Assembly: GCA_017656145.1 (NCBI GenBank)
Contig: JACDOI010000017.1
Span: forward strand, 1-46,178
Source of the DNA: Bacillota bacterium
GTDB lineage: Bacteria > Bacillota > Limnochordia > Limnochordales > ZCTH02-B6
Direction of reading: 5' to 3'
DNA: 46,178 nucleotides
Both the position numbers and the translations under genes were made by a program. Of this stretch, positions 1 through 46,178 are shown one piece after another (position 1 is the first letter of the stretch; the number at the start of each line of letters is the position of its first letter). The notes beneath the pieces are model-generated. The model searched no databases. It saw only the letters and a program-made list of their open reading frames with translations, and was not told the DNA's origin.

Positions 1-212
1 GGGGGCGGCGGGGGGCGCGGGCGGGGGGCGCCCCACCCCGCGGCCGGGCGGCCGGGGGGCGCCGGGGGCGCTGGCCCGGGAGGGGCGGCGCCCGCGCCGT
101 GACCCCGGCGCGGGCCGGCCCGGGACAGGAAGTCGAACGGTTTGGCGGAAAACCGGGCGAAGAAGGGGACCGCCGCCAGGCGGCAACGAAGCAAAGGAGA
201 GGTGGAGGGATC
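1..212. other. Extremely GC-rich leader before argG
   Basis: No gene is supported here. The first 100 bases contain only about four A or T, in long G and C runs, far beyond the already high GC of the rest of the window. From about 120 the composition becomes normal, and a purine-rich SD region (GGAGAGGTGGAGGG, about 196-209) leads into argG. No convincing promoter, ARG box or T-box was recognised. The G/C runs could be a real spacer or an assembly artefact at a contig end. Confidence 0.5.
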
Positions 213-1435
<1,223 letters not shown>

Positions 1436-1439
<4 letters not shown>

Positions 1440-2875
1440 CGACAAGCGGACCGCCGGCGCCGGAAGACCTTTGGGGCGGCCGGTTTCACAAGGAACTGGA
1501 CCCCCAGGCCCGGGATTTCCACTCGTCCGTCCGCTTTGACTGGCGGCTGTTTCCATACGACATCCGGGGAAGCATGGCCCACGCGCGGATGTTGGGCCGT
1601 TGTGGCATCATCCCGCAGGAGGACGCGGACCGGATCTGCGAGGGCCTTGAGTCCATCCTGTCGGACTTGAGCACCGGGCGGCTTGCGGTCGACCCGCGGG
1701 CCGAGGACATCCACAGCTTCGTCGAAGCCGAACTGACCCGGCGCATCGGCGACGCAGGCAAGCGGCTGCACACGGCGCGCTCCCGCAACGACCAGGTGGC
1801 GGTGGACACCCGGATGTACGTGCGGGATGCCATCGACGGGCTGGCGGGCCGGCTGCACGATGGGCAGCAGGCGCTGGTGGACTTGGCCGGCCGGTACCTG
1901 GACGTCATCATGCCGGGATACACCCACCTGCAGCGGGCCCAACCGGTGCTGTTCGCCCATCACTGCCTCGCGTATTTTGAGATGTTCTTCCGGGACCGGG
2001 AGCGGCTGGCCGACTGCCGGCGGCGGGCCGACGTCTGTCCCCTGGGCGCCGGAGCGTTGGCAGGGGTGCCCTATCCGGTCGACCGGGAAGGTGTGGCGCG
2101 GGAGTTGGGATTTGCAGCGGTGGCGGCCAACAGCCTGGACGCGGTCAGCGACCGGGACTACGTCATCGAGCTGGTGAGCGCCCTGGCCCTGATCATGGTG
2201 CACCTCTCGCGCCTGGGGGAAGAACTTGTCCTCTGGGCCAGCCAGGAGTTCGGGTTTGTGGAGGTGGACGACGCGTTCGCCACCGGCAGCAGCATCATGC
2301 CTCAGAAGAAAAACCCGGACATGGCGGAGCTCGTCCGGGGCAAGGCAGGACGGGTCTTCGGGCATCTCCAGGCGTTGCTGGCGATGATGAAGGGCTTGCC
2401 CCTCGCATACAACAAGGACATGCAAGAGGACAAGGAGGCGCTTTTCGACGCGGTCGACACCGCCGCCGCCTGTCTTGGGGTCATGGTGCCCATGCTGCGG
2501 TCGTTGCGGGTTCGGGGCGATCGAACCCTGGCGGCGACCCGGCAAGGATTTCTCAACGCCACCGATCTGGCCGATTACCTGGTGCAGCGGGGAGTGCCGT
2601 TCCGGGAAGCCCATCGGCTTGTCGGCCAAGCTGTGGCCCGCTGCCTGGAAACCGGCAGGGCGCTGGAGGACTTGTCGCTTGAAGAATTGCGGGCACTGTC
2701 GCCGGTGATCGAGGAGGACGTCTACGCCGTCTTGGACATCCGCCGGTGTGTCGATGCCCGCAACAGCCGCGGCGGAACGGCCCGGGCCCAGGTCGAGCAG
2801 GCGCTGGCCGAGGCTCGCCGGCGGCTGGCCGGGCGCAAGCCCCCGCAACAACCGGGAGAACCCGCGCTCGGGTAA
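1436..2875 (+). CDS. argH: Argininosuccinate lyase
   Basis: Splits argininosuccinate into arginine and fumarate, the last step of arginine synthesis. The 479-residue product belongs to the fumarase/aspartase superfamily. Visible family motifs are HTARSRNDQ near residues 112-120, the TGYTHLQ-like segment ([11 protein letters not shown]), and the signature [15 protein letters not shown] at 284-298 carrying the catalytic serine. The ATG overlaps the argG stop by four bases (ATGA). The C-terminal 20 or so residues, rich in Arg, Pro and Gln, extend slightly beyond the usual family end. The gene converges on selD with a 33-base gap. Confidence 0.96.
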
Positions 2876-2908
2876 GACCGAGCCGCGTTGCGGCATGGGC
2901 GGTCGGGG

Positions 2909-3961
2909 TCAGGGGACGACCTTGATTCGCCCCGGCGGGCCGGCTTCCGCCTGGCCCACGATCGCCCTCGACCACGTCCCGGCCTTTTCCAAGCCTTCCA
3001 GGAGCACGTCCAGCCGATCCGGCGGGCAGGCGATGAGCAGCCCGCCGGAGGTGATGGCATCGCACAGCAGCATTCGATCTCGCTCGGGCACCCGCTCATC
3101 GAACTCGGCCCACCGGTCCGCGTGGCGGCGGTTGGCTCGGCTTCCGCCGGGAAAGACGTCTTGCTCCGCGTATTCGTACGCCGCGGGGATGACCGGAACC
3201 CGGCCCGCGGAGATGCTGAGCGAAACGCCGCTTGCGCGGGCCATCTCGGCCGCGTGTCCCAACAGCCCGAATCCGGTGACGTCGGTGACGCTCCGCACCC
3301 CGGCGGCGTAGAGCGCGTCGGTTACGTCGTTGAGCCGGGTCATGACCGCGATCGCTTCGTCGACGGTCTTTTGGGGCACAAGCCCGCGCTTTACCGCGGT
3401 GGTGATGACGCCGATGCCGATCGGCTTCGTCAGCACCAGAAGGTCGCCCGGCCGGGCGCCGGCCTTGGTCAGAACGCGATCGGGGTGAACGACGCCGGTC
3501 ACCGCCAGGCCGTACTTGGGCTCGCCATCGTCGATGCTGTGGCCCCCGACGATGACCGCACCGGCCTCCCGGATCTTGTCGGCCCCGCCGTGCAAGATGC
3601 TGGCCAGCACTTGTTCGGGCAGCCGGCGGATGGGAAACCCGACGATGTTGAGCGCGAGGATGGGCCGCCCGCCCATGGCGTACACGTCCGACAGCGCGTT
3701 GGCCGCCGCGATCTGCCCGAACGCGTACGGGTCGTCGACGATGGGCGTAAAAAAGTCCACCGTCTGCACAAGGGCCAAGTCAGGCCGAATCCGGTACACC
3801 CCGGCGTCGTCGGGCGCGTCGAGCCCCACGAGCACGTTGGGGTCGGCGATGGAAGACGGCAGGTGGCGCAAGACTTGCGCCAGGTCCTCAGGACCGATCT
3901 TGCACCCTCAGCCGGCCTTGGAGCTGAGCTGGGTGAGCCGCAATTCGTCCGCGGTGCTCAA
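2909..3961 (-). CDS. selD: Selenide, water dikinase (selenoprotein, in-frame UGA)
   Basis: Makes selenophosphate from selenide and ATP, the selenium donor for selenocysteine and selenouridine. The uninterrupted frame covers only 2909-3871 and lacks the catalytic N-terminus. Reading through one in-frame TGA at 3910-3908 restores a full 350-residue SelD. Codons around it read SSKAG-U-GCKI, the exact SelD active-site context, with Sec at residue 18 and the essential Lys at 21. The start is a TTG at 3961-3959, with a textbook SD (GGGAGGTGATC, 3965-3975) eight bases upstream and a sigma-A-like promoter behind it. Hairpins just after the UGA can serve as a SECIS element. Downstream, DVYAMGG and the ATP-binding GFGLLGHAAEM segment are typical. 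That the UGA is decoded is inferred, but the context is specific. Confidence 0.93.
3864..3907 (-). promoter_or_regulatory. Candidate bacterial SECIS element in selD
   Basis: Two adjacent hairpins directly follow the UGA on the coding strand. The first is GGTCC-TGA-GGACC (3895-3883), with its loop about 17 nt past the UGA. The second is TGGCGCAA-GTC-TTGCGCCA (3882-3864), an 8-bp stem with its loop about 33 nt past the UGA. Known bacterial SECIS elements sit inside the coding region, with an apical loop roughly 16-37 nt after the UGA and a G near the loop start; both hairpins fit. Which one SelB would bind cannot be decided here. Confidence 0.6.
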
Positions 3962-3992
3962 AAGGATCACCTCCCGGCCGGTTCGGAATTCC

Positions 3993-4021
3993 ATTGTATC
4001 AATGGGGCAAGCGAGCGGCAA
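3993..4021 (-). promoter_or_regulatory. selD promoter (sigma-A type)
   Basis: On the minus strand, TTGCCG (4021-4016), a 17-base spacer and TACAAT (3998-3993) form a good housekeeping promoter. The predicted start lies near 3986, giving a short leader of about 25 bases that contains the selD SD. Confidence 0.6.
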
Positions 4022-4106
4022 GCCTGACGGCCCGGGCGCGTTCAGGCGGCGACAATACGCCCTTTCGGGCTGGCTGTCCCATCTGGCCGTTGTGGCGAAG
4101 AAACGG

Positions 4107-4135
4107 TTGACACGCGAGGAAGGCTTAGCTATGCT
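4107..4135 (+). promoter_or_regulatory. ilv-leu operon promoter (sigma-A type)
   Basis: TTGACA (4107-4112) matches the -35 consensus exactly and is followed after 17 bases by TATGCT (4130-4135). Transcription should begin near 4142, just ahead of the T-box leader. It is divergent from the selD promoter, about 85 bases away. Confidence 0.7.
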
Positions 4136-4141
4136 AAAAAG

Positions 4142-4530
4142 AAATATTGCAAGACCAAGAACGGCAATGACGGGAAGTAGTAGGCGTCAGGCGGGCTCAG
4201 AGAGCCGGCGGTGGGTGAGAAGCCGGTGCCGCAGCCGTTGCCGAACTCGTCCCTGAGCTGCCGGCCCAACGCCGGGCGCGGCACCTCCAGGCTACGCGGT
4301 ATGCCTTCAGGGGTGGCGCGGTGAGGCGCCCGGTTATTAAGCCGTGCCGGGAGACCGCCGCCCAGGGCGGCGCACCCGTTATCAAGCCAGCTCACGGCCG
4401 GGCCTGGTGATGCCGGCGGTGAGTGACCGAGGCCGCCCGCCGCGAGGCGGCGGCAAGCTAGGGTGGTACCGCGAAGGCATGTCCCTTCGTCCCTGGTGAG
4501 CGCGCCGGGGATGGAGGGACATCTTGTTTT
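4142..4530 (+). promoter_or_regulatory. Leucine T-box leader with terminator/antiterminator
   Basis: A T-box riboswitch that should read through when uncharged tRNA-Leu accumulates. Stem I shows GGGAAGTAGTAGG (4172-4184), CAGAGAGCC (4198-4206) and the GGTGGGTGAGAAGCC distal region (4210-4224). The specifier loop reads GAA-CTC-GTC, with CTC (Leu) at 4246-4248. The conserved T-box AGGGTGGTACCGCG is at 4460-4473; its TGGT bulge would pair with an ACCA tRNA end, as expected for tRNA-Leu. The competing terminator pairs ATGTCCCT (4479-4486) with AGGGACAT (4515-4522), followed by CTTGTTTT. The specifier and downstream genes agree with leucine control of ilv-leu operons in other Bacillota. Confidence 0.93.
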
Positions 4531-4600
4531 CCGGTGCGAAAGACCGACAGCTTCGAGGGACGGGGACCGGCGCCCCGTTTCCGGCGAAGGAGGAGAGACG

Positions 4601-6337
4601 ATGTCCGCGATGGAATTGGCCGTTTCAACGGGAGGGCGCAAGACGCCCGCGCCCAAACTTCCGGGCGCCCGGGCGCTGGTCGAGTGTTTGAAGGCGGAGG
4701 GCGTGGAGTACATCTTCGGCCATCCCGGGGGCGCCGTATTGCCGATCTATGACGCGCTGTACGATTCGGGCCTGAAGACGATACTGTGTCGCCACGAACA
4801 AGGCGCCGCCCACATGGCCGACGGGTACGCCCGGGCCAGCGGCCGCCCGGGGGTTTGCCTGGCCACGTCCGGACCGGGCGCGACCAATCTGGTGACGGGA
4901 TTGGCCACCGCATTCATGGACTCCATTCCCTTGGTGGCCATCACGGGCAATGTGGCCCGGGCCCTCATCGGGAGGGACGCGTTTCAGGAGGCGGATATTA
5001 CCGGGATCACGTTGCCCATCACCAAGCACAACTTCCTCGTGCGCACCGCGCGGGAGTTGCCGGGGGCAATCCGGGCGGCGTTTCACATCGCCACCACCGG
5101 GCGCCCGGGCCCGGTGCTGGTCGATATCCCCAAGGATGTCGGTCTTGAGGAGGCGCCCTTTTCCTACCCCGAGACCGTCGATCTGCCCGGGTACAAACCG
5201 ACGTACAAGGGGCACATCCGTCAGATCCTGGCCGCGGCCCGGGCTATTATGAACGCCAAGCGGCCGCTGCTCTACGTCGGCGGCGGCGCCATTGCCTCGG
5301 GCGCCCATCGGGAAGTGCGGGCACTGGCGGAAAAGTGCCACCTGCCGGTGACGATGACGTTGATGGGGCTTGGAGCGTTTCCCGGAGACCACGAGCAGTC
5401 TCTGGGAATGCTCGGCATGCACGGCACCGCGTACGCCAACTATGCGGTACAAAACTGCGACGTCCTCATCGCGGTTGGGGCCCGGTTCGACGACCGCGTC
5501 ACAGGCAATCTGAAGACGTTCGCCCCCCGGGTGGAGCAGATTATCCACATCGATATCGACCCAGCGGAAATCGGTAAGAACGTCGTCCCTCACATCCCCA
5601 TCGTGGGCGACTGCCGCACCGTGTTGTCCGTCCTGCTGGAAAAGGTGAAGGAAAAGCGGCACCCCGAGTGGTGGCAGCAACTGGAAGAGTGGAAGCGGGA
5701 ATACCCGCTGCAGTACCCGGCGGCTGCGCCCGGCGAAATCAAGCCCCAGGCCGTATGTGAGGCCATTTACGAGGTGACCGGCGGCGAGGCCATCGTCGCG
5801 ACCGACGTCGGCCAGCATCAGATGTGGGCGGCCCAGTACTACAAGGTGCGCCATCCCCGGCATTTCATCTCGTCAGGGGGGCTGGGCACCATGGGATTCG
5901 GGCTGCCGGCTGGGATCGGCGCGAAACTGGCCCGGCCCGGCAAAGAAGTGTTCGTCATCGCGGGCGACGGAAGCTTCCAGATGAACATCCAGGAGCTGGC
6001 CACGGCAGCGGAGCACAACATTGCCGTCAAGGTGGCCATCATCAACAACCAGTATCTCGGGATGGTCCGCCAGTGGCAGGAATTCTTCCACGGACGGCGT
6101 TACTCCAGCAGCTACTTGGGCTCCCTGGATTTCGTCACCATCGCCAAGGGATACGGGATTAAGGGGATTTTGGTCACCGACCCGGACGACGTCCGGCCCG
6201 CTCTTGAAGAAGCCAGGGCCCATGACGGTCCCGTGGTGATGGACTTCCGGGTCACCCAGGAGGAAAACTGCTTCCCCATGGTGCCCGCAGGCGGATCCAA
6301 CAGCGAGATGCTGGGGCCAAAGGGATGGATGGAGTGA
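4601..6337 (+). CDS. ilvB: Acetolactate synthase, large (catalytic) subunit
   Basis: A thiamine diphosphate enzyme condensing two pyruvates to acetolactate (valine/leucine), or pyruvate with 2-oxobutyrate (isoleucine). The 578-residue product carries the cofactor-activating Glu at about residue 66 ([15 protein letters not shown]) and the ThDP/Mg motif from GDGS at 455 to NN about 27 residues later. The frame extends back to 4463, but that part lies inside the T-box and terminator and is not coding. The ATG at 4601 has the SD AAGGAGGAGA (4587-4596). A second ATG three codons on is a possible alternative. It is the first gene of the T-box-controlled operon; its end overlaps the ilvN ribosome-binding region. 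Confidence 0.96.
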
Positions 6338-6339
6338 AC

Positions 6340-6888
6340 ATGACGGACCGCAGGGAGCACACTTTATCCGTTTTGGTGGAAAACCGGCCCGGCGTATTGA
6401 GCCGGGTGGCGGGCATGTTCAGCCGGCGGGGATTCAACATCGAGAGCATCGCGGTCGGCACCACCGAGGATCCCCGCTACTCCCGCATGACCATCGTCGT
6501 TCTCGGCGACGACGGCGATGTGGAACAAGTCACCAAGCAGCTGCACAAGCTCGTCGACGTCATCAAGATCTCGGAACTTGACCCCGCGGAGATGGTCGAA
6601 CGGGAGCTGGCCCTCATCAAGGTCAGCGCGGACCGGAGCAACCGGTCGGAGATTTTGCAGATTGTAGATATCTTCCGGGCCAAAATCGTCGACGTGAGCG
6701 ACCGATCGCTGGTGGTCGAGGTGACCGGCGACACGGACAAGGTCAAGGCCATCGTCGATCTGTTGCGGCCCTTCGGCATCAAGGAGATCGTCCGCACCGG
6801 CCGGGTGGGCATGGCCCGGGGGCCCCGGGGCGTGGAGGGGTCCAGGCGCGCCGTTCAGGGCTTGGAAGCGGTAGGGGCAGGCAGCTGA
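6340..6888 (+). CDS. ilvN: Acetolactate synthase, small (regulatory) subunit
   Basis: Binds IlvB, raises its activity and mediates valine feedback inhibition. The 182-residue product starts with a classic ACT domain (HTLSVLVENRPGVLSRVAGM, residues 7-26, then FSRRGFNIESI) and has the C-terminal IlvN domain (about 85-165). The ATG at 6340 lies two bases after the ilvB stop, with SD GGATGGAG within the ilvB end. An ATG at 6325 in the same frame has no better SD. The last 15 or so residues (Gly/Arg-rich) go past the normal family end. Confidence 0.95.
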   Translation: MTDRREHTLSVLVENRPGVLSRVAGMFSRRGFNIESIAVGTTEDPRYSRMTIVVLGDDGDVEQVTKQLHKLVDVIKISELDPAEMVERELALIKVSADRSNRSEILQIVDIFRAKIVDVSDRSLVVEVTGDTDKVKAIVDLLRPFGIKEIVRTGRVGMARGPRGVEGSRRAVQGLEAVGAGS

Positions 6889-6900
6889 GGGGACCTTTCC

Positions 6901-6945
6901 GGTGCCGGATTGCACGCATCCGGCGCCCGGCGGTGCCCCCGCCGC
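6901..6945 (+). other. Tandem GC hairpins between ilvN and ilvC
   Basis: GGTGCCGGAT (6901-6910) pairs with ATCCGGCGCC (6918-6927, one G-U). A second stem GGCGG/CCGCC lies at about 6930-6945. There is no T-run afterwards, so this is unlikely to be a strong intrinsic terminator. It may modulate the ratio or stability of the mRNA segments. Confidence 0.45.
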
Positions 6946-6984
6946 CTGGGCGGACAAAGAACAGGTGAGGAGTTGAACGAGTTC

Positions 6985-8028
6985 ATGGCGGTCATTTATT
7001 ACGATCAGGACGCGAACCTCGACATCTTAAAAGACCTTACCATCGCGGTTATCGGCTACGGCAGCCAGGGGCATGCCCACGCGCTGAACTTGCGGGACAG
7101 CGGGCTGAAGGTCGTCGTCGCGAATCGCCCGGGAAGCGACAACTACCGCCTCGCGGTCGCGGACGGCTTCGAGCCGGTCAGCGCGGCCCAAGCCGCGGCC
7201 CAAGCCGACGTCATCGTCATGCTGGCACCTGACCACGTGCAGCCCAAAATTTACGCGGAAGAGATCCAACCCCATCTGAAAGACGGCAAGGCGCTGGTGT
7301 TCTCCCACGGGTTCAACATCCATTTCCGGCAGATCGTGCCGCCGCCCGGCATCGACGTTTTCATGGTCGCTCCGAAGAGCCCGGGCCACCTGGTGCGCCG
7401 CATGTACCAGGCCGGGCAAGGAGTGCCGGGCTTGTTGGCGGTCCATCAGGATGCGACGGGCCAGGCCCGGGAACGGGGCCTTGCGTATGCGAAGGGCATC
7501 GGCTGCACCCGGGCTGGAGTCATCGAGACGACGTTCGAGGAAGAGACGGAGACCGACCTGTTCGGCGAGCAGGTCGTGTTGTGCGGCGGTGTCACCGAGC
7601 TCATCCGGGCCGGGTTCGACACGCTGGTGGAGGCGGGCTACCAGCCGGAGATCGCGTACTTTGAATGCCTCCATGAGCTGAAGCTGATCGTGGACCTCAT
7701 CTACGAGGGCGGCATTTCGTATATGCGTTATTCCATCAGCGACACGGCCGAGTACGGCGATCTGGTTTCGGGCAAGCGGATCATCACCGGGGAAACCCGC
7801 CGAGAGATGCGCCGGATTCTCGAAGACATCCGTTCGGGCCGCTTCGCCCGGGAGTGGGTGCTGGAAAACCAGGCGGGCCGCCCGATGTATTCGGCGCTGC
7901 GGGAACGGGAGAAGAACCACCTTATCGAACAGGTGGGCCGCAAGCTGCGGGCGATGATGCCGTGGATTCAGACCCCGCGGGAGCGGGAAGCCGGGGGAGC
8001 GGCTCAAGCCGCAGCCGGCCGGGAGTAA
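6985..8028 (+). CDS. ilvC: Ketol-acid reductoisomerase
   Basis: Isomerises and reduces acetolactate or acetohydroxybutyrate with NAD(P)H, the second common step to valine, leucine and isoleucine. The 347-residue class I enzyme has its Rossmann motif [13 protein letters not shown] from residue 24, the [11 protein letters not shown] segment, and the metal-binding region [14 protein letters not shown] with the later Glu-rich site ([17 protein letters not shown]). The start is the ATG at 6985, where homology begins. GAGGAG at 6967-6972 is a slightly distant SD. The open frame upstream to 6910 lies in the hairpin region and is rejected. Confidence 0.96.
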
Positions 8029-8074
8029 GCGGGGCGCCGGCAAGCCGGCGGGAAACCGATTGGGAGGAACAGAG

Positions 8075-9238
8075 GTGTTCGAGGAACAAGTGCAGTTGCG
8101 CATCCCGGGCCCCACCCCGGTGCCGCCGCGGGTCATGCGGGCGGCCGCCAAGCCCATTGTCAACCACCGGGGGGCGGTGTTCCGGGAGCTATACCGGGAA
8201 GTGACCGAACAGCTGCGGCAAATATTCCAAACTTCCGGGGACGTCGCGTTGATCACAGGTTCGGGCACCGCAGCCATGGAAGCCGCGGTGGCGAACCTGG
8301 TCTCCCCCGGGGAAAAGGTGCTCGTGTTGTGCGGGGGCAAGTTCGGCGAGCGGTGGGCCGAGATCGCCCGGGCGTTCGGCGCCCGCGTGGTGGAGTGGCG
8401 GTACGACTGGCGGCAAGGGGCCGAGCCGGAAGAGCTGGCGGCCAGACTGGCGGCCGAGCCCGATGTGGTGGCGGTATTCGCCACCCACAACGAATCGTCC
8501 ACGGGCGTGATGAATGACATCCGGGCGCTTTCGGCGGCCCGCCGGGTGGCATCAACCGGCCGGCGGCCCCTGCTTGTGGTCGACAGCGTCAGCGCCTTGG
8601 GCGGGGCGCCGCTGGCGATGGACGAATGGGAAGTAGACGCGGTCGTGTCGGGCTCCCAGAAGTGCCTGATGGTGCCGCCGGGACTGTCGCTGGTGGCCCT
8701 GGGACCGCAAGCGGCGGCCCGCCTGGAGGAAACCCGCAACCACCGCTACTACTTGGACCTTCGGGCGTACCGAAAAGCCGCGGCCAAGGGCGAAGGCCCC
8801 TATACGCCCGCGGTATCGCTGGTGCACGCGCTGCAGGAGGCGCTGTCCATGCTGGCTGAAGAAGGCCTGGAGAAGGCATACGCCCGTCACCGGCTCATGC
8901 GGGACATGATCCGCGCGGGCGTCAAAGCGCTGGGGCTGCCGCTCTTCACGGGCGAGCGATGGGCGTCGCCCACGGTTACCGCGGTGGCGGGGCCTGAGGG
9001 GCTGGACGTGGAGGCTTTCCGGCGCCTTGTCCGCCAGCAGTTCGGCGTGGAGCTGGCCGGCGGCCAGGGAGAGCTTTCCGGGCGCATTTTCCGCATCGGC
9101 CACATGGGATACGCCGGTCCGCTGGACATGATCTCGGCCTTGGCCGCGATCGAGCAGGGCCTCGCGAAAATGGGCTACCCCGTACAACTGGGCTCCGGCG
9201 TCGCGGCCGCCCAAGAGGTGTGGTCCCGATGGGGGTAA
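8075..9238 (+). CDS. Class V aminotransferase, probably phosphoserine or serine-glyoxylate/alanine-glyoxylate type
   Basis: A PLP-dependent aminotransferase of 387 residues in the alanine-glyoxylate/serine-pyruvate family. It shows the substrate-binding N-terminus PGPTPVPPRV, the cofactor-binding region LITGSGTAAMEAAV, VDSVSALGG, and the PLP lysine in SGSQKCLMVPPGL at residue 196. The gene overlaps serA by ten bases. From known serA-linked relatives, a role as the phosphohydroxypyruvate:glutamate aminotransferase (replacing SerC) is the best inference. The sequence alone does not exclude serine-pyruvate or alanine-glyoxylate activity. The GTG at 8075 is chosen because GGGAGG precedes it by about seven bases. 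Confidence 0.88.
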   Translation: MFEEQVQLRIPGPTPVPPRVMRAAAKPIVNHRGAVFRELYREVTEQLRQIFQTSGDVALITGSGTAAMEAAVANLVSPGEKVLVLCGGKFGERWAEIARAFGARVVEWRYDWRQGAEPEELAARLAAEPDVVAVFATHNESSTGVMNDIRALSAARRVASTGRRPLLVVDSVSALGGAPLAMDEWEVDAVVSGSQKCLMVPPGLSLVALGPQAAARLEETRNHRYYLDLRAYRKAAAKGEGPYTPAVSLVHALQEALSMLAEEGLEKAYARHRLMRDMIRAGVKALGLPLFTGERWASPTVTAVAGPEGLDVEAFRRLVRQQFGVELAGGQGELSGRIFRIGHMGYAGPLDMISALAAIEQGLAKMGYPVQLGSGVAAAQEVWSRWG

Positions 9239-10821
9239 AGGTGCTGGTGGCGGACCGCATCTCGGAGAGAGGCCTGGAGGTGCTCAGGCGGGAGCCGGGT
9301 GTGGAGGTCGACGTCAAGACGGGGCTGGCGCCCGAAGACCTGATCGGGTGCATTGGCGAATACGACGGGCTCATCGTCCGCAGCGGCACCCGGGTGACCG
9401 AGCCCGTCATCGCCGCCGCAAGGCGGCTGCGGGTCATCGGTCGGGCCGGCGTCGGTGTAGACAACATCGACGTCGAGGCTGCCACCCGGAAGGGCATCGT
9501 GGTCATCAACGCCCCTGAGGGCAACACGGTGGCGACCGCGGAGCACACCATCGCGATGATGTTCGCGCTGGCCCGCTGGATTCCCCAGGCCCACGCTTCG
9601 ATGATTCGGGACCGGCGATGGGACCGGCAGCGGTTCACGGGGATGCAGCTTCAGGGGAAAGTCCTGGGCGTCATCGGGCTGGGACGGGTCGGAAGCCAGG
9701 TGGCCCGGCGGGCGGTGGCCCTGGGCATGCAGGTGTTGGCCTACGACCCATACATCGCCCCGGAGCGGGCCCGGGAGCTCGGAGTGGAAATGGCTGAGGT
9801 GGATGACATTTGCCGCCGGGCCCACGTGATTACGGTGCACACGCCGCTGACCCGGGCGACGGAAAACCTCATCGGCCGGCGCCAGTTTGAGCTCATGCAG
9901 CCGGGGGTGCGGATCATCAACTGCGCCCGGGGAGGCGTCATCGACGAGGACGCCCTGTATGAGGCGCTCAAGGAAGGCAAGGTGGCTGGGGCCGCGCTGG
10001 ACGTATTCCGGGAAGAGCCGCCGTGGAATAGCCCCCTGCTGGAGCTTGATCGGGTAGTGGTCACCCCCCATCTTGGAGCGTCGACCACCGAGGCCCAGGT
10101 GCACGTCGCAGTGGATGTGGCTGCGGAGGTGCTCCGGGCGCTGAAAGGCGAGCCGGTGCGCAACGCAGTCAACTTGCCTGCACTGGCGCCAGAAGTTATG
10201 GAAAGACTGCTGCCCTACCTGGATCTCGCGGAGCGGTTGGGCCGGCTGTACACGGAGCTTGTGGGCGGCGGCCATCGCACCATCGAGCTGGTCTACAGCG
10301 GCCAGCTCGCGGAACTCGACTGCGGGCCGTTGACCCGAGCGGTGCTCAAGGGCATGCTCGACCCGGTCTTGCAGGAAGCGGTCAACTATGTCAACGCGCC
10401 GCTGGTGGCCCGAGAGCGGGGGATCCGGGTGTCGGAAACCCGGCAAAGCTCCGACGGCGATTTTCAGAGCCTGATCACGGTTCGGGGCAGCGGCGGTCCC
10501 GGGGGCGAGCGGACGGTGGCCGGCACCTTGACCGGGCGGGATGTGCCGACGCTGGTCGGCATCGACGGGTACCGGGTGAACGTCGACACGCCGGGGTATC
10601 TGCTCGTGGCTCGCAACGTAGACCGGCCGGGAATGATCGGGCGGGTCGGCACACTGCTTGGGGAAAACCGGATCAACATCGCCTTCATGCAAGTCGGGCG
10701 CAAGGCGGTGGGTGAAGTGGCCGTCATGGTCCTCGGGGTCGACGACCCCATCCCGCCGGCGGTCATGGAACGGTTGGAGCAGGTCGAAGATTTGTGGGAC
10801 ACCCGGTTGGTGAAATGGTGA
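9229..10821 (+). CDS. serA: D-3-phosphoglycerate dehydrogenase (long form)
   Basis: Oxidises 3-phosphoglycerate to phosphohydroxypyruvate with NAD, the first step of serine synthesis. At 530 residues it is the long type. It has an N-terminal substrate domain, the NAD-binding Rossmann fold ([13 protein letters not shown] from about 150), the catalytic region ([25 protein letters not shown]), an allosteric-substrate-binding domain (about 315-450), and a C-terminal ACT domain ([20 protein letters not shown]). The ACT domain suggests serine feedback. The ATG at 9229 lies inside the preceding aminotransferase gene with AAGAGGTG ahead; a GTG at 9220 is an alternative. Its position inside an ilv-leu operon places serine synthesis under the leucine T-box. 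Confidence 0.95.
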
Positions 10822-10834
10822 GGAGGGTGGCATC

Positions 10835-12421
10835 GTGCGGCGAATTCGGATCTTCGATACGACGCTGAGGGACGGCGAGCAGTCGCCCGGGGTAAGCCTC
10901 AACGTCCAGGAGAAGCTAGAGATCGCCCGGCAGCTTGAGCGGCTCGGCGTCGACGTCATCGAGGCAGGTTTTCCCGTGGCGTCGCCCGGCGACCTGCAGG
11001 CGGTGCAGGCCATCGCCAAGGAAGTGCGGGGGCCCATCATCGCCGCCCTGGCCCGGGCCAACCGGGTCGACATCGAGCGGGCGGCGGAAGCCGTCCGGTA
11101 CGCGGCGCGGCCTCGCATTCACACCTTCATCGCCACCTCGGATATTCACATGCGCTACAAGCTGCGCAAAAGCCCCGATGAGGTCGTGGAGATGGCCGTT
11201 GCCGCGGTCCGGTACGCGAAGCAGTTCGTGGAGGACGTGGAGTTCTCGGCCGAGGACGCGACCCGTAGCGACCCGGACTTTTTGTGCCGCATCTTCCGGG
11301 CGGCCATTGAGGCGGGGGCCACGACCATCAACATTCCGGATACCGTGGGCTACACGACGCCTCCCGAGTATGCCCGGCTCATCCGGTACATCAAGGAAAA
11401 TGCGCCCGTTCCCGACGGCGTCGTCATCAGCGTTCACTGCCACGACGATCTCGGAATGGCGGTGGCTAACTCGCTGGCCGCCATCGAAGCCGGCGCCGAC
11501 CAGGTGGAGGGTTGCATCAACGGCATCGGTGAGCGGGCCGGCAACGCCTCCATCGAGGAGATCGTCATGGCGCTGAAGACCCGTCAGGACCATTACGGCG
11601 CGGAGACGGGCATTATTACCGAGCACATCTACCGGACCAGCCGGCTGGTCAGCACGCTGACCGGCATGACCATCCAGCCCAACAAGGCCATCGTCGGCGA
11701 CAATGCGTTCGCCCACGAATCCGGCATCCACCAGGACGGGTTCCTCAAGGAGCGGACGACCTACGAGATCATGACTCCCGAGTCGGTAGGCATCGGGCAA
11801 AGCCGCCTGGTCCTCGGCAAGCATTCGGGCCGCCACGCGTTCCGGGTCCGCTTGCAGGAGATGGGCTACGACCTGAGCGAGGAAAAGGTCCAGCGGGCGT
11901 ACGAGCGGTTTATCGAGCTCGCGGACCGCAAGAAGCACGTGACCGACCGGGACATTCAGGCCATCGTCGAGGAAGAGTTCGTCCGCATCCCCGAGCTGTT
12001 CGCGCTGGATTACCTGCACGTCACGTCGGGCACGTCCACGCTTCCCACCGCGACGGTGCGGATCCTCAAGGGCGGTGAGCCTCGGGAAGAGGCGGCGACC
12101 GGCGACGGGCCGGTGGATGCGGTGTACCGGGCCATCGACCGGGTGACGGGCATTGAGACGAACCTGGTCAGCTATGCGCTCCACGGGGTGACCAGCGGCA
12201 AGGACGCCCTGGGGGAGGTCACGGTGCAAATACGCGACAACGGCCACGTGTACGCGGGCCGGGGAACGAGCACTGACGTCATCGAGGCCAGCGCCCGGGC
12301 GTACTTGCAGGCTCTCAACAAGCTCGTCTACGACCGCCAGCGGTTTGCCCCGGCGCCCTCCCCGGCTGCCGGGTCCAAGATCCAGGAATCCGCGGAGATG
12401 TCGCCGGCGGCGGGGCAGTAG
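10835..12421 (+). CDS. leuA: 2-isopropylmalate synthase
   Basis: Condenses 2-oxoisovalerate with acetyl-CoA, the committed step of leucine synthesis. The 528-residue product has the DRE-TIM barrel start [13 protein letters not shown] from residue 7 and metal ligands in [10 protein letters not shown] (His 201 and 203). It also has the [10 protein letters not shown] segment and a full C-terminal LeuA allosteric domain (about 395-505), which normally binds leucine. The start is a GTG with AGGAGGG upstream. The last 20 residues (Pro/Ala/Ser-rich) are a non-conserved tail. Compared with cimA in the same operon it has the longer IPMS-type regulatory end. Confidence 0.95.
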
Positions 12422-12433
12422 GCTTCATTTGCC

Positions 12434-12470
12434 TCCGCGCCCGGCGGCCGACCGGTCCGCCGGGCGCGGA
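12434..12470 (+). other. Perfect 14-bp GC hairpin between leuA and leuC
   Basis: TCCGCGCCCGGCGG (12434-12447) and CCGCCGGGCGCGGA (12457-12470) are exact complements with a 9-base loop. No T-tract follows, and leuC begins 34 bases downstream. It may be a processing or stability element or a partial terminator within the operon. Confidence 0.6.
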
Positions 12471-12504
12471 AGGCCGACCGTGAACGATGAGGAGGGAACA
12501 CGGG

Positions 12505-13929
12505 ATGGTTGCCCGCACGATGTTCGAAAAGATCTGGGACGCGCACGTCGTCCACGAGGAGCCCGGAAAGCCGGCCCTCTTGTACATCGACCTCCATCTG
12601 GTGCACGAGGTGACCTCGCCCCAGGCCTTTGAGGGGTTGCGCCTGGCAGGCCGGAAAGTCCGGCGGCCGGACTTGACGTTTGCCACCATGGACCACAATG
12701 TGCCCACGTGGGACCGGTCGTTGCCGGTGACCGATGAGATCGCCCTCCGCCAGATGGAGGCCCTGGAGAAAAACGCCAAGGAATTCGGAATCAAACTCTT
12801 CGACCTATTCAGTCCTCACCAGGGAATCGTTCACGTCATCGGGCCAGAGCTAGGGCTCACCCAGCCGGGCAAGACGATCGTCTGCGGCGACAGCCACACG
12901 TCAACCCACGGGGCGTTCGGCGCGCTGGCGTTCGGTATCGGAACGAGCGAGGTGGAGCATGTGCTGGCCACCCAGTGCCTGCTCCAGAGAAAGCCGAAGA
13001 CGATGGAGATTCACGTGGCCGGCGACTTGCCGCCGGGGGTGACGGCCAAGGACGTAATTCTCGGCATCATCAGGCAGATCGGCACCGCCGGCGCCACCGG
13101 GCACGTCGTGGAGTATACGGGCAAGTGCATCCGCAACTTCAGCATGGAGGAGCGGATGACCATCTGCAACATGTCCATCGAGGCCGGCGCCCGGGCCGGG
13201 ATGATCGCGCCCGATGAGACCACGTTCAAGTACCTCGAAGGGCGCCCGTACGCGCCCAAGGGCAAGGAGTTCGAAGAAGCCATCGCGCAATGGGAGAAGC
13301 TCCCCACGGATCCCGGCGCCAAGTTTGACAGCCGGGTGGAGATCGACGCGAGCTCGCTGGCTCCCATGGTCAGCTGGGGCACGAATCCGGGTCAAGTCGC
13401 GCCGGTGACCGGCGTCGTTCCCGATCCCAGCTCGTTCGCGGACCCTAACGAGCGCAAGGCGGCCGCCCGGGCCCTCGAATACATGGACTTGGAACCCGGA
13501 ACGCCCATTCAGTCGATCCGGATCGACCGGGTGTTCATCGGCTCGTGCACCAACGCGCGCCTGGCGGACCTGCGGGCAGCGGCGCAGATCGTCCGGGGCC
13601 GGCGGGTAGCTCCCCACGTGCGGGCCATGGTCGTGCCCGGGTCCCAGTTCGTCAAGAAACAGGCGGAAAAGGAAGGCTTGGATCAGATCTTCAAGGCGGC
13701 CGGATTCGAGTGGCGGGAGGCCGGCTGCAGCATGTGCCTCGGCATGAACCCCGACATCTTGGCCCCCGGCGAGCGGTGCGCGTCCACGTCCAACCGGAAC
13801 TTCGAGGGGCGCCAGGGCCGGGGCGGGCGGACGCATCTGGTCAGCCCCCAGATGGCGGCCGCTGCGGCCATCGCGGGCCATTTCGTCGACATCCGCGAGT
13901 GGGACATGGCCGAAGTGTTCGCGGGCTAA
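12505..13929 (+). CDS. leuC: 3-isopropylmalate dehydratase, large subunit
   Basis: With LeuD forms the [4Fe-4S] isomerase converting 2-isopropylmalate to 3-isopropylmalate. It can also process citramalate in the cimA route. The 474-residue product carries the cluster ligands Cys348 (GSCTNAR), Cys408 and Cys411 ([11 protein letters not shown]), and the conserved [22 protein letters not shown] region. The ATG at 12505 follows the SD GAGGAGGG; the frame opens six codons earlier, but those codons are the SD itself. It is of the longer bacterial LeuC type and lies 26 bases before leuD. Confidence 0.96.
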
Positions 13930-13955
13930 TCAACCGGCCGGAGGTGTTGTGAGAT

Positions 13956-14564
13956 ATGGAAGCATTGCGGGTTCACTCGGGGCTTGTAGCGCCGCTGGAT
14001 CGGGTGAACGTCGATACGGACCAGATCATCCCGAAGCAGTTTCTGAAGCGCATCGAGCGCACCGGCTTCGGCCAGTTCTTGTTCTTTGACTGGCGATTCC
14101 GGGAGGACGGCACGCCCAATCCCGACTTCGTGCTGAACTGGCCGCGCTATCAGGGCGCGACGATCTTGCTCGCCCGGCACAACTTCGGTTGCGGCTCAAG
14201 CCGCGAGCACGCCCCGTGGGCGCTTTTGGACTACGGTTTCCGGGTCATCATCGCACCGTCGTTTGCCGATATCTTCTACAACAACTGTTTCCAGAACGGT
14301 ATTCTGCCCGTGCGGCTGCCGGAGGAAGCGGTGGATGAGCTGTTCCGCCGGACCGAAGCCCAAGAAGGATACCGGCTCACGGTGGACTTGGAGCAGTGCC
14401 AGGTCAGGGACGACGCGGGGCTTGCGTTCTCGTTCGAGATCGATCCGTTCCGCCGCCACTGCCTATTGGAGGGGCTCGACGACATCGGCATTACCCTTCA
14501 GTACGAGGACAAAATCCAGGAGTTCGAACGCAACCACCGCATCTTCGGCGCCGTGGGGCGGTGA
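13956..14564 (+). CDS. leuD: 3-isopropylmalate dehydratase, small subunit
   Basis: The swivelling small subunit of the LeuCD isomerase. The 202-residue product shows the expected N-terminus ([20 protein letters not shown]) and the substrate-loop signature [15 protein letters not shown], followed by [11 protein letters not shown]. The SD GGAGGTG sits upstream. Followed after ten bases by cimA; a leuB gene, which often follows leuD, is not present here. Confidence 0.96.
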
Positions 14565-14574
14565 GGGGCGCAGC

Positions 14575-16194
14575 ATGTCCATGGGGGAATCCATCGAACT
14601 GTTTGATACGACGCTGCGGGACGGTACCCAGGGCGAGGGCGTTTCCTTTTCGGCCGACGACAAGGTGCGCATCGCCCGGCGCTTGGACCGGTTCGGCATC
14701 CATTACATCGAAGGCGGCTGGCCGGGATCGAACCCGAAGGATGCCGAGTTTTTCCAGCGCATGCGAGAGGTGGCTCTCGAAAACGCCCAGTTGACCGCCT
14801 TCGGCAGCACCCGGCGCGCGGGCGTAGCGCCCGAAGACGACGGGAACCTCCAAGCCATCCTCGCTTCAGGGGTGCGGGTGGCGTCCATCTTTGGAAAGTC
14901 GTGGGACTTTCACGTGACGAACGCCCTGGGCACCACGCTCGAAGAGAACCTGGCCATGATCGGCGACAGCGTCGGGTACTTGCGGGCAAACGGCCTTGAG
15001 GTCATCTACGACGCGGAGCATTTCTTCGACGGGTACAAGCGCAACCGGGCGTACGCGCTGGAGACGCTGCAGGCGGCATTGGAGTCCGGGGCGCGGACGC
15101 TTGTCTTGTGCGATACCAACGGCGGCACGCTGCCAGAGGAAGTGTACGAGATCGTCAGCGCCGTGCGGGAGGCCTTGCCCGGCGCGCGGCTGGGCATCCA
15201 CGCGCACAACGACTGCGGCCTGGGCGTGGCCAACACCCTCGCAGCGGTGCGGGCCGGCGCCCGCCACGTCCAGGGGACCATCAACGGCTTCGGCGAGCGG
15301 TGCGGCAACGCGGACTTGATCCAGGTCATCCCCAACCTGCAGCTGAAGATGGGGTACGGGTGCGTCTCAGCCGAGCAGTTGCGGACGCTGACGGAGTTGT
15401 CCCGCTACGTCAGCGAGCTGGCCAACCGGGCTCCGGTGGACAACCACCCGTTCGTCGGCAAGAGCGTGTTTGCCCACAAAGGCGGCATCCACGTCAGCGC
15501 AGTGCTCAAGGCGCCCGAAACGTACGAGCACATCCCGCCGGAAGTGGTGGGCAACGAGCGGCGGGTGCTGGTCTCGGAGTTGTCGGGCGGAAGCAACGTG
15601 ATCTATAAGGCCCGCCAATACAATATCCGCCTGGACAAGGACTCCCCGGCGTTGAAAGAAGTCGTGGCCACCATCAAGAGCCTGGAGCATCAAGGCTACT
15701 ACTTCGAAGCGGCGGAAGGTTCCTTTGAGCTGTTGGTTAAGAAAGCCATCGGTGCTTACCGGCCGTACTTCTCCCTCGAAGGCTTGCGCCTCATCATCGA
15801 AAAGGACGACATGGCTGCGGAGCCATCGGCCGAAGCCATCATCAAGGTTCGGGTCGGCGACGAAGTGGTTCACACGGCAGCCGAGGGCAACGGGCCCGTC
15901 AATGCGCTGGACAACGCGCTGCGCAAGGCGCTGCTGGACGTGTACCCGGCGCTGGCCCGCATCCATCTGACCGACTACAAGGTGCGGGTGCTCAACGAGG
16001 ACGCGGGCACCGGCGCCAAGGTGCGGGTGTTGATCCAGACCGCGTGCGACGGCCGCTCCTTCGGAACCGTTGGCGTGTCCTCCAACATCATCGAGGCGAG
16101 CTGGATCGCCCTTGTCGACAGCGTCGAGTACGGCCTGATGGCATGCGGCGTCGAGCCGATGACGGCCCGCGAGTCGGCCCGGGTCATGTCCTGA
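14575..16194 (+). CDS. cimA: (R)-citramalate synthase
   Basis: Condenses pyruvate with acetyl-CoA to citramalate, giving a threonine-independent path to 2-oxobutyrate and isoleucine through LeuCD and LeuB. The 539-residue product has the DRE-TIM motif [17 protein letters not shown] from residue 10. The metal-binding HAHND (His 209 and 211) and NGFGERCGNADL follow. Features such as GGWPGSNPKD and YDAEHFFDGYKRN are typical of the CimA-type subfamily rather than IPMS. A C-terminal regulatory domain (about 400-520) is present, presumably sensing isoleucine. The frame opens far upstream within leuD, but homology begins at the ATG at 14575 (GAGGGG SD). Last gene of the ilv-leu operon. Confidence 0.92.
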   Translation: MSMGESIELFDTTLRDGTQGEGVSFSADDKVRIARRLDRFGIHYIEGGWPGSNPKDAEFFQRMREVALENAQLTAFGSTRRAGVAPEDDGNLQAILASGVRVASIFGKSWDFHVTNALGTTLEENLAMIGDSVGYLRANGLEVIYDAEHFFDGYKRNRAYALETLQAALESGARTLVLCDTNGGTLPEEVYEIVSAVREALPGARLGIHAHNDCGLGVANTLAAVRAGARHVQGTINGFGERCGNADLIQVIPNLQLKMGYGCVSAEQLRTLTELSRYVSELANRAPVDNHPFVGKSVFAHKGGIHVSAVLKAPETYEHIPPEVVGNERRVLVSELSGGSNVIYKARQYNIRLDKDSPALKEVVATIKSLEHQGYYFEAAEGSFELLVKKAIGAYRPYFSLEGLRLIIEKDDMAAEPSAEAIIKVRVGDEVVHTAAEGNGPVNALDNALRKALLDVYPALARIHLTDYKVRVLNEDAGTGAKVRVLIQTACDGRSFGTVGVSSNIIEASWIALVDSVEYGLMACGVEPMTARESARVMS

Positions 16195-16211
16195 CGCGGC
16201 ATCAGCCCTTC

Positions 16212-16243
16212 GGCGGGCGCCGCGAAAGCTGGCGGCGCCCGCC
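16212..16243. terminator. Perfect 12-bp hairpin between convergent cimA and ppa
   Basis: GGCGGGCGCCGC (16212-16223) pairs exactly with GCGGCGCCCGCC (16232-16243) around an 8-base loop. It sits between two convergent genes and could end both transcripts, although neither side has a T-tract. Confidence 0.55.
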
Positions 16244-16258
16244 ACCCGGCGTGCTGGC

Positions 16259-16759
16259 TCAGCCGGCCGCGGTGCCGGTTTGCCGGCGGCGCTCGCGGGC
16301 CTCCTCAATGACCCGGCGGGCGTAGGCGGCGTCGTGCCAGCCGCCGACGCGGGTCGACTTTTCTTCCAGATCCTTGTAGACCTTGAAGAAGTGGGTGATC
16401 TCCCGCAACAGGTGCGCGGGCACGTCCCGCAGATCCTGCACCCAGTTCCACTGGGGATCGCTGACGGGCACCGCGAGCACTTTCTCATCAGGCCCTTTTT
16501 CGTCCGACATCTCAAACAGGCCGACGGGCCTGGCCCGGATGACGCAGCCTGGGAACGTGGCTTCCCCCACCAACACGAGCGCGTCCAACTCGTCGCCGTC
16601 CCGGGCCAGCGTATCGGGTATGAAGCCGTAATCGGCCGGGTAGTGGACCGAAGAGAACAGCATCCGGTCCAAGAAGAACCGGCCGGTCTTCGGATCGTAT
16701 TCGTACTTGTTGCGGCTGCCGCGGGGTATTTCGACCATTACCAGGACATCGTCCACCAT
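16259..16759 (-). CDS. ppa: Inorganic pyrophosphatase (family I)
   Basis: Hydrolyses pyrophosphate to phosphate, pulling biosynthetic reactions forward. The product of about 166 residues has the family I signature: EIPRGSRNKYEYD at the N-terminus, the metal-binding DGDELDALVL, and KVLAVPVSDPQW. ATGs at 16762 and 16759 follow the SD AAGGAG (16771-16766); the second has better spacing. An upstream TTG at 16786 lacks support. It is transcribed alone, convergent with cimA and divergent from ccmE. Confidence 0.94.
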   Translation of the reverse strand: MVDDVLVMVEIPRGSRNKYEYDPKTGRFFLDRMLFSSVHYPADYGFIPDTLARDGDELDALVLVGEATFPGCVIRARPVGLFEMSDEKGPDEKVLAVPVSDPQWNWVQDLRDVPAHLLREITHFFKVYKDLEEKSTRVGGWHDAAYARRVIEEARERRRQTGTAAG

Positions 16760-16832
16760 CATCCGCTCCTTACGGTTGTTGGCCAAGGGTTCGGCGGAGC
16801 CTGCCGGTTATCCTGTTCGCCGGGCCTTCGCC

Positions 16833-16861
16833 TTGTGCGTAGCCCGCCCTTTTGCTAGACT
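16833..16861 (+). promoter_or_regulatory. Candidate promoter of the ccm operon
   Basis: TTGTGC (16833-16838) and TAGACT (16856-16861) are separated by exactly 17 bases. Matches to consensus are partial (3/6 and 4/6), but the position, 30 bases before the ccmE start with an SD between, is suitable. Confidence 0.45.
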
Positions 16862-16893
16862 GAAACGAGAAGACGTGGAGGGAGTATAGGTTC

Positions 16894-17373
16894 ATGGACC
16901 CGCGACGGCGCAAGGTTGCGTTTGCCCTGATGCTAGTGGGCATCGTGCTTGTCTACCTGATTGCGACGGCTGCGTCCAACACCACGATGTACTACTTGAC
17001 CGTCGAGGAAGCGCTGGCTCGACAGGACGAGCTGGTGGGGCGGTGGGTCCGGGTCGCCGGCCAAGTGCCCGGCGACAGCCGCGAGTTCGATCCGCGCGGG
17101 TTCCGGCTGGCCTTTGACGTCGAGCAGGACGGGAAGCGGATCCCGGCTGTCTATCGCGGGGTGCGCCCGGACAATTTGGTCGACGGCGCCGGGGTGGTGC
17201 TGGAAGGCAGCTTTAACGAAGACGGCGCGTTTGAGGTGGATCGCCTGCTGGTGCAGTGTGCCTCCAAGTATGAGGCGGCGGACCGGTACGATTCCGAAGA
17301 CTCGCGGGCCTACGAAGAGATCGACGGAGTGCTCTACGAGTCGTACGAATCGGGCTGGCGCGGAGGGCGCTAG
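16894..17373 (+). CDS. ccmE: Cytochrome c maturation heme chaperone CcmE, CxxxY variant
   Basis: CcmE carries heme outside the membrane, covalently bound, from CcmC to CcmF. The 159-residue product has one N-terminal membrane anchor (about 8-27) and an OB-fold domain (RWVRVAGQVPG, VVLEGSFNEDG). The usual heme-binding HxxxY is replaced by C-A-S-K-Y, with Cys122 and Tyr126, and the whole protein has no histidine. This is the CxxxY type known from some archaea, Desulfovibrio and certain Gram-positives. The C-terminal tail is acidic and tyrosine-rich. First gene of the locus, with GGAGGGAG SD and a candidate promoter. Confidence 0.92.
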   Translation: MDPRRRKVAFALMLVGIVLVYLIATAASNTTMYYLTVEEALARQDELVGRWVRVAGQVPGDSREFDPRGFRLAFDVEQDGKRIPAVYRGVRPDNLVDGAGVVLEGSFNEDGAFEVDRLLVQCASKYEAADRYDSEDSRAYEEIDGVLYESYESGWRGGR

Positions 17374-17374
17374 C

Positions 17375-18097
17375 TTGGAGATTCGGCTTCGAGACGTGAG
17401 CCGCCGGGTGGACGGGCGACGGTTGCTGGACGGCGTTACGCTCTCGCTCCGCCCCGGCGAGCTCTTGCTTTTGTGTGGCCCCAACGGGGCGGGGAAGAGC
17501 ACTTTGCTCAAGGTCATCGCGGGGCTGCTGGCGCCCACATCGGGTGACATCGCCTACGACGGCCGGCCCGCGGCCAAGTGGGGGCCCGGGCTCCGGCGGC
17601 ACTTGGGCGTCATGCTCCACGAAAGCCTGCTCTACGATGAGCTTACGGTGTGGGACAACCTCGTCTTCGCGGGCCGGTTGTTCGGGGTCGACGGTCTAGC
17701 GGCCCGGGCAGATGCGCTGGTCGATGAGGTAGGCCTGCGATTGGTGGCCCGCGAACCGTGCGGACGACTGTCCCGGGGAATGAAGCAGCGGGTGTCGCTG
17801 GCACGGGCGCTGATCCACCGGCCCTCGGTGCTGCTTTTGGACGAGCCGTACTCGGGTCTTGACGCCCGCTGGGCCGGTTGGCTCACGGATTTGCTGGCCC
17901 GAGAGCGGGAGCGGGGCGCGGGTATCGTGGTGGTCGCCCACGAATGGCGATTGGCTTGGCCTTTAGCCGACCGGGTGGCGGTGATCAACCGGGGGCGGCT
18001 TGTAATGCTGAAGGACGCAGGCGGGCGCAGCGCGGCCGATTTCGAGGCCGAGTACCGGCAGCTTGTGATCGCGGGCTATGAGGAGGGGAGCGGGTGA
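17375..18097 (+). CDS. ccmA: Heme exporter ATP-binding protein CcmA
   Basis: The ATPase of the CcmABCD complex; ATP hydrolysis releases holo-CcmE from CcmC. The 240-residue product has Walker A GPNGAGKST (35-43), the signature LSRGMKQR (132-139) and Walker B VLLLDEP (152-158). The start is a TTG at 17375, one base after the ccmE stop, with GGAGGGCGC ahead. The longer upstream frame lies inside ccmE and is a shadow. The end overlaps ccmB by four bases. Confidence 0.92.
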   Translation: MEIRLRDVSRRVDGRRLLDGVTLSLRPGELLLLCGPNGAGKSTLLKVIAGLLAPTSGDIAYDGRPAAKWGPGLRRHLGVMLHESLLYDELTVWDNLVFAGRLFGVDGLAARADALVDEVGLRLVAREPCGRLSRGMKQRVSLARALIHRPSVLLLDEPYSGLDARWAGWLTDLLARERERGAGIVVVAHEWRLAWPLADRVAVINRGRLVMLKDAGGRSAADFEAEYRQLVIAGYEEGSG

Positions 18098-18771
18098 GTT
18101 ACGGCCGGGCAGTCGCGGCGATTATCCGGAAAGACTTTCAATTGGAATGGCGCACCGGGGAGGCGTTGCTGACCCCGGTCCTCCTGTCCCTTTTGCTCAT
18201 GCTCGTGTTCGTCTTCGCACTGCCGCCGTCGGCGCTCCGATCCTCCGATATGTTCGTCGCAGGCTTGTGGACGGCGGTATTTTTCTCGGGTACGGTCGGG
18301 TTGTCCCGGGGCTTCGGCCGGGAGAGGCCCGACGGGCGCCTGCTGGGTTTGTTGCTCGCGCCGGTGGACCGCGGGGCGGTGTTTTTGGCCAAGGCGCTGG
18401 TCTCGTTCTTGTTTATGGCAATTTCGGCCTCGGCGACCATCCCGGCGTTTTTCGCCGTTTTCGGGCAATCTCCCGGCGCGCCTGTTTGGCGCTGGGCCGC
18501 GGTGGTGGGTTTGGTCCTTTTGGCCTACAGCGGATCGGGAACCCTCCTGGGCGCGGTCGCGGCCCAGCTTCGAGCCGGGGAGGTGTTGTATCCGGTGCTC
18601 CTGTTCCCGCTCCTGGTGCCCGTCGTGCTTGCCGCGGTGCACCTGACCGACGCGTTGCTCGTGGAAGGCGGGTGGGGATCGGCCGGGGTGTGGATGAACA
18701 TGCTGGTGGTGTACAATATCTTGTTCTGGGGCGTTCCGTATTTGGTCTTTGAGTACGTGGTGGAGGTATGA
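18094..18771 (+). CDS. ccmB: Heme exporter membrane subunit CcmB
   Basis: Integral membrane partner of CcmA. The 225-residue product has about six hydrophobic segments. The N-terminus (IIRKDFQLEWRTGEALLTPVL) matches the CcmB family, as do the GLSRGFGRER loop and the PLLVPVVLAA segment. GTG start in a GTGA overlap with ccmA; the end overlaps ccmC (ATGA). Confidence 0.91.
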   Translation: MSYGRAVAAIIRKDFQLEWRTGEALLTPVLLSLLLMLVFVFALPPSALRSSDMFVAGLWTAVFFSGTVGLSRGFGRERPDGRLLGLLLAPVDRGAVFLAKALVSFLFMAISASATIPAFFAVFGQSPGAPVWRWAAVVGLVLLAYSGSGTLLGAVAAQLRAGEVLYPVLLFPLLVPVVLAAVHLTDALLVEGGWGSAGVWMNMLVVYNILFWGVPYLVFEYVVEV

Positions 18772-19484
18772 TGTTGGCTAATCCGGGGGATGTGAAGCTT
18801 CAGCGAGCCCTGATCGCCCTGTCCGCGCCGGCGGTGGTGGCCGCACTGTACCTGGCGCTCATTTGGGCGCCCGACGAGCGGACGCTGGGAACGGTGCAGC
18901 GGATTTTCTATATCCACGTGGGCTCGGCCTGGAACGCGTATTTGGCGTTCTTCGCCGTGTTCGCAGCCAGCGTCGCGTATCTCACCCGGCGCCGGGCGTT
19001 GTTGGACGCGGTGGCGGCGTCCGCGGCCGAGATCGGCATTCTGTTTACCACGTTGACGCTGGCCACCGGGATCTTCTGGGCCCGGGCGGTGTGGAACGTC
19101 TGGTGGACGTGGGATCCCCGCCTGACGACGACGCTGATCATGTGGTTCATGTACGTCGCGTACTTGCTCGTGCGGGCTGCAGCCGACGGCGAGGAGCGGC
19201 GCGGGCGGTTGTCCGCGGTGTTCGGTATCGCGGCGTTCGCCACCGTGCCGCTGGTTCATTTCTCCGCTACGTGGTGGCGGGGAATGCATCCGAACATCAT
19301 CGAAATTCAGGGTCCCACCCCACGGATCGCCATGGATCCCGAGATGATCGTGACGATGATCACGGCCATGGTGGCGTTGACCATCGTCAGTGGCGGCCTG
19401 TTCGCGTTCAGGCTCGGGCTGGAACGGTTGATGCGGCAGGCCGACAGGCTCAAGGAGAGGATCCGCCTGGAGGTGGGCGAGTGA
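18768..19484 (+). CDS. ccmC: Heme-handling membrane protein CcmC
   Basis: Presents heme to CcmE on the outer membrane face. The 238-residue product has six predicted membrane helices and the tryptophan-rich WWD motif WNVWWTWDP at 109-117. The two expected external axial histidines are His50 (YIHVGSAW) and His164 (LVHFSATWW). The length is close to bacterial CcmC. The ATG overlaps the ccmB stop by four bases, and its own stop overlaps the small ccmD-like gene. Confidence 0.95.
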   Translation: MMLANPGDVKLQRALIALSAPAVVAALYLALIWAPDERTLGTVQRIFYIHVGSAWNAYLAFFAVFAASVAYLTRRRALLDAVAASAAEIGILFTTLTLATGIFWARAVWNVWWTWDPRLTTTLIMWFMYVAYLLVRAAADGEERRGRLSAVFGIAAFATVPLVHFSATWWRGMHPNIIEIQGPTPRIAMDPEMIVTMITAMVALTIVSGGLFAFRLGLERLMRQADRLKERIRLEVGE

Positions 19485-19654
19485 CGATGACGTACCTGTT
19501 CTTAGCCTACACCGCGTTTTGGTTGCTGTTGGCCGGATACCTGTGGAGCATGGCCGCCCGGCAACGCCGGCTGGCCCAAGAAGTTGCGGATCTTTCGGCC
19601 GCCCTCAAGCGGTACGAGGCGCAAGACCGGGTGACCCGCAGGCATGGGCTTTGA
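19481..19654 (+). CDS. CcmD-like small membrane protein
   Basis: A 57-residue gene in the position always held by ccmD, after ccmC. It has one membrane helix (YLFLAYTAFWLLLAGYLWSM), then a basic turn (RQRRLAQE) and a short helical cytoplasmic tail. The aromatic-Tyr-Trp pattern followed by RQRRL is typical of the alternative CcmD family, which stabilises the CcmABC-CcmE complex. GTG start in a GTGA overlap with ccmC and SD GGAGGTG (19469-19475); an ATG two codons later is possible. It is read in the same frame as a longer, spurious ORF that overlaps ccmC. Confidence 0.8.
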   Translation: MTMTYLFLAYTAFWLLLAGYLWSMAARQRRLAQEVADLSAALKRYEAQDRVTRRHGL

Positions 19655-20357
19655 GCAGATAACGTTTCCTCTAGCATTCGGCGCGGGAATCGTGTCGTTC
19701 GTATCCCCGTGCGTCCTGCCCCTGATCCCGGCTTACGTGACGTATTTGACCGGAAGCAGCCTGGAGGAGCTTGAGTCCTCGGGCGGCCGCGCGCGGAGCC
19801 GGCTGTTCCTCAACGGCCTGTTCTTCGTGCTCGGGTTTTCCATCGTGTTTGTCGCCATGGGGATGGGCGCGAGCGCCGTAGGGCGGTTTCTGACCGAGCA
19901 TCTGCCCCTGGTGCGGCGGCTCGGCGGGCTTGCGGTCATCGCTTTCGGCCTGTACATGATGGGTGTCTGGCGGGCTTTGGCCCTTGATCGGGAGCGGCGC
20001 TTCAAGGTGCCGGTCCGGTCGCCGGGGCCGCTCAACTCGTTGCTGCTTGGAGCGACGTTTTCGGCGGGCTGGACGCCCTGCATCGGCCCTGTGCTGGGCA
20101 GCGTGCTGGTGCTGGCGAGCACCGCCTCGACCGCTGTCCAGGGAGGGTTGTTGTTGCTCGCGTACGCGGCCGGGTTGGCCGTCCCGTTTCTCGTCCTGAC
20201 CGTGTCCCTCCACCGGCTGTGGCCTTGGCTTAGGCGCCTTTTGCCGCACGCGGAGCGGATCCGGGTGGCAAGCGGGGTGCTTTTGGTCATCCTGGGCGTC
20301 ATGGTTTACACCAACAGCTTTGTGCTGCTCAACAACTATTTCAGCTGGGGGTTCTGA
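19644..20357 (+). CDS. ccdA: Thiol-disulfide electron transporter CcdA
   Basis: A membrane protein of the CcdA/DsbD-beta family that moves reducing electrons from cytoplasmic thioredoxin to external thioredoxin-like proteins. These keep apocytochrome and CcmH cysteines reduced. The 237-residue product has six hydrophobic segments and the two redox cysteines in SPCVLPLIP (Cys23) and GWTPCIGPVLGS (Cys146). It overlaps the end of the ccmD-like gene by 11 bases, and the CcmG-CcmH fusion follows directly. Confidence 0.94.
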   Translation: MGFEQITFPLAFGAGIVSFVSPCVLPLIPAYVTYLTGSSLEELESSGGRARSRLFLNGLFFVLGFSIVFVAMGMGASAVGRFLTEHLPLVRRLGGLAVIAFGLYMMGVWRALALDRERRFKVPVRSPGPLNSLLLGATFSAGWTPCIGPVLGSVLVLASTASTAVQGGLLLLAYAAGLAVPFLVLTVSLHRLWPWLRRLLPHAERIRVASGVLLVILGVMVYTNSFVLLNNYFSWGF

Positions 20358-20361
20358 GACG

Positions 20362-21279
20362 GTGGGCCGGCGCGCCAGTTCTTGGCTGGTCCCCATGCTG
20401 TTCGCTCTGGCCGTGGCGGTCTGGGGATACGCCACGGTGCGGGAGACGGTTCCGGACGGGTTGGTCATGGGACAGCCCGCGCCCGATGCCGTGCTCGTAG
20501 ATTTGGCCGGCCGGAGGGTCCGCCTTTCTGATCTCCGGGGAAGCCCGATGATCCTGCGCTTTTCAAGCCGCACGTGCGCGTACTGTTACGATGACTTCGA
20601 GTTTCTTGAGGCGCTGCAGAGCACGTACGGCGATGGACTGCGGGTCGTGGCCATCGAAACCGGCGCTCCCGTCGACATCGTTCGCAGCGCCGTGGCCGGC
20701 AGGAACCAGAGCTACCTCGTGCTCGTGGACCCGGCCGGCGCGGCGGCGGAGGCGTACCGGGTGCAGGGATTGCCCCAGACGTACTTCGTCAGCGCGGATG
20801 GGCGGGTCCTCGGGCGACTCCTTGGGGAGTTGTCCGATCAGGACTTCCGGGCCCACGTCGCGCAGATCCTGCGGCCCGACGGCCAGGTGCTCACGAGCCT
20901 GGAAGCGGAAGTCCGGGCTGTGGCGCAGCAGGTGCGCTGCCAGGAGTGCCAGGGACTGTCGGTGTGGCAGTCCCAGGCGCCATCGGCTTGGGAGATGCGG
21001 GACGAAATCCGGGAGCTTTTGCTTTCGGGTTTGACGCGCCAGGAAGTGCTGGATGAGCTGGTGGCCCGCTACGGCGTGGATGTGCTGTTGAGCCCTCCGG
21101 CCCGGGGACGGTTGGTTTGGGCCTACGCAATCCCGTTCGCGCTGATCGCCATCGCCGCCGTCCTGGCGGTCCGGCTCGGCCGGCAAGGGAGGGCGGCGGG
21201 GGAGGAGCCGCCGCCTGTGGGCGAGATCGACCCGGGTGTTGAGGAGCGGATTCGGAAGCGGCTCGAGGAGTATTTGTGA
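20362..21279 (+). CDS. CcmG/TlpA-type thioredoxin fused to CcmH
   Basis: A 305-residue protein joining two extracytoplasmic redox steps of System I. An N-terminal anchor (about 7-24) is followed by a TlpA/CcmG thioredoxin domain (about 35-170) with active site CAYC (Cys72, Cys75) and the cis-Pro region GLPQTYFV. Then comes a CcmH domain (about 175-250) with RCQECQGLSVWQS (Cys193, Cys196) and ELLLSGLTRQEVLDELVARYG, and a second helix (251-271) with an acidic cytoplasmic tail. With both helices, both domains face outside. GTG at 20362 lies just after the ccdA stop; a GTG at 20320 overlaps ccdA and is less likely. The covalent link implies direct thiol exchange between the two CxxC sites. Confidence 0.9.
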   Translation: MGRRASSWLVPMLFALAVAVWGYATVRETVPDGLVMGQPAPDAVLVDLAGRRVRLSDLRGSPMILRFSSRTCAYCYDDFEFLEALQSTYGDGLRVVAIETGAPVDIVRSAVAGRNQSYLVLVDPAGAAAEAYRVQGLPQTYFVSADGRVLGRLLGELSDQDFRAHVAQILRPDGQVLTSLEAEVRAVAQQVRCQECQGLSVWQSQAPSAWEMRDEIRELLLSGLTRQEVLDELVARYGVDVLLSPPARGRLVWAYAIPFALIAIAAVLAVRLGRQGRAAGEEPPPVGEIDPGVEERIRKRLEEYL

Positions 21280-21303
21280 CGCGACCGGAGACTGCTGCTG
21301 TAA

Positions 21304-21329
21304 GGCCGGGCGGGAATTGCCGCCCGGCC
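21304..21329 (+). other. Perfect 10-bp GC hairpin before ccmF
   Basis: GGCCGGGCGG (21304-21313) pairs exactly with CCGCCCGGCC (21320-21329) around a GAATTG loop. No T-run follows. It occupies the only real gap in the front half of the ccm operon and could tune the ccmF level or mark an mRNA-processing site. Confidence 0.55.
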
Positions 21330-21349
21330 GTTGATCGGGGGTCGTGGAT

Positions 21350-23530
21350 GTGAGTGTGGCGACGATGGGGCAATGGACGCTGGCGCTGGCCGGTGCCGTG
21401 GCGGTCCTTGGGACGGTGGCCGCCGTCGCGGCGGCCATGTATAGAACGCGGGGAGGGATTCGTCCCCCGGCGGCCTCCGGGTGGACGCGGTTCGCCGCGT
21501 TCGGGGCGTTCGCCCTGGTCTCGGCGTCCATGGCCGCCCTGCTCTTTGCGCTGCTCACCGACGATTTCCGCGTGGCGTACGTTGCGCATAACTCCCACCG
21601 GTTGCAGCCGATAGCCTTCAAGATCGCGGCGCTCTGGTCGGGGCAGGAAGGATCGCTTTTGTTTTGGACGTGGCTGCAGGCCGGCTACACGGCTTTGCTG
21701 GCCTGGCAAAAGCCGGAGCGGATGGGCAACCTGCAAGCACCGGCCCTTGGCATCCTTTTGACTGCTGTAGCCTTTTTCGCCGGCACGACGGCCTTTGTGG
21801 CAAGCCCGTTCGCCGAGCTGTCTTCCCCGCCCATCGACGGGCGGGGGCTCAATCCGCTGTTGCAAAGTGTCTGGATGATATCCCACCCGGTCCTGCTGTA
21901 CCTGGGGTATGTGGGCGTGTCGGTGCCTTTTGCCGTCGCGATGGCGGCCCTCATTGTGCGCCGGCGGGGAAACGATTGGATCCGGCTCACCCGACGCTGG
22001 ACGATGACGGCGTGGCTGTTTTTGAGCTTAGGGATCATCGTCGGAGCCCGGTGGGCGTATGAAGAGCTGGGGTGGGGGGGCTATTGGGCGTGGGACCCTG
22101 TGGAGAACGCCTCGTTCATGCCCTGGCTGACCGCGACGGCCTTCATCCACTCGGTCATCGTCCAGGAGCGGCGGAACATGCTGAAGCGTTGGAACGCGGT
22201 CCTGGTCACGGCCACCTACTGCCTCTCCGTATTCGGCACCTTCATTACTCGCAGCGGGATCCTCTCATCCGTGCACACGTTCGTCGAATCGGAGTTGGGC
22301 CCGCTGTTTATGGTCTATCTGGGCGCGATCCTCGCCGGAGGATTGTACCTGATCCTGGACCGCGGGGATATGCTGCAGGATGAGCGGGCTGTAGAGTCGT
22401 ACGCTTCCCGGGAGTTTGGATTCGTGCTCAACAACTTGATCCTCGGGGGGCTTGCGTTCGCGGTCTTCTGGGGCACGGTGTTTCCTTTGGTTTCGCGGCT
22501 CATGGGCGTTGAGGTCACCGTGGGCGCGCCTTACTTCAACCGGATCACTGCGCCGCTGTTCGTGGCCCTCATGCTCCTTATGGGCATCGGGCCCTTGTTG
22601 GGATGGCGCCGTTCCAATTGGGCCGCAGTGGCCCGGCAAGTCGCAGTACCGGTGGGCATGGCGGCCCTGGCCGCGGGGGCCCTGTTTGCCGGCGGCGTCC
22701 GGGAGCCGGGCTTTTTGCTGGCCGTGGCCGGATCGGTCGTCGTGTTCGGGTCGGTGGCGGTGGAAGTGGTGCAGGCCGCGGCCGCCCGGATGAAGTTTAC
22801 CCAAGACCCTCCGCTACTTGTTTTGCCGCGCCTTTTGGCCCGCAACCCGCGCCGCTACGGCGGTTACGCGGTGCACCTGGCCATCGCCATGATCGCCATG
22901 GGTATCGCCGGGCACACCTATTACCACCAGGAGTCGCTGCGGGGACTGGCCGTCGGCGAGCAGGCGGCCGTCGGGCCGTATGACGTCGTGTTCGAAGGTC
23001 TGGAGGAAGGAATCCGGAACGGCGTGCCGTACACGGCCGCGCGGGTCCGGGTGAAGCAAAACGGTCAGGATCTGGGATACTTGCTCCCCGCCAAGGTGTA
23101 CCACCCGGGATGGTCGGACATGCAGGGGCCCAGCACTGAGGTGGCCATTTACTCGACCCTGGCCGGCGACTTGTACGTGGTGCTCGCCGGTTGGGACGAA
23201 TACGGCAGCGTCGTCGGGTTTCAGCTGTTTTGGAACCCCATGATCGGCTGGCTGTGGTTTGGCGGCGGCCTTTTGGTGGCCGGAACGATGTTTGCCCTCT
23301 GGCCGAGGCCGGCGCGCGCTCCCGCACCGGCGGAGCGGGTGTTTGAGGCGCTGCGGGAGCTCGAGTACGATCGGGCTATGGGGCGCATCGCGGCCGGTGA
23401 GTACGCCCGGCTGCGGGCCGCCCTGGTGCGCCGGGCGGCGGAGCTGGCCGATGCGGAGACCGCAGTGCGCGGAGCTCTGGACCGGGAGCTGGCCGCGGAG
23501 CTGGCGGCCAGGCGGGAGGCGGAAGGATGA
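21350..23530 (+). CDS. ccmF: Cytochrome c heme lyase subunit CcmF
   Basis: The large membrane protein that takes heme from CcmE and attaches it to apocytochrome c. The product of about 726 residues has many membrane helices. The WWD motif is WGGYWAWDPVENASF (from 242). The four conserved heme-ligand histidines are visible at 179 (SHPVLLY), 267 (FIHS), 309 (VHTF) and 509 (VHLAIAM). After the last helix there is a charged helical tail with ELEYDRAMGRIAAGEYARLR, a CcmI-like helical hairpin. Starts at GTG 21344, 21350 and 21356 and ATG 21365 are all in frame; 21350 is best spaced from GGGGG (21337-21341). Confidence 0.94.
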   Translation: MSVATMGQWTLALAGAVAVLGTVAAVAAAMYRTRGGIRPPAASGWTRFAAFGAFALVSASMAALLFALLTDDFRVAYVAHNSHRLQPIAFKIAALWSGQEGSLLFWTWLQAGYTALLAWQKPERMGNLQAPALGILLTAVAFFAGTTAFVASPFAELSSPPIDGRGLNPLLQSVWMISHPVLLYLGYVGVSVPFAVAMAALIVRRRGNDWIRLTRRWTMTAWLFLSLGIIVGARWAYEELGWGGYWAWDPVENASFMPWLTATAFIHSVIVQERRNMLKRWNAVLVTATYCLSVFGTFITRSGILSSVHTFVESELGPLFMVYLGAILAGGLYLILDRGDMLQDERAVESYASREFGFVLNNLILGGLAFAVFWGTVFPLVSRLMGVEVTVGAPYFNRITAPLFVALMLLMGIGPLLGWRRSNWAAVARQVAVPVGMAALAAGALFAGGVREPGFLLAVAGSVVVFGSVAVEVVQAAAARMKFTQDPPLLVLPRLLARNPRRYGGYAVHLAIAMIAMGIAGHTYYHQESLRGLAVGEQAAVGPYDVVFEGLEEGIRNGVPYTAARVRVKQNGQDLGYLLPAKVYHPGWSDMQGPSTEVAIYSTLAGDLYVVLAGWDEYGSVVGFQLFWNPMIGWLWFGGGLLVAGTMFALWPRPARAPAPAERVFEALRELEYDRAMGRIAAGEYARLRAALVRRAAELADAETAVRGALDRELAAELAARREAEG

Positions 23531-24498
23531 AGCCGGTCCCAACGAGCGGCCCGCGGGCGGCCTCGGCGGGTCCGGCGCGGGCCGTGAGCTGGTTCGCCAT
23601 CGTATCGGCGTGCCTCTGCCTGGCGTCGTTTGCCCGCCCGGCGGGCGCGAGCGTGCCTGCCCCGGCCGGCGTCGAGGTGCAGCGGGAGCACTTGTTTTTC
23701 ACCCTCGGCCCCGCTGGTGCGCACGTGCTCCACTTGATCGATCTGGTCAACCGGGGCGTCGAACCTGCCGCAAGCCTGCCGCTGCCGGTGCCGGCGCAAG
23801 CCCGGTTGGATTCGATTCCGGACGGACTGACGCTTGAGGCGGGGACGATTGTGGATTCCAGCCCCCTTGAACCGGGCGAGAGCCGCCAGTACGCGCTCGC
23901 GTATCAACTCCCCTGGCGGGAACCGATGGCGATCCGGCGGGCGCTGATCTATCCGACGCGCGAGCTGCTCATCTGGGCGGAAGAAGGCGCCATCGACGTC
24001 GAGGGCTTGCACTTGGATTTCCTGGGCCAACGGGAATTCGAAGGGATGACGTTTTCCGCCTACCGGATGGAGCGCCTGGATCCGCATCCCAATTGGCAAG
24101 TGGTCTTGCGGCGCACCGGCATCCCGGCCGGTGAATTGCCGCTTCTCATGGACCCGGTGATCGTGTCGGATCCGGCGGCGATGCTCGCCACAAGCCCCCT
24201 TTCCCGCCTGTTTTTGGCCGCGGCGGCCGTCGCGGGAGCCGCATGGCTGTATCGGCGGGCCGCCCGGCGCGGGGAGTCCCGCTTGAGGTCGCGGCCGGGC
24301 GCGCGCGCTTCAGCCCGGCATGTGCAGGAAGTCGCCGGGCATGCCCAAACGGCGGCCGCAGAGTTGAAGGAAGAAATCGTGCGCCTTGACCTCGCCTTCC
24401 GCGCGGGAGAATTGGACGAGGACACGTACCGGCAAGAGCGGGCTAAGCTGAAAGCTGAGCTTCTGACAATCGTCGGCGAACGGGAGGGATGGCCGTGA
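23527..24498 (+). CDS. Unrecognised ccm-linked membrane protein
   Basis: Family not recognised. The 323-residue product has an N-terminal signal-like segment (about 19-42). An external beta-rich domain (about 45-215) reads like a surface Ig-type or carboxypeptidase-regulatory-like fold (FTLGPAGAHVLHLIDLVNRG, LEPGESRQYALAYQLP). One membrane helix follows near 225-243, then a cytoplasmic helical tail with LDLAFRAGELDEDTYRQE. That tail resembles the CcmF tail and the helical hairpin of CcmI-type proteins. It overlaps ccmF (ATGA) and the next thioredoxin gene, so it is almost surely part of cytochrome c maturation. An apocytochrome chaperone similar in role to CcmI is a guess. Confidence 0.85.
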   Translation: MKPVPTSGPRAASAGPARAVSWFAIVSACLCLASFARPAGASVPAPAGVEVQREHLFFTLGPAGAHVLHLIDLVNRGVEPAASLPLPVPAQARLDSIPDGLTLEAGTIVDSSPLEPGESRQYALAYQLPWREPMAIRRALIYPTRELLIWAEEGAIDVEGLHLDFLGQREFEGMTFSAYRMERLDPHPNWQVVLRRTGIPAGELPLLMDPVIVSDPAAMLATSPLSRLFLAAAAVAGAAWLYRRAARRGESRLRSRPGARASARHVQEVAGHAQTAAAELKEEIVRLDLAFRAGELDEDTYRQERAKLKAELLTIVGEREGWP

Positions 24499-25796
24499 AC
24501 CGCCTGGCCCGGCTCATCCCGATCGCGGTGCTCGCCGCGTTCGCAGTCGGCGCCCTCGTGTATTCGGAAACGCTCAAGATCCGGGCGCAAGTGGGCGCGG
24601 CGGTACCAGCCTTCAGCTTGCCGGACCTGACCGGGGAACCGCAAGGCCTTGACGGATACCGGGGCCGGCCGGTGATCATCAACTTCTGGGCTAGCTGGTG
24701 CGAGCCGTGTCGCGAGGAGATGCCGGCCCACGAGGCATTCTACCGCCGCTTTGGCGACCGCATCGGGTATCTGGGAATCAACCACCGGGAAGCGCCGGTT
24801 CAGGTCGAACGCCACTTAACCCGGTCGCGGGAGCAAGGGTTGGAATTCACGTTTCCCATCTTGCTCGACCGGGACGGGGCGGTGGGCGAGATGTTCCGGG
24901 TCGGCGGCGTGCCCGAGACGTGGTTTGTGGACGGCTCGGGCGTCGCCCGCCGCCACTGGCTCGGGCCTGTTAGTTTCGAGCAGCTGGCTGCCGCCTTCGA
25001 GCATGTTGCAGGTCGACCCGTGGACGAACAAGACGGCGGACCGTTCCATGGGACCGCGGGGGCCAGAAGCGTTCTTTTGGGCAGCTCGCCGGACCGGGAG
25101 GTGTACGTCGGCGGGGAGGCGGGCTTGGCCCGCTATCGCTTGGAATCTTGGTCGGCGCCCGGGCCCGCCTACGAGTGGGAACCGTTTCGCCCGGGAACCG
25201 GGGGCGCGCTGGTGCGGGATGCGGTCACCGGAGAACCGCTGGTTTTGACCGGCTTGGAACTTTCGGGCTTGCCCGGACCGCCCGCCCAGGCCGCCGCGGG
25301 GCACGGCCGCCGCCTCGCCTGGGTGCCCGGGCATGGCCTGTACGCCGATGAGGGGGCCGGATGGCAACGGATCTCCCCTGGGTTGGCCGGCGATCTCCCG
25401 GTGCTGGCGTTGGCCGTGGACGGCTTTGCACCGGAGAGGGCCATGGCCGCTACGGCCGCTGGCTTGATGGAGAGCGTCGACGGCGGCCGAACGTGGCAGC
25501 CCGCGGGCGTGCGGCAGCGGGTCTACGGGCTGCAGTTCGACCCGTTGGTGCCCCTCCGGGTCTATCTGGCCACCGATACGGGAATTTGGGTCAGCGACGA
25601 CGGTGGCCGCACCGCCCGGCGGCTTGTCGCCAGTCCCCAGCGGGTGCTGGTGGCGGTGGACGCGCTGGAAATGAACGGAGAGACCTGGCTTGCGGCCGTC
25701 GCTCCCAACGGGGACGTATACGGCAGCCGGGACGCCGGCCGCACGTGGGAGCTGCTGATTCCCCGTCCCGGTGTTGCTGCAGGCCGGGCAGGCTGA
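24495..25796 (+). CDS. TlpA-type thioredoxin fused to an Asp-box (beta-propeller-like) region
   Basis: A 433-residue anchored protein. Residues 5-23 form the membrane anchor. About 35-175 are a TlpA/ResA thioredoxin domain with active site WCEPC (Cys69, Cys72) and cis-Pro in GVPETWFVDG. The remaining 250 residues contain three Asp-box-like repeats, SVDGGRTW (327), SDDGGRTA (367) and SRDAGRTW (411), spaced about 40 residues apart, as in sortilin/BNR and YCF48-like propellers. The GTG at 24495 forms a GTGA overlap with the previous gene and is well spaced from GGGAGG; an ATG at 24489 is too close to it. Likely an external disulfide reductase for apocytochrome or CcmH. The propeller's partner is unknown. 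Confidence 0.87.
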   Translation: MNRLARLIPIAVLAAFAVGALVYSETLKIRAQVGAAVPAFSLPDLTGEPQGLDGYRGRPVIINFWASWCEPCREEMPAHEAFYRRFGDRIGYLGINHREAPVQVERHLTRSREQGLEFTFPILLDRDGAVGEMFRVGGVPETWFVDGSGVARRHWLGPVSFEQLAAAFEHVAGRPVDEQDGGPFHGTAGARSVLLGSSPDREVYVGGEAGLARYRLESWSAPGPAYEWEPFRPGTGGALVRDAVTGEPLVLTGLELSGLPGPPAQAAAGHGRRLAWVPGHGLYADEGAGWQRISPGLAGDLPVLALAVDGFAPERAMAATAAGLMESVDGGRTWQPAGVRQRVYGLQFDPLVPLRVYLATDTGIWVSDDGGRTARRLVASPQRVLVAVDALEMNGETWLAAVAPNGDVYGSRDAGRTWELLIPRPGVAAGRAG

Positions 25797-25839
25797 CTTA
25801 GGGGTTTCGGCCCGCGCAGTGGTCCAGCTTCGGTGTGCA

Positions 25840-25860
25840 ACCGGGCTGAGCCCGGTGTTT
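25840..25860 (+). terminator. Possible weak terminator or attenuator
   Basis: ACCGGGC (25840-25846) and GCCCGGT (25850-25856) form a 7-bp stem followed by GTTT. The T-run is very short, so it may only partly reduce transcription into the next thioredoxin gene. Confidence 0.3.
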
Positions 25861-25888
25861 CTGAGGACCGGAGAGGAGCGGACGACGG

Positions 25889-27049
25889 ATGCGCAGCGGA
25901 TCCCGACCGCTGCCCAGGTGGGCGGGGTTTCTCATCGTAGCGCTCATCGCGCTCGGGCTTGCCTGGTGGGAGCTGGCACGGCAAACCAGCGGACCCGGTT
26001 CCGGCCCGCGGGAGGCCGCCGTCATCCTCACCGTTGACGGCCCGTTCCCGCCGGTGCTATACGTTGAGAACGGGACCGATTACCGCATCGCGTTTACCAG
26101 CCTGGACGAAGAGTATGCCCTGGAGGGAGTGCCGCAGGCGGAACAGCCGGCGGTGGGCCCGGGGCAGGTGGTCTTTGGGCAACTCCGGGCCGAACCGGCT
26201 TGGAACGGCCGAAGGCTCGGACCCTACGGCCCGACCGTCCGGGTCGTGGACAGCCTCGATACCCTCGTGGCCCGGGGCGAAGTTTACCCCGTGGCCGTCA
26301 TTGCCGGGGAGCGGGAGCTCATTCCGCGGCAAGTGCGGCTGCCCGAGGGTGGTTGGGCCCAGGTGGGGGGCACGAGCTTGAGCGCGCCGCGGATGCTGGC
26401 CATTGCGGGAACCGACGTCCACCTAGCGCTCTGGCCGGGTCAGCGGATGGACCTGACCCTGGAAGTGCCCGGGCCTGGGACGTACGCCGTCGAGTGCGAG
26501 CAAGGGTGTGAGCCCGGAGGCTGGAGGGGGGCTTTCCGGGTTGAAGCGGTGGCCGGCTCCGTCCCGTGGGTCGAATCCCGGGACAGCGGCCCGGCGGAGA
26601 TAGGCCGGCCAGCTCCGGACTTTGCCCTGTACGACCTGAACGGCCGGGTGGTGCGTTTGTCCGACTTCCGGGGCAAAAAGCCGGTGTTTGTCAACTTCTG
26701 GGCCACCTGGTGTCCGCCGTGCCGCCGGGAAATGCCGGCCATGGAGGAGTTGCTGGCCCGCCGGGGCGAGGAAGTCGCGATACTCGCCGTCAACTACCGG
26801 GAGCCGCGCGACCAGGTAGATGATTTCATGAAGGAACTCGCGCTGACGTTTCCGGCCCTTTTGGACGTGCGAGGTGACGTCGCCCACCGCTACGACGTCT
26901 GGTCGTACCCGACCAGCGTCTTCATCGACGCGGATGGCATCATCCGGGGCCGTTTCATCGGCGAGCTTTCGCCGGCGATGATGGATGACTTTATTGACGC
27001 CCTGACGGCGGACGCGGCCGTCTTCCCTTCCTCCGGCCCGCCTGGATGA
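25889..27049 (+). CDS. Cupredoxin-like domain fused to TlpA-type thioredoxin
   Basis: A 386-residue membrane-anchored protein (helix about 12-29). Residues 42-222 look like beta-sandwich material. The stretch MLAIAGTDVHLALWPGQRMD...TYAVECEQGC resembles cupredoxin strands leading to the CxxxC of a CuA site (Cys203, Cys207). The expected downstream His and Met of cytochrome oxidase subunit II are absent, so a true CuA centre is unlikely. Residues 236-375 are a TlpA thioredoxin domain with WCPPC (Cys275, Cys278). SD GAGAGGAG precedes the ATG. A role in thiol reduction or copper delivery to a cytochrome oxidase is a reasonable inference; the fold assignment of the first half is tentative. Confidence 0.8.
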   Translation: MRSGSRPLPRWAGFLIVALIALGLAWWELARQTSGPGSGPREAAVILTVDGPFPPVLYVENGTDYRIAFTSLDEEYALEGVPQAEQPAVGPGQVVFGQLRAEPAWNGRRLGPYGPTVRVVDSLDTLVARGEVYPVAVIAGERELIPRQVRLPEGGWAQVGGTSLSAPRMLAIAGTDVHLALWPGQRMDLTLEVPGPGTYAVECEQGCEPGGWRGAFRVEAVAGSVPWVESRDSGPAEIGRPAPDFALYDLNGRVVRLSDFRGKKPVFVNFWATWCPPCRREMPAMEELLARRGEEVAILAVNYREPRDQVDDFMKELALTFPALLDVRGDVAHRYDVWSYPTSVFIDADGIIRGRFIGELSPAMMDDFIDALTADAAVFPSSGPPG

Positions 27050-27163
27050 TCCGGGTGCAAGGGATCCGCAAAACTACCCAGAATCCCTTCTTGGCAGCTC
27101 ATGGGCGGTCAGGCACCGGCCGCGGGCGGAAGAATAGTTTGGATAGGTCCGGGAGGGAACGGG

Positions 27164-28537
27164 TTGGGCCGGTTGTTTGGTACCGACGGGGTGCGGGGCG
27201 TGGGAAACCGGGAACTTACGCCCGAATTGGCATTCCGCCTGGGGCGGTGCGCCGCGGCGGTGCTGGGCGGAGGAACGAGCGGCGAGCCTGGAGGGCGGGC
27301 GGTGCTCGGCAGGGATACGCGCCGCTCGGGAGACGTCTTGGAAGCCGCTCTTGCTGCTGGCATCGCGTCCTGCGGCGTGGATGTGCTCCGGGTCGGCGTC
27401 GTGCCCACGCCCGGTGTGGCATACCTGACGCGGGCGTTGGACGCCTCATTCGGCGCCATGATTTCCGCCTCCCACAATCCTGCGGAAGACAACGGGATCA
27501 AGTTTTTCGCCCAAGGCGGCTATAAACTCCCCGACGATGCGGAGGCCAAGATCGAGGCGCTCCTTCTTGACGAATCCGGAAAACGGGCGTGTTCGGCGGA
27601 CGACGGCTTGCCCCGGCCGACCGGGGCCGGCATCGGCCGCATCTTGGACGCGGTCCGCGAGGTTCAACGGTACGCTCGGTTTTTGACCGAATCCGCGGGA
27701 GTGAGACTGGACGGGATGCGGATCGTGGTGGACTGCGCCCACGGGGCCGCGTTCCGGCTCGCGCCCGCGGTGCTCCGGGATCTTGGGGCGGAAGTCATCG
27801 CCCTTTGCAATGAGCCCGACGGGATGAACATCAACGTCGGATGCGGGTCGACCCATCCTGAGCTCATGCAGGCAGCCGTCCGCGAGCACCGGGCCGATGC
27901 GGGCCTAGCCCACGACGGCGACGCAGACCGGGTCATTATGGCCGATGAGCGCGGACAGCTTGTAGATGGCGATGTCATCCTGGCCATTTGCGGTCTGCAC
28001 CTGGCGGCCCAGGACCGGTTGCCGGGGCGGGCCGTGGCCGCGACCGTCTACAGCAACCTGGGGCTGAAGCGGACGCTGGAACGGGCCGGCGTCGCCGTGG
28101 TGGAGACGCCGCCGGGCGACCGGGCGGTGCTGGAGGCGCTGCTCTCCCATGGGCTTGTCCTCGGCGGCGAACAGTCGGGCCATGTCATTTTCCTCGGGCA
28201 CAACACGACAGGCGACGGCCTTTTGACCGGCCTGCAGGTGTTGCGGATCATGCAGGAGACGGGGCGGGCGTTGTCCGATCTGGCTTCCCAGATGACCCGC
28301 CTCCCGCAGGTGCTGACCAAAGTTCCGGTTCGGGACAAGGAGGCCTTTTCCGAGAACGCGCGGGTGCAGGAGGTGATCCGCCGGGAAGAGCAACAGCTGG
28401 GGGCTGAAGGCCGGCTCTTGGTTCGCCCCTCCGGTACCGAGCCGGTCGTCCGGATCATGGGCGAGGGAACCGACGAAGCCCGGGTCCGGGCAGCCGTTGA
28501 GCGCATCGCCGTCGTCATCGCGGCGGAGCTCGGATGA
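27164..28537 (+). CDS. glmM: Phosphoglucosamine mutase
   Basis: Interconverts glucosamine-6-phosphate and glucosamine-1-phosphate for UDP-GlcNAc and peptidoglycan. The 457-residue product begins at the conserved LFGTDGVRG and has the active-site phosphoserine Ser103 in ISASHNP. The metal loop DGDADR and the C-terminal phosphate-binding RPSGTEPVVRIM follow. The start is a TTG at 27164 with GGGAGGGAAC eight bases upstream; the frame extends back to 27101 without homology. The stop codon is followed after one base by the glmS ribozyme cleavage site. Confidence 0.95.
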   Translation: MGRLFGTDGVRGVGNRELTPELAFRLGRCAAAVLGGGTSGEPGGRAVLGRDTRRSGDVLEAALAAGIASCGVDVLRVGVVPTPGVAYLTRALDASFGAMISASHNPAEDNGIKFFAQGGYKLPDDAEAKIEALLLDESGKRACSADDGLPRPTGAGIGRILDAVREVQRYARFLTESAGVRLDGMRIVVDCAHGAAFRLAPAVLRDLGAEVIALCNEPDGMNINVGCGSTHPELMQAAVREHRADAGLAHDGDADRVIMADERGQLVDGDVILAICGLHLAAQDRLPGRAVAATVYSNLGLKRTLERAGVAVVETPPGDRAVLEALLSHGLVLGGEQSGHVIFLGHNTTGDGLLTGLQVLRIMQETGRALSDLASQMTRLPQVLTKVPVRDKEAFSENARVQEVIRREEQQLGAEGRLLVRPSGTEPVVRIMGEGTDEARVRAAVERIAVVIAAELG

Positions 28538-28706
28538 AGCGCCAGGCCTCAGCCGCCGTGTGCTGACCGGCGCTGAGGTGACGAGGTTGGGGATCTCGAA
28601 CGTATCGGCGGGTGACCCACGGCCACGGCCGCGGTCGAGAGGGCGCCGACAAAGCCCGGGAGCGATCCCGGAGGGAAAACGGCGTCCGGGCGGTCCTAAT
28701 GATAGG
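28538..28706 (+). ncRNA. glmS ribozyme (GlcN6P-activated self-cleaving riboswitch)
   Basis: The glmM-glmS gap matches the glmS ribozyme core: the cleavage site A/GCGCCAG at 28538-28545, P1 formed by CCTCAGC and GCTGAGG, then GACGAGG..GGGGATCTCGA..TCGGCGGGTGACCC-ACGG, the most conserved part (about 28580-28622). GACAAAGCCCGGG and a 3' hairpin region complete it to about 28706. Predicted cleavage between A28538 and G28539 is one base after the glmM stop. When glucosamine-6-phosphate is abundant, self-cleavage should destabilise the glmS mRNA while leaving glmM whole. The 3' boundary is approximate. Confidence 0.92.
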
Positions 28707-28773
28707 GAGGTGGATGCCTCGACTCCGGCAGCCGGAACGGGAGGGGGTTCCGTGGGGTCAGGCTTGTGGATTC

Positions 28774-30603
<1,830 letters not shown>

Positions 30604-30613
30604 GGGAGCGGGC

Positions 30614-31015
30614 ATGGTCCTTGGGGTAGGCGTGGACGTGGTGGCCGTGGACCGGATTGCGCAAGCCGTCGACCGGCTCGGCGTCCGGTTTCTCCGGCGC
30701 GTCTACACCGAGGCCGAAGCAAGGACATGTCTCGCCCGCCGGCAACGGGCGGCCTGTCTGGCCGCCCGCTTTGCCGCCAAGGAGGCAGTGATGAAGGCGC
30801 TGGGCTGCGGATTGGGCCCGGTGGGATGGCGGGACATCGAAGTCCAGCGGGGACCCGGCGGCCGGCCGCAAGTCCGGCTGGAGGGAGCCGCCGCCCGGCT
30901 GGCGAACGAAAAGGGTGTCGAGCGGATTCACCTCAGCCTGTCCCATGACGGCGGCATAGCCATCGCCTGCGCCGTTGCGTGGGGCGGGGGGGAAGCCCGG
31001 GGAGAGACGGTGTGA
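30614..31015 (+). CDS. acpS: Holo-[acyl-carrier-protein] synthase
   Basis: Transfers phosphopantetheine from CoA to apo-ACP, activating fatty acid synthesis. The 133-residue product has the two magnesium-binding motifs GVGVDVVAVDRI (Asp8) and RFAAKEAVMKALG (Glu57), and the ending HLSLSHDGGIAIACAV. SD GAGGGAG and an ATG ten bases after glmS. Its last four bases overlap the start of nnrD; acpS-nnrD-alr is a common Bacillota order. Confidence 0.95.
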   Translation: MVLGVGVDVVAVDRIAQAVDRLGVRFLRRVYTEAEARTCLARRQRAACLAARFAAKEAVMKALGCGLGPVGWRDIEVQRGPGGRPQVRLEGAAARLANEKGVERIHLSLSHDGGIAIACAVAWGGGEARGETV

Positions 31016-32643
31016 AGGTCGTCACATCCCAGGAAATGCGGGCCATCGACGGGCAGGCCATAGAGGAGTACGGAATTCCGGGCCTCGTTCTCATGGAGCA
31101 CGCGGGCTGGCAAGTGGCGCGGCGGGCGTGGGACTTGTTGGCGGACATCGGCGGGCGGAAAGTCGTCGTGTTTGCCGGCACCGGCAACAACGGCGGAGAC
31201 GGGTGCGTCGCGGCGCGGCACCTGTTCAACTGGGGCGCCCGGGTTCGGATCGTCCTGGCCGGTGACCCGAACCGGGCCGGACCCGATGCCGCCAAGCAGC
31301 TGGAGATGGCGAGGCGCCTTGGCATCGAGGTCGTGCCGCTGACCGCCGAAACCCGCCAGAAGGTGCGGCTGAACGCGGCCGCCGCGGATGTGTTGGTCGA
31401 CGCGCTGCTGGGCACAGGGAGCAAGGGGGCGCCCCGGGGAGCGGCGGGCCAAGCGGTTGACATCCTCAACGGCTCCGGCAAGCCGGTGGTGGCGGTGGAC
31501 ATTCCCTCCGGCGTCGACGCCGACACCGGCGCCGTGCCGGGTAACGCGGTCCAGGCCGAGTGGACGGTCACGTTCGGCCTGCCCAAGGTGGGCTTGCTGC
31601 TGTCCCCGGGGCGGCGCTTTGCCGGGCGCATCGCCGTCGTCGACATCGGGCTTCCCCGGATGCTGCTTGAGCGCGGCTCGCGGGAATGGGTCGAAGAGGA
31701 CTTTGTCCGAAAGTTGCTGCCGCCCAGGCCGCGGGATGGGCACAAGGGGACGTTCGGCCACGTGCTGGTGGTCGGCGGCTCCCGGGGGATGTCCGGTGCC
31801 GCCCTGCTCGCCGCCCGGGGGGCCCAGCGGGTGGGCGCAGGGCTGGTGACGGTAGCTGGACCGGCCAGCCTGCAGCCGGTATTCTCCCAGGCAGTGATGG
31901 AGGCGCTGACGCAGCCGTTGCCTGAAGATCCCGCAGGGTTGGTGGCGCCGGAAGCGTCCGCTGCGGTTTTGTCGTTGAGTGCCCGTACCGACGTTCTGGT
32001 GATCGGCCCCGGCTTGTCCCGCACCCCCGGCGCGGGCGAGATGGTCCGAAGGGTGCTGGACGGGGCAGGCAGCCCGGCGGTGGTGGATGCCGACGCCCTC
32101 TACGCCCTCGGTCCCGGCGGCCGGTGGCTGGAGAGTCGTTCGCAGGAGCGGCCGCTGGTGCTCACCCCGCACCCGGGCGAGATGGCGCGGCTTTTGGACG
32201 GCTCTGTGGCCGACGTCCTGGCCGATCCTTTGGGGATAGCCGTTTCCCGGGCCCGGGCGTGGAAGGCGGTGGTCGTCCTGAAGGGAGCGCCGACGGTCGT
32301 GGCCGATCCTTCGGGCCAGGCGTTCATCAACAGCACCGGTAGCGACGCCCTGGCCACCGGCGGCACCGGCGATGTGCTCGCGGGCGCCATCGCGGGGCTC
32401 ATGGCCCAGGGGGCGGCGCCGCTGGCTGCCGCGGTGGCCGGCGTGTACGTCCACGGGCTGGCCGGTGAGCTGGCCGCGGCCCAGCTGGGACCCGCGGGCG
32501 TCGTGGCCGGTGACGTGGTGGAACGGATTCCGGCGGCGCTGGCCCGGGTGCGGGGCGAGCGGGGCCGGGGCTTGAGCGATTTCCAGCCCGTAGCGGGACA
32601 GGGCCGCCGCGGTTGGGGAATGGGGGAAGTCATCGGTGGATGA
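31012..32643 (+). CDS. nnrD: Bifunctional NAD(P)H-hydrate epimerase / ADP-dependent dehydratase
   Basis: Repairs hydrated NADH and NADPH. The 543-residue product is the fused form. The N-terminal YjeF/NnrE epimerase domain (about 1-215) contains FAGTGNNGGDGCVAARHL, DALLGTG and DIPSGVDADTG. The C-terminal NnrD domain (about 235-515) contains HVLVVGGSRGMSGAA, LTPHPGEMARLL and NSTGSDALATGGTGDVLAG. The GTG start overlaps the acpS stop (GTGA), and its end overlaps alr by eight bases. Confidence 0.94.
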   Translation: MKVVTSQEMRAIDGQAIEEYGIPGLVLMEHAGWQVARRAWDLLADIGGRKVVVFAGTGNNGGDGCVAARHLFNWGARVRIVLAGDPNRAGPDAAKQLEMARRLGIEVVPLTAETRQKVRLNAAAADVLVDALLGTGSKGAPRGAAGQAVDILNGSGKPVVAVDIPSGVDADTGAVPGNAVQAEWTVTFGLPKVGLLLSPGRRFAGRIAVVDIGLPRMLLERGSREWVEEDFVRKLLPPRPRDGHKGTFGHVLVVGGSRGMSGAALLAARGAQRVGAGLVTVAGPASLQPVFSQAVMEALTQPLPEDPAGLVAPEASAAVLSLSARTDVLVIGPGLSRTPGAGEMVRRVLDGAGSPAVVDADALYALGPGGRWLESRSQERPLVLTPHPGEMARLLDGSVADVLADPLGIAVSRARAWKAVVVLKGAPTVVADPSGQAFINSTGSDALATGGTGDVLAGAIAGLMAQGAAPLAAAVAGVYVHGLAGELAAAQLGPAGVVAGDVVERIPAALARVRGERGRGLSDFQPVAGQGRRGWGMGEVIGG

Positions 32644-33808
32644 CGGGCGCAGTTTGACCGGTGAAGATCTTCGCTGGATCGAAGTTGACCACGCGCGCAT
32701 CGCGGCCAACGTCCGGGCGATGAAAAGCCTCCTGGGCCCGGCGAGCCTTTGGGCTGTCGTCAAGGCACAAGGGTACGGTCACGGGGCCGTCGAAGTGGCC
32801 CGCACGGCGCTGGCCGCCGGGGCCGCGGGACTTGCCGTCGCGTCGGTGGAGGAAGGCGTCGAGTTGCGGCAAGCCGGGATCGAAGCGCCGGTTTTGGTCT
32901 TGACGCCCGCCCAACCGGCACAAGCGCGCTCGATCGCACGCCACCGACTGACCGCGGCGTTGAGCGACATGCCCGCTGCGGAAGCCTTGGCGGCCGCGGG
33001 CCGAAGCCTAGGCGAGGCGGTGCCGGTGCACGTAAAGGTCGATACCGGCATGGGCCGCTTCGGCGTTCTGCCCGAGGACGCCGTTGCCTTCGTTCGCCGC
33101 GCCCGGCAGTTCAGCGGTCTTGCCGTCGAAGGGGCGTTTACCCATCTGGCCGCAGCCGACGAGGAAGACCTCGGGCCCGCCCGGGTTCAGCTCGCGCGGT
33201 TTTCCAACGCCGTGCGCGATCTGGAGCGGGAAGGGCTCAAGCCTCCGCTGGTCCACTGCGCCAACAGCGCCGCCGCGGTATCCTTGCCCGAAAGCCGTTT
33301 CGATCTGGCCCGGGTAGGCATCGCCCTGTACGGCCTGTACCCGTCGGATGCGGTACGGCGCCGGGCGAAGGCCGCCGGGATCGTCTTGCAGCCCGCCATG
33401 ACTTTTCGGGCCCGGGTGTTGGCCGTGCGCCAGGTGCCCGCGGGCTGGACCGTCGGATACGGGCACACGTTCGTGGCGTCCCGGCCGACGGTTGTGGCCA
33501 CCCTGGCCGCGGGCTACGCCGCGGGCCTGGCCCGGGGGTTGTCCCACAAAGGCGAGGTGCTGCTTGCGGGCCAGAGGCGGCCGATCATCGGTCGGATTTG
33601 TATGAACCATTGTATGGTGGACGCCGGCGACTTGCCGGTCCGACCTGGAGATGTCGCGACGCTGCTTGGGGCGGACGGCGGGTCGGCGGTGACGGCCGAG
33701 GACTGGGCGGGCCACCTGGGAACGATCCCGTACGAGGTGGTTTGCCTGGTGGGCGGCCGAAACCCCCGCCGCCACCTGGCCGAAGCGGCCGCCGGGAATG
33801 CCTCCTGA
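32636..33808 (+). CDS. alr: Alanine racemase
   Basis: A PLP enzyme making D-alanine for peptidoglycan. The 390-residue product has the PLP lysine Lys43 in AVVKAQGYGHG and the catalytic tyrosine at about 275 in VGYGHTF. Further conserved motifs are VHVKVDTGMGRFG, RVGIALYGLYPS and GRICMNHCMVDAG. In the PLP motif the usual AVVKANAYGHG has Gln-Gly in place of Asn-Ala, a mild change. GTG start overlapping the nnrD stop. The gene converges on glnA; a short CTGGT/ACCAG hairpin (33820-33834) in the gap may act as a weak terminator. Confidence 0.95.
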   Translation: MDDGRSLTGEDLRWIEVDHARIAANVRAMKSLLGPASLWAVVKAQGYGHGAVEVARTALAAGAAGLAVASVEEGVELRQAGIEAPVLVLTPAQPAQARSIARHRLTAALSDMPAAEALAAAGRSLGEAVPVHVKVDTGMGRFGVLPEDAVAFVRRARQFSGLAVEGAFTHLAAADEEDLGPARVQLARFSNAVRDLEREGLKPPLVHCANSAAAVSLPESRFDLARVGIALYGLYPSDAVRRRAKAAGIVLQPAMTFRARVLAVRQVPAGWTVGYGHTFVASRPTVVATLAAGYAAGLARGLSHKGEVLLAGQRRPIIGRICMNHCMVDAGDLPVRPGDVATLLGADGGSAVTAEDWAGHLGTIPYEVVCLVGGRNPRRHLAEAAAGNAS

Positions 33809-33884
33809 TCCGCCTGGGCCTGGTGCAAGACCAGAACCCGCGGCGTCGAGGCGTCCGGGGCCGCGTTCAGCCGGGGATCGGCGG

Positions 33885-35222
33885 CTAAAACTTGGCCAGG
33901 TACTGCTCGATTTCCCACGGGTGGACTTGCGTCCGGTACAAGTCCCACTCGATGGCTTTCGCCTGCAGGAACTTCTCGGACGTGTGGGGACCGAGCACGC
34001 TCATGATCACTTCGTCTTGTTGCAGCTCCCGGACCGCTTCCTCAAGGCTTGCCGGCAGGCTTGAGACGCCCGCGGCGGCCCGTTCGGCCGGAGTCATATG
34101 GTAGATGTTCTTGTCGAGCGACTCAGGCGGTTCGATTCTGTTCTTGATCCCGTCAAGCCCGGCTTTGATGATGGCCGCGAACGCGAGGTACGGGTTGCAC
34201 GACGGGTCCGGCGACCTCAGCTCCACCCGGGTTCCCTGCTCGCGGCTCAACGGAACCCGCACCAGGGCGCTGCGGTTCTGCGCGGACCACGAGACGTACA
34301 CCGGAGCCTCATATCCGGCCACCAGCCGCTTGTACGAGTTGACCAGCGGATTGGTGATGGCCGTGAACCCGCGGGCGTGGGCCAGCAACCCGCCGATGAA
34401 GTGCAACGCCGTCTCGCTCAGCTGGAACGGCCCATTGGGATCGTAAAACGCGTTGCGCCCGTCCTTGAACAGCGAGATGTGGGTGTGCATCCCGGATCCG
34501 TTGATGCCGAAGATGGGCTTGGGCATGAAGGTGGCGTGCAAGCCGTGCCGCGTCGCAATGGTGCGGGTGACGAATTTGAACGTCGCGACCCGGTCGGCGG
34601 TCACCAGCGCTTCATCGTATTTGAAGTCGATTTCATGTTGCCCGGCGGCCACTTCGTGGTGGGATGCCTCTACCTCGAAGCCCATCTCTTCCAGCGCCAG
34701 GACGATATCCTTGCGGGCGTCTTCGCCTTTGTCGACGGGTCCCATGTCGAAGTAGCCCGCCCGATCGTGGGTTTCCGTGGTGGCGTCGCCGTCGTCCGCC
34801 TGCTTGAACAGGAAGAACTCGCACTCGGGTCCGAGATTGACTTTGAAACCCAGTTCTTCCGCTTCCTGCAAGACACGCTTCAGGATGAAGCGGGGATCAC
34901 CCTCGAAGGGCTGGCCGTTGCTGCGGTATACGTCGCAGATGAGACGGGCCTCGGTCCCGTGATCCGACGCCGTCCACGGGAAGATGACGAAGGTGGAGTA
35001 GTCGGGGTGCAAGACCATGTCCGACTCCTCGATCCGGGTGAAGCCTTCGATGGACGAGCCGTCGAACATAATGTCGTCGTCCAAGGCCTTCTCCAATTGG
35101 CTGACGGGAATCGTGACGTTCTTGATGACGCCGGTGATGTCGGAAAACTGCAGCCGGATAAACCGGACGTTTTGCTGTTCCGCCTTCCGGAGAATATCGT
35201 CCTTCGTATATTTGACGGCCAT
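33885..35222 (-). CDS. glnA: Glutamine synthetase, class I-alpha
   Basis: Makes glutamine from glutamate, ammonia and ATP. The 445-residue product has the length of Bacillota GSI-alpha. Motifs include the N-terminal [29 protein letters not shown] (Arg63 corresponds to the glutamine-feedback Arg62 of Bacillus), the ATP-site [12 protein letters not shown], and NRSALVRVP. The Arg63 segment matters both for feedback and for interaction with GlnR in Bacillus. The ATG shares its A with the glnR stop (TGATG), so translation is coupled. Confidence 0.97.
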
Positions 35223-35698
35223 CAGTCCATATTCGCCTCCTCGCTTGCATGTTCACTCCCCGGTCTTGAGAAACCGGGAGCGGTCAGCCGCCGGATGAGC
35301 TCCGCCTGGTTGTCTACCGGAAAAATCGACGTGAGCTTCCGGCCGGCGGCCAGCTGGGATACGATCAGGTCGTGGTCCAGCTGGGGAACGCCTTCCACTG
35401 GGGGCAGCGGCACCTCGTGGCGTGGCGGGGGTTTCGCGCCCGCGGGCCCCGAACCAGCCGCGTGGCCGTCCAACCAACCCTTGATGCCTTGCAACGACAG
35501 CCCTTGATTGAGCAGCTCCTTGATCTGCAGCAGGCGATCAACGTCCGCGGGAGAATAGAGCCGCTGCTTTCCCTTGGTGCGCTGCGGGCGGATCAGACCG
35601 TGCTGCTCGTAGTAGCGGATCTGTCGTCCCGTGAGGCCGGTCAGTTTTTCCACCACGCCGATCGAATAGACGGGCGCCGTGCGATCGATCCGGCTCAT
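35222..35698 (-). CDS. glnR: MerR-family nitrogen repressor GlnR
   Basis: Repressor of glutamine synthetase genes when glutamine is plentiful. The 158-residue product has the MerR winged-helix domain ([20 protein letters not shown]...[14 protein letters not shown], about 11-75), a proline-rich linker, and a C-terminal tail. The tail contains [12 protein letters not shown], reminiscent of the GlnR/TnrA end that senses feedback-inhibited GS. The start is the ATG at 35698 with AAAGGGGG ahead; 11 further upstream codons overlap the promoter and SD region. First gene of glnR-glnA. Confidence 0.93.
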
Positions 35699-35742
35699 GT
35701 CATTTCCCCCCTTTCGTGCCCGCCACATCAAATGTCAGCTCT

Positions 35743-35771
35743 ATGATATGATCATGTTATAGACGCGTCAA
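35743..35771 (-). promoter_or_regulatory. glnR-glnA promoter
   Basis: On the minus strand, TTGACG (35771-35766) and TATCAT (35748-35743) are separated by 17 bases. The spacer holds the palindrome ATGATCAT, and TGACA lies just downstream of the -10. A complete GlnR box (TGTNA-N7-TNACA) could not be fitted; only a half-site is seen. Confidence 0.6.
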
Positions 35772-35805
35772 TCCCGGTACGTAAATTTTTATGACAAGGA
35801 GGATG

Positions 35806-35881
35806 CCGGCGGGCCGATGAGAATAAGAACTGTCGATCCCGGCCGGCATCGCTCGGTGTTCAGGAACCGGCGGCCCGCCGG
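35806..35881 (+). other. Structured leader candidate before nadE
   Basis: CCGGCGGGCC (35806-35815) is exactly complementary to GGCCCGCCGG (35872-35881), enclosing 56 bases with further local pairing. It lies between the divergent glnR and nadE genes, just ahead of the nadE SD. No known riboswitch class was recognised. Confidence 0.35.
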
Positions 35882-35916
35882 GTGCAGTGCTGACGCGACG
35901 AAAGGAGCGAGGCGGT

Positions 35917-36708
35917 GTGAGCGGTTCAAATCCGCTGCGGCCCGTAGTCGACGGGCTGGTAGGCTGGATGCGACAGCAAGTCCATGAGGCCGGCGCGGCT
36001 GGGATCGTCGTGGGATTGAGCGGCGGGATCGACTCGGCGGTGGTCGGGGCCCTGGCAAGGCGCGCCTTTCCCGATCGGTGCCTTGGGCTCATCATGCCGT
36101 GCCACAGCGATCCGGCCGACGAGGCCGACGCGCGGCTGTTGGCGGAACATGAAGGAATCCCGTGGATGCGGGTCGATCTGACGCCGGTCTACGATCGACT
36201 GGCGGAGGCGCTTGAGCGAGGAGAACCTTCTCTTCCGCCCGGCACCGATGCAGGCACCGGCCGGGAGGTTCGGAATCGGCTGGCTGCGGCCAACGTGAAA
36301 CCGCGCCTGCGGATGATGACCGTGTACTACTGGGCCAACCGGTTGAACTACCTCGTGGCGGGGACCGGCAACCGGTCGGAGCTTTACGTCGGGTACTTCA
36401 CCAAATACGGCGACGGCGGCGTGGATCTGTTGCCCTTGGGTAACCTCGTCAAGCGGCAAGTGTACGCTCTGGCCGAGTTCCTCGGGATTCCGGAGCGGAT
36501 CCGGCAACGGCCGCCCAGCGCGGGACTGTGGCCCGCCCAGACCGATGAGGCGGAGATGGGGCTCACGTACGCGGTGTTGGACGGGTACTTGCTGACAGGC
36601 CAGGCTTCGCCCGATGCCCGGGAGCGCATCGAGCGGCTGCACGACGCAAGCGCGCACAAGCGCAGCCTGCCGCCCATCGCGCCGGTGGATTGGCCTCCGG
36701 AGGAATAG
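35917..36708 (+). CDS. nadE: Ammonia-dependent NAD+ synthetase
   Basis: Amidates nicotinic acid adenine dinucleotide to NAD+ using ammonia and ATP. The 263-residue product has the PP-loop LSGGIDSAVVGAL (SGGIDS at 35-40) and TGNRSELYVGYFTKYGDGG. The substrate motif RQRPPSAGLWPAQTDEAEMG follows. There is no glutaminase domain, so it is the short ammonia-using type. The GTG at 35917 follows SD AAAGGAGCG; the frame extends ten codons upstream through the SD. Confidence 0.95.
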   Translation: MSGSNPLRPVVDGLVGWMRQQVHEAGAAGIVVGLSGGIDSAVVGALARRAFPDRCLGLIMPCHSDPADEADARLLAEHEGIPWMRVDLTPVYDRLAEALERGEPSLPPGTDAGTGREVRNRLAAANVKPRLRMMTVYYWANRLNYLVAGTGNRSELYVGYFTKYGDGGVDLLPLGNLVKRQVYALAEFLGIPERIRQRPPSAGLWPAQTDEAEMGLTYAVLDGYLLTGQASPDARERIERLHDASAHKRSLPPIAPVDWPPEE

Positions 36709-36783
36709 CGGCAGGTTCGCGGCTCCAAGGCGGCCCGGCTGGGCGCGGTCGTGCCTGGGCCTGCTTTCTAAGGCGTGCGGTGA

Positions 36784-36812
36784 TGGCCAAGCGCCTTGGG
36801 AAATGGTACAAT
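36784..36812 (+). promoter_or_regulatory. hemA promoter close to the start codon
   Basis: TACAAT (36807-36812) is a strong -10, with TGGCCA (36784-36789, 4/6 match) 17 bases upstream. Transcription should begin about 36818-36820, only 4-6 bases before the hemA ATG. This would make the mRNA nearly leaderless. Confidence 0.5.
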
Positions 36813-36823
36813 ACGGGCTGGAC

Positions 36824-38122
36824 ATGGAGATCGTGTTAGTCGGCCTCAACCATAAGTCCGCCCCCGTCGCGGTGCGCGAGCGGCTTGCATTTGGCCCTGA
36901 AGAGTCCCGGCGCGAGCTGGCGCGCCTTGTGTCCCAGACGGGCCTGTCAGAAGCGGTCATCGTATCAACCTGCAACCGGACCGAAGTGTACGGTGCCACA
37001 GGGGACGGCCCGGAGGGGCTTGATAACGTCCGCGGGTTTTTGGCCGCGTTCGCCCGGTGGAAGCCCGAGGATCTCGCTCCTATGCTGTACCAGCTGACAG
37101 GTGCGGACGCGGCCTGCCATTTGGGTCGCGTGGCCGCGGGGCTGGATTCCATGCTGGTAGGCGAATCCCAGATTCTCGGCCAGGTGCGGGCCGCTTTGCG
37201 GCATGCCCGGGAGGCGGGGACCGCGGGGCCGTACTTGTCCCGGCTGTTTGAGGCGGCGATGAGAGCCGGAAAGCGGGCCCGGGCCGAAACCCCCATCGGC
37301 GAAGGCGCCATGTCCATCAGCCACGCGGCGGTGCAGCTTGCGGCCAAAATGTTCGGTTCATTGCGGGACCGGGACGTATTGCTCATCGGAGCCGGCAAAG
37401 TCGCGGACTTGGTCGCGCGGCACCTGTCCCGTCACGGCGCGGCTAGGGTGCGGGTGGCCAACCGGAACCCGCAACGGGCCGAGCGGCTGGCCGCGGCCTA
37501 CTCGTGGAATGCAGTTCCCTTGACATCGCTTGGCCAATGGCTCGAAAAATCGGACATTGTCATTAGTTCCACCGGCGCGCCGGAACCGATCATCGACGTT
37601 CCCATGGCCCAGGCCGCCCTAAAGCGCCGCAACGGCCGGCCGCTGCTTCTTGTCGACCTGGCCGTTCCTCGGGACGTGGATCCCGGCGTGGCCGGGCTTT
37701 CCGGCGCGGTCGTGTACAACATCGACGATCTCCAGTCGGTGGTCGACTCGGCGGTGGCCCGGCGCCGGGAATACCTGGAGCAGGCCGACGCGATCGTCCG
37801 GGAGACGATGGACGAGTATTTGGCGTGGTACCGGGAGCGGATGGTGAGCCCTGTCATTGCCCGTCTCCGCCGGCGGGCCGAAGCCATCCGCGAGCGGGAG
37901 CTGGACAAGGCGCTAAGACGGCTGAACCATTTGCCCGAGGCGGACAAGGAGCGCATCCGGGCTCTTTCCTCCGCCATCGTCAATAAACTGTTGCACGAGC
38001 CGACCGTGCGGCTGAAGGAACACGCGCGCGCAGGCGTCGGAGAGGAGCTGGCCCGGGTCGTCGACGAGCTGTTCGCGTCCGCCGACGAATTCGACCGGAC
38101 GGCGACCCGGCGATCGGGATGA
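36824..38122 (+). CDS. hemA: Glutamyl-tRNA reductase
   Basis: Reduces glutamyl-tRNA with NADPH to glutamate-1-semialdehyde, the first step of C5-pathway heme synthesis. The 432-residue product starts MEIVLVGLNHKSAPV, has the catalytic Cys50 in STCNRTEVY and GESQILGQVRAAL. A Rossmann domain (LLIGAGKVADLVARHL, about 185-300) and the C-terminal dimerisation helices follow. No SD precedes the ATG at 36824, and a good -10 lies just upstream, suggesting a leaderless message. An in-frame ATG at 36803 overlaps the -10 and also lacks an SD. Followed by hemC. Confidence 0.95.
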   Translation: MEIVLVGLNHKSAPVAVRERLAFGPEESRRELARLVSQTGLSEAVIVSTCNRTEVYGATGDGPEGLDNVRGFLAAFARWKPEDLAPMLYQLTGADAACHLGRVAAGLDSMLVGESQILGQVRAALRHAREAGTAGPYLSRLFEAAMRAGKRARAETPIGEGAMSISHAAVQLAAKMFGSLRDRDVLLIGAGKVADLVARHLSRHGAARVRVANRNPQRAERLAAAYSWNAVPLTSLGQWLEKSDIVISSTGAPEPIIDVPMAQAALKRRNGRPLLLVDLAVPRDVDPGVAGLSGAVVYNIDDLQSVVDSAVARRREYLEQADAIVRETMDEYLAWYRERMVSPVIARLRRRAEAIRERELDKALRRLNHLPEADKERIRALSSAIVNKLLHEPTVRLKEHARAGVGEELARVVDELFASADEFDRTATRRSG

Positions 38123-38153
38123 GCGGCCGGCGGTCTGAAAAGGGTGGAATCCG

Positions 38154-39191
38154 GTGAACGAGCGGGAAGTGGTGGTCGGCACCCGCGGCAGCGCGCTCGC
38201 GCTGCGGCAGACCCGCGCAGTGGTGTCCATGCTGGAAGCGGCCGCCCGGCGGCACGGGTTGCCGTGGCGCTTTACCGTGCGGGTGCTCCGCACCCGGGGC
38301 GACGTCGACCGCAACACGCCCCTGGCCCGGTTTGGCGATCGGGGTGTCTTTGTGCGGGAGGTGGAGGACGCCCTGCGCCGCCGGGAAGTCGACATGGCCG
38401 TTCACAGCCTCAAAGATTTGCCGGTCCCGGCGCCCGAACAAGCGGGCTTCGGTGAAGCAGGGCAAGATCTGGTTGTCGGCGCAGTTCCGGTGCGGGAAGA
38501 CCCGCGGGACTGCCTGGTGATGGCCCGGCCGCTTCTGTCCGGGACGTCGCCGGCGGCCGGCGACTGGCCGCAATCCCCGGCTTTGTTATTGTCGTGCCTG
38601 CCGCACGCCGCGACGGTCGGCACCGGCTCGCCCCGCCGCGCCGCCCACCTGCGGCACTGGCGCCCGGACCTGACGTTCATTGCCATCCGGGGCAACATCG
38701 ATACCCGCCTGCGCCGCCTGGACCAGGGAGATCTCGCGGCCGTCGTCCTGGCCGCGGCCGGCCTGCGGCGCCTGTCCCTTTGGGACGAACGGATGCTGTT
38801 GCTGCCTCCCGACGTGTGCCTTCCGGCTCCGGGCCAAGGGGCGCTGGCCGTACAGGTGCGGGCCGGCGACGCCGACCTGCAGCGGGTGGCAGCGCTGATC
38901 GACGACCCGGCGGTGCGGGCCGCGGTCGCGGCGGAGCGGGCGCTCTTGGCCCTGCTGGGAGGCGGATGTCACGTTCCGGTCGGCGCCCTGGCCGAGTGGT
39001 CCGGCGACGGTTCCGCGCGGAGCCTGCGCCTCTCAGCCGCCGTCGCGGCCCCCGACGGTTCCCGCGTCGTGCGGGCCGCCCGCTCAGCACCGCCCGGAGC
39101 GGGCAGCCCCGAGCAACTGGCCCGCCGGGTGGCCGAAGAGTTGTGGTCCCAAGGCGCGAGGGAGCTTCTGGAAAACGGCGCCGGCCGGTGA
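38154..39191 (+). CDS. hemC: Porphobilinogen deaminase (hydroxymethylbilane synthase)
   Basis: Joins four porphobilinogens into hydroxymethylbilane. The 345-residue product has VGTRGSALALRQT, the catalytic-loop region HSLKDLPV, GTGSPRRAAHL, and the dipyrromethane cofactor cysteine Cys272 in GGGCHVPVGA. It is about 30 residues longer than usual, owing to an insertion near 128-148 (LLSGTSPAAGDWPQSPALL). GTG start 31 bases after hemA. A rho-independent terminator follows, so hemD, hemB and hemL must be elsewhere. Confidence 0.95.
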   Translation: MNEREVVVGTRGSALALRQTRAVVSMLEAAARRHGLPWRFTVRVLRTRGDVDRNTPLARFGDRGVFVREVEDALRRREVDMAVHSLKDLPVPAPEQAGFGEAGQDLVVGAVPVREDPRDCLVMARPLLSGTSPAAGDWPQSPALLLSCLPHAATVGTGSPRRAAHLRHWRPDLTFIAIRGNIDTRLRRLDQGDLAAVVLAAAGLRRLSLWDERMLLLPPDVCLPAPGQGALAVQVRAGDADLQRVAALIDDPAVRAAVAAERALLALLGGGCHVPVGALAEWSGDGSARSLRLSAAVAAPDGSRVVRAARSAPPGAGSPEQLARRVAEELWSQGARELLENGAGR

Positions 39192-39240
39192 CCGGCCGGT
39201 GGCCGTCGCCTGGCATGGCCGGGATCCCCCGGGCATAGGA

Positions 39241-39268
39241 CACTCCCGGAAGGGGGAGTGGCTTTTTT
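39241..39268 (+). terminator. Rho-independent terminator after hemC
   Basis: CACTCCC (39241-39247) pairs with GGGAGTG (39254-39260), followed by GC and TTTTTT (39263-39268). It is the only clear hairpin plus T-tract in the second half of the window and ends the nadE/hemA/hemC transcripts. Confidence 0.88.
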
Positions 39269-39278
39269 GCCCAGGATC

Positions 39279-40250
39279 ATGCCCGCACTCCGGAACGGGA
39301 AAGGCGTTTGGGGCTTGATGGCCGCGGCGGGCATCGCCGCCGGTTTGGCCCTGGCCGTGTTTCCAAGGCCGGAATCGGGGGTGGCCCCCGGCCCCGGAAC
39401 CACCTCAGGACCCGCCGGGACCGCGGTGCCGGCAGCAACCAAGGCGTACGGGGCCGGCGAGCGGGTCGTTTTTCGCATGGATGATCCCCGGGGCGATGAC
39501 CGGGGGCCGGGGACCTACCGGTATCCCATCGATCCCAGTTTCGTTCCGGGATTGTACGACCTGCAATCGTTCACTGTGCTGGTTGCCCAAGACAACATCG
39601 TGTTTGACCTGACCTTCGGCACCATCGCCAACCCTTTCCGCGCGCCCGAAGGTTTTTACCATCAGCTGATCGACATCTACATCCATACCGGCCCGGGCGG
39701 CCGGACCGAGCCGCTCATTCCCGGCCCCCGGGTGCGGTTCGACCCGGCGTACCCGTGGACCGCCCGGGTGCGGGCCGAGCCCTTCGGCGGGTCTCGGCTG
39801 GATCGGGCTGACGATGAGTCGGGATCCGGGGTAACGTCCTTTCCGGCCCGCGCCTTGGTGCTGGACGACGGGCGCACCATCCGGGTTTCGGTGCCGGAGG
39901 AGGCTTTGGGAACGCCGGATCGATCGTGGCGGTATTATGTCCTCATCGGTGGGTTTGACCCGTACGGTCCGGACGGGTACCGGACCGTGCGGCCGCAGGC
40001 TACGGCCTGGAGCTTCGGCGGCGACCCGTCGGGGGCGGGTCCCCTCGTCATCGATCTGTTGGCGCCCCGCTTTTGGCCTTCGCAAGCCCGCCAGCTCGGT
40101 TCTTTCCGCCAAAATCCTCCGCTTGCGGCCCGCCTTCATCCGGTGGGTCCCAGCCGGTGGCCCCGCTGGGCCTTGCCGGCCTTGGCCCTCTTGTTCCTCG
40201 CTGCGGCCGCGTTTTGTATCCTCCGGCTGATGCGCCGCCGGCGGGCATGA
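39279..40250 (+). CDS. Membrane-anchored protein with a glucodextranase C-terminal-like domain
   Basis: A 323-residue protein with an N-terminal membrane segment (about 12-30), an external domain and a C-terminal helix (about 297-316) ending in RRRRA. The domain starts DDPRGDDRGPGTYRYPIDPS and continues PGLYDLQSFTVLV and NPFRAPEGFYHQLIDIYIH. This is the pattern of the C-terminal (DOMON-like) domain of glucodextranases and related surface amylases, which bind sugar or heme-like ligands. No catalytic domain is attached. The next genes are alpha-glucan enzymes, which supports a carbohydrate link. The ATG at 39279 follows AGGA; upstream codons overlap the terminator. Confidence 0.75.
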   Translation: MPALRNGKGVWGLMAAAGIAAGLALAVFPRPESGVAPGPGTTSGPAGTAVPAATKAYGAGERVVFRMDDPRGDDRGPGTYRYPIDPSFVPGLYDLQSFTVLVAQDNIVFDLTFGTIANPFRAPEGFYHQLIDIYIHTGPGGRTEPLIPGPRVRFDPAYPWTARVRAEPFGGSRLDRADDESGSGVTSFPARALVLDDGRTIRVSVPEEALGTPDRSWRYYVLIGGFDPYGPDGYRTVRPQATAWSFGGDPSGAGPLVIDLLAPRFWPSQARQLGSFRQNPPLAARLHPVGPSRWPRWALPALALLFLAAAAFCILRLMRRRRA

Positions 40251-40464
40251 ATTGCTCCCGGGATGGAACGTTAACAGGGGAAGGCGAGCCGGCCCCGGGG
40301 GAACCGGCGGCCGCGCTGATGCGCACGCTGAGGACCGGCCGGCGAAACGCTCGTTGCAAGTCGGCCTCTGCCGCGGCCGCATCGTCTCCGCCTGCCAGAA
40401 GCCGATCGGCGATGGGCAGGCGCACCCGCACCCGCCGCTGAAATTGTTCGGGCCAGACCGGCAT
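40048..40464 (-). CDS. Doubtful small hypothetical protein, divergent from the debranching enzyme
   Basis: An open frame of 138 residues starts at an ATG (40464-40462) with a strong SD, AAAAGGGGAGG (40484-40474). The first 55 or so codons use G/C third positions as real genes here do (MPVWPEQFQRRVRVRLPIAD...). They fill the otherwise empty 40251-40464 interval. The rest runs antisense to the previous gene for 200 bases with poorer codon use and may not be conserved. No family was recognised. Confidence 0.3.
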   Translation of the reverse strand: MPVWPEQFQRRVRVRLPIADRLLAGGDDAAAAEADLQRAFRRPVLSVRISAAAGSPGAGSPSPVNVPSREQFMPAGGASAGGYKTRPQRGTRGPRPARPSGATGWDPPDEGGPQAEDFGGKNRAGGLAKAKSGAPTDR

Positions 40465-40469
40465 CGGCG

Positions 40470-42644
40470 ATGACCTCCCCTTTTGCTGGTACGGTACGGC
40501 CTCCGGCGGCGGCAAGGAACGGGAGTGAAATCCTAATCGGCGCTGGCGAGTGGGAGGAACTCCAGATCGGTTGGCGGCCTGGCCGCGGGCTCGCGGGCGG
40601 GGCGGAGGCCGAGTGGCTGGTCACCAACGGGCTGGGGGGATTCGCGTGCGGCACGGTGGCCGGGACCCATACCCGCCGCTACCACGGATGGCTTATCGCC
40701 GCGCTCGACCCGCCGGTGGACCGCCGGCTGTTGTGGGTGAAGGCCGAAGAGCGCATTCTCGGGCCGATGAAGGAGCGGTGGCTTTCGGTCAACGAGTACG
40801 GGGGCGCCGTCCACCCCGACGGTTGGCGTTACTTGGCCGGCTTCCGGGTGTACCCGTTTCCCACCTGGACATTCCTCGTCGACGGCATCGTCCTGGAAAG
40901 AACGATCTTTATGGTCTTTGGCCAAAACACCACCGTCGCCGTCTATCGCTTGATCCGGGGCCCGTCCCCGGTCGAAATCAGCTTGGACCTTTTGGTCAAC
41001 TGCCGCGATTACCATCACACCCTGCGGGCCAACGGGTGGCCGTTCCGCCAGCATCCGATGCCGCACGGAACCTGGATCGAGGCGTACCCGGGGGCGCCGC
41101 CGGTGTGCCTGGCGGGCGGGCCGAAAGGCCGGTATGAGCCGGACCCGGCGTGGCACTACGATTTCCGCTACCGGATCGAGCGGGAGCGGGGGTTGGACTG
41201 GGCCGAGGACCACTTCCGGCCCGGCCGGATCATCTTGCGCCTCGACGGCCCGGGGGACGAAGCGGCGGTCGTGGCCCACTGTCCGGTGCCCGGCACGGCC
41301 AATTCCCCGCCGGCGCACGAGGCGCCCGCCTCCCTGGCCCGGTGGGCGACCCGGGGCTATCGGGCCGAGGCGGCCCGCCGCCGGGCCCTGGTGGACAGCG
41401 CACCTTTCCCGCATCCCGACTGCCAACGGCTTGCTGTGGCGGCCGGTGATTTTCTCGCCCGCCGAAAAGACGGCGCGGCCACCATCGTGGCGGGCTACCC
41501 GTGGTTTGCCGACTGGGGGCGCGACGCGATGATCTCCCTTCCTGGCCTTTTGCTCGCGACGGGCCGGCTCGACACGGCCCGGGAGGTGCTGTTGACGTTC
41601 GCCGAGCACCGCCGGGACGGCTTGCTGCCCAACCGGTTTGACGACAGCGGCCGGGGGGCCGAGTACAACGCGGTCGATGGGCCGTTGTGGTTCGTCTACG
41701 CCGTCTGGAAGTACGCCCAAGCCGGCGGCGACCGGACCGCCGTCAGGAGCGAACTGTTGCCGGCCGCGGTGGACATCCTCGAGCATTACGTGCGCGGAAC
41801 CCGCTACGGTATCCGGGTGGACGGGGACGGGCTCGTCTGCGCGGGGGAGCCGGGCGTGCAGCTGACGTGGATGGACGCCAAGGCCGGCGAATGGGTGGTG
41901 ACACCACGGGCGGGGTTTCCGGTAGAGGTCAACGCCCTTTGGTATAACGCCCTGCGGGCGGTGGAAAGCCTAGCGACAAGACTCGGCCTCCCCGGAGGAT
42001 CCCGGTGGGGGAGGCTTGCCGCCTCGGTCCGAAAGGCGTTTCGGGCCCGGTTCCGGCATCCCCAGGGGTGGTTGTACGACGTGGTGGGTCAGGAAGGCCC
42101 CGAGGCCGGAGACATCCGCCCCAACCAGCTGTTCGCCGCGGCGCTGCCCTTTCCGGTCCTTTCTCCCCGCGAGGGAAGTTCCATGGTGGACTGGGTGGCA
42201 AGCCGCTTGCTCACGCCGGTGGGCGTGCGAACGCTTGACCCCGGTCACCCGGACTACCGCGGGACGTACGGGGGCAACCAGATCGAACGTGATGGCGCCT
42301 ATCACCAGGGGACGGTCTGGCCATGGCTGTTGGGACCGTTCGCCAACGCCTGCTTGACCACCCGGGGGCGGGATCGCGGTTCCCGGGCCTTCATTCAACG
42401 GCTTTGGACACCGCTTTCGGCCCACTTGTCGGGTGAAGGCGCGTTGGGGCAAGTGTCCGAAATCTTCGACGGCGATCCGCCCCACGAGCCCCGGGGATGT
42501 TTCGCCCAGGCCTGGAGCGTGGCCGAGTGGTTGCGGATATGGTCCGAAGAGTTGGCCCGGCCTGATCCGCCGGGTGAAACTTCAACCGGTGGAGCCGCCC
42601 GGGAAGGGGCTCCATCGGCGCGCTCGGGAGGTATGGCGACGTGA
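40470..42644 (+). CDS. Glycogen debranching enzyme (amylo-alpha-1,6-glucosidase type)
   Basis: Hydrolyses alpha-1,6 branches of glycogen-like glucans. The product, up to 724 residues, has the bacterial GDE N-terminal domain (EWLVTNGLGGFACGTVAGTH, TRRYHGWLIAA) and the C-terminal (alpha/alpha)6 GH133-like domain with GYPWFADWGRDAMISLPGLLL. Later conserved parts include LTWMDAK and RPNQLFA. The start is uncertain: ATG 40470 has no SD, and its first 22 codons have unusual A/T-ending use. The conserved domain begins near residue 45. The end overlaps the GT4 gene (GTGA). Confidence 0.92.
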   Translation: MTSPFAGTVRPPAAARNGSEILIGAGEWEELQIGWRPGRGLAGGAEAEWLVTNGLGGFACGTVAGTHTRRYHGWLIAALDPPVDRRLLWVKAEERILGPMKERWLSVNEYGGAVHPDGWRYLAGFRVYPFPTWTFLVDGIVLERTIFMVFGQNTTVAVYRLIRGPSPVEISLDLLVNCRDYHHTLRANGWPFRQHPMPHGTWIEAYPGAPPVCLAGGPKGRYEPDPAWHYDFRYRIERERGLDWAEDHFRPGRIILRLDGPGDEAAVVAHCPVPGTANSPPAHEAPASLARWATRGYRAEAARRRALVDSAPFPHPDCQRLAVAAGDFLARRKDGAATIVAGYPWFADWGRDAMISLPGLLLATGRLDTAREVLLTFAEHRRDGLLPNRFDDSGRGAEYNAVDGPLWFVYAVWKYAQAGGDRTAVRSELLPAAVDILEHYVRGTRYGIRVDGDGLVCAGEPGVQLTWMDAKAGEWVVTPRAGFPVEVNALWYNALRAVESLATRLGLPGGSRWGRLAASVRKAFRARFRHPQGWLYDVVGQEGPEAGDIRPNQLFAAALPFPVLSPREGSSMVDWVASRLLTPVGVRTLDPGHPDYRGTYGGNQIERDGAYHQGTVWPWLLGPFANACLTTRGRDRGSRAFIQRLWTPLSAHLSGEGALGQVSEIFDGDPPHEPRGCFAQAWSVAEWLRIWSEELARPDPPGETSTGGAAREGAPSARSGGMAT

Positions 42645-44035
42645 ACCGCCGCATTCTCATGCTCAGCTGGGAATACCCGCCCAAGGTGGTCGGCGGGCTC
42701 GCCCGGCATGTGGCCCACCTGAGCCGGGCTCTGGCCGAGGCAGGACATCAGGTGGTGGTGCTGACGCAAGAGGCTCCCGGCGCGCCGGCCCGGGAGATGG
42801 ACGGCGGCGTGGAGGTTCACCGGCTGTCAGTGGGGCCGCCGGCTCCCCGGGACTTTCCGGGCTGGGTGATGCGGCTCAACTTCGAAATGGTGGAGCGGGC
42901 CGTCCAATTGTTCGCGTGCGGGCGGCGGTTCGACCTGGTCCACGCCCACGACTGGCTCGCGGCTTACGCCGGCAAAGCGTTGAAGCACGGCCTGGCCGTT
43001 CCGTTGGTCGCGACCATCCACGCGACGGAGCACGGCCGCAACAACGGGCTGCACACGGACTTGCAGCGCCACATCGGCGAGGTGGAGTGGTGGCTGACGT
43101 ACGAAGCGTGGCGGGTCATTTGCTGCAGCCGGTTCATGGAACACGAAGTGCGGCGGGTGTTCCAAACGCCGGCGGACAAGATCCGGGTCGTCCCCAACGG
43201 CGTCGAACCGCCCCGGCCGCCGGACCCGGCTAAAGATGAGGCGTTCCGGGCCCGATTTGCGGCGCCTCATGAAGCCATCGTCTTTTTTTTGGGCCGGCTC
43301 GTGCACGAAAAGGGCGTGCAGGTGTTGCTGGAAGCCGCGCCGGCCATATTGGCACGGCATCCGGAAACGCGGTTCGTCATCGCCGGCGAAGGACCGGCCA
43401 AAGACGGATTGGAGGCCCGGGCCCGGCAGTTGGGAGTGGATTCCCGGGTCGTCTTTTACGGGTACGCCGGCGACCGGGAGCGGGACAGCTTCCTGCGGAT
43501 CGCCCAGGTGGCCGCCTTTCCCAGCCTCTATGAGCCGTTTGGCATTGTGGCGCTGGAGGCCATGGCCGCGGGCACCCCGGTGGTGGCGACGGCCACCGGC
43601 GGGTTTCAGGAAATCGTTCGCCACGGGCAAAATGGGTTGCTGGCCGTTCCCGGCAGCGCCCAGTCGCTCGCGGACAACATCGTCGCCCTCCTGGTCGCTC
43701 CCGGTTTCGCCGAAAAACTGCGGCGGCAAGCCCTCGCCGACGCGCGGGAGAAGTACGGCTGGCCGACGGTGGCCGCGCGCACCGTTGAGGTGTACGAAGA
43801 TGTGTTGGCCGAGTACGAGCGAAGCGGCTGGGAAGCGGCCGAGGCCCGCCGCCGGGCCGAGGACGAGTGGATTTGGAACGCCCTGTCGGCCCTGTTGGCG
43901 AACCGGTACGGGAGCCGGTACGCGGAAACCCGGCGCGCCCAACCCGCCGATGCCGGGGGCCGGGCCGCGACGGGGAACGCGGGCGACGGCCGGCCCGCGG
44001 TGGCCGCTGCCAGGCTCGATCGGCCTACGGTGTAG
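42641..44035 (+). CDS. GT4-family glycosyltransferase, probably glycogen synthase
   Basis: A 464-residue GT-B enzyme. The N-terminal domain begins ILMLSWEYPPKVVGGLARHV, typical of starch/glycogen synthase-like GT4 or GT5 enzymes, and has HAHDWLAAYAGKAL. The C-terminal nucleotide-sugar domain has FLGRLVHEKGVQVLLEA and the E-x7-E motif in YEPFGIVALEAMAAGTPVVA. Position between debranching and branching enzymes supports alpha-1,4-glucan elongation. The donor (ADP- or UDP-glucose) cannot be read; no glgC is present in the window. The last 50 residues are a low-complexity tail. GTG start overlaps the GDE stop; converges on the GH57 gene with an 11-base gap. Confidence 0.88.
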   Translation: MNRRILMLSWEYPPKVVGGLARHVAHLSRALAEAGHQVVVLTQEAPGAPAREMDGGVEVHRLSVGPPAPRDFPGWVMRLNFEMVERAVQLFACGRRFDLVHAHDWLAAYAGKALKHGLAVPLVATIHATEHGRNNGLHTDLQRHIGEVEWWLTYEAWRVICCSRFMEHEVRRVFQTPADKIRVVPNGVEPPRPPDPAKDEAFRARFAAPHEAIVFFLGRLVHEKGVQVLLEAAPAILARHPETRFVIAGEGPAKDGLEARARQLGVDSRVVFYGYAGDRERDSFLRIAQVAAFPSLYEPFGIVALEAMAAGTPVVATATGGFQEIVRHGQNGLLAVPGSAQSLADNIVALLVAPGFAEKLRRQALADAREKYGWPTVAARTVEVYEDVLAEYERSGWEAAEARRRAEDEWIWNALSALLANRYGSRYAETRRAQPADAGGRAATGNAGDGRPAVAAARLDRPTV

Positions 44036-44046
44036 CACAAGACCTT

Positions 44047-45696
44047 TTACAGCGTGGCCAGCGCGAGCGAGCCCGCCGGTTCCCCGGCCTCCATGCCGGT
44101 AGCCCCATCGCTGCGGTACACCCGGTAGTCGATCCACGGGAACAAGTTGTCCCGGGCTTCCAGCCCCGCAAGCCACTGTGCGTCCACCTGGCCCGCGATG
44201 AGCTGTTCGTACAAGCGCTGAAACCGGCCCAAGTGATCCTTTGCTCTACGCTCTGCGTACTGCACGCTCGTCCCGGACTTCATAATGAACGCCCAGTCGC
44301 TGCTTTGAGCGAGCAACAGCTCCCGGGCGGCCTGGTTGAGAGCCCGGCGCGCGATCGGATCCGGGCTGTCAAACCGGTCGGCCAGCTCCACCATGCGGTC
44401 CGCGGCCTTAAGCAGGTGCGGGTACATCCAGTCGTTGGCCCCTGCCAGCCACACTTCGCTGTAGCCCTTGTATCCCCAGCTGGACATGGACGGCTGGGCC
44501 ACCTCGTTCTTTGGAAACCGCGCCAGGTACTCGGACGGCGTCGTGAGGGCGATGATGTTCTGATCGCAAGCGATCTTGCGGATGAGGAAATCGAGCCACT
44601 TGGGCCCTTCGAACCACCAATGGCCGAACAGTTCCGCGTCGTAGGGCGCCACGATCAACGGGGGGCGCTCCATCTGGGCCTGCCAGTATTCCACCTGCCG
44701 CTGGCGGTTGAACAGGAAGTTGCCGGCGTGGATCGCGGCCTTGTTTTGAGCCGCCGCGGGATCGTAGGGCTGTTTGTCCGGGGTCGGCCCGGTGATGCGG
44801 TAATACTTGATGCCCGTATCCTTGCGCACCCCGCCTTTGAGCCACGGCTTCAAGTACTCGTAGTCCAGGTCGTGGCCGATGTCCCGGTAAAACTCGCGGT
44901 AGTCGTAGTCGCCCGGGTACCCTTCGGTGGCGCTCCAGACTTGTTTGGACGATTCCAGATCCCGCGCAAAGGCGGCCACGCCCGAATCGGGACAATAGAC
45001 CGGAGCGAGCGTGCCCCAGCGGGGATTGGGCCGGGCGTGCAGCAAACCGTGGGCTTCGGTGATGAAATATCGGATGCCGTAGCGGGCCAAAAGGCGATCA
45101 TCGGGCGGGTTGTAGCCGCACTCAGGCAGCCAGAATCCGATCGGATTTTGCCCGAACGTCCGCCGGTAGCTTTCCGCACCGACCGCGATCTGGGCCCGGA
45201 CCGCGTGCCGGTTCGGGTCCATGAGGGGGAGGTATCCGTGGGTGGCGGCCGACGCCATGATTTCCAGGCGCCCCGCATCCTGAAACTTTCGCCAGGCGGA
45301 CAAAAGATCCATGCGGTACTTGTCCACGAACGCCCGGCGGGCCTTTGCGAATTGCTCGAGATACATCCGGGCCAGCCGCTGGAACGGGGCCTGTGTCGAC
45401 GTCCGCCGAACTTCCTGTTCGGCCAAGGCCACAAGTCCTTCCAGGTGCCGCACGTAGCGCTGCGCGAGCAATCGGTCCGCGAGCATGGCCGCCAGCGTCG
45501 GCGTCACCGACATGGTCAGCTTCCAGGGAATGCCATCTCGCTCCAGACCTTCAAAGACCGAAAGCAAGGGAAGATAACACTCGGTGATGGCCTCAAACAG
45601 CCAATCCTCCTCAAGGAAGGCGGCCTGTTCCGGATGGCGGACAAACGGCAGGTGGGCGTGGAGAACGAGGGCGAGGTAACCTCTGGGCTCCGGCAT
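44047..45696 (-). CDS. GH57 1,4-alpha-glucan branching enzyme
   Basis: Forms alpha-1,6 branches in glucan, as in thermophile and archaeal GH57 branching enzymes. The 549-residue product has the GH57 opening LALVLHAHLPFVRHPE, the catalytic Glu192 in FWLPECGYNP, and the catalytic Asp353 in APYDAELFGHWWFEG. The C-terminal helical region contains SSWGYKGYSEVWLAGANDWM. The ATG at 45696 follows SD GGGAGGG; an upstream in-frame extension to 45987 overlaps the DUF4912 gene antisense-free but has no homology. Likely co-transcribed with the DUF4912 gene 23 bases upstream. Confidence 0.93.
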   Translation of the reverse strand: MPEPRGYLALVLHAHLPFVRHPEQAAFLEEDWLFEAITECYLPLLSVFEGLERDGIPWKLTMSVTPTLAAMLADRLLAQRYVRHLEGLVALAEQEVRRTSTQAPFQRLARMYLEQFAKARRAFVDKYRMDLLSAWRKFQDAGRLEIMASAATHGYLPLMDPNRHAVRAQIAVGAESYRRTFGQNPIGFWLPECGYNPPDDRLLARYGIRYFITEAHGLLHARPNPRWGTLAPVYCPDSGVAAFARDLESSKQVWSATEGYPGDYDYREFYRDIGHDLDYEYLKPWLKGGVRKDTGIKYYRITGPTPDKQPYDPAAAQNKAAIHAGNFLFNRQRQVEYWQAQMERPPLIVAPYDAELFGHWWFEGPKWLDFLIRKIACDQNIIALTTPSEYLARFPKNEVAQPSMSSWGYKGYSEVWLAGANDWMYPHLLKAADRMVELADRFDSPDPIARRALNQAARELLLAQSSDWAFIMKSGTSVQYAERRAKDHLGRFQRLYEQLIAGQVDAQWLAGLEARDNLFPWIDYRVYRSDGATGMEAGEPAGSLALATL

Positions 45697-45719
45697 CGGG
45701 TTTCCCTCCCGGAACGGGT

Positions 45720-46178
45720 TCAATAGGTCTCGCGCGAGACGACGGGCGTCACCGCACGGCGGGCCCCGTCGGAAAAGCAGGCTTCCACCGGCACGACGAT
45801 GGTGCCGTCGGGCAGGGAGCAACGGAACCGGAAGGATCCGTCGGCACCCACCTCCACCGGCTGTCCGCCGACCAGCACGCGGGTCCTGGGGTCGCTGACC
45901 CGGCCGAACACGACCAATTCGGCGTCCACCCTCAAGGCGGGCGCCGCAGGGATGGAGACTGCCCGCTCGCCGGGGCTCAGCAGCCACTGGGCGAGATCGC
46001 CGGTCGGGCCCCCGGGCGGGGTGATGACGGCGTTGGACCGGGCGATAGGGACAAAGGCTTGTGCCCGCGCTGGGCCGATTTCCGCGGCCACGGCCCCGCC
46101 CGGGCGGGGCAGGGGGCTGTTACACTGGTCGGCCCCCGCCACGACCCCCACCCGGTGGGCGTTGTTTTCGCCCCACCC
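45720..46178 (-). CDS. DUF4912 protein, 3' part (cut by window edge)
   Basis: Only the C-terminal 152 or so residues lie inside; the frame is open to the last base (GWGENNAHRVGVV...), so the gene begins beyond 46178. The end reads LRVDAELVVFGRVSDPRTRV, then VGADGSFRFRCSLPDGTIVVPV. This is the beta-rich tail typical of DUF4912 proteins, often found beside GH57 branching enzymes in thermophiles and Bacillota. Function unknown; the neighbour suggests a surface or glucan-linked role. An internal GTG at 46151 is not a credible start. Confidence 0.78.
   Translation of the reverse strand, partial: GWGENNAHRVGVVAGADQCNSPLPRPGGAVAAEIGPARAQAFVPIARSNAVITPPGGPTGDLAQWLLSPGERAVSIPAAPALRVDAELVVFGRVSDPRTRVLVGGQPVEVGADGSFRFRCSLPDGTIVVPVEACFSDGARRAVTPVVSRETY

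Follow-up and report, generated by a model that had tools for sequence, protein, structure and literature searches.

The window, by which we mean the whole stretch of 46,178 nucleotides analysed here, encodes a CcmE that can be regarded with high confidence as an ordinary Cys-type (System I*) protein; the bacterium belongs to the Limnochordia, and its Ccm operon, in which the protein would act, is complete. Sequence, operon, conservation and phylogenetic placement support this reading directly, while the role of Cys122 in binding heme and the order in which the steps follow are proposed by analogy with characterised relatives. The features of the locus are collected in Table 1.

Table 1. Features of the ccm locus and adjoining genes (positions in the window)
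Feature	Position	Strand	Basis
ccmE, heme chaperone, Cys (CxxxY, System I*) type	16894..17373	+	PF03100; AlphaFold2 model, PDB matches
Heme-binding motif CASKY (Cys122, Tyr126)	17257..17271	+	Alignment on 1j6q; Cys conservation
ccmA, ABC ATPase	17372..18097 (extent of the open frame; start codon unassigned)	+	PF00005 117.9 bits; operon position
ccmB	18094..18771	+	PF03379 70.9 bits
ccmC	18768..19484	+	PF01578 110.7 bits; TIGR01191 122.7 bits; alignment
ccmD, alternative CcmD family	19487..19654	+	TIGR04391 41.6 bits (cut-off 24)
ccdA/DsbD-type thiol reductant transporter	19644..20357	+	PF02683 62 bits
Fusion of ResA/CcmG-like thioredoxin (CAYC) and CcmH domain (RCQEC)	20344..21279 (extent of the open frame; start codon unassigned)	+	PF00578; PF03918
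ccmF, heme lyase	21344..23530	+	PF16327 176 bits; TIGR00353 428.6 bits; alignment
Putative membrane protein adjoining ccm genes in several Cys-type loci	23527..24498	+	Homologs elsewhere
TlpA/ResA-like thioredoxin (WCEPC), BNR-repeat-like C-terminal part	24489..25796	+	PF00578 67.8 bits; weak BNR matches
ResA-like thioredoxin (WCPPC), extra N-terminal domain	25889..27049	+	NF002854 ResA 126.5 bits (cut-off 170)

The Heme Site of CcmE

The ccmE frame is intact from its ATG start to its TAG stop and encodes 159 amino acids, none of which is a histidine, as an earlier note made from the sequence alone had claimed. The product matches Pfam family PF03100 (E 9.7e-22; 77.6 bits against a curated cut-off of 24.6), covering positions 2-98 of the 99 in the domain, and is laid out as a membrane helix (residues 3-29) followed by an OB fold (about 34-120). 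The AlphaFold2 model (pLDDT 88) contains the N-terminal membrane helix and the OB fold, with Cys122 directly past the last strand, and its best five matches in the PDB are all CcmE structures (8ce8, 1lm0, 1j6q, 1sr3 and 2kct). Where HxxxY is the familiar motif, the protein carries CASKY, which aligns gap-free on LAKHDENY of the solved His-type CcmE 1j6q, so that Cys122 falls at the heme-binding His and Tyr126 at the axial Tyr. The first reading of the motif is upheld by this alignment and by the invariance of Cys122 across 36 related proteins, and Tyr126 stands four residues past the Cys, where System I* proteins have Tyr or Phe.

The Operon and the Thioredoxin-CcmH Fusion

The operon is complete, in the order ccmE-A-B-C-D-ccdA-(thioredoxin::ccmH)-ccmF with ccmE first, and 3' of ccmF lie a conserved gene and then two ResA/TlpA-like thioredoxins. 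It qualifies as a System I Ccm operon in that CcmA, CcmB, CcmC, CcmE and CcmF are all present and the alignments place both conserved His of CcmC (50 and 174) and all four of CcmF (181, 269, 311 and 511), the latter along with the WWD motif; the match of CcmA to TIGR01189 (125.6 bits) falls below the cut-off of 131.6. The source genome (2.57 Mb, 98.95% complete) has a single CcmE gene. The c-type cytochrome domain PF13442 is matched five times in it, every time in an open frame that contains CXXCH, and ResB of System II was not found, so that Ccm is the sole maturation system detected and a working one is to be expected.

The presence of CcmG-like and CcmH domains in one protein, also proposed in the earlier note, is confirmed by matches to PF00578 (53.1 bits) and PF03918 (84.4 bits), with the qualification that ResA is the closest match of the thioredoxin half (3c71, E 1.4e-13) and CcmG a far weaker one (3k8n, E 0.0026). 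The nearest PDB entry to the other half is a CcmH, and the AlphaFold2 model of the fusion, computed from the single sequence, has a pLDDT of 50. The CAYC motif of the thioredoxin half is without the usual Trp. The fusion is common to Limnochordia families f1, f2 and f6, whereas f3 has a separate CcmH, and no other genome of the 200-genome Bacillota sample gives a full-length match among the matches listed. A ResA-like thioredoxin::CcmH fusion in three Limnochordia families is mildly new, though we do not claim it to be unreported.

The gene that follows ccmF (23527-24498) is a candidate accessory factor, and profile searches with its product returned no family above cut-off. Homologs lie beside ccm genes in loci L052, L054 and L058 and on the Bacillaceae plasmids L106 and L107; in L054 the homolog and ccmF share one open frame.

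Comparison With Characterised Systems

Cys-type CcmE ('System I*') was reported from Firmicutes and Chloroflexi, with CPSKY as the usual motif and four cases of Phe in place of Tyr (Stevens et al., 2011; PMC3601427). According to accounts in later papers, the first descriptions concerned systems in which CcmH was absent, as was CcmG in Desulfovibrio (Allen, 2006; Goddard, 2010; via PMC9084895 and PMC3601427). The statement in the earlier note that such variants are described in systems lacking CcmH and CcmG therefore fits the first descriptions, as far as those accounts convey them, but fails as a rule, since about one third of the bacteria with a Cys-CcmE have CcmH, the absence of which is 'not a characteristic feature' of System I* (Stevens et al., 2011; PMC3601427). 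The window locus itself departs from the 2006 definition, in which CcmH is absent, by virtue of the CcmH domain at 20896-21213.

The CcmE proteins of Desulfovibrio desulfuricans and D. vulgaris (2KCT) share with the window a Cys where the heme-binding His would stand, the Tyr four residues on and the OB fold (PMC3884852), but their systems are without CcmH and CcmG, whereas the window has both domains, fused. In Methanosarcina acetivorans the CcmE is likewise of CxxxY type (C120), in a system without CcmD, CcmH and CcmI, while the window has CcmD and CcmH. The Metabacillus and Cytobacillus plasmid ccm loci (L106 and L107) encode CcmE proteins 39% and 38% identical to that of the window, with motif CPSKY, and comprise an annotated CcmH, a TlpA-family protein and the homolog of the 23527-24498 gene, but their CcmH is a separate gene and the gene order differs. 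The E. coli System I (CcmABCDEFGH, HxxxY) has the same core components, and the His of CcmF and CcmC are conserved between the window and Citrobacter, a close relative of E. coli; there, however, His130 is the heme ligand, and the fusion partner of CcmH is CcmI and not a thioredoxin.

Distribution of the Heme Ligand and CcmH

In the relatives sample, which is taken as class Limnochordia because the matching loci bear that name or are Bacillota MAGs, CcmE occurs in 31 genomes and is of Cys type in all of them, of His type in none; CcmH is present in 12 (families f1, f2, f3 and f6) and was not found in 19. Throughout the class, then, the ligand is Cys whether CcmH is present or not; the two do not vary together there, and the suggestion that this locus may help explain why the ligand changes is left without support. 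In the Bacillota sample, where the values for G000, G006 and G017 come from the relatives-sample readings, CcmE is again of Cys type in 48 of 48 genomes, with CcmH in 29 and not found in 19. The motif could be read in 71 Chloroflexota genomes, 22 of His type and 49 of Cys type (the latter including G063 and G064, reached by Cys-pattern scan and not by phylum draw), and CcmH accompanies the His type in 22 of 22 cases and the Cys type in 31 of 49 (Fisher p = 0.0007, uncorrected for kinship). Ten of the 11 Nitrospinota/Tectomicrobia genomes found by Cys pattern also have CcmH. More than half of the sampled Cys-CcmE genomes thus carry CcmH as well, making the combination the commoner state in this sample, and MAG incompleteness, or a CcmH too divergent for PF03918, could only raise the CcmH-negative counts. 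A His-CcmE without CcmH was found in none of the genomes sampled; the independent-pairs test of ligand against CcmH gives one supported pair and falls short of significance, ligand switches being too few in these data. Six Limnochordales genomes (families f2 and f3) have two different CcmE genes, both of Cys type (L002/L031, L003/L032, L010/L035, L021/L036, L024/L034 and L025/L033).

Phylogeny of CcmE

The CcmE tree comprises 120 sequences, is unrooted and was built with the motif columns removed; because the protein is short, its support is limited and many of its forks are unresolved. The window CcmE falls among the Cys types, and a tree that forces it together with the His types is rejected (p-AU 0.0085). 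The His label needs three changes on the tree, but a tree that unites the His types in one clade passes the test (p-AU 0.69) and even scores better, and the ligand switch happened perhaps once in these data. CcmH presence, by comparison, needs about eight changes; since the tree has no root, that these were losses of CcmH and not gains is an inference. In these data, therefore, the heme ligand follows deep ancestry, and the presence of CcmH has shifted several times inside Cys lineages.

These results also bear on the reading of the locus as an unusual mixed type. A single operon does hold both a Cys-CcmE and CcmH, and it could be taken for a transitional system, a Cys-CcmE newly joined to His-type CcmG/CcmH machinery and hence a record of the ligand switch, the more so as the early papers, as later ones present them, tied Cys-CcmE to the absence of CcmH. 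Such a transition is nevertheless very improbable, given that the combination was reported in 2011 (PMC3601427) and recurs in four families of the class and in the majority of the Bacillota and Cys-type Chloroflexota genomes counted above, that no His-CcmE was found in the class and so nothing there is in transition, and that the tree sets the window among the Cys types. Least credible of all, to the point of being negligible, is a degenerate or misread CcmE, in which the Cys would reflect an error of sequencing or of frame, or heme would no longer be carried: the assembly is fragmented into 116 contigs and probably metagenomic, but the Cys is invariant in the alignment, the gene is the sole CcmE of a genome that has c-type cytochromes, and three same-family relatives from other genomes, independently assembled and 67-71% identical over the full length including the tail, keep frame, Cys, Tyr and tail, which refutes this reading and excludes the frame error at 17256-17275 against which the earlier note had cautioned.

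Proposed Mechanism and Implications

As an ordinary System I* protein, the window CcmE would be loaded with heme exported by CcmABCD, with Cys122 as the probable attachment residue and Tyr126 as the likely axial ligand assisting the loading. The Cys is required for heme attachment in M. acetivorans CcmE (C120), and Cys-dependent attachment is reported for D. desulfuricans (PMC9084895); non-covalent binding through the Cys is reported for D. vulgaris (PMC3884852), so that a covalent bond in the window CcmE is not certain. Holo-CcmE would then pass the heme to CcmF, while the fused CcmH domain, fed by CcdA, may keep the CXXCH thiols of the apocytochrome reduced or present them, and CcmF together with the fused reductase-CcmH would transfer the heme to the reduced CXXCH. 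The Cys is passed down with the lineage, CcmH being retained here and absent in other Cys lineages.

A Cys-type CcmE does not, then, mean that CcmH has been lost, which corrects the view conveyed by the title of the 2006 paper: the ligand looks deep and nearly fixed within lineages, and the absence of CcmH looks like an optional extra. The mixed-type interpretation, already described in 2011, is largely superseded by that literature and by the census; two points keep some interest, the thioredoxin-CcmH fusion and the one-way link of His-CcmE with CcmH, and the question moves from ligand change upon CcmH loss to why His-CcmE seems to depend on CcmH and Cys-CcmE does not. The one-way rule is mildly new for this sample, and a full census is needed before it can be claimed. 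We tentatively suggest, as a possibility still short of an even chance, that His-linked heme needs CcmH and Cys-linked heme makes it dispensable, whence repeated loss of CcmH only in Cys lineages. The Limnochordia, with Cys throughout and a CcmH that is fused, single or absent, would be a natural group for testing such a dependence.

Several CcmE sequences vary around the heme site. The motif is CPSRF, with Phe for the axial Tyr, in L018 and L022 (genomes G015 and G020, both with CcmH), and CASKQ, with neither Tyr nor Phe past the Cys, in the Chloroflexota locus L182 (G147), in whose genome CcmH was not found. The CcmE of the haloarchaeal plasmid loci L109 and L110 reads VRAHEGE, in which the heme-site Cys is absent, a His lies one column later and there is no Tyr four residues on. 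In the window CcmE, residues 141-156 (17314-17361) form a tail, EEIDGVLYESYESGWR, that is missing from the other aligned CcmE proteins and mostly kept in the window's own family.
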